Part shown: in pieces, positions 1 to 64,000 of the stretch
Numbering within the stretch: the first letter of the stretch is position 1
Layout: each line of letters starts with the position of its first letter
Source of the DNA: Halichondria panicea
Lineage: Eukaryota; Porifera; Demospongiae; Suberitida; Halichondriidae
Length of the DNA: 64,000 nt
NCBI RefSeq assembly: GCF_963675165.1
Contig: NC_087382.1
Span: 6,868,315 to 6,932,314 of the forward strand
Direction: 5' to 3'
Translations under genes and position numbers: made by a program
Notes under the pieces: generated by a model
Databases searched by the model: none
Seen by the model: only the letters and a program-made list of their open reading frames with translations
Told to the model about the DNA's origin: nothing

Positions 1-714
1 ACATTGAAATGACTTGTAGCGCAGACCCCAGAGGTACCAGAGGTATCTTGACACCATCATTATTACCTAGCAACTGACTATCCCAGCGATTGTTTACCAA
101 TTATACAATATGGCACAAAGTGACTTCTCAATGTTCTCATGGTATCAGCAGAAACTTGTCTGTCGGCAGACGTACACACAGTCCTAAATACAGTTTATAC
201 TGAAGCTACAGATGCTACTCTAGACTTACCACATCCAGGAACTTAGTCCGATCTTCTTCATCAGGTTGAGGTAGTTTCTTATCTAGCTATGATCCCAGTC
301 ACTGTCCTCGGCCATAATCATCGTTCTCCTCACTCGTACTAAGAAGATTACGGTCACTTTTCTTTCAGCAGTACTGTTAAATATACCACGTGAAAGAATA
401 TACCACGTGAAAGAGCTGGTACCTACAGCGTGTGCATAGCTCCAACACAACAATTTTTTGAAAATAGTCAGTAGTGCGGCCGGAAAAAGACACAAAAGAC
501 TTAATTTGAATTCTTTCACAGCACTTTCACAGCATTATTTCTTTCACAGCATTATAATTACATTAGCCATAGAGAGACGGCTTATTGATACACTATAATT
601 ATACTGTCAATTATGGAAAGTCGGCAACAAAACAACCATCCAATATTTAACCACATTATACTGCATGGCAGAGTCAGAGTATAGCTATGGTTGATTACAC
701 ACTAGCCTCGTTCC
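1..714. other. Intergenic, no gene recognised
   Basis: No supported coding region. The only structure I see is short direct repeats: ATACCACGTGAAAGA twice near 378-412 and CTTTCACAGCATTAT-like units near 520-560. The ORF on the minus strand here has no recognisable motif. Confidence 0.5.
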
Positions 715-1090
715 CAGACCTACAAAGCAGCTGCCACCAGAGCTTCGTATACATCTTTGCTATATGCAACCATTGTCCTCTCACCACAAATGTGTGTTGC
801 TGATTGACAGATTGACAGAGCCAAGTAGGGGTATTTGCTGCGATCAGTTGAAATAGCTTCGGACATGTACGTAAGGTTACAGCTGTGTATATAAACGTAT
901 GCTTGCATTATGGCGAAAAAGGCCGGTATTATAATCGCAAACACCGCAAACACGCATATGCTCACCGAGATCATATGCTCACCGAGATACATACTTTCAA
1001 AGTTTTCCGGTTGGCAGTTGCTAGTATGGGCTGCTTCCCATGGTGTAAACATTAATGCCCTAATTCAGCACAGGTTCATGCACCACTTGT
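715..1090. repeat. Dispersed repeat, copy 1 (pair with 3280-3475)
   Basis: This stretch shares blocks with 3280-3475 in the same order and orientation: CTGCCACCAGAGC, then GTATTTGCTGCGATCAG (copy 2 GTATTCGCTGCAATCAG), then TATGCTTGCATTAT. The block spacing differs by small indels. I cannot see its ends and do not know the family. The ORFs across it are not convincing genes. Confidence 0.45.
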
Positions 1091-1765
1091 AAAATTAACA
1101 TGCTACTGAATCTCTGTAACACGTCCAAATATTAATCGTTACTCGTAGCTGCTAAAAAAATTGCAGTATATAAATGTTCAGTACCTGCACCCAAACACAA
1201 AGGCCGATTATATATGTAACACCACCACCTTCAAAACTGCTGATTTCTGCCTTTTGCTAGCAAGCTCGTGCACTCCCCCAGCCATCTCACTAAAGGTTTT
1301 TGCATGCAGCGAAGCATAGCTGCAATTCATGCCAATAATTATGCTCTGAAAGTGCAGGACATGTTTGTTTTATCAACGTCTTCTTCCGCAATACGATGAT
1401 TCCATTAATTTATTCTGTATTCTGTGTCCTTATCTGTGTCCTCACAATCAGGATGAGTAGCATTTGCCTTCCTTTTTTTCGTAGGGGGCCCTAGAAAAAT
1501 ATGCATGCAAATGACCATTTTTCGATGGCATCCGCTTGTTATAGAACCACTTTCTCAGCTGTGTTTTCCTGCGCTGACTATGTAAAGCTACTAGACATCT
1601 GCGAGGCAAGTAAAAATGAATAGCTAAGCGATGTAGTGTGTAGTGCAGATCTATCTAGTTATGCATGCACGAGTCTAGAGACTGCAAAAGGCCTTACAAA
1701 AACAACAAAAACAAGCCATAACTCGAAAACGAAGTAAATCCACAAGTGAAGAAAAAGTGGAAGCT
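1091..1765. other. Intergenic, nothing recognised
   Basis: AT-rich unique-looking sequence with no supported ORF, repeat or RNA gene. Confidence 0.45.
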
Positions 1766-2011
1766 ATACCGTATAGCGGGAAATTTTCGTGGGGTGCAAA
1801 TTTTCGCGTTTTTTCGAGGGCAGAGTAGTCAACGCGAAAATTAAAACTGGGATAAACTCCCACGCACCGGTATACGCAGGTGCAAAACCTATTGGTGGGT
1901 GTGGTTTATTGGCATTGACACGAAAATTAAAACCGCGAAAATTTCTGCTAAGGGCTCTGGGAGCCAAATAGCGAAAATTTGCACCCGCGAAAATTTCCCG
2001 CTATACGGTAT
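1766..2011. mobile_element. Short inverted-repeat element (MITE), CGTATAGCG family, copy 1
   Basis: A 246-bp element with near-perfect terminal inverted repeats: ATACCGTATAGCGGGAAATT at the left, and its reverse complement at 1992-2011. The same termini recur at 6634-6864 and 57294-57523, and in a decayed copy at 40377-40575. Inside are repeated CGCGAAAATT-like blocks. It has no coding capacity. The flanking bases are compatible with a short AT-type target duplication, which I cannot define exactly. Confidence 0.8.
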
Positions 2012-2749
2012 TACTTGTACGTCCATTGCAACCGTACAGCAGGCACTTACGGCAGTGATGCGCACGCACGCACACATAGATCTATCCCTGCTATCCCCGT
2101 ACCAAGTCATAACAATGTTACACCAGACCGCATATCCGATTATTGCAACTTACTATTCCATTTCCCCATTGCAGTCTGGATACTTCTTCACAACATATGG
2201 GTTAGGTTTGTCACAAACTTGATCACCCAAGGTTTGAATGATCCTGGTCCTAGTTGACATCCAATATCTTGTCGTGTAGAATTTCGGAAAGGGAACTGCT
2301 ACCCGAGTTGATTGTTTGAGTTACTATATTAAACACTGGGCGCTTTATAGCTATGCATATAGCTGCATGTCTCCATCATCTGTGCTAAGCGCATTTCCAT
2401 CATTTCCATCGATCAGTTCGTCTTCAAACTTTTTATCCTTTCTCTTGCAAGAAGCTACATACTTCATCCACTTCGAAGCGAGATATCGATGTTCTAGTCA
2501 CTCTAGGAGTAGCCTTAACTTTTCACTCCACTGAGCACATACCTTCCTTCATAATTATCTGCCTCATACCAAGGGCCCCATGATTTTTAATAGTCCTCAA
2601 AACGTTAGCAGACACGTCTATATAGCTACTGTGAGTTATACAGCCTCAACTATATATAGCGCATAAAATCGAAAAATCCATGCCCAGCAAAATCTGTACG
2701 TATACAAATGTAAGACGCGTATGTACTTGAGGTAGGTTTGCAACTGGGA
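2012..2749. other. Intergenic, nothing recognised
   Basis: Small ORFs on both strands lack recognisable domains or splice context. No repeat structure stands out. Confidence 0.4.
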
Positions 2750-3179
2750 CCAGAGGAGGTACGGCTAATGAGTTACTGCATTCCTGCAGCATGACAGGAT
2801 GTAACACCCACATTTACCTGGAGGAGGTGTGGCCTCGCGTCATAATTTATCATCAAGTTTCACGGAGGAGTTGTGAGTGCTAGCTAAAAGACTACAAACG
2901 ATCATAGTACTCCACAGTTCCACAGTAGTTATAAATAATGCTATCCTGTGACATAAGAAGACATAAGAAAATGAATAGCATTGTCATAGGAGCTATAAAC
3001 TTATGCGCTAATGTAACACTGATACTAAGATAGATAGACTAGTAGAAATGCCGAGACAAAATAGCGCTGACAGTGCATAAAATATCTGCTGAGTCATCAC
3101 AAATATCATGTGGGCGTGACATCCTGTCATGCTGCAGGAATGCAATACGGGAATAACTCATTAGCAAAAGTCCTCTGGT
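2750..3179. repeat. Inverted repeat, possible decayed MITE
   Basis: The left arm at 2750-2802 runs from CCAGAGGAGG to GCATGACAGGATGT. The right arm at 3119-3179 is its imperfect reverse complement, with TAATGAGTTA and CTGCAGCATGACAGG in both. About 315 bp of noncoding DNA separates them. No target duplication was found, so mobile origin is inferred from the arms alone. Confidence 0.5.
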
Positions 3180-3279
3180 GAGTGAGTACACACTATTACA
3201 CACGAGTTGTCCAGAGACTGGACTTCGCAATAGAAGGAAGATGTTGACTGTCGTCCATAAGTATATCCGCTCCATAAGT

Positions 3280-3475
3280 ATATCCGCCCTGTCAAAGCAG
3301 TAGTATACTGCCACCAGAGCAAACAAAGCTTCATATACTCTCAACCACAATATACAGGTATTCGCTGCAATCAGCTGAAATAGCAGCTTTGGCGTTAGAG
3401 TCAATCTGTATATGAACGTAAGCAATGTGTATAAGCAATGTGTATATGAACGTTATGCTTGCATTATTATACATA
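3280..3475. repeat. Dispersed repeat, copy 2 (pair with 715-1090)
   Basis: Shares CTGCCACCAGAGC, GCTGCAATCAGCTGAAATAG and TATGCTTGCATTAT blocks with copy 1. A short internal duplication, GCAATGTGTATA, is present near 3423-3447. Family unknown. Confidence 0.4.
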
Positions 3476-3964
3476 CTATGCGGCCATGGCTGGCGATTAC
3501 GTTTAATTAAGCAGTACATTAGCTATAAGCCTGTGTGTGTATTAGCTATGAGTGTGAATGAGGGGGTTGTACATGCATGTCATTTGACAATGACACACAC
3601 CATAATTATGTCCCCAAGCACCAACAAAAAAACATTTGTGTTTGAGAGGAACAACAAGCTGTACAAGTAAGAGTGCAAGTGGCAGACAATCAACACCTGG
3701 TTTTGTTTCTAAAAATAGAACTGCCCATATTCATTTAGCCAATCGGATTGGAACTAGAGCATTTTAGGAATATAAAAAGTCGCTGTAACTCACTGTCTTC
3801 TCGAGGGATCTTTTGCACACACTACCTGTACCAGTCTCAGCCCGGCTCTACCGGCTCACTCTAACATCTCTCAATGTCAACGCAGGTTGTCGTGATTAGG
3901 GTATGGGGTATTATGAGATCTTGAAAAGCACTTGTGTTTTAATCTTGGTCAAGTTCACTCTTTA
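3476..3964. other. Intergenic, nothing recognised
   Basis: No supported gene or repeat. Confidence 0.4.
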
Positions 3965-4504
3965 GACACTAGTTGATAAGATCTACATGGGAAGGAAGTA
4001 CATGAGAAGTACATGGGAAAAGTGCCTCAGAGCAGGTATACTATGGGACTTAGTGTACCTGCAAATTTACTTAGTATACCTAGTATTCCGTTGTCAGTAT
4101 TGTAGTCAAGCAGTTTGCGCATGCGCACTAGTATCTAAATGAGTTAGATACTGTTTTGTCGGTGTCCATGTACCCTCGCTACGCTCGGGATACTAAATCA
4201 GTGCCTTTGGGCTTCTAAATCCCATAGACACCTCCAAAACAGTGTCTAACTATTATTTAGACACTAGTTGATAAGATCTACATGGGAAGTACATGGGAAA
4301 AGTGCCTCAGAGCAGGTATACTATGGGACTTAGTATACCTGCAAATTTACTAGTATTCCGTTGTCAAGTAATTGTATTGTAGTCAAGCGGTTTACTAGAC
4401 GCTGTTTTGTCGGTGTCCTCCATGTGATTTAGAAGCCCTCAGCCACTTTAGTACCCGTGCCTTTGGGCCCATAGACACCTCCAAAACAGTGTCTAACTAT
4501 TATG
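3965..4504. repeat. Tandem duplication, two units of ~290 and ~250 bp
   Basis: Both units begin AGACACTAGTTGATAAGATC (3965 and about 4257) and end near CAAAACAGTGTCTAACTATT. They share GTGCCTCAGAGCAGGTATAC and TAGTATTCCGTTGTCA blocks. Each unit ends with AGTGTCTAAC and starts with the near-complement TTTAGACACT, so the unit may be a short inverted-repeat element duplicated in tandem. Noncoding. Confidence 0.6.
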
Positions 4505-5035
4505 TAGTGCCCAAGGGTGGTAGAGATAGTCCGATTGATTGTACTGCAAACAATCTTATCTTATGTATCTTCATTTACCCCTTGTGTTTGCTATAGATGT
4601 ACCAAACAGAACTTAACTTCCCAAAGGCGGAAGAGGCAGTGAGGAGAAAGCAGTTACTAATCTTGCCTTCGTAATACTACTTATTATTATATCCTTTGCT
4701 ATTCAGGTTAGCGAAACCCCTGCGACACCTAGAAAGGTAAGTATAGCTTCATTGAGAGACTTGATTCAGAGACAATTCAGTACCGTTCCTTTGTAAATAC
4801 ATGTTCTTCCTTTAGGAATCGGCTATTGTGTTACTGTGAACCAAACTGACTTCGATGTTGCAGTTAGCAATAAGAACAAACTTTTTTTTTCCAACTTTCA
4901 AAATTATACTTTCTTTCTATCAGACAGTAAAGATGATCACCGCACAACACAATTCACTGCACAACACAATGGCGAAGTCAAACTAAAGTGAGTTAATTGC
5001 TGATAGGCATTCTGGCAAACAAGATTCTTACTCTT
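4505..5035. other. Intergenic, nothing recognised
   Basis: No gene recognised. A last exon or 3' end of the piggyBac-like pseudogene on the minus strand could extend into this stretch, but I see no conserved motif. Confidence 0.35.
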
Positions 5036-5210
5036 GTAGTATATCTCTTGTTGGTTAAGAGTCGTCGTAGTAGTTTAACGACTTTGTTGTCCTTCCAGGA
5101 GATGCCCGTCACTTTTCTCTTCTGGAATGTCTTGGACTCACCCCTGTGTAAAGGTAAAGGCAAATCAGTGTGTGGTGTGTGTGGTGTGTGGTGTGTGCAT
5201 TTCGTGCGCG

Positions 5211-5246
<36 letters not shown>

Positions 5247-6530
5247 TACATGTATTACATGTGTGTGGGTATAATTATGTCACACATGTGTTGTGTGTGT
5301 GTTGTAGGTGAGTTAGTAAAATTAACTGTTTACCTTTGTTTGAGATACTCCTGTCCTTCCGAGCCGTCCCGCACCCATAGATGCCATCCTCTTCAAGCAG
5401 TCGAAGTAGACATGGTGGTTCTTTCCCCTTCAACCCCTTCAACTCGCCAACGTCCTCACCACATGTTCCCCGAGACCACATGTTCCCCGAGACCAACCTG
5501 ACGGCTATCCTTCTTCCCCGTGCTATCTCCCAGTACCCACACTTTGATCCCACGCTTGATTGGCTTCATAGGAGCGGACCGACCCTGAAATTTGATCATT
5601 GCCTTGTCCACAGCAACATTCTTTGATGGATTGTACAACTGCAGACTGAGGTGATCAATTAGAAGGCGGACTTTACCTAGCCTATCAAACGTGGGACTTC
5701 CTCTTTGAGCGAGGTGTTGATTGTTTACAAAGTGCAGGTACCGAGAGATTTCCCTGAAGCGCTACCGAGGAATCTTCATCGCGATGGGGGCATAGTGAGT
5801 GAGAGGGTCTCTGCTCCAGTAATCGTCAAACGATGGTAAGTGAACTACACCATACAAAAACCCCAAAAAGCTTTCAATTCTTCTGTATCGATGGTTCTCC
5901 ATGCCTCGTACTTTTCGTCTCCCCTGGCATATCTGTTGGTTTCCTTCACAATAGGTCTCCGTTGAAGAAGAGTTGAAATATTTGGAGTTGAAATATTTGG
6001 AGTGGGCAATGGGCCAGTCTGAGAGGTGAAGGTGTTGATTGTGGTGTTGATTGTGACGCTTGTGAGATTCTCGGACCAATTGCGTAAGATCTGTTTTTAA
6101 AAGAACTATATATTATATGCGCTCAACAGAATTAAACATTTTTATTATAATTACCTGGAATGTTGAGCGGAGGGAGTGGAGGTGGGGGTGGGGATGACTG
6201 TCGAGGGTTGAGCGGTGGTTGAGGTGGGGGTGGCTGTTGAGAATTGAGCAGTGGGCGGTGGTTGAGGTGGTCGAGGGTTGAACGGTGGGGGTGACTGTCG
6301 AGAGGCTGTTGAGTGTTTGGTAGAGGTTGCAAAAGTAACCCCAACCCTATCCCAAGGCCACTCGTATTATCTAAAATCTAAATAATAACAAAAGTATTAC
6401 ATAATAATATTAGTTGTATTTATGTATTATTTTACCATATTCCTCGTCGTCAGACTCTAGATCTGCAAATTCATAGTCACTCCCTTCCCTCATAGGTTCA
6501 TCTTCGTCCTCATCATCGGACAATAATTAT
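5036..6530 (-). pseudogene. piggyBac-like transposase, broken
   Basis: Read on the minus strand, pieces of a DDE_Tnp_1_7 (piggyBac) transposase appear in order. First is an acidic N-terminal exon (~6530-6440, DDEDED... ending at a GT donor), then a proline-rich segment (6344-6132). Next is a catalytic-domain start at ~6079-5762 (SFLGFLYGVVHLPSFDDYWS), then 5638-5456 with VDKAMIKFQGRS and KPIKRGIKVWVLGDS, then ~5450-5350 with DGIYGCGTARKDR. Last is WKDNKVVKLL at ~5090-5050. The family excises and inserts DNA at TTAA. The pieces lie in different frames, and a GT microsatellite interrupts the C-terminal part. The expected catalytic DE of the D-E-A-M-type motif reads DKAM, so it is dead. No TTAA-bounded ends were found. 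Confidence 0.75.
5158..5303. repeat. GT-rich microsatellite
   Basis: Interrupted GTGTGG/GTGTGC units around a pure (GT) run at about 5215-5245. It lies inside the piggyBac pseudogene and creates spurious valine/cysteine-rich ORFs. Confidence 0.85.
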
Positions 6531-6633
6531 GTCACCTCATCCACAGTCATTCTTCAAGTTTTAGATGGTTAAAAGTTTTAGATAGTTAGAATTAATTTGC
6601 ATGTATTTATATTGTATTGTTTAATATCTGTCT

Positions 6634-6864
6634 ATACCGTATAGCGCGAAATTTTCGAGGGGCTTAATTTTCGTGGATTTCGTGGGTTAGCAATCCTACA
6701 CGAAAATTAAGTCCACGAAAATCGTTCTTTACCTGCTATAACGTGCAAGATTTAAAGGAGTGGCTTCCGGTAGCAGTCATTCCGCGAACATTGTGCAACG
6801 AAATGGCTTTTAGAGGCCAATCCACGAAATATAAGTGCCTCGAAAATTTCGCGCTATACGGTAT
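6634..6864. mobile_element. MITE, CGTATAGCG family, copy 2
   Basis: A 231-bp element with termini ATACCGTATAGCGCGAAATT and the reverse complement at 6845-6864. The interior closely matches 57294-57523, for example CGTGGGTTAGCAATCCTACA and CATTCCGCGAACATTGTGCA. The close match suggests recent common amplification. Noncoding. Confidence 0.85.
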
Positions 6865-7349
6865 TCAAACTGAATTTGTGCAAAATTTTTATGTGTTACC
6901 CCATGCATTTACTTAGTCTACAGTTACCTTAGCAGTGCTCGTGCAAGCAGCAGCTCCTCCTCCTTTGTAGATCTTGCAAAAAGAAGACGTGCAACTGCAG
7001 CTGCCGCAAAAATGCGTCTGTGGCGTCATAGCGACATGACGCAATAATGCAGTTGTTTGGACACTAAAGTTCTCACTTTCCGACATTGGAGTCTAAGATT
7101 GCATATTTTGGACAAAATTAATTTTTGTGCCATATGTCACGTGCCCGTGTACGAGAATTCATTGCAGAGAAATAGCTCGCTTGTCCAGAGAATGTGCTTA
7201 TATATATAACTTTAGTAGTAAAAACCAGACATACCCTTCAGACGGATTGAAACCACTATCCTCAAGTACAAGGGACTGAGAGCAACTAAAAAAAAAGAGT
7301 TCATCTCACATAATGGATGGGTTGCAGGAACGTACCATTAAATCTCGGG
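6865..7349. other. Intergenic, nothing recognised
   Basis: Contains a CAG/CTG-rich patch near 6945-7010 but no supported gene. Confidence 0.4.
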
Positions 7350-7879
7350 TTATCCTGCTACTGCTGCTGCTGTCAGGTGAGGCTCCACTAACTGTTTTTC
7401 AAACCCATTCTGCTTTGTCTCCATTATTTTCTGGTTATCAAGAATTTTTGCAAGCGCTTCTTGCTGCTCCTGGATGAGTGATACGAGATGCTGAGAGGAT
7501 TCACTAGAGGTCAATCGAGAGTTTCTGAAAGGAGCCACCACCAACAATTCATTCAGCGGCGATGAACCGCTCAATGGTCATCTGCATCGCCATGATAAGT
7601 ACCTTCATACAAGCTCTGGTTAGTGACCGTAACTGCCTGTACAAACTGCCTGTACATTACTAAATAACAGCGCCACCCATAGTCATAATTATGCGCTAAT
7701 TTTTCTGGCGCTATAACTACAGAAAGGATAATACCCCAATGTATTTACATCTAGTCTATATACGTATGTGGGGTGACAGTTAGAAGCAATAACTACAATT
7801 TACCTTCTGTCAGTTGGAGGTAAGTCTGAAGTGATCCTGGCCGCCAAATCTTCAGCCGAGTAGCGCCTACCTCCAGCCA
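7350..7879 (-). CDS. Possible small two-exon gene, coiled-coil, unknown
   Basis: Two minus-strand segments could be exons. The first, from ATG at 7879, reads MAGGRRYSAEDLAARI... and stays open to about 7804. The second, ~7574-7350, has the hydrophilic heptad-like stretch LVSLIQEQQEALAKILDNQK, consistent with a coiled coil. I do not recognise the product. The joining frame between the two was not proved and no promoter or polyadenylation signal was identified. It may equally be the N-terminal remnant of another mobile element. The surrounding DNA is transposon-rich, so a host gene is not the default reading. Confidence 0.25.
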
Positions 7880-7998
7880 TGCTGACTAGAATTAAAGTAG
7901 CCGTAGAGCCTAAGAGTAACTAGCTAGCGCTAGTCCATGGCCAGCTGCATGCCATGATGCCATGCCAAAGTCACGTGGACATTGAGATCATGTGCCAT

Positions 7999-8040
7999 GG
8001 AAACCACACCCCTTTCTCAGAGAAAAGGGGAGTGGTTTCC
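7999..8040. other. Short hairpin
   Basis: GGAAACCACACCCCTTT and AAAAGGGGAGTGGTTTCC form ~17-bp arms around a 7-base loop. No U-tract follows. It could be the core of a small foldback element or just a palindrome. Confidence 0.5.
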
Positions 8041-8628
8041 AATTTATCTTCAATAGTGCACAATGGATCGTAGAACTAGAAGGAGTTCCAAGCTTGTATT
8101 TTGTGGTCGAGAGTGTCGAAGAGAACTTACTATGATCCACCGGAGGGTGTAGGTTACGGTATAGTGTTTCACCCACGCATCCAAACCTTGTATGAAATAT
8201 CATTATTTGTACATTCCTGTGGCATATAATCACGTGTATGGCCACACAAAACTGTATGCTAGCAGCAGCTACTGCACTGTAGTACTAGGTAAGTAGGTTG
8301 TTCAGTGATAGGTGAATTATGATGATTTTATGATGATCCCTGATGGGGCAAGCTAACTCTGACGAAAGATAAAAGTTCCTTAATTTTGATAGTTGTAACC
8401 ACCTATTGTCTCTGTTGATATTGTCTCTGTTGATACGCTCGATGTGAATGTCTTTGCACACCGTTGTGTGTCAGTACAGTACTGTATTTGATAATAGTAG
8501 TCATGTACAGAAACTTGACTTGCTTCTGTTAGCAGAAAAAGGATTTTTAATCTCAAGGATTTTTAACCTCAACTAGTCCTTGAGGATGGGATATTTCTGA
8601 GGATGGGATGTTTCGCTTGGGTCGTTAA
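8041..8628. other. Intergenic, nothing recognised
   Basis: Short direct duplications (TTGATATTGTCTCTG, GAGGATGGGATAT) but no gene. Confidence 0.4.
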
Positions 8629-9963
8629 CTAAACCATCTGGAGTCGCTGCCAGCCAATTGTTGTGCTCTGAAACTGAAATGAACAAGTCTTAACTTCTAT
8701 TAAGCAAGCCATAACGTGTAGCTTCGTTGCCTCTAAATGTGGACGTCGTCTCTTTGCTATTCCTCCCACTCTCGATGCTGTAATTCTTTTCCTTCTCTCA
8801 TACTTCCCTCTCATACTTCCGTTGTCTTGTTTTCTTCTCAATTGTTTGTGCTTGTGCCTGGTAAAAGCTTGTTTTCAACTTTTCAAGTCTCTGCGAGGAA
8901 ATGTCTTCAGTTATTTCATCCGGAGAAACTCCTTCGTCATGCCTAGTGTAAGAGTTATCTATTTTAGTGTACTTGCTTTTTCTTTGCATCAGAGAATACT
9001 TTATTTGGCATCGATCTGTTCCCAGGTCTGTGGTCCCCATTTTCTTCCAAGGTTCTGCCTAAGCCCTGCTCCCATGCATCTGTGTTCCCAAGATGACCTT
9101 CCCACCATCAAATTTAGCACGAATATGCACATTCTGCCAGTTGCTCACAAGTTGTACCTGAATGTCATAGTAAAGTCGCGGGTCCACGTTTGTTGGTGTG
9201 TGTCCACCTTGTCGACCTGTGATTAATATCAATACATATTTACACTTGCCTCAATTAATGTTATGTTTTTATTCTGTAGGTCTGAACTCACCATCAAGCA
9301 TGTCATCATTGTCTACGCTCATCATTGTCTACGCTGGAAGTTAACGGTTGAGATGTGGACTGAGTGAGCGAGGGAGATATTGTTGCGGATGAGAGCGCTG
9401 TCTTACAAAAGTCAGGGCCAAAACAAGTCACGTTTGAGTGATATCAGGGCCTTCTTCGGGTCGCTCTCCGTACGAGCAGCAGAAACCAGAAACCAGAAAC
9501 CAGTCGCTTTCTTGTTTTCAGCGTAAGTCCACCAGTTCCCTTGTACCGCATTCCAGCTTCTTGATGGCATGTCCCCACCCTGGAACATTTATGTATGTAT
9601 ATGTACCGCAGGATAATGTCTGTCTCCATTTCAGAAGATGACTTGTTCCAGTTGCGGAAACAAGATGTTTCGTGCACAGGCATGGCAATACTTATTTCGC
9701 ACACCTATGTAGCCGGTGGCAACACCTGAGTTTGCATGCTTGTGTGACCGCCTTCATTATAGCTCCCCATTTCCTCTGCTATTCTTTTCTCCTCCCGTCC
9801 TGCTTTGGCCATTGACTCGATTAAAATTTGCTTCCAAATCTCTCCAATATTTCTCTCAGTTGAGATGAAGCTCGCTTTCGTCATGGTGGGAATTCTCATT
9901 TGCTCCTCCAGCTGAGAATGACCACCCATCTGCCCCCACACCGCAGCAAAATTGCACTCCCAC
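8629..9963 (-). pseudogene. Mutator-like transposase with C-terminal YqaJ-type region, broken
   Basis: On the minus strand a segment opens after an AG acceptor at ~9964 and reads AAVWGQMGGHSQLEEQMRIP...MTKASFISTERNIGEIWKQ. I recognise this as the Mutator-like transposase domain found in many invertebrate repeats (Pfam Mutator-like, from memory). Around 9690-9640 the pattern HETSCFRNWNKSSSEMETDI follows. Further downstream, 9040-8790 holds a charged segment (KYTKIDNSYTRHDEGVSPDEI). The last ORF has RKRITASRVGGIAKRRR, resembling the start of a YqaJ-type nuclease domain. The pieces lie in several frames with lost material between them, so it is a relic. The role inferred for the intact family is DNA transposition. 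Target duplications (8-9 bp expected) and terminal repeats were not found. Confidence 0.6.
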
Positions 9964-10034
9964 CTAAAAACGGAGAGTCTTTGTTTGTAAACGATTTGTG
10001 TGCATGTTTACCTGGAATAGGCTCGAGGACCCTT

Positions 10035-10770
10035 ACTCAAGTGAATTAAGGACTGGGTCCTTCAATTATTGTATTGCTGATTCAGCTAAAACGAAGCTCC
10101 GCCCACGCTTTTTACCAGCAATTGTGCATAAAAATGGATCTCAAACTGCTTAAATCTTTAGCTCTAATTCCGGAGTCCTAAACGCTCCTTGAAGCACTTA
10201 CTTTTTAGTGTAGTAGCTAGTTCTAAGGCTAGTACAAACAGTAATATTCGGAAGGAGCTGTTTGAGATATTCTATAAAACATAGTTTTCTTAAGGTATAG
10301 CCAGCGATCCGATTACGGCAGATGTTTTTAATATATCTGATGATAGATCTTGATTAGTGCTCTCTAGTGGTTGTCTTGGATTTCCAGTGCCTTGCCTTGC
10401 TTGGTTCTCTAGATATGAAGGCCGAAAGTAGCTGGGCGTGGTCTGGCGAGTGGGTAAAAGGTGCTAGGTATGACCCTTTACCCACTCGCTAGACCACGCC
10501 CAGCTACTTTCGGCCTTCATATCTAGAGAACCAAGCAAGGCACTGGAAATCCAAGACCACCACTAGAGAGCACTAATCAAGATCTATCATCAGATAAAAT
10601 TATTAAAAACATCTGCCGTAATCGGATCGCTGGCTATACCTTAAGCAGTTTGAGATCCATTTTTATGCACAATTGCTGGTAAAAAAAATTGCTGGTAAAA
10701 AGCGTGGGCGGAGCTTCGTTTTAGCTGAATCAGCAATAATTAAAGGACCCAGTCCTTAATTCACCTGAGT
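10035..10770. mobile_element. Foldback element, AAGGACTGGG family, copy 1
   Basis: Nearly the whole 736 bp is one inverted repeat. The left arm starts ACTCAAGTGAATTAAGGACT and the right arm ends with the complement at 10751-10770. The arms are ~350 bp and meet near 10465 (GCGAGTGGGTAAAGG-type loop). Shared family blocks are GAAGCTCCGCCCACG and ATTGCTGATTCAGC. Copies lie at 38051-38606 and 53659-54180. Noncoding. The right arm has a small internal duplication, TTGCTGGTAAAAA. Confidence 0.85.
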
Positions 10771-11639
10771 AACTTTCTTTGATGTTGAAGTACATTTTTA
10801 CTTCAAGATTGAAGCCAGCTACTCGAGTGTTGTGTCAGCCTGTCAGTATACTGTTGAAGTTTATCTAAATTCACAATTCTGTTTCCTTCTAGACATTTGT
10901 GACATTTGTGACAGTGCCAATGAAAACGGACCTTAACGCGAAATTAAGGTAGACATGAAAAACATAGGCAAAAAAATTTTTTTTCCACAGGTGCTAACTT
11001 CAACCTTTCCTCTACCTACCTGTGAAAATTTGGGTCTCTACGAAGCTTCAGGTCAAGCGCCGACGTTGAAGAAACTCACCAAACGTTCATTTGTTACTAT
11101 GAAATTTACTGCCCTGGGAATTTCCCTATTATTGGTCATTATTTTTAACAAATTAAAGATGACAACTTGTACAAGACTATTTCATCAGCCCAGTACTTAC
11201 AATCATCAAGAGGAGCCAGGTATATTATAGCTCCACTTTTTAACAAACATAATTAACAGAAATAGATTAGAAAGAGCAGCTATCTAGCTAGCTAGCTTGG
11301 CGTAGATCCACTCTTGTTTCTTTAGATGTATGTATCCCGTGCCCATAAACACTCCATAACAACCTACAGATAAGTAGTAAGTTAAGATAGACACAATATC
11401 AATGTTCTAGCCAATAGACTAGTGTTCCTCCGACACTTACCACCACCTGGGGGATAAACAGTTTCCTGGGCCCTCCATGATGTGATCACCTATCCCATCA
11501 GGCCTGTTACTACTAAGCACAATGGCAGTGATACCAGTACTAAATTAAAGGAGGAAAGCTATGGGGCGCCGTTTGTCTCAAAACTCCTAGGAAATATGAC
11601 CAGTGTAAAATTTTGAGGTTATATATAATTATACTGACA

Positions 11640-12120
11640 GTCTACATATATAAATAGGTGGTGAAGTATATATACTGACAGTGTACATTTATAAGTAGGG
11701 GTGTAGTATATATAGAGATAGGCATTATATATACTGACCATCTACATTTATAAATACAGAGAGGCATTATATATACTGACGGTGTACACTTATGAATAGA
11801 GCATCAAATATAATACTGAGAATCAACATTTTAAATAGAGTGGTGTTATATATACCGATCAACTACATTTATATAAGTGTGCCACGCTTATAAACAGAGA
11901 GGTGACATATATATACCGACCTACTACATTTATATAACATATATATACCGACGGACTACATTTATATAAGTGTGCCACACTTATAAATAGAGAGGTGACA
12001 TATATATACCGACCTACTACATTTATATAAGTGTGCCACACTTATAAATAGAGAGGTGACATATATACACTGACCTACTACATTTATAAGTGTACCGGGC
12101 CACGCCGCTTATAACTCTGA
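11640..12120. repeat. Left subterminal minisatellite of outer transposon
   Basis: About six imperfect ~60-bp units containing TATATACCGACCTACTACAT and the perfect hairpin ATAAGTGTGCCACACTTAT. The reverse-complement array is at the other end (25320-26270). Units nearest the tip are more diverged. The hairpin in each unit would suit repeated protein binding, which is inference. The minus-strand cysteine/tyrosine-rich ORFs here are artefacts of the repeat. Confidence 0.85.
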
Positions 12121-12238
12121 CAGAGAGGGATCATTACCCATTCTATAAGTATAACATCACATGATTGTAGGCGTGCCATGTGCATATATAGTGAGAGCCA
12201 TATAGCCACTTGAAAAGAGACTTAGTTAGGTGAATCAG

Positions 12239-14913
12239 ATGGCCAACATATCTGTGAATGTTGGCACACTCTCCACTGCATTAGCTGCTGCACTACAGCA
12301 AGCTGTTGGTACCAATCAGCAAAGTGTAACACCTCGACCTCAGGCTCAAGCACAAGTACAGAGTCAGCCAGGACCCAGCCTGAGCAATAGTCAGGGACCA
12401 AGTACAAGTGCAAGTGTAGGGTGAGTGGCAGTTAGTTTAATATGTAGGTGGGAGCTAGCTATGGAATTCGGAAGAGTCAAAAACAGTACTGTTTTTTGTT
12501 TGTTTAGACATGCCTTGTCAGTGTTGCCTTCATTTCTGAAGAGAAGAAAGGGTAACTCTACCCTCCCGAGAAAGCGCAAAAAAACGTTGCAAACATGGGA
12601 CAGAGACATCGTTTGCCTCCCTAAAGTGAAATCAGCAGATATGCATATCGCCTACCCAAGGGGAAAATATCGTGAACAGCTAGGGAAGAATGGGTTGATT
12701 GGAAAGGTACGGCTCAACTCAAATATGAGCATGCAAGATGCAAGAAGTCGAGCGAAATTCGCTCTGTGTTTCAGCAGCCGATGAAGGATCAACGTGACTT
12801 TCCTTACATTTACTTACAGTCAACAGGTTGTGGAAGTCGCTCGCTAACCATCCCATCCTTGTCGGCATCGTTTGAATGGACAGTGCAGCAGGTAGTGAAG
12901 ATCGGTGGAACCAAAGGAAACACATATATAATGGCACAGACTGAGTTGTTTACACCATTTGAGGTGAGCTACATGTTACTGAGTGCTAATCAAAGTCTAG
13001 TGTAAACATTTCAACAGCATGTCATTACATTTTTATAACGTGTTACCATTTCACACAGAGTGATCATGAGGATGACGATCATTCAGATGCAGAAATATCT
13101 TCAGATGAAGCTGAAAAAGTTTTCTCAAAGAAAGCTTCCTCGAAGAAAGCTTCCTCAAAGAAAGTTGAAAACGAATCTCCTGCCGTTAGTACATCTTTGA
13201 GTTCTGCTGAAAGTAGTTACCAGTAAGTTATATGTGTATAATTATTTTGTCAATAAAATAATTTTTGCAATTAGGAATTATGTTGACGTTATTGACCTCA
13301 CCACTGATGAATTACCAAACATGGAAAGTGATGACTCTGAATTAGATGATCTTCCTGTTGTTCCCATTTCAATGGATTCTCGGGCCATTAACAAGTAAGG
13401 TTTATATGGGGTGATTCTCAGTGATTTATCAGTTGGTCCATAGGATGAAGAGAGCACCAGACATGGTGGTTGCCAAACATGCAATGATACAGCACCAGCG
13501 AAAGGTCATCCAAGCTAAAGATGAGGAAGATGAGGAAGATACGCAATCTGTGTACATACGACGAAAATTACTCTATTCTGATTCTGATGCCTTCAAAGCC
13601 TTTTCTCAGCCTTCTTTTAATGTCTCTAAAATGTTGAAGGTGACATTCATTGGAGAGGGAGCTGTGGATGACGGGGGACCACGCAGGGAGTTTTTTTCCA
13701 TCCTAATGAGAGACACATTTGCTAAATCTGGATTATTTTGTGGATCACCTGAAAATGTTCTTCCAATCTATAGTATTCAGGGTGTTGCCGACAATCACTT
13801 CTATATCATTGGGAAAATGATATCTACAAGCATTGTCCAAGGTGGTCAGCCACCTTTGTGCTTTTCTCGAGCAGCAGCAGATTTCATTGTGTTTGATAAA
13901 GTTATCAGCACACCTTGTTTAGAGGATATCCCTGATTACGAGATTCGTGAACATTTGAAAAGAGTAAGTGATATATTTAAAGGCTGACTCTAATTAATGC
14001 GCTCTCTAATTATAATGTGTAGTGCAATTTAGCAAACTTCCAAAGTTGTATTTGCACTCCAAAATAGAGTATTGAGTATTGTACAACAGCTTCATTGAAA
14101 GGGTCATTAGTGATTACTTACATTATTAGGAGTGTAGGGAACTTAGCATTAAAAATGGCACGAAAGGTTGGTCCAAACAAATATTAGGCCACACCCACTC
14201 CTGAACTATGTCAGAAGCGCCAAATATGTGAGTGTAACTGTATAATTTTTTCAGCTGCAGAAATGTGACACCACTGAAGAGTTACAAGAAATGCTTCAAT
14301 CAGAACATTTCGAGTTCATTTTTGAGTGTGGCTATTCGAAATTGGTATCTTCTGTTGATATCACCTGTAAAGAGGAAATAATTAAATGCATATGGCTGAG
14401 CTACAACAGCTACGAAAAGGTATTAGAGAAACGTTGCAGATGGAGCTCCCCATATGCATGTATCCAAACGAGGTGCATTCCTTGTTGGTGCCGTCGTCCT
14501 CACTGAAGATCACTACACATTTCTTTCTGGATGAAGTAATAATTGATTACTCCGATCATGGATCTAATAAGCGCACTTTTGAAGAAGCTGTCATTCTCCA
14601 TTGGTCAGATTACATCATTGATTTACCTGGTAAGTGTTACAAACTAGTCAAACGAGTTCATTTTTTATTTTCCAGGACGAAATATCACACTTCAAGACGT
14701 GCTAAGATTTATGACTGGATCGACGTGTTTACCAGCAGTTGGGTTGAGAATCCCCCGTCAATTTCTTTTACTGATGCTGACCAGCTGCCTACAGTTTCCA
14801 CCTGTTCTTTGACCTTAACGTTCCCACGATCATGTTCTAAAATGTCAACTGACAATTTCCAACAAATGATGGACCTGTGTATTCTAGGATCATGCGGATT
14901 TGGACAGGTTTAG
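12239..14913 (+). pseudogene. HECT-type E3 ubiquitin ligase of outer transposon, frameshifted
   Basis: Proposed exons are 12239-12420, 12508-12963, 13059-13222, 13275-13394, 13444-13963, from 14255, and a last exon from ~14676. The splice joins examined keep frame. Exon 1 (MANISVNVGTLSTALAAAL, Q/S-rich) lies in the terminal repeat. The middle is acidic and serine-rich. The HECT N-lobe starts at VTFIGEGAVDDGGPRREFF (13640-13700). The C-lobe ends with TVSTCSLTLTFP, which holds the catalytic cysteine that would carry the ubiquitin thioester, and finishes GFGQV. Frameshifts at ~12750, ~14385 and the C-run at ~14750 mean no full-length product. It converges on the integrase of the same element, with the inner transposon inserted 63 bp past its stop. 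Confidence 0.8.
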
Positions 14914-14991
14914 AACTTAATGACTTTTGAATTATTCATGCGGATTTAGAACTTGAGAATTATTCATGCTGATTTGTATGGCGGTAGATTA

Positions 14992-15395
14992 GTGTCAAAA
15001 TTATGAGGTGTTTTTTCAGCAAGGGGGTTATTCTACAGAGGGTGTCAAAATTATATGGGGTGTCTTTTCAGCAAGGGGGTTATTCTACAGAGGGTATCAA
15101 AATTATATGGGGTGTCTTTTCAGCAAGGGATTATTCTACAGAGGGTGTCAAAATTATATGGGTGTCTTTTTAGCAAAGGGTTATTCTACAGACAGTGTCA
15201 AAATTCAGTGTATGGGATGTCTACTCTGTGTGTGTCAAAATTATAATGGATTGTCTTTCCAGCAAGGGGGGTTATTCTACAGACTGTCAAAATCAGTTAT
15301 ATGGGGTGTTTCAGCAAGGGGGTTGTTCTACAGGTGTCTTTTCAGCAAGGGGGGTTATTCTACAGACAGTCAGGTGTAGAATTAAGAGGGGTATT
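14992..15395. repeat. Left subterminal tandem array of inner transposon
   Basis: About seven units of ~50 bp, consensus near TGTCTTTTCAGCAAGGGGGT then TATTCTACAGA, with TGTCAAAATTATATGGGG. Reading it yields repetitive ORFs in all frames (FQQGGYSTD-like) that I regard as artefacts. The inverted counterpart is at 21745-22205. Confidence 0.85.
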
Positions 15396-15515
15396 TTTCC
15401 AACAAGGTCGTTGACTGTTATTCTAGTGTCAAAAGCATGAGGAGAGTTAGTTGGAGCGTGGCCCAACTTGATGGAGGGTGTATTTTTCAGCAAGGGTCTG
15501 CCATGCATTGCATGC

Positions 15516-15547
15516 TAGCCTCGATTCCAGGCCTTGAATCGAGGCTA
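15516..15547. other. Hairpin between array and integrase gene
   Basis: TAGCCTCGATTC and GAATCGAGGCTA form a 12-bp perfect stem around CAGGCCTT. GCATTGC-type flanks extend the symmetry. It lies in the presumed 5' region of the inner integrase gene; a regulatory role is possible but unsupported. Confidence 0.6.
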
Positions 15548-15874
15548 ATGCATTGCTCATTCAGCCTCTTCAAAGCGGCCTGGATTCGAGGCTTTTAAAT
15601 TATGGGAACTGAGTAATTTTTGAGAGGGCGTGGTCTCAATTACTTTATTAATGATCAAGCATGAGTTGTGACTGGATTGTAGACAGCTTGGTAGCACTTA
15701 TCTCCGATATGAAGGAGGGAAGAGTAGTAACAAGAGATATAGTGGATGGCTACAAGTGGAGAATTGAACTTATGTGCTCAGATTTAATGGCAAAGGGCAA
15801 AGGAAGCTATTTCTGGCGAATTATGTACTTCCGAGTGTAGTACTCTTGATTTACTGAACAAGGCCTACAAGGAG

Positions 15875-17207
15875 ATGGATACATTGCTAAATAAGTTGTT
15901 AAGTAATGGAGGAGGTTCTAACGCACAATTTCAAGCACCTTTGATGTTGTCTGGTGTAGTTGGACGACCAGCGTATGTTATTCCTGAAGAGCAACTTCAA
16001 TGTTTAATTGAATCTCGTTTCACAGTTCCTCAAATCAGCAAACTATTAGGTGTATCTGTATCCACAGTTCGTCGACGTATGTCATCCCTAAATCTTTCCA
16101 TCCGCTGTACATATTCACAAATATCAGACGAAGAGTTGGACAGTGTTGTTGGAGGTGTACAACAACAGTACCCAAACTGGGGTAACCGACAGATGTACGG
16201 TTACCTTGTGTCACGTGGAATCAGAGTGCAAATGAATCGAGTTCGGGAATGTCAGAGAAGAATTGACCCACAAGGATGTGTCTTGAGAAGGCTGAGAAAC
16301 TTAAGGAGACGAGTGTATTCAGTTCAAGGTCCACAACATCTTTGGCATATAGACGGGCACCACAAGCTAATCAGGTATGGCACCATGTTTTTCATTATTA
16401 TGATATCAATGATTAATTAATTTAGGTGGAAGCTTGTGGTTCACGGTGCTATTGATGGGTACAGCAGATTAATTGTGTTTCTCAAATGTGCTGACAACAA
16501 CACTTCTGAAACTGTGCTGTCCAATTTCACAGATGCAGTTCAGTTGCATGGAGTGCCTAGCAGAGTACGCAGCGATAGAGGTGGCGAGAATGTACTTGTA
16601 CACGAGTACATGGTGGCACATCGTGGACCAAATAGAGCAAGCTTTATTGCAGGGCGAAGCGTACATAACCAGCGTATTGAACGGTTATGGCGTGATGTCT
16701 ACAGTGCTTGCATTGTTGGGTATTACTGTTTATTTTCACACATGGAGGACATAGGTATCTTAGATGTTGACAACTCTGTTCATCTATTCTGTTTGCATTA
16801 CGTATTTCTTTCAAGAATTAATCAGAGTCTACATGACTTCACAGCTGCTTGGAACAATCATCCTCTTTCATCAGTCAGAAATGCAAGCCCAAAGCAACTT
16901 TGGATAAGTGGATCACACCCCCAAGACATTGATGAACAGGTATGCAAATAACAGTTGTTGATTAATTATATCTCTGGTCTCTATTTAGATCCACAACAGC
17001 GACTACGGTATTGATTGGGATGGACCTCTTCCTGTTGGCAGTAACGAGAGCTCAATAGTTGTTGATCCACCACAACAGCCTCTTTGCTCTATGGAATATG
17101 AAGAATTATCTTCTGTTGTACACCCCCTTGCACAGAGTTATGACCATGGCATGGATTTCTATATGGACGCTGTTGAATACACCTACAGTAAAATTAACAG
17201 TTGCTAA
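15875..17207 (+). CDS. Integrase-type DDE transposase of inner transposon
   Basis: Exons 15875-16374, 16426-16939 and 16989-17207 join in frame across GT..AG introns; the stop is TAA. The N-terminal part has a helix-turn-helix ([20 protein letters not shown], residues ~46-65). The rve catalytic core starts at WHIDGHHKL, with first Asp in HIDG, second in SDRGGEN, and Glu in RIERLWRD, 34 residues after the second Asp. The protein would cut and rejoin element ends in the nucleus. The true start may be upstream: an open stretch from ATG 15661 (MSCDWIVDSLVAL) leads towards this frame, but a one-base shift near 15800 separates them. So either an unseen intron or an N-terminal frameshift exists. It converges on the HECT gene of the same element. 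Confidence 0.8.
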
Positions 17208-17365
17208 GATTTAATAATTATGTCACTTCTGTTTCCATAAATAATCTCATGAATAAGTAATTTTGTGTCCATAAATATCTCTTGAATTAGTATATACTCC
17301 AGGAGAGATGAAAACTCAAAACAAAAAAATAATGATGATTGTGAAGGGTATTCTTGAAATTAAAA

Positions 17366-20300
17366 TCATGCCAGTCCCATGCCATCGTTTCCACGCAGAG
17401 ACAGCATTAGTTTGCTCCTGAACACATCATAAGATGAATGTCTACACGGGAGACGAAGACGGAGACTGCACGTACTGGCAGTTGCTAGTTCAGCATCAGT
17501 GAAGGTCAATGTCGGTACAGGCTGGAAACCAAGTGGGGGCTCCCTGTCAGCTCCAGTGAAAAAGATGAGAACATCGTCAAGAGTCACTTTGTCCCCATTC
17601 TCTGTTGTTGATGTTCCATCTATAGTAAAATGAATACCTTTGCATGATAGTGATCGAATTAGGCATTACACTTATATTAATGTGCAACTACATAGGAAAA
17701 TGAATGTAGTAAAAAATGTACAATACAGAGGAGGAAAAACACAATTAACCTTATGCACTTAATTATGACTTTTTAATGAACACGCATTCCGCAGTCGCGG
17801 TTCAATTGCACTTTGCTTCTGCAGTTTAAGTGAAATCACAATAATCATGTGCTTTCATAAGAAACAGGTGAAGAGAATGATTTTGGTACAGCCATGAACC
17901 TAATCCTGCTGCAACCAGGAACAGATACAGCTAGTCAGGCTCAGTACAGTCGGACATACCAGTAACTTTTTTTTACAGTATCTATGGTAACGTGAAAAAA
18001 ACTTTAGGAATGTCACATGAATGATGACGCATGTCCAATCTCCTCCTCTGCCATTATACAGTAAATTCAAATAAGAATACATTGCATCAAGAGTTTACGA
18101 ACGTAGGCATATACTGTACATCAGATGTATGTGGAGAGTAACGTGACTTCCTGTATCTGTCACAAGCTTGGAATTTGCACACTGACCAATCCAAGTGTGG
18201 GTGATGTAATCTATCAACCCATCCAAGTGTGGGTGATGTAATCTACTTTCTTGATAGATTACATCACCCACACTTGGATTGGTCAGTGTGCAAATTCCAA
18301 GCTTGTGACAGATACAGGAAGTCACGTTACTCTCCGCATACATCTGATGTACAGTATGCCTACGTTCGATACTCTCTCTCTATCATAAACTCTTGATTGC
18401 ATGAAATTAATCATTAAAGTGAAACCTTTGATTATTCGGACACCTTGGTTCTGGATAATCGAATGGATAAACCACGCCTTGATCCCACATAATGGACAAA
18501 CAGCAGAGCCACATGGTTGCCAGCGCATGCGCAGAAGATAAGCAGGCCTGTCTCCATAGTAATGCGCATGTGCAATAAAAGGACAAGCCAAAAATAAAAT
18601 TGCCAAGCCGGATAATGGAGGTTCAGAATAATGGACGTTCTACTGTATTACATTTAGTTTCTTCGTGTCCAACTTCTTCTGCGTGTACATCATATATAAT
18701 GGGAATCACTAATAAATACCACAGTATGATATTCTTTGGCCTAGGTGAACACCAAAAAAGAACACTGCCTTATACATGTATGTCAAATTAACTAGTACCT
18801 TCACATTCTTCCAAAAAATCCATGAAGAAGATGTACGCAGCCTCTTCTTTGGCTTTTCTATTTGAATCAGTTAGTGAGAACACACACGGAAACTTCTTAA
18901 AGAAGTCTACAAAAACAATAACAATATGAATGCATGACATATAATATTAATTAACGCACCCTTTGACAATACGCTTGGTTGCTGACAGAACAAAGGCTGC
19001 ATCAAATCAGAGTAGTTTTGAACATACTTGAGGACTTCACAAGTGTGTAACCCCTCTGTGAATTGATCTAGTTCCGCTTTGATCTTAATCAAGGAATGGT
19101 AGTCTCTCAATGCGTTCTTGATCCCATCCTTGTCAGCCATGGAGGCAAGGCACAATGCCTTACTATAGCCGGTGTCGCACACGAGTCCAACTTTTTCGTC
19201 ATCTTCGAATATTAACCTCAGTTTTTCATCCGTATCTGCATCATTGATCAGAAGGGGTACACCACATTAAAAGCCATGCAGATATCTAGGGTGTATAATT
19301 ATTTGCTTTGTGCGTATATTTGCTAATAAATCACATGGTGTGAATGAGTGTACCACCAACTAGGGGGGTCATGCTCCCCCTGCTTGGGCAAATTTTTTTC
19401 ATCTTGGGATTGCCTTTGCAAATGTTATAATTTTTATTTGTCCATAATTATACTTAGTCTTACCGGAAATTACCCGCTACAAGGTCATTTTAAGGGGGGG
19501 GGGGGGGGGGGGGATTGGGCTAGGGGGCTCCCTCTCCTGTGTATCATAATGATGACTTACTTGACTTACTTCTCTCAAAAGGGTTCGGACCTGTTCATTT
19601 GGAACAGCTGTATCATCCCTTACTCCCAGGTAAGTCCCCGTGCAGATGTACCGGTACACTGAAGGGTGAAAAGCAGGTATTCCAGAACCCCCTTGTACAA
19701 TACTCATAGCGGTGATTTTGCCAATGTTCTTGAAGTCCTCATTCTGAACACAATTTGTTATTAAATGTATGCACACCCATACATAATGCGCATTTAATTT
19801 ACCTGCAGAGCAACAACATTCTTCAGCGGAAAACATTGGCCACTCTCATTGCTGGTGCAGTACTTTTCAGTTACCCCCTTTGCAAATAGACGATAGAATT
19901 CTCTCAGTGGCCCACCAGTGTCTACTGCTGCCTCACTCACAAAACTGACCTGTATAGTACCCATCCGTAATCAATGTACATTTATGATAATAACTTTCTT
20001 AAACTTACTCTGAGAAGATTGGACGTATTGAATCGTTTCTTCTTTGCTTCTCTGATCCCATCTTCCACTACAAAGCCACGTCGCACATCAATACTAGTAC
20101 GGGAAGCAACCTCCCAGTCCTCACTGTTGACATCAGGGATGTGAATACCACACTTCGCCCTCAAGGCCAACACAATATGGCTCAAGCAGTTCAGTTCTCT
20201 AAATAAGTATAGCATTATCTCACAGTACATTATCTCACAGTACTATACACACATAATCACAGCTGGTTATACCTTGGTTGACAAAAGTCGTCCATACTGT

Positions 20301-21627
20301 TTTTGACAGCAAGTAAGATATCATTTTCTAGGGTCAAGTCTACCAAGTGGGATGATTGAGTATGGTCTTGTACCTAAACATTTTTTGGGGATGTTATCCT
20401 CATGCTATAAATTGGAGCATTGCTTACTTGTACACCACTGTTGTTAGGAGTAATTGGGGAAAAAGCTGGCGGTAGTGGAGATTCTGGTGGTGAGCTCAGG
20501 TAACTAAATTCTTCTTCTTCAGAGAATGCTTGAGGAAGGGGAGAATCCAACCTTAGCGAACAAATTAAACATTAAGAACTTGATAAAATGAACTGCACCT
20601 TTTACAAGTATCGAGATGTTGTTTAAGTTGACACAATGGAATGCTTTGATCACATTTTAGGCATATTTCAGTCGGTGCAATTCCCTACAGAGCAGTACTC
20701 ACACGAAGCACTACCAACCAAATAAAACTTACCAGATCTTTATTCTCCAATACACGTTTCAAACATAATTTCTGCTGTAGAGGACGGATAAACACTTTAG
20801 CACTACCTACAACATTCTTTAGGTACTGAACAGTATAGCCTCCACTTTGCGGTGGAATTACCCCGAGCTGACGATTGTTGTTGGGTAAGGTGCGTAACAG
20901 TTCATACCCCCCTGCATTCACAAGCTTTGGATATGCATTAAGAAGTTCATCGTGGAACTCAAATGCCTCGCCATATTCAAATAGACAGATTTTCTTTGGT
21001 CCAAGCCCAGCATTGATGAGGTCTGCTTTTTCCATTGGAGTTGGAGGAATTGACTGATCCACATTTGCCAGACAAATAAATTCGTGCTCCCACATACTCA
21101 GCTTTACTTTTTTCGATTTTTTTTTACCTGTTCCTGTTTTTTGTCCATATTCTGACATCCACGGAGGACGGCGAGTAGGCAGTGATAGACCACGTCGGCT
21201 TGACATGAACTGTGGCACATTACAGGTACCAGAGCGAGAGCTTCCTGGAAGCTGCTGATCCTCTCGAGCTCTCGGCCGCGGAGGTTGCCGATCAGTACCA
21301 GAGCGAGAGCTTCCTGGAAGCTGCTGATCCTCTTGAGCTCTCGGCCGGGGTGGTTGCCGATCAGTAACATTTCCTGTATGCAGAACAATTATTTTTATAT
21401 CACTACTACTACTGTGCTTTCTTTAATGGAACCCTTCCCCCCCCACACTCGTACTCTCCTAGACTACTTTCACCTACTTTCCCTGACTCTACTTTCACCC
21501 ACTCTCCCTGACTCTTTTACCACTGACCCCCACTGTTCGAAAGCTTACTTGAGCTACTGCTTTGTGGGCTCATCATGGACAAAGCGTTCTCGAGGAGACT
21601 GCGAGCAGCTCTTACAGAATCGTCCAT
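17366..21627 (-). CDS. HECT-type E3 ubiquitin ligase of inner transposon
   Basis: Proposed exons on the minus strand are 21627-21549, 21373-20733, 20684-20599, 20551-20428, 20373-20273, 20198-~20012, ~19951-19804, ~19740-19580, ~19236-18961, ~18905-18810 and ~17625-17366. Domains in order are a proline/glutamine-rich repeat, a conserved block (LSMWEHEFICLANVDQ...GLGPKKICLFEYG), and a zinc-finger-like CLKCDQSIPLCQLKQHLDTC. The HECT domain then runs from RTSIDVRRGFVVEDG and VSFVSEAAVDTGGPLREFYR. The C-lobe has catalytic Cys in TASTCSLRLRLP and ends MGLA. The expected role is transfer of ubiquitin from an E2 to a substrate; the target is unknown. Most junctions keep frame. I could not resolve the frame across the ~19570/19236 junction. 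No other disabling change was seen. Confidence 0.75.
18085..18372. mobile_element. Foldback element in an intron of the inner HECT gene
   Basis: Arms of ~125 bp, starting GAGTTTACGAACGTAGGCAT-like at the left and ending with the complement near 18345-18370. Both arms contain CACAAGCTTGGAATTTGCAC and its reverse complement. The loop holds a direct repeat of ATCCAAGTGTGGGTGATGTA. It lies between the last two exons of the HECT gene, so splicing could remove it. Confidence 0.8.
19494..19513. other. Poly-G tract, 20 consecutive G
   Basis: Twenty G in a row on the plus strand, in an intron of the minus-strand HECT gene, where it reads as poly-C. It is prone to G-quadruplex formation and to sequencing error. 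Confidence 0.95.
21226..21363 (-). repeat. 69-bp coding tandem duplication in HECT exon 2
   Basis: Two 69-bp units with few differences, each encoding 23 residues (TDRQPPRPRAQEDQQLPG then SSRSG). The period is a multiple of three and keeps the reading frame. This is a proline-rich, probably disordered linker before the conserved WEHEF block. Confidence 0.85.
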
Positions 21628-21744
21628 CTCTTCTTCTTCACCACGTGGACTTTCATCTACATGTGTGACCTTTAACCCTGTGACCTTTAACCCTGAATAC
21701 CCTTTGCAGAAAATCCTTGCAGTAGTTTCTAAGTAGCACCCTGT

Positions 21745-22205
21745 CCTGGAAAAAGACACCCCTCATAATTTTAATACTGTAGAATATACCCCTTGCTGAA
21801 AAATTAAGACACCCCATATAGTTTTGACACTGTCTGTAGAATAATCCCTTGCTGAAAAGACACCTCATACAATTTTTTAACACTATACCCTGTGTGTAGA
21901 ATAACCCCCCTTGTTGAAAAGACAACCATATAATTTTGACACTGTCTGTAGAATAACCCCCTTGCTGAAAAGACACCCCATATAATTTTGACACTGTCTG
22001 TAGAATAACCCCCTTGCTGAAAAGACACCCATATAATTTTGACACTGTCTGTAGAATAACTCTCTTGCTGAAAAGACACCCATATAATTTTGACACTGTC
22101 TGTAGAATAACCCTCTTGCTGAAAAGACATCCCATATAATTTTGACACTGTCTGTAGAATAACCGTCTTGCTGAAAAGATACCCCCTCATAATTTGACAC
22201 TGTTG
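21745..22205. repeat. Right subterminal tandem array of inner transposon
   Basis: Eight to nine ~50-bp units, reverse complement of the left array: TGTAGAATAACCCCCTTGCT, then GAAAAGACACCCCATATAAT. It lies upstream of the HECT gene, so it may be part of its 5' region. Confidence 0.85.
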
Positions 22206-22304
22206 TACCGCCATAGATTTGGACAGTTCAGAATTGAATGTATTGTTACAATCGTTTCGTTAACTTCATGCAATTCTATTATTATCATTAATTAAACATA
22301 ATAA

Positions 22305-25179
22305 TTAAGTTCCACAGTCATCACAACCTACAAGTAGGTGGCTACCAATTAACTGAATAGCACTTGTATACAACTGTTTGCCATTGTCAGGGTTTTCTTC
22401 AAGTACATCAATTGATGACAGACTATGCATGAGTGCTTCGCATGGTGTGAACACATCAGAAGGTATATTAACGTGGTTATCCACCAGTGAAGTTAGGTAC
22501 GACGTAGCATCCAATGCCGCGTGTGTCACACTTCTCTCATCAGATTTGTGCAGCAACCCTTCTATGTATAGTTGATAAGGTGATCGGTTTCCTTCAGTTG
22601 AAAGTTTATGGTGATTCCAGCTTTCTCTGAACTCAAGTAAATTACGATTAATGCGTGGTAAAAAGATGAAGTGTAAACAGAACAGATCCACTTTATTCAA
22701 GGGGTTGAGCAATGCTTCCTGTTCTAAGCAACAAAACAAGTCACCAAACATACTCAAAACACAACGATGAACATCCCTCCACAACCTTTCAACTCGCTCA
22801 TTATGAACAGAACTACCAGTTATTACACACGAAGTATCGTTTCCATGAGACAGGATCACATATAGCCAAATGTCAATGTTTTCACCTCCGTGATCGGTCC
22901 GCACCTTTTCCGGTACACCAAAAGCTGCGACTCCTTCATTAAAAGATGCACATGCAGTAGCAGCTTGATTGTTAGTTGAGCATTTAACATAAGCAATTAA
23001 CCGTGAAAAGCCGTCCACCCCAGCGTGAACAACAAAACGCCATTTAATTAATTTATGATTACCATCGATATGCCAAATGGTATTTGGATAGGGAACAGAA
23101 TAAATTCGACGTTTTACGACACTTGATTGGCGAGACACAGTATTCTCATGGTCCACACGATGAATTGAACGTCTTAATCTTTCACGAGTTACCTTTATGT
23201 CTTTACTTGTTAGATGCCCTTGAATTAATACCTCTACCTCTCCATCATTCGGATGCTCACGTTTAATCCCAATGATCAAATTGTCCAAATCACTATCGGA
23301 AATCATACATTTGTCATCAGTAGGTACCCCAGCTTCTGTTAAGCGTCTATACAAGGTTGCTCTTGATATACCCAGTATCTCGGCTATCTTAGTCCAGGAA
23401 AAATTGAATCTCCGTAAAGTTTTAACTTCTTCCAAGTCAATCAATACTTTAGGCCTCCCTCTGTTAATGAAAAAACCACAGGCATTATTATGCATACTAG
23501 GTTTGTATTAAATATACAATGCAGAGGGTTTTGTTCAATTAATGAGGTCGTTACGTCGTTATTCATAGTGTAATTACATCACATACTATAATAGGTTTCT
23601 GGGTGGTACATTTAGGCCAAACCCCCAAGACTAAAACTAATTTTTTTTTTTTTTTTTATTTAAGAAATTTTTATGCAAAACCAAGGTGTGCATAAGGGTA
23701 GATCAGGTAGCTCAGATGGCTAGTGTGAAGACTTCCCCTGGACAACACAAAAACAGAGAAATAAAACAGGAGCTACGGCTAATTATAATAATTATTACAC
23801 AAAAAGCTACTGAGGTTCGATTTAAATGATGAATCAGAGGAGCTGTTGATAACTTCTGGTGGTAAAGAATTCCATTTTGGTATTACATCCAGAAAAAAGG
23901 AATGTTTGTGGGATGAGGTGCCCACATGTGGTATAAAGAGTATTTGGCTGTGCGGATGACGGGGGGAAGGGGATGGGTGGGGTGAGAAGACAGAGGGAGG
24001 AATACAGGATTTGTTGTTGATGATTTTGAAGCATACTTTAAGTTTTTGGATATTCCTGCGGTCTTTAAGAGATTTGAGTTGGAGTTTGTTAAGTAGAGAA
24101 GTATAGTCAGATTTCCATTCTTTGGTTATGATTTTGCAGGCAAATGATTGGGTGTTCTCCAGTTTCTTGGTGAGTGTTGATTGATGGGGGTCCCATACTG
24201 CGGCGCAGTATTCAAGTTTGGGTAGTACAGTGCTCCTGTAAATTGTATGCTTTGATTGCTGTGATGCATCTTTTAACTTCCTGTGGAGCAATCCCAGTTG
24301 TTGTTTGGATGTCCTCACAGTGTTGGTAATGTGCTCAGACCAGGACAGATTCTTAGAGATGGTGACGCCGAGGTACTTGAAACATTCCACAATGGGGATT
24401 TGCTGGTTTGAAATAGAGAGGGTGAGTGGGATCGCATTCATAGATCTTGTGATGGGTAGAACATTGGTTTTTTTGTTGTTTAGAAGGAGACCATGTTGTA
24501 TAGTCCAGTTGTGAACTGCATTAATATCCTGCTGGAGCTGAGTGAGATCGTTATCTGAAATTACTGGCCTGTAAAGGAGGATGTCATCAGCATATAGGAT
24601 TAGCTTGGTTCCGGGGCAGAGCTTTATTTCATTCAGCGAGTCCATGAATATAATGAACAGTAGGGGTCCCAGAATAGAGCCTTGAGGGACTCCAGACGTT
24701 ACACGGCACGGTGTTGAGGATGCACCTTCCAGGACGACTCTCTGACTTCTGTTTGATAGGTAGTCTGAGAGCCAAGTTAGCAGTGGACCCGAGATACCAT
24801 GTTTTGAGAGTGACTTAATGATCTGATTGTGGGGGACAGAGTCGAATGCTTTACGAATATCAAAGAAAACTGCTCCTACTTGTCTGTTTTTTGATAGTAA
24901 TTGGTGCCAGTCGTTTGTGACAGTCAGTAGTGCATCCTGAGTTTCTTACCCATGCACGTGCCACCTTAGCTACACTGCCACTCACCCTACACTTCCACTT
25001 GTACTTGCACTTGTACTTGGTCCCTGACTATTGCTCAGGCTGGGTCCTGGCTGACTCTGTACTTGTGCTTGAGCCTGAGGTCGAGGTGTTACACTCTGCT
25101 GATTGGTACCAACAGCTTGCTGTAGTGCAGCAGCTAATGCAGTGGAGAGTGTGCCAACATTCACAGATATGTTGGCCAT
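22305..25179 (-). CDS. Integrase-type DDE transposase of outer transposon
   Basis: The main exon (23460-22305) is open throughout. It has a helix-turn-helix (SWTKIAEILGISRATLYRRL) and an rve core with Asp in WHIDGNHKL, Asp in RTDHGGEN and Glu in RVERLWRD, 34 residues after the second Asp. The C-terminal tail is ~130 residues. A CAG acceptor at 23461 lets it join in frame to the exon at 25179-24986 in the right terminal repeat (MANISVN... to SGSVG). The junction reads SVG-GRPKV. The intron would be ~1.5 kb and carries the LINE at 23641-24940. Start choice: the ATG at 25179 matches the ATG at 12239 in the left repeat. Catalytic residues are intact, so this copy may still make transposase. Confidence 0.82.
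23641..24940 (-). mobile_element. 5'-truncated non-LTR retrotransposon (LINE) with RT fragment
   Basis: Minus strand. An open frame from 24939 to 23779 (~386 residues) starts within the fingers/palm of a reverse transcriptase. RT motif A is FDIRKAFDSVPH, motif B is SGVPQGSILGPLLF and motif C is YADDILLY. A long C-terminal region after it includes YLGVTISKNLSW and LPKLEYCAAVWDP. A ~120-bp 3' untranslated stretch leads to a poly-A tail, seen as 18 T at 23641-23658. The endonuclease and ORF1 are missing. It resembles CR1/Jockey-group proteins, clade not decided. No stop lies within the retained frame, so insertion was recent. It lies in the intron of the outer integrase gene, same strand. Confidence 0.85.
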
Positions 25180-25319
25180 CTGATTCACCTAACTAAGTCT
25201 CTTTTCAAGTGGCTATATGGCTCTCACTATGCACATGGCACGCCTACAATCACGTGATGTTATACTTATAGAATGGGTAATGATCCCTCTCTGTCAGAGT
25301 TATAAGCGGCGTGGCCCGG

Positions 25320-26270
25320 TACACTTATAAATGTAGTAGGTCAGTGTATATAATATGTCACCTCTCTATTTATAAGTGTGGCACACTTATATAAATGTAG
25401 TCCGTCGGTATATATATGTCACCTCTCTATTTATAAGTGTGGTACACTTATATAAATGTAGTTCGTCGGTATATATATGTGTCACCTCTCTGTTTATAAG
25501 CGTGGCACACTTATATAAATGTAGTAGGTCGGTATATATATGTTACCTCACTGTTTATAAGTGTGTGGTAAACTTATATAAATGTAGTCCGTCGGTATAT
25601 ATATGTCACCTCTCTGTTTATTTTATAAGCGTGGCACACTTATATAAATGTAGTCCGTCGGTATATATATGTCACCTCTCTGTTTATAAGCGTGGCACAC
25701 TTATATAAATGTAGTCCGTCGGTATATATATGTCACCTCTCTGTTTATAAGCGTGGCACACTTATATAAATGTAGTAGGTCGGTATATATAATAATGTTA
25801 CCTCACTGTTTATAAGTGTGGTAAACATATATAAATGTAGTCCGTCGGTAATATATGTCACCTCTCTGTTTATAAGCGTGGCACACTTATATAAATGTAG
25901 TCCGTCGGTATATATATGTCACCTCTCTATGTCACCTCTCTGTGGCACACTTATATAAATGTAGTAGGTCGGTATATATATGTCACCTCTCTGTTTATAA
26001 GCGTGGCACACTTATATAAATGTAGTTGATCGGTATATATAACACCACTCTATTTAAAATGTTGATTCTCAGATTATATTTGATGCTCTATTTATAAGTG
26101 TACACCGTCAGTATATATAATGCCTCTCTGTATTTATAAATGTAGATGGTCAGTATATATAATGCCTATCTAATTATACTACACCCCTACTTATAAATGT
26201 ACACTGTCAGTATATATACTTCACCACCTATTTATATATGTAGACTGTCAGTATAATTATATATAACCTC
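25320..26270. repeat. Right subterminal minisatellite of outer transposon
   Basis: About twelve regular ~60-bp units (GTCGGTATATATATGTCACC, then hairpin-type AAGTGTGGCACACTT), followed by diverged units at the tip matching the left end. The array is about twice as long as the left one, so arm lengths differ by unit number. Variants GTAGTCCGTC and GTAGTAGGTC alternate. Confidence 0.85.
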
Positions 26271-26821
26271 AAAATTTTACACTGGTCATATTTCCTAGGA
26301 GTTTTGAGACAAACGGCGCCCCATAGAAAGCGTCTTATAAGGCAGTTGGATCAAGCCTTAGATCGATACAGACTACCTATAATAGATCACGACAGAGACA
26401 CTTTCTGTAGGCTCCATACAAGTGAGGGATCTTTTATAAGACTGATACATTACACAGTACAAATTACACAGTACAAGCTTATAATAAGACATGAGAGCTT
26501 ACAATTTGAGCGACGGGAGTCTTTGTCTCTTTATTTCTTCGAAGATCCTTGCCAAGCAATCCAGCTACATAGCTAGTCCTAGATGTCTTCTCTAGAACAT
26601 TGCTTTATGAGTATACGGAAGTGAACTTCAATTATTCAACGTTTGAGCATCATTTACTCAAGAGGGCGTCCCTTCGTAGCGTTCCCTCGAACATATCTCC
26701 GGAAAGAAAGTAGCTCGATCTTGGTATCATTTTGAAGCTTACAGGACGCTCTATCCGATTCAACAATAAAAACTGATTCGAAAATGTCCGCGTTAAGGTC
26801 CGTTTTCATTGGCACTGTCAC

Positions 26822-27839
26822 ATGTCCCACTGTGTTTTTTTTTTGTCCCACTGTGTTTTTTGTCCCACTGTTTTTGTCAGCACTTGTACCGGTATGAATC
26901 CTTTGCTGGTTTTCACATTTGATTTTAGTCTTACTTCCCATCTCATAGAAAAGCTCTCTTTTGTATGTATCTATGTTTTCAATGTCCCCGCTCGAAAAAC
27001 CGGTAATTGCGTGGGTGTCTATTGTTTTGCGGTACAGCTGCAACTTACTTTTGTCGTCAAAATTTAGACTGGGTAGACCGAGAAATCTTGAACTATAGCT
27101 TCTATCTATTTATATGAAGGAAGGGGCAGGGCGACAGAGAAATGTTGAAAATTGTTAGGCCAGCCGTTATGTTGAAATCGTATTCAACAACTGCAGGCAG
27201 TGGAGCAGAGGACAAAGAGCAGCGGGCCCCTATAGCTAGGCACAAAGGGAACAAAGAACAACTATACACAAAGAACCTACTAACGAACAGAAACCACAAT
27301 AACAGAAAAGTACTATACAGGAAGTAAAGTTAACCACAGGAAATTAGTTAATTAACACTATGCACATGGAAGCGTTACAGCAACATATAAAATAACTCAC
27401 TACAAACGGTAGCGGTTGTCGCTCGAGCTGACCGACGAACCGACGAACACTTGGAGTTGCTAGTGTGTCGAGCCAGTTGGTGGTGGTGGTGATTGTTCAG
27501 AGGGTGTTTCGGTATCATCCGGTATATCAGTCCAATCAGTCAGGGGTTGTGTTGTTCGACTGTAGAGCGGGGATCTGCAGAGCGGGGATCTGCGTGTCGA
27601 CGAAACGTCTGACCAGTAACGTTGAAAGACAGAGGGCTAGCCGGGAACCCAGGAGGGCAAATCACAAACATAGACATTGTCTCTGTCTCCAACATCGAAC
27701 TTCCGAAGCTGATCATGACCAATCTTTTGCTGCAGCTGTTTTGCTCAGATGGGTGCGGTGTCATTCTGTACTGAAACAGAAACTGATGTCTCTGAGTGGG
27801 GCTTTCTTCATGTAGGCGGTGGTATTGTGTTTTTACAAA
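26822..27839. other. Intergenic flank, nothing recognised
   Basis: Contains a short GTCCCACTGTGTTTTTT direct repeat (26824-26870). Small ORFs here have no recognisable domain. The part next to 27840 may be the untranslated or decayed end of the Gypsy fragment. Confidence 0.4.
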
Positions 27840-28556
27840 GTACTTGAACTGGTGAACACTGATCCGTTGTCTGACACGAGCAATTCAGGTATGCCGACCT
27901 GAGTTCAGTGAGGGTAGTAGCCGTGGTAGCGTGCCGTTCACCTCCATCCATGGGTGTCTACTACGACCAAGAACATGTGTCTGAGAAGAGGTAGTCGATG
28001 TGCAGCCTAGCCCAGGGGTGTTCTGGCCATTCCCAGGAGCTTGACTTTCGTGCTTTGTCCATTCTGGGCCACCATACAAAACATCGGGCGAGACTCTTCA
28101 TTTTCGAGATGCCCGGGTGTCCTTCGTGAAGTTCCTCGAGAATTCTCTCCCTTCCTGGAGGTGGGATAACCACGCGACTTCCCCACATGACACAGCCATC
28201 GTGGAGGCTAAGTTGAGTGTGTCGTTGCTGGTAGGGTTTGAGTTCTGCATCGGTGTTGTCTCTCCAGCCAGAAGCAAGCATACGGCGAACTCGAGAGAGC
28301 TTCTCTGTCCAGGATGTGATTTCTTTTGCCTGATAGCCAGGATATTCTCTCCAGGGCACATTCTGGGAGGTTCTGGGAGGGGGAGACGACTGAAGACATC
28401 AGCGGTCTGGTCCTGGCTTGCTTGTGGTCAGACAAAATGGTAAACTGGTGGAGACAAAAATAATAGCTAACCCCAGCTGGGAGTATTTCTTTTCAGCCGG
28501 ACCAAGTGAGCGGGATATGAAGGCCACAGGTTGCCGTCAGGTAAAGCTCCAACTCC
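27840..28556 (-). pseudogene. Ty3/Gypsy pol fragment (RNase H to integrase), broken
   Basis: Minus strand. VAFISRSLGPAEKKYSQLG at ~28540-28480 is the end of a Gypsy RNase H. Next, 28280-28080 holds the integrase zinc-binding region, LHDGCVMWGSRVVIPPP and ERILEELHEGHPGISKMKSL followed by WWPRMD. Then comes a start of the integrase core (LHIDY, MFLVVVDTH, IPELLVSDNGSVFTS) in other frames with gaps. Reverse transcriptase, LTRs and the rest of the core were not found. This is a relic with multiple frameshifts. Confidence 0.75.
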
Positions 28557-28570
28557 ATACAGCGAGTCCA

Positions 28571-28935
28571 AAGTGGCCAACTTGAATTTAGCACTGTGAC
28601 CACTGAACCTGGTGCATATGAAACAAGCTTTTGGCTTTTAGCTCAGCTTTCAGCTATCAGCTTTTGGCTTATACCAGCTATCAGATCAGATCATCAGCAG
28701 TGGACCAAAGTGGCCAACTTGAATTGAGCGCTCAGGGACCACAGGTCCTGTGACCTGGTGCATATGAAACTAGCTTTTGAATTACACTAGCTTTTGAATT
28801 ACCAAGCTAGCTACTGTGGACCAAAGTGGCCAACTTGAATTGAGCACTGTGACCATAGAACCTGGTGCATTGGCATACAAACTATCAGATCAGATCATCA
28901 GTGGACCCAAGCTGCTATTAAAGTTGATCATGAAT
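28571..28935. repeat. Three diverged tandem repeats of ~115-130 bp
   Basis: AAAGTGGCCAACTTGAATT occurs at about 28570, 28707 and 28823, each followed by GTGACC and CCTGGTGCAT. AGCTTTTGGCTT/AGCTTTTGAATT sub-repeats lie between. Noncoding; adjoins the Gypsy RNase H end, which suggests expansion at an old insertion boundary. Confidence 0.6.
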
Positions 28936-29080
28936 TTAGCACTTCTGCTATCAGCACTAGCCAAGGGCTCTTTGGATCTAGGTAGGTATGATTATACTAA
29001 TTCGCATGCATGATTGCTGGAATTTTGACCTTCAATGTTTTTCCATGATTTCAACATCTTTTATGAATCCATAACCGTAT

Positions 29081-30945
29081 CTAATCGGAACTAGTACTAG
29101 TATCAGTATCGTAATCTAAGGGTGACAGGTTCATAGTAATTTGGATAAAGTTGAGTATGGCATCTTGAAGGGGTTGCTTATTGCCGCACATCAGTTTGGT
29201 ATAGATATCTTCTAACGTCATACAATTTATTGACCATTCTTGATGTGAGAGGATGGGGTGAGAGTGTAACGGATCTTCTCCGAAGTCACTTGAATCAGTG
29301 AGTCTACCCCCTTGACCTCTGTAGGCAGCAACAGCATCTGCCGCTGTGGGAGGGTCAACTGGAGTAGTTTGATTATTTTCAAGTTGTAGAACATTTGGAA
29401 TTCCCTTTCGTGGTATAGTGTGGCTGTTCCATGCATTCACCATTCTGCGAAGACCAACAGCACATACTCTTCTAAGCACAATCGAGACACTATTTATCAG
29501 TGCTGCTGTCCATATTAATAGTGCGTTCATCATCCATTAAGACGATTACTGCCTTGATTGGGTAAGTAACCCTCTTGTTGACCTCGACCCGTGGTTGTAC
29601 GTCGAACTTGTTTGTAAATAAGGAGCGTCACCTCTTCCTTCTTTTCTGAGCTTGTAAAGCATGAGGTAGAACTCTTTGCCATGATCCACTCTGATTTCAT
29701 CCCACAAGCCATATTCAAGCAAGCACTTCCGCAAACACATCCTCATATATAACTTCGTTATCTTTTAGCGACATAATAGATGTACCAACAATTTTGCCAG
29801 AAAAACCATCCCGAGCAAGAACATATGTAACACCGTAATGTACTAACTTCCGACATGTAGCTTGTGTCCAAAATAGTTGGCAATGTAGATATGAGGATCG
29901 TGAGAGCATTTCTGGCGGGCTTGAGGAGATACTACTGGCAAAATTCGTTTCAATTGTCTTTCCGATGTGGCAACTCGTTTGGATAAGAGGTATCCTTTTA
30001 AAATTTTTCTGCCATACGATCCTCCAACCTACATAATTATGTTAAAAATGATTATACAGAACGGATGGTGGTAAAAAATTATGGCCAGTCCTAGTATACT
30101 GAATTGTGTACTGAATAATTGTTACCGTAATTGATGTAATTACAGCGCCACCATAATAATTATAAGCGCCATGTGAGCATCTTTGACTGAACAGTTGTCT
30201 GATCCATAGCTATACAGTCAATGAATGCTGTTCACGAGTCATATCTTCAACGTGAGGCTAGCTACAGGGTTTTTAGGTATCCTTGCAACATGCAGGAACA
30301 GCTATAATTTCCAAATAAGGAAGTTAGTTTGTCTGCATAATACACAGGTCTATCAATGTGAATCTCATTGTGATGCCCCACCCCCACATCCCCCTGGAGG
30401 GTTCGGGCTAACATGGGGGATTTGACCATATACACAAATCCCCATGTTAGCCCGAACCCTCCAGGGGTGTGGGGGTAGTGGGGTATCACATTGCATGATA
30501 CATGTGCAGACAAACTAACTTCCTTATTAAGCTGTACCTGTTGCAAGGATACCTAAACCCAGTAGTGAGTGAAACAAAAAGCATGGTGAAACTGGCACCA
30601 CCATAATTTAGGCGCCTCAATGCAATTTTTTTTACTCTAAAAGATGCACCCCTTGGAAGTGGAATTAATTTTTTTTTGGGTAATTACATCAATTACGGTA
30701 CAAATTAATATTCAGGATCGGTTGGGTTATAGGTGGGTTATAGGCTGACTTACTTCTCGTATACTGTCTTCGATCAATGTTTTCTTTTCTGTCTCACACA
30801 CATGTCTGACACTGCGTTCCGATAGGCCTCGTTTCATATTAGATTTTTAATTCTGTAGAGATGTCACGATAGTTTTTTCCACTAAAAAGCAAGCTTTTAA
30901 TAACTTCTTCAGCAACTTCCATTCGATGAATCTCTGATTCTACAT
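29081..30945 (-). pseudogene. Second-type integrase-like DDE transposase, broken
   Basis: Minus strand. The first exon (~30945-30760) encodes a helix-turn-helix-like segment, EVAEEVIKSLLFSGKNYRDI and then GLSERSVRHVCE, with a one-base shift between. After an intron holding a foldback element, ~30020-29081 has IANYFGHKLHV and then YGVTYVLARDGFSGKIVG (first Asp). DEIRVDHGKEFYLMLYKL (second Asp) and YLQTSSTYNH follow, where a small deletion removes the expected catalytic Glu region. VEVNKRVTYPIKAVI and a C-terminal AWNSHTIPRKGIPN...DFGEDPL end it. The family is related to rve integrases but differs from those at 15-23 kb. At least three frameshifts make it inactive. Its ends were not found. Confidence 0.7.
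30259..30556. mobile_element. Foldback element inside integrase-like pseudogene
   Basis: Arms of ~140 bp: TTTTTAGGTATCCTTGCAAC at the left and the complement ending near 30556. Both arms contain CCCCATGTTAGCCCGAACCC or its complement. It sits in the intron between helix-turn-helix and catalytic exons of the 29-31 kb pseudogene. Noncoding. Confidence 0.85.
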
Positions 30946-31119
30946 AGCTAGCTAGACATAGATATTGTGAACCACGTGGAATAGATGGGCGTGGCCAGGA
31001 GACGGGCCATGCCCACCTAGTGATGGTTTATGGCCTATTACGCATGCCCAGGCCACGTTAATTATTGATCTGGTGAAGATGTCGATGAGCTCTATACACT
31101 GAAGGCAGAGGATATTTCT

Positions 31120-31512
31120 GTGAAACTTCGACCTTCACAGATTCGACCTTCACAGATGACTGTTGACACTATTGGGAGTGTTCAATTTAGAAAGTACCGG
31201 TATCTTTCTCGTCGGAGAAAATGCGTCGGAGAAAATGGGACAGTAGCAACTCCAGAAGAAGACGGTACCTACGAAATGCGATATGCCGTGAATTGGACTG
31301 TTAGCGGTAACCCCATCCATCCCACTCCTGGGTCAAGTAGCCAGCAGACTACCCCAGGAGGAGGCAAGTGGAAGCCTGCCTGTGGGTCATCAGTAGCGGC
31401 AATGTCCAAGAGGAAATTGAGTCTGAAACATCAAGAGACTATTCCTAAAAAGGCCTTACCTGGCAGTGGTCCTGCTATCCTGGACCAAAACGGTCGAGGT
31501 GTGTTGCTATGA
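31120..31512 (+). CDS. Unassigned open frame, 130 codons
   Basis: Open from an ATG-equivalent at 31120; the frame also continues upstream (ELYTLKAEDISVKLRPSQI). It contains a short duplication RPSQIRPSQM and a coherent middle (VQFRKYRYLSRRRKCVGENG and EMRYAVNWTVSGNPIHP), then a low-complexity, basic tail. Length and composition are more gene-like than neighbouring ORFs. I do not recognise it. It may be an exon of a transposon gene, since the next kilobase holds two short elements and a duplicated ORF segment. Confidence 0.3.
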   Translation: MKLRPSQIRPSQMTVDTIGSVQFRKYRYLSRRRKCVGENGTVATPEEDGTYEMRYAVNWTVSGNPIHPTPGSSSQQTTPGGGKWKPACGSSVAAMSKRKLSLKHQETIPKKALPGSGPAILDQNGRGVLL

Positions 31513-31686
31513 CCCTGTAAGCTCTTACATTAAGAATCTTCCCGTGATTTTGAATGAGCAAACAGCAACAGTGCCAAGGCTTGCAGACATGACTTCTGCT
31601 TGGAGACCCAGTTGCGTTGTTGGATTCCGATAACCTCCGAGTACCTGACAGTATTGGGACCAGAGGTATGTACAGTATAACCAACT

Positions 31687-31999
31687 AGGGTGTCATACAG
31701 TGGGGGAAGGGGGGAAGGGGATATCCCCCCCCCTATAATTTGCAATTCAGTTAACTATAATTATATAATACATGGCTAGCACTGTCACTGTTATCTATCT
31801 ATTTCTTTACGTGATCTCTTGCTCGTAATTGCGAGACCAATACCTATTAAATGTTAAATGTCCATATAAAGTATTAATGTTAAATCCCTACATCTTCAGT
31901 CAGGTTACAATACAACATGACTACCTAATTTCCTTTGCGTGCCTGCCTGCCTTATCCCCCCCTACTATCCCCCCCCTACAAATTCCTATATGACACCCT
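31687..31999. mobile_element. Short inverted-repeat element, AGGGTGTCATA termini
   Basis: AGGGTGTCATA at 31687 and TATGACACCCT at 31989-31999 bound 313 bp. C-runs and G-runs next to each end (GGGGGAAGG..., CCCCCCCTA) extend the symmetry. Noncoding. Short termini and no proved target duplication limit confidence. Confidence 0.6.
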
Positions 32000-32007
32000 G
32001 ACAGTAA

Positions 32008-32617
32008 TTAAGGTTGTGGTCAACCGTTTGCTCATTAATTATTCATGAGCTAGATCTAGTGATTAGCAGCTAGATTGAGCTGGAAACGCAGTAGTCATTT
32101 CATGGCTCGAATAGACACTTTTACTGGATAGCTTACATAAGCTTAACTATAATAATGCAGGGCAGTATGAAGAGATCTTTCTTACTGAAAGCTCACTGGA
32201 CACACTAAAACCATCGCATATAGCATGCTATTTTGAAAAAGTGTGCTACGGTTTGGAGGCTTGGCTTTGACCACCACATATTTATATTTTGTGAGAGTTT
32301 CTTGGCCTCGAAAGAAAAAAAACACATATGTGCTTCAATCGCAGACCAGGCAAAGTAGATTCCTTGTTTCCCTCGTGGTAAAAAGTAGCTGCCTTGACTT
32401 TATTATTGCTCTAAAGCATTGACACACCCCTTAATTTCTTAATCATGTGATCTTTTGGAAGTTTTACTCGTAATGTGGTCACTTCGAATAATGACCGCCC
32501 GCCCGCTCTCAAATTGAGAAAGTGGCTGATGAGAAACAAGGAATCTACGTTTCACTATAAGAAAATCATTAAGAAAATCATGAATATTCATGAGCAAACG
32601 GTTGACCGTAACCTTAA
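32008..32617. mobile_element. TTAA-flanked MITE, piggyBac-type ends
   Basis: TTAA duplications at 32008-32011 and 32614-32617 bound a 602-bp insert. Its inverted termini start GGTTGTGGTCAACCGTTTGC and, from the right, GGTTACGGTCAACCGTTTGC; the symmetry runs ~38 bp to ATTCATGA. A TTAA duplication is the piggyBac signature. An inner inverted pair (GTAGATTCCTTGTTTC at ~32356 and its complement at ~32535) is also present. No transposase; the source would be a piggyBac gene elsewhere. Confidence 0.75.
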
Positions 32618-32717
32618 GAATTAAGACTCTTGTACCTGTAATGGTGAGTTTTTTTAATATACTATTCCTGTGTTCGTAGGTTCAAAGTTTTGGAAATCAA
32701 CAAGAAAGATTCGAGTT

Positions 32718-33042
32718 ATTAGTGTGAGTGACTATTCTTCGTACAAAGGAAAGAAGAAGTTTGTGCAAATGCCAGAAATATCGATTCTGATTTCGAAAGT
32801 TATTCGAAAAGTCAATGTGTGGATACAAATGATGCTGGTGATGCTGATGGATGCTATTGAAAAAGCCATGATCGAGTTATTAGTGTGAGTGACTATTCTT
32901 CGTACAAAGGAAAGAAGAAGTTTGTGCAAATGCCAGAAATATCGATTCTGATTTCGAAAGTTATTCGAAAAGTCAATGTGTGGATACAAATGATGCTGGT
33001 GATGCTGGTGATGCTTATGGATGCTATTGAAAAAGCCATGAA
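32718..33042 (+). repeat. Coding-like tandem duplication, ~165-bp unit
   Basis: Two nearly identical units begin TTAGTGTGAGTGACTATTCT (32718 and 32878) and end ATTGAAAAAGCCATG. They differ mainly by an extra GATGCTGGT in the second. Both read VSDYSSYKGKKKFVQMPEIS then VIRKVNVWIQMML. The product is unrecognised. The near identity indicates a very recent duplication. Confidence 0.7.
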
Positions 33043-33109
33043 ACTTTCTATCAGCCAAATACAACGGAGCACAATACGGTCCAGTAGGAGTGTGCACCTG
33101 TATTTAAAA

Positions 33110-33613
33110 CATAGGCTTTATACAGACTGTTATATAGCTAGCTAAACACGTACACACCTTGAGTATACACAATAATAACTTACTGGGCCATGTACTACAT
33201 CTTCAGGCTCCACCGAATCACGTTCACCTAGGTTCACACTAGCTCCATCTTCAAGATGGTCACCAGGTTGGTATCCTCGATCTTGGAGAGCTATAGACTC
33301 CAGTATCATTGATGAAGTGGCTGATGCTCGCGCGACCTAGCAGTCCCTAGCAGTAGCAGTAGATCCAGATCTAATATAAAAGTTTCTTCCTGGTCTCAAA
33401 AAACACGTGCAATAAAATGCCGCCTTTTCTAAGGTCATCCAAGTTCACATGATGACCCATAATTATGGGGTCAGAGGTCGATTTACATGTTCATGTGTTG
33501 CCAGTCTACCATGCCAGTAATACAGTGCCTTACAGTGCCTAGCTAGCTAGCTTGCGTAGCGCTTACACTTGAACTCAACTCATACATTAGTAATAGCTAC
33601 TAAGCTAGCTGTG
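33110..33613. other. Intergenic, nothing recognised
   Basis: No supported gene, apart from possible upstream sequence of the TNP2-like gene that starts at 33614. Confidence 0.4.
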
Positions 33614-36397
33614 ATGGCAAGCAGTACTAGTCATGGAAAGAGGCAGTATCTCTGTGGCCACTGTGACCAAAAGTTATCCAAAACTTCATTTTACCAACAC
33701 AAGAGGATGTACTTAACAGAACTAGTGAAACATGAGCACTGAGAGACTAAGATTTGAAGAGGGAGAAGATTTTGTTCTCGCACAAAAAGGTATTAAGATA
33801 TCCACTTTGTGTAGCCTGTCAGAGTTTGTTTAATAATATTCAAACCGGGCACATTTAGATGACATGCCGTATAAGTTATATATGAATCAGTAGTTACAAC
33901 ATTGTTTGTTGTTACTTTTAGAGCTCGAAAGTAGCCAGTGGTTGATGCTGAATCGGATGAGGACTTGCAACTTCCTATGTACACCTCTACGGAATTCAGT
34001 GATTTTGATGTAAGTTACATGTATATGAAATGCATTGTGTTTCGGTATTGAATAGTAGCTTCTTATACTTCTTATTGCAGATGAATGAGGACATCACTGA
34101 AATACAATTGCACGAAGAAGAAGATGTAATTGTAATTATAGGAGAAGACAGTGCACACTCCTCGCTACTACGTCTGTACATCATGTTCATTTTTATGTGG
34201 CAGTCGACCTTCAAATTGTCAGATGCTGGGACAAATGTGCTATTCACAAATGTGCTATTCACTTTTATTGCTTCATTTCTTTTACTTTTGGCGACTTCTC
34301 AAGCACTAAAAGATTTTTGTGCCCATCTCCCTCGAAATATACCATCAGCACGAAAGATTGCAGGACAAACCAGAGAGCGGTTTCAGAGGTGGGTTTGCTG
34401 TAGTTTGTACTCCATTGAAAACTTGAAAACAAAGGAGAGCGATGGACAGGTAGTGTCAAGGAAATGTGAATTTGTACGTTATCCTGATGATCCTCAGTCT
34501 CGTCATAGACAGCCATGTGGTGCTATGCTCCTAAAATCGGTTAGAACATCAGCTGGATGTCTATCTCTACAGCCAAGAGCATTTTATGACAAACTTGATT
34601 GATGCCTTGAGTGAAATGTTTGTACGACCTAAGTTTTTGAGGAATGGCGAAGAAGATTTTCAATAGATTCTACGGACATTGTGTATCATGATGTGTTCGA
34701 TGGTAAAATTTGGAAAGATTTTCAAAATGTAGATGGTCATCCATTTCTATCAGCCCCGTACAACTTCTGTTTTACTTTTTACTCTGAACGTGGACTGGTT
34801 TCAGCGGACTACTCATTCTACTGGTGTTATGTACTTAGCCATACAAAACTTACCCAGAAAAGAGCGCTATCTTTGTGAAAACGTAATTGTAGTTGGTGTT
34901 ATCCCCGGTCCAAAAGAGCCAAAGAAAACTATGAATTCCTTCCTGCAGCCCCTTGTTGATGAGCTACTACAGCTGTGGGAAGGAGTAGTTATGAAAGGAG
35001 CGAATGGAATAAATGTTTTAGTTCGTGGCGCACTTATCTGTGTTGCTTGCGATATTCCTGCTGCCAGGAAAGTTTGTGGATTTCTTGGGCACGACTTGGG
35101 TGCTCAAAATGTTTGAAACAATTTCCTACAGAAACCTTTGGACAAAAACCTGATTTTTCCGGTTTCAATCGCTCAGAATGGACCCCAAGGAATGTTGAAA
35201 CACACCGAAGATTTGCCTACAAGCAGAGAGACTGTAATACCCGTGCTGCTCAAACACGGTTGTCGCTATTCAGTTCTACTAGAATTACCGTATTTCGATC
35301 CTATTCGTATGTGCATAATTGACCCAATGCATAATTGGTACAGCTATGACGATTTGGGTAGAGCGCAAACTACTTGACCAGTCTCATCCAGAATAAAGTT
35401 AACACTTTCGTAACACCAAATGACATCGCCGTAGAATACCAAACAAAATAGCATCAGGATTTACAGCGGAGCAGTGGAGGAACTGGATACTAATCTACTC
35501 ACTTTCCTCCCTAAAAGAGGTACTTCCACGGGAGCATTACCTGTTAAAGCTTTCCCAACAACAACTGCAAGATGCTGATCTATTTTTGTAGTCCTTTTGT
35601 ACCCAGTTTGAACTTGTGTATGGGAAATAATATTGTACTATAAACATTCACCTACACAGTCATCTCGTTTCATGTATGGAAGATTACGGACCTGTGTACT
35701 CGTTTTGGCTTTTCGCTTTTGAGAGACTAAATGGTGTAATGGAATAACATCGCCCCGCAATTAATGAGACGGTTTCTCGATATACATACAAATGGTATCC
35801 TACAGTGGCCTGCACAATATCAAAAACAGTTCGTACCACTTTTGGAACATCACAGATTTAGTAAATTCTCTCACACATCATTGGAGCCAGAAGCGCACAC
35901 CAGAAGCGCACAACACTGCAGTTGATTTAAAACCCCTTCCACCAGTGTTTGAACCCCATCAAGTTGATTCCTTGAAGGAATGTTTAACGGATATTGTAAC
36001 TGGAGATTTTTCTATTCTTCCCTTGATCCGAAAATGTGCTGCAATATCGGTCAATGGCCATGTTATAGGCTCAACAAAAAGTCGCTATACTACATCGTCT
36101 GTAATAATGGTAGATGGATCAGCTCTCAGAGTAGCAGAAATTCAGTACTTTTTCTCGTTTGACGTTGACGTGTGTCAAACTGGACTACAAACATTTGACT
36201 ATGCTGCTCTTTGTTTCTACTTTCCTCACGAGTGCAAAGTGTGGTTTGGATATCCTACGGAAGTTTGGTCGTGTGTTACTTGTCCAGATGTCTGTTTCAT
36301 ACCGATAGATCATCTCAAGGCTTATTCTAAGCAAAAGGTCAACTTTGGTAGAAGGATAGGAGAAGACTCTGTTTTAATAATTTCACCCCTTTTATAG
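33614..36397 (+). pseudogene. TNP2-type (CACTA/EnSpm-like) transposase, broken
   Basis: From ATG 33614 the frame reads MASSTSHGKRQYLCGHCDQK, a C-x2-C plus His N-terminal finger. An exon ending EFSDFD at a GT donor (~34010) and an acceptor before 34081 follow. Next come FIFMWQSTFKLSDAG, a cysteine/histidine pair region (CEFVRYPDDPQSRHRQPCGA), and the transposase core: YDG-like FDGKIWKDF, FTLNVDWFQRTTHS, YLAIQNLPRKERY, GPKEPKKTMNSFLQPLV, CDIPAARKVCGFLGH, SGFNRSEW, VLLELPYFDPIRMCIIDPMHN. The C-terminal part (35800-36397) ends FGRRIGEDSVLIISPLL. At least five frame changes (near 34575, 34640, 34790, 35110, 35380) make it non-functional. In intact relatives this protein mobilises CACTA-type elements. 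CACTA termini were not found. Confidence 0.75.
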
Positions 36398-36539
36398 ATA
36401 ATAATTATGAAATTAAATGTACCTTATATATATGTCCAATAATTCATAGCATTCTTGTTAATGCACGCTATTAGGTGTTATACGTAATTTCATGTACTTT
36501 GTCCTTTCTTGTTAATGCACATTTCTTGTTAATGCACAC

Positions 36540-36786
36540 TATTATAATTTATGATTTGATATCACGAATGAACATAACAATTATAATTATAGTACGGAAC
36601 CTATTCTTCAATTCTTCAATAAGGCTTTCTGTACAATCTGCTCTTGAGGAACCTTTGCATACTTTGTTACGCCAAAAGTTCCGAACCAATTCAATCTTGT
36701 CATTTAGTTCATACACTCTTTTACGCTTCTCAGTTTGTATACGTTCGGCAAGATCCCGATAAAACTGGGCTTTCTCAAGGGCTTTT
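36540..36786 (-). CDS. Small open frame convergent with TNP2 pseudogene
   Basis: Minus strand, open for ~80 codons: AQFYRDLAERIQTEKRKRVY, then ELNDKIELVRNFWRNKVCKG and SSRADC. It is highly charged and probably helical. It starts ~390 bp beyond the TNP2 stop on the opposite strand, so it may be an exon of the second gene of the same element. A minus-strand segment at 36890-36790 (LPDDILKNVHVTGVDR) could be the preceding exon. I do not recognise a family. Confidence 0.35.
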
Positions 36787-38050
36787 TTCGTTCTTTGACA
36801 CTTGAAACAGCCACTCTATCGACCCCAGTAACATGAACATTCTTCAGAATGTCATCTGGTAGCGTGTGGTCAGTTGAGGGAACCAATTGCAAAGGAACTT
36901 TAACTTTAGACCTCTTATCAATCCATGTAACATTTCACGTACGTCATGCTTGCTAATTATTATTACAATTCAGATCAAAGTATTGTTTCTAATTATAAGA
37001 GGTATAGTAGTTTACAAGGCATTATTTCAACCTCAAGCACAATCTGAAACAATTCTTCTGGTCTTCTGGTCTCACTTTATATCAAACTTTGACTCTTTGT
37101 TCATATCATTTGAAATGTCCTTGTTGCAAATGCATACTTAAGCGTTAGCTAGTAAATATAATAGTAGTTTTGGTAGCCTGTTAAATCAGGATTGCCCTCA
37201 GCATCACTTATTTTATGTAATCATATCAAAATCTATCACTGTACATGTGACATATTGATGATTGATTGATTATGCTTACTTATATTATAATTATGCTCAC
37301 TTTACTAGAGAGAGACTGGTGAACATCAGCGGCTTCAACTCGTTTTCTGGGGCTAAATCTGTAGAACAAGAGGTATTAGCAAAAGTATTCAAAGAGTACC
37401 TGCGCATCAATTCTTGGTAAAAATCACCCTGCACACCTGCACACCTGCACACCTGAATTCATAAGTGGCCAGTCCTGATTTTGCAGGCACGTACTATACG
37501 TGTCCGTAAAATTAGTGATGTACACACGTACATGTACGATGTCCGTGATTTTGCAGGCACGTACGTACGTAACTGTAAAACACACGTACAGTACATGGCT
37601 CTCACCTGCTGAGCAGAATAGTGAGGTGCCGAGCATAATTATGCATCTGGACATGCGGAGAAGAATGCGGTACCACCGTGACGATAGAGAGGTCGTACTG
37701 TTCGCAAGGAGTGCAAGAGAGGCTTCATGATTACCAGTGATGGTAGTAACCCAAAGGTACGGTTTGATCGCACTTAGATTTTCCATTTGGTCACACTAGA
37801 AGGAAGTAACTCATTGGTAAAGTATGAACATTTATAATTATTTGTTGTGCCTGCAAGTATTGTATTTGTGTTTGTTATTGTTTGGGGGAGCCGTAGACAT
37901 TAGAGTACACGTATGTATAATGGTTGATAAAACACAAGAAAAAAACAATGTAACGTACATATAATAATTATAGTGAAACCTAAGCAGTATAATTATACCA
38001 AGTTTTGTACAAATTCACATACATAATTGAAGAACTTTCTTTGCTGAAGC
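36787..38050. other. Intergenic, nothing recognised
   Basis: Small direct repeats (CACACCTGCACACCTG at 37430; GATTTTGCAGGCACGTAC at 37480 and 37546) but no supported gene. Confidence 0.4.
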
Positions 38051-38606
38051 ACTCAGTTATATTAAGGACTGGAACCTTCAATTATTGCTTATTGCTGAAT
38101 CAGCTAAAACACAGCCACGTTAATATCTTTTGTGTGTAAAAATTTTGTGCAGCTACTTATCTTTTTTAAAAACGGTGTTCTAAACCTTCCTTTTAGCTCT
38201 TAATTCTTAGTGTAGTAGGTAGTTCAAAGGCTTAAGCAGACATATCCGCTGGGAGAGAGCATCATGTTCTATTTAGAGTAAGTTATTAGCCTATAAAAAT
38301 AAAAATGTCACTTATTGTCAGCTGTAATTATTGTCAGCTGTAAGACTAAGTTTTGTGCAAAATCTCACCTTTGGCCAAAGAAGTGGCTCTCTCCCAGCAG
38401 ATAATTATGTCTGCTTAAGCCTTTGAACTACCTACTACACTAAGAATTAAGAGCTAAAAGGAAGGTTTAGAACACCGTTTTTAGAACTAAAAAAGATCAG
38501 TAGCTGCACAAAATTTTACACACAAAACATATTAAAAATCGTGGGCGTGGCTGCGTTTTAGCTGATTCAGCAATAATTGAAGGTCCCAGTCCTTAATATA
38601 CCTGAG
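38051..38606. mobile_element. Foldback element, AAGGACTGGG family, copy 2
   Basis: Left terminus ACTCAGTTATATTAAGGACT; right terminus AGTCCTTAATATACCTGAG. Arms of ~260 bp meet near 38330 and contain CCTACTACACTAAGAATTAA-type blocks. It shares ends and the TTGCTGAATCAGCTAAAAC block with copies 1 and 3 but has a different centre. Confidence 0.85.
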
Positions 38607-38759
38607 CAGTCTGACGGATACCATGCTTGTCATGGGCTCTTCATGTTTGTCTCCACATTCTTCAGCCTGGATGAATACATTTATAGGCATCATAATAATA
38701 ATTAGACAGACAATTCGGACTTAGGTAATTTTTTTCACTCTATATTAGTAAATATTTTT

Positions 38760-39116
38760 GGACATCCCAATCTAATTAGAACGAAAAAGAGCATGCGTAA
38801 TGCGGGAGCGTGCGGGAGCGTGACTAGAAGGGGAGGGGCTGCTCGTTGCATAATCACAATAATCAGCAAGAGGGGGTTAGTAATGCGGGAGCGTGACTAG
38901 AAGGGGAGGGGCTGCTTGTTGCTTAGTGGAGAAAGCTCCTACACACAATAATCAGCAAGAGGGGAGGGGGTAGGCAAAGGAACGGATCTGGATAGTCTAG
39001 TCATTCTCAACACAGTTTGCCCCTAACGTCAGCTTGGTAGAGACTCAAAACTCTACTTGAATCAAGGCCGCGTACGTACCTCATGTAATATTCGTTCTAA
39101 TTAACTATGGGACACC
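38760..39116. mobile_element. Inverted-repeat element (MITE) with internal duplication
   Basis: GGACATCCCAATCTAATTAG... at 38760-38785 and the imperfect complement at 39091-39116 share CTAATTAGAACGAA. The interior has a direct duplication of GTGACTAGAAGGGGAGGGGC (38821 and 38894). Noncoding. Confidence 0.65.
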
Positions 39117-39834
39117 CTAATACAAGGGACACTTCGACTTTTTCTTCAAGGTTCTTCAAGGTTCTTCAAGGGACATTGCAAGCCATAATTATTTTTAAAA
39201 TTGTGTCCCGGTATTTCGGGTGAATACGGTATATGTATATATACTCACATCAAGAATTGACATTGTTCTTGGTTCTTATTCACTGGCATGGCATAGACAT
39301 GTAGACAAGCTCCCTGTGTAAAAAGATATACCTCTATAGTGTATAACAAATGGCTGCTATTATCAGGACTGAGTACTCCTGGCTATATGGCTATATGTAC
39401 AGCTGTCTTGCTTTGATACACTCGTGTCCTCGCCTCTTTGGGTGCTGGATTGATCTCTCTTTGACCAAAAGACCTTGGAGAACTGGTAGATAGATACTAT
39501 TATATCATTATATTATATCTAGACTAGATCAAGTTGTTGCTTCAGCTAGCTCCAACTTCTCCAAGCTGGTTCTCTTGAGTTTCAAAGAGAAACATGTGGC
39601 AGTGAAGTGAGAAAACTACAAACTAACCAATGAGATTTTAGAGCAATGTCATTGAGTAAAATTCTTTAACATTAGCACCTTGTACTTAAACTGTTACACA
39701 CTGTGCAGTTGAGTGTTCTATTACACACTATTACACACAATCGAGTGTCAGTGAACACACACATCAGTGAACACACACACTAAAATTTAGTAGTGAAAAG
39801 TAGTGTGCTATTCAACACACTAGTGTAAGAGTCC
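39117..39834. other. Intergenic, nothing recognised
   Basis: AT-rich. TTCTTCAAGG is repeated three times at ~39143-39172. No gene seen. Confidence 0.4.
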
Positions 39835-40035
39835 AATATACTAGTCCTAAGTAGGAGTCCGATATAATAAGTAAGACTCCGATATAATAAGTAGGATACT
39901 AAAAAAGACTCTGATATAATAAGTAAGAGAAGTAGGAGTCCGATATAGTAGTAAGTAGGAGTCTGATACTCTGATATAATAAGTAGGATGATATAATAAG
40001 TAGGACGATATAATAAGTAGGAGTCCAATATAATG
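39835..40035. repeat. Short-period tandem repeat
   Basis: Imperfect ~20-23-bp units GTAGGAGTCCGATATAATAA. The Tyr/Leu-rich minus-strand ORFs are artefacts of it. Confidence 0.85.
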
Positions 40036-40376
40036 TAACAATGACATAATTATATGACATAATTATAATGAATGACATAATTATTGAAGTAATGAATAAC
40101 AAAAGGGTCATGCAGATGATAAGGGTATATATAAGAGAGCATGGTATATATAAACGCAATGGAAATTAAATGATCGATAAGGGTACACCATATTCAAAAC
40201 TGGTCATATGATTCATATGATTCGTTATCACTGCTTGCCAAGGAAAATTAACATGAATTAACATGTGTGAGTGGTCACTGCTCCTACGTCATCATTGTCC
40301 AAAAACTGTATTTTGATACTTGCCACCAACTTTCCGGTGACATGAAACAAAAATGCTCTAGAGGTCAAGCTGAAGG

Positions 40377-40575
40377 TATAGTGTAAAGCATAGCGCGAAA
40401 TTTCCTTATTTAATTTTTAATTTGTTTTGTACACGAAAACAAAATCAACAAAAAATAATCAACAAAAAATTGTTCTTAAATTAGAGAGAACGTGCAAAGA
40501 TTAAAGGAAAATGGTGTATTTTAGATTTTAGAGGCCATTCCACGAAATATAATTATTAAGTGCCTCGAAATATAA
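40377..40575. mobile_element. MITE, CGTATAGCG family, decayed copy 4
   Basis: Retains GCATAGCGCGAAATTT at the left, AACGTGCAAAGATTAAAGG in the middle and GAGGCCATTCCACGAAATAT at the right. The right terminus is degraded. Confidence 0.6.
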
Positions 40576-40774
40576 TACACAGTTTCATGCACTTACCTTC
40601 TTGATCACAATTTGCTACGTATCTCCGTAGGAACTTGAGTCAGTTATTTTGGCCTCCGGACTGACAACTAGGGCATCTAATACATCTGCTGCAGCCAGAC
40701 TCCCGCAGAAATTCTTCAGGAAAAGCTCTCAGTGGCAACACACAGGTGTTCTTTTGAGCCCATCGCAGAACTGA

Positions 40775-41522
40775 CAGTGCAACAACCAGAGATTTTTTTT
40801 TATATTATTTTTTTTCACATTTTGTGGCATATCTTCTGAAGTAAAAGTGATATGAGTGCAGGTACTGAAAGTTCAATTATTAGCGCTTCCATTGGACCAC
40901 CACCTGTTACATCATATGACATCATCACTATGAAATGGCTGTCTGAAGATGTGTACCTCCGAAAATATGTTAGGAATAGAAGTAGCTTATTTGTTTGAGT
41001 TAAGATCTGAAATTTATTGTGTATGTACCTGACTCATCTTTTGAGCTTCAATGGAAGTCTGGGCTGCTAGTAAGTTCTGAGAAATACTGAATTTTGTTGT
41101 TTTTTGGTGGCAAATAATTATGTTAGGAATACAACTTTCGTAGGAATACAACTTTCGATTTTATGCTAGTTAAGTCTGATTTTTGAGGAGCATGTACTAC
41201 AATAGCATAGAATTCATCTGTACTAACTTACAGGAGCTAGACAAGTCTCATCTTTGCTAGAGTGGCCCTTCTTGTCTTTTGCTGACATATGCAATGATAT
41301 TCATTGATTTGTGACATCACAAATCATCTTGTTGTTATTTGCTACATCCAAGATGTCTACCTGCAAATACACAGTTGGTGTTGGTCCAATGGAAGCGCCA
41401 ATAGTTGAACTTTCAGTACCTGCACTCAAATAGATCATATCACTTTTACTTTAGAAGATTTGCCACAAAATGTAAAAAATGTGTACCAAAAAAAAAATCT
41501 ACTCTCTTTGGTTGTTGCACTG
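40775..41522. mobile_element. Inverted-repeat element with CAGTGCAACAACC termini
   Basis: CAGTGCAACAACC at 40775 and its complement at 41510-41522. Arms extend ~140 bp with A/T-run indels and share GTAAAAGTGATATGA and GCAGGTACTGAAAGTTCAA. The 748-bp interior is noncoding. Ends of the CAGT type occur in Tc1/mariner-derived MITEs, so that is a possible origin. Confidence 0.75.
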
Positions 41523-42739
41523 TATAGTTTCGAATTCTTGCTTCGTGAGTCAGAATGTCTTGAGCTATTAAATCATAGACCAGCTGAAAATTTTACACAC
41601 CCATGAAAAGCAGATGGAAAATCAAACTACGGCATCATTGTTTTCATGGGAAATTCATGGATACATCTATTAAATTAGAATTTCAAAGATTGAGCATTGT
41701 GAAATATCCATTAAAATTTAATAATAGTTATAAAGTGAGTGAAAATTTACATATCCATCAAATGAAACTTAAAACGTACATGCTATGGCCACGAACATTT
41801 GTATGCCATAACATAACATAATATCTTCCTGTCTCTTTTTCCTCTCCCAGTGTACACGTAGAAGGATCGTTCTTTTCGTTATCTCTGACAACCAATATTT
41901 CGAGCCCTATGTGCATATAAAAAATTTCTATTGATTTGCATTCATGAGGAATAACAGTTACCTGTATAAACATAATTATTATGAGACTGCATGTGTATAA
42001 TTATTGTAGAGATACACCAACACACACAGAACACTAATAAACAGGTAGGTATATATAAGAAGCCACTCTTGGTCCCTCCTTATTTCAGACTACTTTGACT
42101 CAAGTCTCTCTAGTAGAATCCTAGGCTGCAGCTGCAAAGTATATATAATTATAGGTATTTTACTGTTGGATGTGTACAGCTATTATACTGCCTGGAGAAA
42201 CTCACCACTTGCTATCCTGGTCATGACACCATCCTCTGTTTCATCCTCTTTGAGCCTTTGTTCCCTGGTATACATAGTAGTGGCGTACATGGTATCCTCT
42301 GAAGTTTCCCTGCTTTAATTTTTAGACTCTCAGTTCTGGAGCAACTAGTAACTGCGCATGCGCATAGCAACTGCTGCACTGACCAACAGAGTCTAAGACT
42401 TTAATGAGAACTCAATGGTCTTCTCTTGCTTTATGGAGGGGTGTCTGCAAGATCCACCAGACATGATCCAAATTTTCTTATGTTAACTTGTTCAGTGCTC
42501 ACATGATATCAGTGCTCACATGATATTAAATTTAGGCCATACATTTTTACCTGCTGCAATCATTATCAGGCCAAAAATTAATATTATTTTACTGTTAGTT
42601 TCATGGATTGAATAAAGTTGTCAAAAACAGCATACCCATCAAATCACCGTCATTTCGTACAAAACTACATTCCTACTAAATTTCATCCATTAATACATCA
42701 CAATCATAAAGATATGATGCCCTGTGCACCATGTGGCTG
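41523..42739. other. Intergenic, nothing recognised
   Basis: No supported gene. TTTTACACACCCATGAAAAG and TTACATATCCATCAAATGAA are loosely similar, suggesting an old repeat. Confidence 0.35.
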
Positions 42740-43000
42740 AGCCATCCTTAACACCAGTGAGTATGCCAGACGCTGTTTGGGACTGAGGATATGCACCTAG
42801 ACGCTAGCGCTATGGACCAGGGCGGTGAAAGACCAGGAGAGGGCTCACTGTGTGACTCTGGTAAGTAGTATAGTATAGCTAGAATATCAGTAGTGTATAG
42901 AATTAGCAGTAATGTCTTTATGTGAGCTCGTAAGTAATACAGTACATGTATTGTACTTCAAATTGATATATCTTATGTGAAAATCAACTTAGTTAACCAT
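42740..43000. repeat. Dispersed repeat, copy 1 (pair with 59560-59815)
   Basis: Shares long blocks with 59560-59815: CTAGACGCTAGCGCTATGGA, GGTGAAAGACCAGGAGAGGG, CTCACTGTGTGACTCTGG and TTAGCAGTAATG. Both copies have GGTAAGT or GGCAAGT after CTCTG, which in copy 1 would be a splice donor. Family not identified. Confidence 0.7.
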
Positions 43001-44910
43001 ATGATAGGTCACCGCTGGCCGAGCATTTTTTAAAATGATAAAAAAGGGTGAGCGTAATAACCGTGGTTGTTATGGCAACACATGTTGCACCCTTGTTGTA
43101 TAGGCATTCTATTGGTATATGCATTTTATTGCCCGATAGAGACATTTCACTTCACTAAGAATCCGACGGTTAAAAGGTTACATGTACAATTTTTTATTGA
43201 AATTCTGTTAACTGGAAAAAATTAAGAAACAGTTTTGTTCTCTTCAAATTTTGAAGTTCTGGAAGTTCTGAAAGCTATCTATACAGTTTTGATCGACCTT
43301 CAATTACGACTACTACTTGTATCTTTTGGAGCTTCACTCATTTGATGAGATACCTTTCTTGCGATAAGGCGATAAGGAGTTCCTCCTCCAGACCTAGCAA
43401 ACATTGTTGTATTTGGGGAATCCTCGTGTAAACCACCAGTAATCATTTCTCCCCAAATGCGATACTGCATCAATGTGAATTTCGACCCATAACTTTTCTT
43501 TTAGATTTCTCATTCTCCAATTCTGCAGAGAGCGAGGAACGACAGAGAGCGAGGAACGAGGACTAGTATGCGGTCCGGGAGAAATAGAATTCAATGCCCT
43601 TATCAGACTACAAGAGGAGCTAAAGCAACAAAGTACTGCCCAGTCATACGACCATGTTGTTGTAAGCAAGCATGTGTTGTAAGCAAGCATGCTGCGACAC
43701 AAGCTACACGAGTAAACACCAACAACTCAAGGTACTCAAGGTATCCAGCAAACATCACTTTTGCTCATCAAAGACTAGCACTGTACGCACTTACCTTTTA
43801 GTACATGGATGGACTGTGTCAAGATTCATCACTATGACGTAGAACGTGAAAATGAAGACATAACAATACAGAATGAAAGCGACGACCCTGACAATGTGGC
43901 AATGCAGTTTGCGGATCTGGAGGTTGATAATGAAAATCAGGCCAGGCCATCCAATGAAGTAGGCTGCACTACGACCATTATTAGAAACTAACACACAATG
44001 TGTTGGAGCTTCACAGCTTCACATACTTGCAAATGTAAGCACACACCGAGTCGAGAAGGCAATTTAAAACCATACGAACTACACCTTCCAAACAAGAACT
44101 GGCTGTTTGGAAAAGAGAACAAAACAGCTAGACAAAGCCAAGGCAGTATACAAACAGCAACCACAATCCCAATTTCTAAAGAGACAATACCTTGAGATCG
44201 AAAGCAGCACTTCAACAATGGTACTAAAAATCTACAGAGAATGTGACTCAAAGATAAAGAAGTGGGAAAAAAACTTTCATTGCACAAAATAACAGATTTC
44301 CTGTGTAATTCGCCAGAGGTACAAGGAAAAGCATAATATAGCTAGGGAAGTTAGGGAAGTATTAATATCTTGGAGCATTACAATCCATTTGTAAACTAGA
44401 GCACTGAAGTGCAAACCCTCGGCTGGTAACATGATTATAAAGAAACCAGAAGAGTGAAACCAGAAGAGTGCAGTGCATGTAGTGATGTATGACTGAGCTG
44501 TCTAGCACAAAACATTGAGAACAGATCGAGTTATAGTGGGGTGCCTCGAATAAAGGCCGCGTGTACCGCGTGTATAGTGTTAGCTAGCTAGCTAGCTGCC
44601 AACGTGCAAGTTCAAGCTTCTTAGTTTATGCTCGCTTTTTTTTCGCTCTAACACTTTTATTCGCTCTAACATAGAAATCTACTATTGTTAACTTATTGTG
44701 TGAAGGCTATCCATGCTGTAAACGCAGTGCTGTGGCAGCAGATCCAAACAGACAAACAAACAACAGGTAGGTTGAGGGAATGATTCAGAGTTGTAAAGTT
44801 ACTCATGCATATAATTACTAGATGTACATGTACATACAGGAAATAGCACATTCCCATAAATTTTATCTTGGTGGCAAATTCAACACTGATCAGGCTATAG
44901 TTGTAACAAG
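43001..44910. other. Intergenic, no recognised gene
   Basis: Open stretches at 43520-43720 (GPGEIEFNALIRLQEELKQQ) and 43809-43991 (DDPDNVAMQFADLEVDNENQ) are hydrophilic and gene-like in composition but short and unrecognised. They could be exon relics of a transposon. A duplicated AGAGAGCGAGGAACGA lies at 43527-43560. Confidence 0.35.
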
Positions 44911-45582
44911 ATGCCAAGGAGTTTTTCTGAAGATTTAAGGTGGAGAATTGTCTTTATGGTATGTTTGCAATTTAAAACCATAGACGAGGTTACTAGAGCT
45001 CTGTATGTTAGTCACTCAACAGTTGAAAGGATTGTACATCTTTACAAGACCACTGGTGATGTCACTTCAATACAACAGAGACATGGTCCATGCAGAGTTT
45101 TAGGAGAAATAGAAGTACTGGAACTGTTCTTAAATAATCCTGGCATATACTTAAAGGAAGTACTATTTAATGTTTGTGGCAAGTGGGTTGAATGTTCCAC
45201 GCTCACAAGGCAAAAAATGAAGAGAGTTGCCATTCAACAATCTAATGCTTTAAGAGCACAGTATATGGCAGAGATAGAAGCTTTTGACCCCAGCATGGTG
45301 ATAAAACAAATGCTAAGCGTTTATTTGGATATGGAGTTAGAGGTATCACACCCATCACTCACCATTTACTCGCATAATTTACTCGCATATGGACAACGAA
45401 TCTCAGCAATAAGTATTATATCAACAAGAGGAATTGAAGATGTATACCTCGCTGAAGGAAGTGTCAATGGAGACACCTTTGTTCAGTTTATTCAAAGGTC
45501 CCTACTAAATATTCGGGAATAACCCAAGATACTCGATAATGCTTCAATACATCATGTAGATGCTGTTATATCTGCTGCATAT
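44911..45582 (+). pseudogene. Tc1/mariner-like transposase, interrupted
   Basis: ATG at 44911 starts a paired helix-turn-helix-like N-terminus (FSEDLRWRIVFMVCLQ... STVERIVHLYKTTGD). A damaged catalytic region follows: two frameshifts around 45305-45370, with loss of the segment expected to hold the first Asp. LLAYGQRISAISIISTRGIE, VNGDTFVQFIQRSLL, and after an in-frame TAA at 45520 LDNASIHHVDAVISAAY (second Asp) come next. The frame then runs into the terminus of the level-1 element at 45583. The rest, including the catalytic Glu, was not found beyond 49484. Confidence 0.75.
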
Positions 45583-45749
45583 GTGATAGTACTTAGGAAA
45601 AGGGCCCTTAACGCGGCAATAATTAAATTAAGCTATAGGCCAATTTAGTAGAAATGAAAAACATGGGCAAAAAATTTTTTTTTCACAGGTGCTAACTTCA
45701 ACCCTTCCTCTACCTACCTGTAAAAATTTGGGTCTCTACGAAGCTTTAA

Positions 45750-48310
45750 CCGATTAGCCGCGGTTATGATTTCATACGTAGTACCGCCCACCGCGGAACC
45801 AAAATCTAATTAATTTTAAATTACTTTCATTTACTTTCATTATCATTATCAGCCCCTAGCAAAGAAAGATGCGTAGCTAAGAAGCAGTAGCAGTTTTCTG
45901 CAGGCAACTTTGTTGCAAACTAGTCTAGAATAGCTACTCTGCCAGGATCTCTAAGTTTTGAACGGAGGAGTATACCAGCCAAGGCCCCAGCGAAGGATCA
46001 TTTCACAAGTAAGCTCTGTGTGTGTATAGCGATCATCATTTTCCTAGTTCAGCCTTTAGAAGCCTTTTGAGCTGATGTAATATGCTTGTCCACCTACCTA
46101 GATAGCCTCTGAGTGTGTGAAACATACTGGAAGAGTAGCTTCGTGAGTTTAGAGCCTGTTTTTAGAGTGTAGTCTACAACGTTTGATATTCAAATTATTT
46201 TCTCTTTTTCAGCATTCGCCTCTAGCAAAGAAAGATGCATAACTTGGAAACAGTGACAGTTTTCTTTATTCAACTTCTTAGCAAAGTAGTCTACAGTAGT
46301 TACTGTGTCAGGATCTCCTGGTTTCCAAAGAAACAGTCAACCAGCCAAGGGCCAGAGCAAGGGATCACTTCAGAGGTAAGCTTTGTGTGCGTATATAGCA
46401 AGCATTATGTAGCTAGTATAAGCCTTCAGAAGCCTCTGAGCTGATTTAATATGCTTATGCACTTGCCTAGATAGCTTATGAGTGTGTAAAGTATACTTGT
46501 GTAGAAGCTGAGTTAGTTTAGAGCCTGTTTTTAGAGTGTAGTGTACAGTGTTTGATATTTAATTTATTTGTTTCAGTGTGGCAAAGAAAGATGCACCCCT
46601 TAGTAACAGTAACAGTTCTCTTCAAGCTACCTTGTAGTTCTATCTGAACAGTCGAAGAGTCAACCAGCCAAGGACAGAGCGAGAGATTACTTTAGAGGTA
46701 AGCTTTGTGTGCGTATGATTATACTATACGCTTACCTACGTAGCTTGTAAAGTATACTTGCTCCAGCAGTGTGTTGAAGCCCGAGTTTAAAATACAGAAG
46801 CCTATATATGTACGCTCAGCAGTTCAGCAGTGTTGCAATGTAAAGGTGTTATGCTTAGCTATCTGTTGGTCTCATCCACAATGTATTCTGTTAATAGCTG
46901 CATGTGTATTCACTATTGATGCCCGCGTATGTGCGTGCATGTGTGTGTGTGTGTGCGTGCCCGCCCGTGCCGTGTGTGCCCCCTGTGTGTGCCTGTGGCA
47001 TGATACTTTATATGTGCTAACAATTTACATATTACCAGTGCTGCCAAAAGTTAATTCTTATGCCTAGGCTTGTGTGAAGTTTCTGCTTGCTTCCAAGGTT
47101 ACAATTCAATTAGGCTACTACTCAATTAGGCTCACTACTCATTAGGCTCACTGTGTACATGTATGGTGGTTGATTGCATAATGAAAGCAAAGGCTTGTTG
47201 GGCTTATGAGTGTACTGTTTACTTGTGTAAGGACATTTTATTCCCAACATAATAGGCTTGTTGGTTGTGTTATGCTCCCCAGCTAGGATTAGGTCATAAT
47301 TTGTCATTAGTTGGCTTGTTGGCTTGTGTGTTTGCCTGTGATATGCATTGTAATTCTTCTGTGCCCAAAGTTGAATCTTTTTATGAACTCCCAGTTTGTT
47401 GTAGGATCACAATTGCTTTATATGTGCCTATGAGTGCCATTGCATGTAAGTTTGCTTGTGGGAGCCTATACATAATTATGTCTAAGGTTGCATGATTCAT
47501 AATTATTTTTTGTCACCCTTGTATGAGATGTACTGTACTTTGTGTATGGCTGTTCTCAGTATACTTCTTTAGGTTTGTTGGCTTGTGAGTTAGTGCTGTG
47601 TTACATGTATCTACCCAATTTTTAGTGTGCTGTCTGTTATAGCAATTCAATTATAATTATGTGGCTGAATGTCAATTTAGTGTTTGATTGCATGATAATC
47701 TTTTGATCTTTTAGGCACCACCCCAAAGGTGACATTTAAAATTCAATTCTTTATGGCTGGCTTGTTGGCTGGTGTTTCTTAGGTTCTGTGCTACTTGTGT
47801 GTAAGAACCATTGATTCTAGAGGTGATCTGCTTGGTTGGTAATACTCTTTCTTCCTCATGCAGGTCTGTGAAACAATCCTCACTGCTATCTGCCATGGAA
47901 CCACCACCATCTTATGGGTCCGAGAAGTCCTACTCACTGTCACTACTATCCAAGATACCCAGGATACCTCATCCCCTGTGTACAGAGGCCTCTTTGTTAT
48001 TGTTGTACCATAGAATTAATTGTAATTGTATTTATTATAATGTATGTTCACTTTTGAGATTGATATTGAATTTATATAAAATACAAATTTCATACGAAAT
48101 TTTAAGCAAATTTTTGATTGCTAACCTATGGTGATCGGACTGGGTATGGCTTCTGTTGACCTTCGAGAGAAGCCTTGCAAAGATGTGGAGCTCAGGAAGG
48201 TTGTAGCTTACCACAAATTAAATAAGAGTAGAGTAAGCAAATATGCGTCATCCGCGGCTAAAGGGTCTATTCCCTAATTACGCAAATTTGCGTCATCCGC
48301 GGTTAATCAG
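45750..48310. mobile_element. TTAA-flanked insertion, piggyBac-type ends
   Basis: TTAA at 45746-45749 and 48311-48314. Inverted termini are CCGATTAGCCGCGG at the left and, from the right, CTGATTAACCGCGG. Copy A lacks the insert (CGAAGCTTCAGGTC at ~11040), which supports the boundaries. Near the right end TGCGTCATCCGCGG occurs twice. No transposase reading frame is present. It carries the exon-like repeats at 45840-46700 and an open stretch near 47870-47990. TTAA target and CC-type ends suggest mobilisation by piggyBac. Confidence 0.7.
45840..46700 (+). repeat. Three exon-like tandem repeats, ~360-bp period
   Basis: Three units each hold a ~130-180-bp block. It starts after a pyrimidine tract and CAG (clearest at ~46212 and 46576), contains GCAAAGAAAGATGCA and CAACCAGCCAAGG, and ends with AGAGGTAAGCTTTGTGTG, a strong donor (~46008, 46373, 46697). 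The spacers are also repeated (GCCTGTTTTTAGAGTGTAGT). The three blocks do not share an open frame, so a spliced noncoding transcript is as likely as a protein. Confidence 0.6.
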
Positions 48311-49484
48311 TTAAACAGGTCAAACGCGGACGCTCACTGAACGTTCATTTTTTACAATGAAATTTACCGGCGGAAATTCCCTGGGAATTTCCCTATTATT
48401 GTTAATTATTTTTAACAAATAAAAGATGACAACTTGTACAGGACTATTTCATCAGCCCAGTACTTACAATCATCAAGAGGAGCCAGGTAGCTCCACTTCT
48501 TAACAAACATAATTTAGCAACAGAAATAGATTAGAAAGAGCAGCTATCTAGCTAGCTAGCTTGGCGTAGATCCACTCTTGTTTCTTTAGATGTACGTATC
48601 CCGTGCCACTTGTCCACTTGTCCTCACTTGTCCTCATAAACACTCCATAACAACCTACAGATAAGTAGTAAGTTAAGATAGACACAATATCAATGTCACT
48701 TACATTCTAGCCAATAGACTAGCGTTTCTCAGGCTTACCACCACCTAGGGGAACCATCAATATAAATGTTATACGACAATTCTTATACGACAATTCCACG
48801 CAGTTTCCTGGGCCCTCCATGATGTGATCAACCATCCCATCAGGCCTGTTACTACTAAGCACAATGGCAGTGATACCAGTACTAAATTAAAGGAGGAAAG
48901 CTTCTTATAAGGCTACTAATAAGTTGGATCAAGCCGATACGGACGAATACTAAGTGAAACACTACGCTTCCTTTAAGTTGTATGAAGGACTTCTGTAGGC
49001 TCCATACAAGTGAGGATCTTTTATAAGACTGATACATTACACAGATAATAAGTACAAGCTTATAACAAGACATGAGAGCTTACCATTCGAGCGACGGGAG
49101 TCTTTGTCTCTTTATTTCTTCGAAGATCCTTCCTAGGTGCCAAGCAATCCAGCTACATAGCTATACTAGCTAGCTAGAGAGTCCTAGAACGCCTAGCCTT
49201 CATCTAACTAACTAACCTTATCTTCTCCAGAACATCTATTACTAAGCTTTATGAGTATACGGAAGTGCCCGGAAGGCAATAATTGAACTTCAATTATTCA
49301 TGACGTTTGAGCGTCATTTACTCAGAGGGTGTTGCAATACCTTCGTAGCGTTCTCTCGAACATATTATCTCCGGAAATCGATCTTGGTATCATTTTGAAG
49401 CTTAAAGGACGCGCTATCCGATTCAACAATAAAAACTGATTCGAAAATGCCCGCGTTAAGGGCCCTTTTCCTAAGTACTATCAC

Positions 49485-51000
49485 ATATGATAGTTTGGGC
49501 CACAGTAGAAGCTGCAAAAGATCAGCTTGCTATAGCTCTTTCAATTTAGTGCACACTAATCAATGATGATGCAACAGTTCACATGTGGGCTAGGCGTGGG
49601 ACATCCTAACTTAATTATCAACGCATGAGTAACTTTAGACTCTGTAGCATTCCCTCAACCTACCTGAAAACGTCTGTATTACTTCCATTTCACGCCTTAT
49701 TTTTTGTTATTTTGGTTACTAAGAAAAACCACCACCGGCATGAGTGCAAGAGAAAAAGAGCTGAAAGAAAATTTCGGGGTCAAAGGTCGCGCCCTGGGCT
49801 TTATACTCAGAATTCGGTAATTAAAGCCAACATGCTCGTTTAAACATGCTCGTTTAACTTTTCCTAATCGTCGTGCAAGAGTGACTTGAGCAGTGGTATT
49901 TTAAGAAACTCAGTCTACGTGTTGTCTACACTTGTCTGTGTGGTTTTCGATTGATTCGACTTAGCGACTTAGCAACAACATCAGCAACAACATCACACTC
50001 CTTTGTTGCACTATCAAGATGATGCTAGGTTGTATGACGCATCAATAGTAAGACAAGTTATGTATTTTATATACCATAATACCGTAATTATTATTATAAC
50101 TTATAACCTGCATCATGCAAGCCTCAAGCCTCAACTTCTTGAGCTGTTTTATACGCTCCCCAGTTTTATACGCTTTGGCAATAATTACCAATCTGCCAAA
50201 TGCAGCTTCACAAAAAGCACACTTGAATTATTCTGATCCTAGGCCTGCTGTATCATAAATAGTAATATAATGGTGCCTGGTGCTTGAAGTAAGCTTACCT
50301 TTGAAGTATTATTATTTTGTTGTTGCAGATCTCTCGTTGTTTTCATTGTCTCAAAAATACTGGTGCTTGTTAAACACTCTTGCCATCATGGTTTTTGTGT
50401 GTACTTGCTACAGGCAGAGAGTATGAGTTGTAATTGTGGATGCATGGTTTTATTTTGAGAGCTATAGCTGTACATCTCTATACACACTTTTCAAAGTGCG
50501 TGATCTAGTGTCTGCGCAGTTTGACTCACAATACAACACGCATGGCGGCTTCAAACAGTACTTGAAAAACAAGGCGACTAAGTTGTGTTTTCAAGAACTA
50601 CTGTCACAAATCTGTGCTTAATTCTGACTTACACCTATCATGTAAAAATCTCAATGTTGTGCCTGGCGCACCACTACTTTTCAGTAGTCGACCTTTATTT
50701 TAGGCTTTGTGGTGTGATGCTAAGCTTGCAAGGTGGAACTGTTCCTGCAAAGAAGGTGATGTGTGCAGCCACAGCAATTGCTAAATCATCTGCAGGTGCC
50801 AAATTCGAGGAGCTGTTTAACAAGAGGATGTCACAGCAATAGTAGTACAATTACAGTGTTATTACACTGAGTGGAGTATAACTGATTCACAGTCGATTCA
50901 TTTGATCGCAATGTTGATTTAAGCTTTCCTCGAGATCAAATTGTTTGATCGTGTCCCCTCCATAATGAGGCAGCAGCAATAGCTAGTTAGACTCTCTGGG
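49485..51000. other. Intergenic, nothing recognised
   Basis: ORFs at 49625-49843, 50436-50621 and 50585-50842 have no recognisable motif. The stretch just after 49484 may be Tc1-like remnant but I cannot identify it. Confidence 0.35.
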
Positions 51001-51244
51001 TGTGCTGACCATTAGAATAATTATGTGGATGGGTGTGCGCACGCTCTCTGGACGAGCTGAGTGTGCTAACCATTACAATAATTATGTGGGTGAATTATGT
51101 GGGTGGGTGTGCGCACGCCGTTATATCTCTAGACGAGCTAACCATTACAATAATTATGTGGGGCACGCCGTTAGCGTGTGTGACGCCGTGTGTTGTGTGT
51201 GTGTGTGTGTGGTGTATGCGTGGTGTGCACACCGTGTTTGTGTT
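51001..51244. repeat. Short duplications leading into GT minisatellite
   Basis: ACCATTA(C/G)AATAATTATGTGG occurs three times (51008, 51070, 51140), with GGGTGTGCGCACGC between. GT-rich DNA then runs up to the assembly gap. Confidence 0.8.
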
Positions 51245-51444
51245 NNNNNNNNNNNNNNNNNNNNNNNNNNNNNNNNNNNNNNNNNNNNNNNNNNNNNNNN
51301 NNNNNNNNNNNNNNNNNNNNNNNNNNNNNNNNNNNNNNNNNNNNNNNNNNNNNNNNNNNNNNNNNNNNNNNNNNNNNNNNNNNNNNNNNNNNNNNNNNNN
51401 NNNNNNNNNNNNNNNNNNNNNNNNNNNNNNNNNNNNNNNNNNNN
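51245..51444. other. Assembly gap, 200 N
   Basis: Exactly 200 consecutive N. GT-rich sequence lies to the left and CA-rich sequence to the right. Confidence 0.99.
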
Positions 51445-52799
51445 CCACACAACCAACAGTGCACACACACGCACACGCACACACCACACGGCCCCTCCCT
51501 ACACACACCACACACACACCCCACACACACATACAGGCGTGCACACCACACACACACACACACACACAGCTTGCACACACCACACGGCCTGCACACACAC
51601 CATACACACACACGGTGTGCACCACCCCCCAACACGGCGTGCACACCACACTACCTCCACACACACACACAACACACCACACACACACCCTCGCTTACAC
51701 ACACCGCACGACATGCCTGCACACACACCCAAGACACACAAAACACACACACCACACTACCTCAACACACACACACAACACACCACACACACACCCTCCC
51801 TACACACACCGCACGACATGCCTGCACACACACCCAACACACACAAAACACACACAAACACGGCAGACCACACACACACACACACACAGCTTGCACACAC
51901 CACACGGCCCCTCCTTACACACGGCACCTCCTTACACACACCACCCCCCCACACGCACACAAACACGGCGTGCACACCACACACACACAGCGTGCACACC
52001 CCCTTCCACACACACACACAAACACGGCGTGCACACCTACACACACCACACGGCCCCCATACACACAACCCCCACACACACAAACACGGCGTGCACACCC
52101 CCCTCCACACACACACAAACACCCACACACATACACACAACACACAACGCTTGCACACACCACACACACGCCCCTCCCTACGCACACACGGTGTGCTCAC
52201 ACAGCATGCACACCCCCCTCCACACACACACACAAACTCGGCGTGCACACCACATACACAACACACCACCCCCTCACACGGCGTGCACACCCCCCTCCAC
52301 ACACACACAAACACCCACACACATACACACACACAACACACAACGCTTGCACACACCACACACACGCCCCTCCCTACGCACACACGGTGTGCTCACACAG
52401 CATGCACACCCCCCTCCACACACACACACAAACTCGGCGTGCACACCACATACACAACACACCACCCCCTCACACGGCGTGCACCCCCCACACACAAACA
52501 CGGCGTGCACCCCACACACACACACACAAACATGGCGTGCACACCCCCCTCCACACACACACACAAACACCCACACACATACACACATACACACACACAA
52601 CACACAACGCTTGCACACACCACACACACGCACACGCCCCTCCCTACGCACACACGCCTACGCACACACGGCGTGCTCACACAGCATGCACACCCCCCTC
52701 CACACACACACACAAACTCGGCGTGCACACCACCGTGCACACCACATACACAACACACCACCCCCTCCCTACACACACACACAAACACGGCGTGCACCC

Positions 52800-52830
<31 letters not shown>

Positions 52831-53195
52831 ACACACAACACACACACGGCTTGCACACACCACACACACGCACAAGACATACACACACACACACATACAG
52901 GCGTGCACACCACACACACACACACACACACACACAACACACACACGGCTTGCACACACCACACACACCCACCCACCACACGGCCCCTTCCCTACACACA
53001 CCACACACTGCGTGCACACCCCCCCTACACACACAAAACACGGCGTGCACACCACACACACACCATACACAAACACGGCGTGCACAACACCGCACAACAC
53101 CACACACACACACACACGGCGTGCAAACCCCCCCCACGCAAACCCCCCCCACACACTCACCCCCACACACTCACACACACAAACACGGCGTGCAT
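51445..53195. repeat. CA-rich minisatellite
   Basis: About 1.75 kb of CACACA runs punctuated by ACACGGCGTGCACACC and CGCTTGCACACACC modules, with larger repeats of ~230-250 bp (compare 52110-52290 with 52300-52480 and 52545-52780). It produces long threonine/histidine-rich or cysteine/valine-rich open frames in several phases, which are artefacts. Confidence 0.95.
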
Positions 53196-53658
53196 GATAT
53201 AAGTCACCAAGAATTGAATGGGGTCCATGGCGGTAATCTACTGCGTCTCTGGAGTAGCAATTTAGCGTGGGAAAATGCTATTTCGCATCAACACAAAAAA
53301 CTCAAGGAATTGTCACGAGAAGGAGACTCGTCAATAGAAATTAAAAACTGTCAGATCAAGATGTGGAGACAAGGAGGCATTGTCTCCAAAAATTACCGTA
53401 AAAGTTTAATTTGGACAATGACAGAGCCAATGTCAGGCACAGAATATAGATTATACCAGTGAAAGAAGGCCTATCAGTGGAAATAGGAAACAAGAAGAAG
53501 CAAGAGATATTATTAGTGACTTTGTGGGAGGAAGGGATCGATTCCTTAGAACAAATCAATCAGAGCAGAGATTGCCGTGGAATTGCCTTGGTGATCCTGT
53601 ACACAGCAACGGTTTGCAATGGAACACACAATGTGCACCATGTTGTTGCTTCTAACAC
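53196..53658. other. Non-repetitive segment after minisatellite, unassigned
   Basis: Open on the plus strand from 53200 to 53460 (WSSNLAWENAISHQHKKLKE and KMWRQGGIVSKNYRKSL), with gene-like composition. It is unrecognised and could be a transposon exon relic. Confidence 0.3.
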
Positions 53659-54180
53659 ACTCAGGTACATTAAGGACTGGGACCAGCAATTATTGTTGAT
53701 TCAGCGAAAACGAAGCTCCGCCCACGATTTTTACTATCAATTGTGTAGTAAAAATGGAGTTTTGCTGCTCTAATCTTTAGCTCAAATTCCGGAGCGTCAA
53801 ACCTTAGTTTAAGTGTTTACTTTTTAGTGCAGTAGTTAGTTCAAAGCTATATGCAGGCACTACCGTTAGCGCCAAACAGTGGGATCAGCTAAAGATGAGA
53901 TTTTCTAAATAAAGCACTTTTTAAGCTTAATATTTTGCATGTAAAGGCTAATAACTTACTTTTCATTGATCCCACTGTTAGGCGCTAACGGTAGTGCCTG
54001 CATATAGCTTTGAACTAACTACTGCACTAAAAAGTAAACACTTAAACTAAGGTTTGACGCTCCGGAATTTGAGCTAAAGATTAGAGTAGCAAAACTCCAT
54101 TTTTACTGCACAATTGATAGTAAAAATCGTGGGCGGAGCTTCGTTTTCGCTGAATCAACAATAATTGCTGGTCCCAGTCC
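53659..54180. mobile_element. Foldback element, AAGGACTGGG family, copy 3
   Basis: Left end ACTCAGGTACATTAAGGACT. The right arm ends GGTCCCAGTCC at 54180 and lacks the last ~18 bases of the terminus, then changes to unrelated DNA. Arms of ~250 bp centre near 53920 and contain GAAGCTCCGCCCACGA and CTAACGGTAGTGCCTGCATA. Confidence 0.85.
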
Positions 54181-54588
54181 AGAGGAGGCTGGAACCACTT
54201 AACCTTAGCTAATTAAGGTCACTAATTGGATTTTTCACAAACTTCTCTTGCAGACTACTTCTTCCTTAGTTGTTGGTGTCTGCAAGCTTTTAAAGGTATT
54301 TTTCAGGGGGGGTCAAATTTTGTTTTCGCCAATTTTGCTCAGAAGCAGAGATATGAATCAGTGCCCTTGTGATGGCCTCGAGACAGGGAGCGGCCTGGTC
54401 TCGAGCATACTATACTGAGTACTACAGAATTATACTAAGAAGAGACTATACAAGAAGAACCTGTATACAGTGTAGAGGAGTTGGAGCTGAACAAGACTTG
54501 AACAAGACTTATCATTAATAGTCAGACCACGACTAGACTAGACTGCACTGTACTGGCAGTACCTCTTTGTTCACTAATCAATATCATT
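54181..54588. other. Intergenic, upstream of HIRAN gene
   Basis: No element recognised. It may contain the 5' untranslated region or promoter of the gene at 54589; no TATA box stands out. A short duplication GAACAAGACTT lies at ~54488-54509. Confidence 0.4.
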
Positions 54589-55678
54589 ATGGCTTCAAGA
54601 AGCATACCAAGAGACCAGAACTCAACAACAAGTGGATCTACATGTGGTCTACCAAAAAAGAGAGCAAAAAGGCTGACACCCATTCTTAAACAGCTGAGAC
54701 CTGAAAGTTCAAGTGATTCTGATGATAGTTTAACACCAACTTCAAAAGAGGAGGATTCATGCAGCGAGGAAATGGATGTTGTATGGAGTGGCAATATGTA
54801 TCAATATACTGATGTGAAACTCAGCCTTCTTACAGTTAATTTACGGCATATTCGCTGCAGGTGTACTACCAGCCTAGGGACTGTTAATGATATCGATGCT
54901 TTTATTAAAGAAAACGACTCTGCTATTGTTGTACCGACTTGTTTAAGAATGTTGAAGTATTGTAAGATTGAGGTATGTTTAGTAATACTGTTACCATGCA
55001 TGGTTTAATCATACTCATACTCATACTGTTAACCATGCACTTCATGGTGATGTTTAATTATAATTATTTTATTTGACTAGGTTGAAGAGCTAAAAAAATC
55101 AGCAAAAATATCTGGGCTGAAACTGAATGGGCTGAAACTGAATGGACAAGTTTTGGTAATTTGGGAGTGGGAAGTGATTGTTCACCTTAATTATCATTCA
55201 TCTGACAGTAATGAAGACTTTTCTGATAACGACAGTGAACCAAGTGACGCATCTTCTGGTGTAGAAGCTGACCAAGCACATAATACTGATAGACACACAG
55301 TCACCTTTAAGGTAATCGGGTGCACCAAGGAGACGATTTATCAGTCAGTGCTGGTTTGGGCAAGAAACATGATTGAGGAGTATAGTTTTGTCGAAGTAAA
55401 GCTCCAACGGTGAACCCAACAATCCCTACGATCCCAATGCTGTCGCTTTCCTCACTCTAAAGGATGGCAAGTTCTTAAGAATTGGTTATGTAGTAAAAGA
55501 AATTTCTCACGAGGTGTGTAATGTATTGGCCCGAGGGGAGATTTTAAGTGTTTCTTTCAAGTGGATCAAATACATAACAGACTGGAGTCGATCAGGTCCA
55601 GGATTTTTCGCAGGAGTGAATGTTACAAAAAAAGGCAAGTGGTCTACTGCTGTCATGAGGGCTTCTAGTACTAGGTGA
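54589..55678 (+). pseudogene. HIRAN-domain protein, one frameshift
   Basis: Exon 1 (54589-54972) encodes MASRSIPRDQNSTTSG, a basic stretch (PKKRAKR, a possible nuclear localisation signal), a Ser/Asp/Glu-rich region and VNDIDAFIKENDSAIVV. A GTATGT donor and TAG acceptor join it to exon 2 (55081 on). Exon 2 has a short duplication (GLKLNGLKLNG), an acidic linker and a HIRAN-like domain: VTFKVIGCTKETIYQSVL, VEVKLQR, then after a one-base shift at ~55411 EPNNPYDPNAVAF, IGYVVKEI, FKWIKYITDWSRSGPGFFAG. HIRAN domains bind DNA ends or stalled forks in helicase-linked proteins; this stand-alone type is common in invertebrate repeats, as I recall. It converges on the minus-strand gene at 56.4-57.9 kb. 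The single shift could be a sequencing error. Confidence 0.65.
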
Positions 55679-55923
55679 TTATCCACGCGTACAATGTACA
55701 TGAAACTTCAAATAATCATAATTAGTCTATAGCTACAGTATGTATATATTTAGTGGAACTTCCAATAATTATACATAACTATACTGTGTTCATTCTTATA
55801 TATCTGTTAAATTACTCATAATTATAAGGACATTGCAATTCATTTCGCTATTGTTCTTTTGTCATTAAATTTGAAACGGAAACATGAACATTAACACACA
55901 TTATAACTGTTACAATACTAGTA

Positions 55924-56346
55924 TATGTGACAGGCTCTGGGAAAACCAGACTATTGGAGCAGACTAAAATATGTGTGATTAATGTACCAAATAATAGAGC
56001 AGAGCATCGCCTACACAATGATATGCTTAGTGTTCACATACCTAGTTTCATACCCGAGTCATGCGCGTTGGAAACTCGAAGCCGTAAAATGTAGTATCGA
56101 GAAAAACGACTCTCAAAGATTGCTTAATTAGGAAAAATAAGGTAATAGCGAAACTTTGGACGAAGCTTTCGATGGAAAGAGTTGGATTTAGAGCATCAGA
56201 TTTTACAGAGAGGTAGTAGAAGGACTGTAGATACTTATACATCAATAACATTTTATTTGAGATTTTATACTGTAGGCATAAATTTAGCTGTAGCTCAATA
56301 CTAAATTCTGCTCCAATAGTCTGGTTTTCCCAGAGCCTGTCACATA
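55924..56346. mobile_element. Inverted-repeat element (MITE) downstream of exon
   Basis: TATGTGACAGGCTCTGGGAA at 55924, with a complement ending at 56346. Arms match for ~38 bp to TATTGGAGCAGA. The 423-bp interior is noncoding. It lies 17 bp past the splice donor of the last recognised exon of the minus-strand gene, in intronic or 3' flanking sequence. Confidence 0.8.
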
Positions 56347-56362
56347 TGTATCTACCACATAC

Positions 56363-57935
56363 CTGTTAACTTCCATCAATGAGAGATCGTATTGCGTCCT
56401 ATGCCATGGCATGAGCTCATCCAACAACATATTCAGCAGCTCATAGTTGAACTGGCACCTTTTAAGTTGGGTGAGGCCACGTTCATCACATGCACGTCTC
56501 CAGTTTCGTACAGTAGTCACAAACTGAGCTTCATATGTGTATCCCTTTCGGTTCATGAAATTGGCAACAGAGGACGAGAAAAAATTTTCCACATCACGAA
56601 TTGACTGCTTTCTTCTTCCAATCAAAGCTGTGTAGGTAAGATTTGCTGACTCATCATAAACAGCTTCATTGAAGCGCTCCAGCTTGAACCGTTTCGGACC
56701 ACCCATTAGAGTCGAATTTCTCATTCTCTATTAAAAAGCAATGAAGTGCATGAATAGAAATAAACTTCTATTTACCTTGTACACATGTCCTTCATCTTCG
56801 CGCTCGTGGAAGACTGTGCCAAGTTCTGGATGTTCTTCCGGTACATATATGTACGTGCGAAATGGCACACCTTTCTGGTCCCAGGAGCGAACAACATGCG
56901 TAAATTCCATTTGAGCAAGAATAGAGCGTAGTTTATCATCCAGTGACTCACTTTCACCATCTAAGTATAAACAAACATCACTGACAATATAAGAATGAGA
57001 TAAGACATGTATACCTGACAAGGTTCTCCAGCTATGTATAGGGTATCCAGATGGCACAGTTCTACATCTAAGCCGGCTGACAATATCCTCCATTGTCATT
57101 CCATTTCTTTTGAGAAGTAACACCTCACAAAGCACCTCCCTCGGGACAACGCAGTTGTGTTCCTCTCCTACAACATCACCAGTACTTGTGCCTAGAAAGG
57201 TTAAACTAAGACACGTACACACTGTAAGACAATACATAATACTATACAGTCATGTACATGTATGTGCATGACTGTATAGCATTATGTATTATGTACTGTA
57301 TAGCGTGAAATTTTCGAGGGGCTTATTTTCATGGATTTCGTGGGTTAGCAATCCTACACGAAAATTAAGTCCACGAAAATTGTTCTTTAATTACTATAAC
57401 GTGCAAAGATTTAAAGGCGTGGCTTCCGGTAAGCAGTCATTCCGCGAACATTGTGCAACGAAATGCTTTTAGAGGCCATTCCACGAAATATAAGTTCCTC
57501 GAAAATTTCGCGCTATACGGTATGTAACATATGTACTCACAAGTAGGAGACAACATTCAACATTCGCATCATCTTTGCTTTCCCCATCTGAGCATATTTT
57601 GCCCGTGCGTTTGATTTTAGCTTGAGCACTGACAATGGCCGAGAGTAACCCATACTTCGCAATGAATTAAACTCACCGTTAGCCACAAAACCTGTCAATA
57701 TTTTAGGGTGAGATACGGATAAACATACATTTTTCAAGCTCACCAACAACATTCATTCCTTTCTCTTTCATTGCCTTCGCAACATTTGTCACTATCGATC
57801 TGATTTGAAGATGACTGAGCGAAACATAAGGAATACACTGTACAGGCAATGCATATGGCTTCCTTCTCCGGTCATCAGGACTAATCATAACAGCCAGAAC
57901 ATGCGTTGCAGCTGTCCTTTTGTGACGATATAAGT
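56363..57935 (-). CDS. Multi-exon gene of unknown function, partial
   Basis: Five exons with clean GT..AG borders: 57935-57744 (RTAATHVLAVMISPDDRRRK, ALPVQCIPYVSLSHLQIRS), 57691-57541 (FVANGEFNSLRSMGYSRPLS, ARAKYAQMGKAKMMRML), 57191-57015 (HNCVVPREVLCEVLLLKRNG), 56960-56776 (QMEFTHVVRSWDQKGVPFRT, YVPEEHPELGTVFHE) and 56727-56363 (RNWRRACDERGLTQLKRCQF, LDELMPWHRTQYDLSLMEVN). I see no stop or frameshift within them. I recall similar sequences among uncharacterised invertebrate repeat proteins but cannot name a domain. Both gene ends are missing: the first exon enters mid-codon, and the last is followed by a donor then a MITE. A second MITE lies in the 57540-57192 intron. With the HIRAN gene it may be one convergent pair. 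Confidence 0.55.
57294..57523. mobile_element. MITE, CGTATAGCG family, copy 3
   Basis: Left end GTACTGTATAGCGTGAAATT; right end ATTTCGCGCTATACGGTAT. It is nearly identical in its interior to copy 2 (6634-6864). It sits inside an intron of the gene at 56363-57935. Confidence 0.85.
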
Positions 57936-59350
57936 CTGTAAAGACATGGCATTTACAATCATATTTATTACATAATTATACCACAGTGTACGTGTACATG
58001 TACATACAATTAAGAGTTGCATGGGTGATGTGATCTGGGGGGCAGGAGTTTGGGTAGTGCCAGGCAAGATCTCAAGCTTGTAGCACCGAATCACAGTAGG
58101 CAGGTGGACCAATTGGTAGGGATATCATCGGAGGCCGACTGTGGGACCATCTGATTTTGAGTGCTGGCCTCGGGTGGTCCGATCAGTGTGCCGTCATCCA
58201 GATACCACGCGTTCAGAGAGAGGGAGGGGCTTAATGCGGTAGACCTCAAGTATGGTGTCTTTGCCAAAGTGCAGTAGGGGTTGACCAGAGTAGCATGACT
58301 CAACCCAAGCTGATAGACTGGGGAGATTGACGATCAAAATCGTTGAAGGCGTTTGAGAAATCCAGTAAGAGGGTCTAGTGTTGGGTGGTGGACGTGGACG
58401 TGTGTGTGCCCCCTGTGTGTGTTTGTGTGTGTGTGCGTGCGCACGTGTGTGCTGTGTGTGTACCCCCTCTCTGCGCACTTAAGGCCCGGGTCCAGATATC
58501 AACACCAAAATTTACACTATGTTCATACTGCTGTATTATTTGCAATATACAGTGTATGCTGCATCAAAATGATCCAAAATGAAGCTCAATGTTTTCTTTT
58601 TCCAAAAAACTAATTAGCTTAATTCAATTATGCTAATTAGTCCCATAAATGGTGATGACGTCATGGCACTTTCAGAAAGAGAAGTGCAAATACGGCGTTG
58701 AAGATGCCAAGATCAAGCTTCAAAAACAAGGCTAGATGAACATCTCATAGCTAGGTACTAGTATCCTTGATGGGAAGAGTAGGAGTTATTGTATTCTTGA
58801 GATACACAAAATAGCCTACCTCTAGAGTGGCTGGGCTGTCAGAGCTAAAAAAGCTAGCATAGCTAAGAAAGTTTTGGACATTTTTACTTCCTATCAAGGA
58901 AACATAATCATAACAATATACTCTATCTTTTTTAGGTCCGCCGTATTTGTTGCCAAAGATAATCTATAATAGTTCTAGCAGCTAGCTAAGCAAATACATT
59001 GACCTTATGACGTCACATGCAATGAATAACATTAATAAACATTATGAATCTCATTAACACTACATGATCTACATGATCTACATAAAATGTTGGCAATGAA
59101 TAAAATTAATCTTATCAGTGCCTGACCCAGGCCTTAACTGCGCAGAGCTGTGTTGTGTGCCCTGTGTGTGTGCGTGTTCCACTGCTCATAATAATAATTA
59201 TTACTAGCTCATGCTCGCTTAATTTAAATCTGATACTAATTAAGTGTATTTACGACAAGGATTTACCAGAAAAAAATAAAAAACGAAAGAACAAAAAAAA
59301 ACAAACAGCATACAGAAGAAGCAAACAGATGCTCGGCCGAGAATGATGGG
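57936..59350. other. Intergenic, with GT microsatellite
   Basis: GT-rich run at 58398-58460 with GCGTGCGCACGTGTG. Upstream exons of the minus-strand gene should lie in the first part, but I could not identify them. No other gene recognised. Confidence 0.4.
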
Positions 59351-59393
59351 TTAACCCTTTAACCGCCACAGGCCACAGGCCACGATCGTGGCC
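59351..59393. mobile_element. Possible piggyBac-type terminus with palindrome
   Basis: TTAACCCTTTAACCGCC has the look of a TTAA plus CCC piggyBac-like end. It is followed by the 16-base palindrome GGCCACGATCGTGGCC (59378-59393). A matching right end was not found in the window. Confidence 0.35.
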
Positions 59394-59559
59394 CGCGAAA
59401 TTCGGAAGTAGCTCGAACTACGCACAGCTGTAGAATCACGTGCAATTTAGTCTAGAAATTTCCAAGCCATTTGCTATGTTAAAATTTCATTAGCATCTTA
59501 CCCGATGTAGCTTGAGGACGACAGTGCCTATGAAGGAGAGGGGATAGTAGGATACCTCC

Positions 59560-59815
59560 CAAAGGCTACCAGCAGACGCTGATGAACTGTCTGGGACTGG
59601 GATATGCATGACATGGACCTAGACGCTAGCGCTATGGACCAGGACGGTGAAAGACCAGGAGAGGGCTCACTGTGTGACTCTGGCAAGTAGTATAGTATAG
59701 CTAGAATATCAGTAGTAAGTATAGTATAGCTAAAATAGAATTAGCAGTAATGAACAGTCTTTATGTGAGCTTGTATACATGTACGTATTGTACTTCATAT
59801 TGATATATCTTAGCA
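59560..59815. repeat. Dispersed repeat, copy 2 (pair with 42740-43000)
   Basis: Shares the blocks described for 42740-43000 in the same order. It contains an extra GTATAGTATAGCTA duplication. It ends at TGATATATCTTA, immediately before recognisable BEL/Pao coding sequence. Confidence 0.7.
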
Positions 59816-59817
59816 CT

Positions 59818-60804
59818 GTTACATTCCCGAAAGAATTCAAGATTGCGTTCAAGCAACTACATGGATGCTCTGATGCTTCAGAAAGGGCATATGCAGGTGT
59901 AGTTTATCTGACGCATACACACATCTTTTGTGATAGCAAAAACCAAAGTTGCCCCTATCAAAAGGCTGACGATTCCTCGACTTGAACTCTGTGGAGCAAG
60001 ACTACTTGCACAACTTCTCCATCATTGTAAAAAGGTATTCAAATTTTCTCTAGAGGACGTTTTTGCCTGGACAGACAGTACAATAGTTTTGAATTGGATG
60101 TCAGGAAATCCTCGCCGATTTAACTTACGTAGCCAATCGAGTATCGAGCATTGTGGAACTCATCCTGTCTAACCGTTGGAATCATGTCGAGGGAATTGAG
60201 AACCCAGCAGACTGTGCCTCTCGCGGTATCCTACCTTCAGAACTGCTCTCGCACAAGCTGTGGTGGGAAGGCCCCGAATGGCTTAGTTATGGCATCCAGC
60301 AATGGCCCCTCAACTACATGCTACCATGTAATCAACCCTCAGAGGAAGTTGAAGAAATTTGCTCTCATGTCTTAATAATCTCTGATCCGATCATACCCCG
60401 TGACCAATTCTCGAGTTTCACAAGGCTAACAAGAGTCACCGCTTCGGTGAAAAGATTTGTGAACAATTTCCAAGCCAAAGTGAAAAAACTGGCACCAAAA
60501 ATTGGCCCCCTCAGCGTGATTGAATTGGAACAAGCAGAGGTGTACTGGCTACGTCATTCAGCTCGGAGATTGAAGCCCTCAAGCCCTCAAGAAGAAAGCT
60601 CATCTTCTCAAATCTAGTCGTTTGATATCTCTTTGTGTGGGCGGTCGTCAAGAAAATGCACCGTCATCTTATGACACACGGCATCCGGTGATCCTTCACG
60701 GAAGTCATCCGATCAGCAAACTGCTCATTCGCAGAGAGCACATACGTCTGCTACATGCTGGTCCTTTGCTAGTTGCTGCATCACTTAGTAGCCTATTGGT
60801 GGTA
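59818..60804 (+). pseudogene. BEL/Pao retrotransposon pol fragment, 5' part
   Basis: Contains a Pao-type RNase H region: FKQLHGCSDASERAYAGVVY, then APIKRLTIPRLELCGARLLA, then VFAWTDSTIVLNWMSGNPRR. A connection follows (RWNHVEGIENPADCASRGIL, KLWWEGPEWL). The integrase zinc-binding start is HPISKLLIRREHIRLLHAGP with its His pair. Frame changes near 59935, 60120 and 60610 show decay. The sequence stops at a TA where a Tc1/mariner-type element is inserted (60805-63296) and resumes at 63299. Protease and reverse transcriptase are missing upstream, replaced by a dispersed repeat. Confidence 0.85.
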
Positions 60805-63296
60805 TAGTGCAGTTCAGCTTTAACTTCCGATTTGGTGTTTTTTATAGTTTACATCTAACTCAGCAATGATTCATTAAGGGCACAATTCTACTTTGCAGGC
60901 CAGCTAAGAGGTGGTGGGCCTACATTTTGTACGGGTTCAATTTTCATGAATACAATTAACCTTTGACCAATACTGGATTAATTGATTTTGCTTCAAAGTG
61001 ATTCAACTCCTCCCCTGTTCAATTTTATACCCAAATTTTGTATGCATGCTTTACATTCCATTGCCAACCATTCTACGCTCATGAATTTTGATAATCTATT
61101 GTGTAGTGTAAACAAATCACTTTTGGGGTGTCTTCCCATAAAAGGAATCAAGTCAATCACTGTACACATGTAGAATTCAATTCAACACTTCATATACAGT
61201 ACTATAAATGGATGTGAGCAAGGCATACAGGAGCAAGGCATACAGGGAATGAGTTCTACGTTATTCAAAAGTGGGCGTGGTCTATTCATTCGGTCCAATC
61301 CTTATACTTTTTAAGCCTTTCATCAAGTTCTGTACCAGGAATAAGACCCTCCAAACCCTCCAAATCCTCCAAATATCCAAACATATAGTGCCGAACTTTT
61401 CTAAAGTAGTTTTCGATGCTATCTTGAGTGATGGTATCAAACGCAGAGGGTATGTTTCGTCGAAGTGACTGAATGGAGTAGTTACAGTGGGCTCGTGTAT
61501 AACGCTTTGCCACACCCTCTCGATTGGGTTGAGTTCAGGGTGGAACTTCGGTAGGAAGGTGGGAATATGACCATTCTTAAGTGCTTTTCTATTTCAGACT
61601 TTTCAAATTTAAAATTAACATGTTGTGACGGAGTAAGTTTCATCCACGTTCTTCAAGCACTCTTTTCATGCCTTTGGCAACCTTTTGTCCTCTTACTATA
61701 GTGTACATGATCTGGCTTCTTCCATTGTAGACAGTGTCTCTCAATATCTTCTGTGCTCCACCAGGATTCACATTCATGCGGTTTACATTCAATGCGTTAT
61801 CTGCCATGGCATTATGACAGCTACTGTTGTCAAAAACCCAGCAACATCTCCAGCCGTCAGCCTTTGGATATTTTATATCAGCTATTTCAACAGCTCGTTT
61901 CAATTGTGCCAAGAATTTAACCATAATCTAATATCCTTCTTTATTTTCACCATATTCGAGAAACTCGCGGGCATATTTTCTGCAGGCAGGATTGTTCGTT
62001 TTGGCAATCTCATATTCCGCATCATTCAAGGCTAAAAACCCATTCTTTTCCTCGATGAAATCTGAGACCATAATTCCAGCTCCTCTGCTTTTTTTCTTCA
62101 TTATTTTGATCGTCATTTGCATTAAAGGTACTCTCATCGTGAAATATGAAAACAGTTTTCTCACGTTTCTCAGCAATTGGTGGTTCAATGTCTTGTGGTA
62201 TCGCGTTCCTTGCTTCATCAGTAGGGGCTTTCAACAAGTTTAAAAAACCAACTTTCACCATTCTTCTCAAGAAAGCGGTGCGTGCTTCCACTACATCTGG
62301 CCGTTCGTGTTCGTCAATAAATATACCTTTAACCCCATGGCCTGCAACCATCTTCGATAAGTCGATACAGACACCTTCCGAGGGAAACCTGGTTCAAGGG
62401 TTAGGTTTGGAAGTAAGAATGTGTTCACCCATCGGCAGAATTGTTCTTGTACATACTTCTTCGCCATCTTTGACAGTTCTTCATTTTGCCACAACACACC
62501 CTTTCTCTCATGACATCCTTGTTTGGTCTTCGGAAGCCTTCCTTTATTCTTGATTACGTCTGTTCTCTACTGCCTAACGCTTCTGTCAGACTTCCCAACA
62601 ATTTCAGCTGTTAGCTCAGCTGCTGCTGTTGCCTGCATGCCAATCTTTGTTGTGAAAACATTACATAGAAAAAGGGCTAGTGATAGCCTGTTATCTCTAT
62701 CGAGCTCCACTAGCCATCCACTAGCCATTCATAACTGAAGTCCTCCAGAATCTCGGCAGTTGTTCGTGTATCGTCTTCATCACTATCATCATCAGAACTA
62801 TCTTCAGAGCTTGAATTCTGTGTAGGAGTTGTAGCTGATGCCTCAGCTTCAGCTTCAGTTGTAGTGACAGATTCATTGAGAGTGGTGGAGGGTGAAACTG
62901 GTTCAGATGAGGTTGGAGTTGCAGGGGCAGGTGGTGAGCGAATCTTCTTCCGTTTCTTGGCACTACTTGCACTTGCAGCCTTGCTCTGACTCCTTCTCTT
63001 AGAGATTTTAGGCATTACTATACTCTAAACTGTCAGAGAGGGACTAGAAAGAGATTATATTACCATGGCAACACATCGCTATAGCGTCATCGATGATGTC
63101 ACTGCCCACACATTTTTTGCAAAATTTTGCAAATTTTTGTGGGCAACTCCAAAACTCTTGAACCCCTCAATCAATTGCTATGAAATTAATGATGGGGTTA
63201 TAAGTAACAATGATAAGCATTTCTATCTACTTTTTTTAGAAATTCATCCTTTGGGTGTGCAGATACAATTTTGGAAGTTTAAGCTGAACTGCACTA
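60805..63296. mobile_element. Tc1/mariner-superfamily element inserted in BEL/Pao
   Basis: Terminal inverted repeats are TAGTGCAGTTCAGCTTTAAC at the left and, from the right, TAGTGCAGTTCAGCTTAAAC; 23 of 24 terminal bases match. TA duplications at 60803-60804 and 63297-63298. The pol reading resumes across the site, which confirms the insertion. At 2,492 bp it carries a decayed transposase on the minus strand. Confidence 0.88.
61285..63015 (-). pseudogene. DDE transposase of the Tc1/mariner-type element, broken
   Basis: ATG at 63015 starts a basic, then strongly acidic and Ser-rich N-terminus (MPKISKRRSQSKAAS...). Catalytic pieces follow: FIDEHERPDVVEARTAFLRR, EKTVFIFHDESTFNANDD (first Asp), IMVSDFIEEKNGFL, WRCCWVFDNSSCHNAMADNA (second Asp), MNVNPGGAQKILRD and, near 61545-61500, FHPELNPIERVWQSV with the acidic third residue in the LNPIE motif. 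Frameshifts near 62620, 62500, 62100 and 61640, plus an in-frame TAG at ~61926, inactivate it. The LNPIE motif and TA target place it in the IS630/Tc1/mariner superfamily; subfamily not decided. Confidence 0.78.
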
Positions 63297-63298
63297 TA

Positions 63299-64000
63299 AG
63301 AAGTCTATCAGATCGATCACTCGTAGCTGTGTCATTTGTCGACGTACATCTCTGAGAACTGAATCCCCATTGATGGGGCAGTTACCCAAGGAACGAGTCA
63401 CTCCTGACTCCGTGTTTGATAGAGTTGGACTAGACTACGCTGGGCCAGTATACGTAAAACACGGCTATGTACGCAAACCAGTGGTAATCAAAGCGTACAT
63501 TTATGTTTTCGTGTCTCTCTCCGTTAAAGCCGTACATATCGAACTCGTATCGGATCTGACATCTGAATTATTTATTGCCTGTCTAAGACGGAAACCAACC
63601 CTTATGGTGGAGTGATCATGGCACAAATTTTGTTGGAGCTGCTAGACAGATCAAGGAATTATACGACTTTCTAAGCCAAACCAAGACTTCAGAGCTCGTG
63701 TCGGATTTTTGTACTACCCAAAAAATCAAATGGGAATTTATTCCAGAGAGAGCACCACACTTTGGTGGACTGTGGGAAGCAGCCGTTAAGAGCCTCAAGA
63801 ACCATTTGAGGCGCATTGTCGGTACAATTAAACTCACCTTTGAGGAAATGACCACTGTGCTAACCCAAATAGAAGCATGTCTCAACAGCAGACCCCTAAC
63901 TCGTCTTCCGTGTGACGATGATGATGGTATTCAAGTATTGACACCTGGTCATTTTTTAATTGGCCGACCGTTGGTGGCCTTGGCCAATCCCGAATTTAGG
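63299..64000 (+). pseudogene. BEL/Pao retrotransposon pol fragment, integrase part
   Basis: Resumes in the zinc-binding region with CVICRR and continues into the integrase core. FDRVGLDYAGPVYVK has the first Asp and WSDHGTNFVGAARQ the second. ERAPHFGGLWEAAVKSLKNH has the catalytic Glu, followed by LNSRPLTRL and LTPGHFLIGRPL. A one-base frameshift and a small loss near 63590-63605 separate the two halves (CLRRKPTLM / WSDHG). The window ends inside the C-terminal part. Confidence 0.85.

Follow-up and report, generated by a model that had tools for sequence, protein, structure and literature searches.

The genome of the sponge Halichondria panicea harbors transposons that carry two genes between their inverted repeats, one for an integrase-type DDE transposase and one for a HECT-type ubiquitin ligase. 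Two of them lie in the stretch of 64,000 nucleotides analyzed here (hereafter, the window). Both genes are under constraint and have diverged together. The most probable explanation, which we hold with some confidence, is that these are two-gene cut-and-paste transposons of the IS3EU/GingerRoot kind, whose ligase acts on nearby proteins that bear SUMO or ubiquitin, tagging them and thereby aiding transposition or escape from silencing.

Two nested transposons and their superfamily

The original prediction placed two elements at 11560..26325; these coordinates are right, and the elements turned out to be nested, the inner inside the outer (Table 1). As predicted, each holds a DDE integrase gene and a HECT gene, with PF24764 and HECT C-lobe matches in both, the C-lobe match of the outer copy (Pfam E 4.1e-5, 23.8 bits) being just below the cut-off of 23.9. 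Direct reading confirmed the TAT termini and the 6-bp target site duplications (TSDs) GAAAGC and GATTTG; the outer element (11560-26325) runs from TATGGGGCGCC to GGCGCCCCATA, and the inner element (14977-22215) from TATGGCGG to CCGCCATA. The long inverted repeats were also recovered, with arms of 228 nt at 100% and 158 nt at 99% in the outer and 104 nt at 94% in the inner element, plus further arms in both; they are built of tandem units, chiefly of 61 bp and 52 bp, respectively. The predicted convergence of the two genes holds for both window elements and is not universal, since one family has them in tandem in all four copies found. A second copy of the inner transposon (L047) was found at G000:C11.

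In the outer transposase, 34 residues separate the second D from the E. The outer copy is damaged. Its HECT gene, likely inactive, has a frame shift in the C-lobe, with matches to the C-lobe profile in two frames that overlap, and a second one, seen by eye, near the N-terminus; its transposase exons are separated by a reverse transcriptase fragment (Table 1). At another locus, L041, both gene models are complete and open with GT/AG splice sites, the HECT gene encoding 687 aa in 7 exons and the transposase gene 428 aa in 2 exons.

Table 1. Features of the nested transposons, in window positions
Feature	Position	Strand	Remarks
Outer transposon	11560..26325		Holds inner transposon; ~7.5 kb minus nested element; termini TATGG...CCATA, TSD on both sides
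TSD GAAAGC of outer element	left copy 11554..11559, right copy 26326-26331		Read directly
Outer left inverted repeat	11560..12415	+	Tandem units of ~41-61 bp; predicted coding exon at end
Outer HECT exon 1, predicted	12239..12420	+	Within left inverted repeat; donor site of phase 2
Outer HECT gene, later exons	12425..14913	+	N-terminal domain; VIDLT motif near 13300; N-lobe 13415-13987; C-lobe 14386-14913; frameshifted
Inner transposon	14977..22215		Nested within outer transposon; TSD GATTTG on both sides
Inner left inverted repeat	14977..15380 (inner limit approximate)	+	52-bp units
Inner DDE transposase	15788..17207	+	Has introns, one near 16374-16426; PF24764 E 6.7e-70 for 16421-16951 (second exon)
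Inner HECT gene	17366..21627	-	Several exons; predicted start near 21627; PF00632 E 3.2e-8
Inner HECT C-lobe with catalytic cysteine	17369-17665	-	C-lobe profile E 3.2e-8
LVDLT / ubiquitin-interaction-like motif exon	20260..20373	-	Directly before inner HECT N-lobe; by eye
Zinc-finger-like exon, inner HECT protein	20568..20684	-	zf_UBZ E 0.0021, 18.1 bits; below cut-off 25.6
N-terminal domain, inner HECT protein	20688..21158	-	Predicted ubiquitin-like fold; AlphaFold2 mean pLDDT 78, pTM 0.67
Inner right inverted repeat	21753..22215 (inner limit approximate)	-	52-bp units
Outer DDE transposase, main exon	22305..23507	-	400 open codons; PF24764 E 1.8e-76; D, D, E present
Reverse transcriptase fragment	23779..24945	-	PF00078 E 8.5e-28; inserted between outer transposase exons
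Exon 1 copy in outer right inverted repeat	24986..25179	-	Upstream of outer transposase; same phase; donor read by eye
Outer right inverted repeat	25003..26325	-	~11 copies of 61-bp unit; ends in same exon as left repeat

Both ends were read in four elements (outer, inner, L041 and L039, hereafter the bounded elements), and a further locus, L040, yielded just a candidate left end. All four are flanked by exact 6-bp TSDs (GAAAGC, GATTTG, CTGGTA and CTTTTT, respectively; by eye) and have TA..TA termini, TATGG..CCATA in three and TATGA..TCATA in L041. Both genes lie inside the inverted repeats in each of the four, a HECT gene outside the terminal repeats being seen in none. According to the available text of PMC10045372, IS3EU/GingerRoot elements have TA..TA termini, a usually 6-bp TSD and a DDE transposase that lacks the HHCC zinc finger, and fungal IS3EU members are described as ending in TAYGG..CCRTA (available text of PMC12730594). 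The sponge elements share the first three of these features and fit this superfamily by termini and TSDs. The strong PF24764 matches of the window and L041 transposases are consistent with the same placement. When scanned with Pfam, the window transposases (E ≤1) and the L041 transposase (E ≤0.1) gave helix-turn-helix models and the DDE core, with no integrase zinc-finger (HHCC) model before the core; the zinc-binding N-terminal domain typical of the Ginger1/LTR-integrase lineage was thus not seen in these scans. The suggested IS3EU-like affiliation therefore agrees in termini, TSD length and transposase, by comparison with published descriptions. The sponge elements differ in their HECT gene, which is not named in the main text of PMC10045372 or PMC12730594.

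The ligase and the predicted first exon in the repeats

The L041 ligase matches the HECT profile almost from end to end (2-304 of 306, Pfam E 1.1e-13), and no other domain was found in it by Pfam at E up to 0.1. Among solved structures, Rsp5 is its nearest relative by sequence (E 8.1e-7), and the catalytic TC motifs of the two align. Similar to the HECT E3 ligases Rsp5/NEDD4, AREL1, E6AP and HUWE1, the transposon ligase has an N-lobe and a C-lobe with a catalytic cysteine, but the similarity is distant, and the transposon ligase differs in its predicted ubiquitin-like N-terminal domain and its location in a transposon. The C-lobe cysteine, which had been claimed for both window copies, was seen by eye in an STC motif in each of them, and it is retained in 7 of 7 aligned C-lobes, although similarity between some of them is as low as 17-25%. 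In a piece from family D, no HECT domain was found by Pfam; its identity as HECT comes from faint similarity to HECT ligases of solved structure (E 0.006) and from the C-lobe alignment. A structure model of the HECT domain from four sequences was set aside as unreliable (mean pLDDT 50).

The N-terminal domain of the ligase is predicted to adopt a ubiquitin-like fold, and the protein carries a basic stretch resembling a nuclear localization signal. Short SUMO-interaction-like motifs were seen in several families, including VIDLT or LIDLT with an acidic flank in the outer element and L041, LVDLT in the inner element and LISISSESD in family B. Motifs of the DL type number five in the 75,568 residues of the window frames vs two in one shuffle, which is not significant by itself. 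The exon of the inner gene with LVDLT has no Pfam match, and Pfam matches to UIM (E 0.13) and zf_UBZ (Table 1) are both weak and below cut-off.

In the explanation we favor, the first gene encodes a transposase with a helix-turn-helix region and an integrase-type DDE core (second D and E spaced by 34 or 36 residues). This enzyme would probably recognize the numerous tandem units of the inverted repeats, excise the element and insert it with a 6-bp target duplication. The second gene encodes a HECT-type ligase with the predicted ubiquitin-like N-terminal domain, putative localization signal, SUMO- or ubiquitin-binding-like motifs and catalytic cysteine described above. Transcription of each gene starts from the inverted repeat on its side and runs toward the interior of the element. 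We infer that the ligase is active, that its reader-like motifs bring it to nearby proteins bearing SUMO or ubiquitin, such as silencing or repair complexes, and that tagging of those proteins would help transposition or escape from silencing. The function proposed originally, in which the ligase may modify the transposase, repair factors or silencing factors, is plausible.

Among the elements of the outer/L041 lineage, the inverted repeats contain a predicted first exon common to both genes, and the transposase and the ligase would therefore start with nearly the same short peptide. A pattern search for this exon gave 15 matches, all free of mismatches, of which one stands alone and the others fall into seven inverted pairs, against 0 for a control pattern; the exons of the outer element and L041 have 18 of 30 residues in common, with a mild codon-position bias (0.63, 0.63, 0.53). 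With such an exon, transposase and ligase would share a tag, as might be expected if the ligase regulates the element itself by ubiquitinating the transposase, perhaps via the shared peptide, and so limits copy number or disassembles the complex after insertion. A disassembly factor has a precedent, since the bacteriophage Mu transposition complex is actively dismantled by a host unfoldase. However, the shared exon was found in the outer/L041 lineage only, with none seen by eye in families A, B or the inner element, and the meeting of ligase and transposase is a supposition; we regard self-regulation as rather doubtful. It is also unlikely that the HECT fold serves solely as a ubiquitin- or E2-binding scaffold without catalysis. 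The ligase activity is a prediction from sequence, and HECT N-lobes do bind E2 enzymes, but retention of the cysteine in all seven aligned C-lobes at such low similarity argues against a pure scaffold.

Constraint and association of the two genes

Between the outer element and L041, the HECT N-lobe shows 56% amino acid identity (dN 0.36, dS saturated), and its codons are identical at 33% of third positions vs 77% of second positions; the respective transposases are 54.5% identical (dN 0.43). The HECT gene is constrained as strongly as the transposase. Across nine families, N-lobe divergence correlates with transposase divergence (r 0.71), a value reached by 0 of 5000 permutations, in line with the claim that the architecture is conserved between families. 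The correlation is weaker for the C-lobe (r 0.62, reached by 220 of 5000 permutations) in seven families, the comparison omitting the outer element, with its shifted frame, and X640814, whose ligase fragment has no C-lobe. That the two genes have diverged in step, even among widely differing members of the group, makes it probable that the HECT ligase contributes to the survival of these elements in the host. A passenger gene, captured once and carried along without a role in transposition, would accord with the known acquisition of host genes by transposons and with the 16 of the 82 best-scoring transposases that lack a detected partner. But the HECT gene matches the transposase in constraint, was kept with it while transposase identity dropped to 42-63%, and preserved its catalytic cysteine; a neutral passenger is disfavored by the codon-position pattern and the co-divergence, and we consider this reading quite improbable.

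The association was assessed with the 82 best-scoring transposase rows (E 9.9e-36 or better; 150 of 234 candidates were scored), in which each palindromic family D copy counts as two matches. The HECT set comprised 95 Pfam rows and 66 rows from further queries; where a gene had given a second piece, the two were merged by eye, and three weaker rows were omitted. A HECT match was found at most 9 kb downstream of 63 of the 82 transposases, all 63 partners being downstream in a search of 9 kb downstream and 6 kb upstream. Random points on 13 of the 39 contigs, with 9 kb taken to either side, had HECT nearby in a mean of 1.2 and a maximum of 7 of 82, which rules out chance proximity. A later query added convergent HECT matches, 564-645 bases away, for three of the remaining 19 transposases; these were added by hand after the control had been run against 63 of 82, and brought the count to 66. 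Transposases without a partner are thus the minority among the best-scoring 82, contrary to the outcome that had been named as evidence against the pairing. Given the 16 without a detected partner, including one that was inspected (L030/L044) with none seen, HECT is not indispensable in every lineage. With 32 loci from weaker transposase rows included, 76 of 114 loci have HECT within 10 kb, and some lineages or fragments therefore lack it. In the reverse direction, of the 67 matches obtained with transposon-type HECT queries, 60 have a transposase no more than 10 kb away; the full count of 84 of 93 HECT loci is partly circular, because the Pfam list supplied 26 of these loci, 24 of them chosen for nearness to transposases. 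That the HECT genes are host genes near transposons by chance is extremely improbable despite the NCBI annotation of one copy as a 'G2/M phase-specific E3 ubiquitin-protein ligase-like' protein, since random placement gives so few neighbors and HECT lies inside the repeats of all four bounded elements, which refutes a host gene beside the transposon for these.

Among the 95 Pfam HECT matches, 70 are not near any of the 82 transposases. Most of them look like host genes, and a few are transposon copies next to shorter transposase pieces.

Relatives and related transposons

A ligase match and a transposase match occurred on contigs of equal size in two cases (6,014 and 640,814). Three of the four proteins of these contigs (P0123, P0124 and P0012) are at most 65, 62 and 63% identical, respectively, to any H. 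panicea stretch found and so come from elsewhere than its genome, which suggests that the pair may occur in two further genomes. Scans of viral contigs and prokaryotic genome contigs gave no transposase relatives, and the cross-species context therefore rests only on the equal-sized contigs. A fish protein, P0002 (Amphiprion ocellaris, uncharacterized, 686 aa), shows 27% identity over 52% to the L041 ligase and has a similar length and a C-terminal HECT; its gene may or may not lie in a transposon.

The literature searched, as far as its text was available and including some IS3EU papers but not Repbase, gave no description of a transposase paired with a HECT ligase. Similar to the sponge elements, fungal TET-positive IS3EU elements carry as a second gene a protein-modifying enzyme opposite in orientation to the transposase (available text of PMC12730594), but this is an alpha-kinase, accompanied by a TET/JBP dioxygenase, and the hosts are fungi. 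The lineages of the Kolobok superfamily likewise bear different accessory enzymes; as described in the available text of PMC9587614, these are nucleases, RecQ helicase or KolX rather than HECT, and the target sites are TTAA. A broader reading can be put forward only tentatively, namely that IS3EU-type elements as a rule have a second, protein-modifying gene facing the transposase (a HECT ligase in animals, an alpha-kinase in fungi), and that the animal ligase, SUMO- or ubiquitin-directed and in one lineage co-tagged via the repeat-encoded exon, would dismantle silencing or repair complexes at the element.

The HECT elements offer a testable link of transposition with ubiquitin or SUMO signaling. 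Should the ligase prove active, these selfish elements would come equipped to rewrite the marks on host proteins, and identifying the targets would lead to factors by which early-branching animals keep transposons in check. A copy of the L041 ligase is annotated in H. panicea as 'G2/M phase-specific E3 ubiquitin-protein ligase-like' (P0001), which suggests that some proteins given this name are transposon genes; estimates of gene-family expansion could be inflated by them. An independent hint of transposon-borne G2E3-like genes comes from Cottus fish, where unclassified repeats gave blastx matches to G2E3, as reported in the available text of PMC5638112.

Nested elements of the window and an intact relative

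The outer element of the window is a single transposon that holds a second transposon inside it (see table). As the original prediction had it, each of the two carries a DDE integrase-like transposase gene convergent with a HECT ubiquitin ligase gene, between inverted repeats and 6-bp target-site duplications (TSDs). Tandem units make up the inverted repeats; most are 61 bp long in the outer element and 52 bp long in the inner one. The outer copy is damaged: its HECT gene has shifted frames and a reverse transcriptase fragment (PF00078) lies between the transposase exons. An inverted repeat was also observed inside the inner HECT gene region, and an integrase H2C2 zinc-binding domain beyond the outer element (E 1e-9) is probably the remnant of an LTR retrotransposon.

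Coordinates of the elements and associated features in Halichondria panicea (window positions, unless preceded by a genome contig of G000)
Feature	Location	Termini	TSD	Genes or details
Outer element	11560-26325	start TATGGGGCGCC, end its reverse complement	GAAAGC, both sides	HECT +, DDE transposase -; convergent
Inner element	14977-22215	start TATGGCGG, end CCGCCATA	GATTTG, both sides	transposase +, HECT -; convergent
Reverse transcriptase fragment	23779-24945
Inverted repeat	18111-18357			107 nt, 33-nt loop, 99% complementary
H2C2 domain	27961-28398
L041	G000:C7, 867-6884		CTGGTA	6,018 bp
Family E copy	G000:C4:2654326-2658053
Family E copy	G000:C4:3499349-3503075
Family E copy	G000:C15:5971502-5975228
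Family E copy	G000:C7:4194514-4198147
Family D copy (L042, L038)	G000:C9:2874335-2881420
Family D copy	G000:C13:4273596-4281265
Family D copy	G000:C8:780886-796887
Family D copy	G000:C16:4429680-4446657
Family D copy	G000:C1:8835049-8843312
L030, L044	G000:C6:2972264-2979206			two convergent transposases

An intact relative of the outer element, L041, was found in the same genome. When its exons are joined at GT/AG splice sites, both genes are fully open, encoding a ligase of 687 aa and a transposase of 428 aa. In the ligase, Pfam recognizes a complete HECT domain (positions 2-304 of 306, E 1.1e-13). Among solved ligases, Rsp5 is the best match by sequence (E 8.1e-7), and the alignment includes the catalytic cysteine. 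The transposase matches PF24764 (Pfam, E 9.9e-79), and its core is distantly related to HTLV-2 integrase (E 1.9e-4).

Distribution of the transposase-HECT pair in the genome

A six-frame search of the genome (131 Mb, 39 contigs) gave at least 156 transposase matches, and Pfam gave 95 HECT matches, to which diverged copies were added through protein queries. Among the 82 best-scoring transposase matches, 63 have a HECT match within 9 kb downstream, whereas 200 trials of random placement gave 1.2 on average and never more than 7. Fifty-eight of these pairs are convergent, and in five both genes lie on one strand. Four of these five are copies from a single family with tandem genes. The fifth is the outer transposase of the window: its own HECT gene is convergent, and the HECT match nearest to it is that of the nested element. 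The ligase query P0123, a protein from the database searches, later supplied convergent HECT matches to three of the 19 unpaired transposases (C8:4028896, C5:5062425 and C1:5088008), leaving 16 of the 82 with no partner detected by any of the queries. Within the 3.5-kb loci themselves, a HECT C-lobe, the part of the ligase domain that bears the catalytic cysteine, is present in 25 of the 30 fetched transposase loci, and at the locus edge in a 26th (L009). One unpaired locus was inspected (L030/L044): its two transposases have repeat arrays between them, no HECT was seen, and it possibly represents a lineage without the ligase.

Two families depart from the usual arrangement. In family E, the transposase and HECT genes are in tandem on one strand in all four copies found, whereas those of the other families are convergent. 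Copies of family D are near-palindromic, with a transposase facing a HECT C-lobe, followed by the mirror image. An N-lobe query matched the second half alone in the copies on C13, C8, C16 and C1, and neither half in the copy on C9; the first-half HECT thus looks, by sequence, like a C-lobe fragment.

Constraint, co-divergence and a predicted shared first exon

The HECT N-lobes of the outer element and L041 share 56% protein identity (95/169), with codon-position identities of 0.65, 0.77 and 0.33, dN of 0.36 and saturated dS; for the transposase, the values are 54.5% (205/376), 0.62, 0.72 and 0.37, and dN of 0.43. Pairwise identities of the transposase and the HECT N-lobe correlate across nine families, seven from the H. 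panicea genome and two from contigs elsewhere (r 0.71, reached by none of 5000 permutations). The codon-position pattern, dN and this co-divergence bear out the earlier view that the pair is not a chance capture. For the C-lobe, the correlation across seven families is r 0.62, reached by 220 of 5000 permutations.

Both the outer element and L041 have a short predicted coding exon at the inner end of each of their inverted repeats, with splice donors in the same phase. In L041, by splice junctions predicted from sequence, the ligase would open with MAEGSISVNVGVLSSALAVAIQQA from this exon, and the transposase with MAEGVNVGVLSSALAVSIQQA. Of 30 residues, the exons of the outer element and L041 have 18 in common. 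Fifteen mismatch-free copies of a 36-base stretch of this exon were found in the genome, as seven inverted pairs and one single copy, while the same pattern read backward gave no genome matches. The pairs sit at or around transposases of the outer/L041 family, six spaced 3-10 kb and one 20.6 kb. A similar start was recognized by eye in two of twelve transposases fetched from elsewhere (P0047 and P0051), and no shared first exon was seen in families A and B or the inner element.

Probable superfamily, proposed role of the ligase and relatives elsewhere

The elements are most likely IS3EU/GingerRoot-type transposons with two genes, one of which, the ligase, aids the element. Such a ligase would tag host proteins at the element or, alternatively, act on the transposase; we favor the tagging of host proteins because the ligase contains a nuclear-looking basic stretch and reader-like motifs. 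SUMO marks contribute to transposon silencing in animals.

IS3EU elements are described as ending in TA..TA and as being flanked, in most cases, by 6-bp duplications (PMC10045372). In fungal IS3EU members that have TET/JBP genes, the gene described opposite the transposase encodes an alpha-kinase (PMC12730594), whereas the sponge elements have a HECT ligase instead. A text search found no occurrence of the word HECT in the main text of either article, and no paper in the literature collection searched mentioned both IS3EU and HECT; such a pair may already be listed in Repbase.

Two ligase searches combined gave six distinct proteins. Ligase P0123 and transposase P0048 are each on a contig of 6,014 bases, and ligase P0124 and transposase P0012 each on one of 640,814 bases, the equal sizes suggesting in both cases a common contig. 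The best stretches of the H. panicea genome have only 65%, 62% and 63% identity to P0123, P0124 and P0012, respectively, and these three are therefore not copies from that genome. The clownfish Amphiprion also has a related HECT protein (27% identity over 52%). The transposase family is large, with 2211 proteins at E <=1e-20 among 7997 scored candidates. Finally, the H. panicea NCBI protein P0001 is 99% identical over 57% of the L041 ligase. This transposon ligase copy, from a cluster of 30 member sequences, is labeled 'G2/M phase-specific E3 ubiquitin-protein ligase-like', and annotations of this kind may conceal transposon genes.
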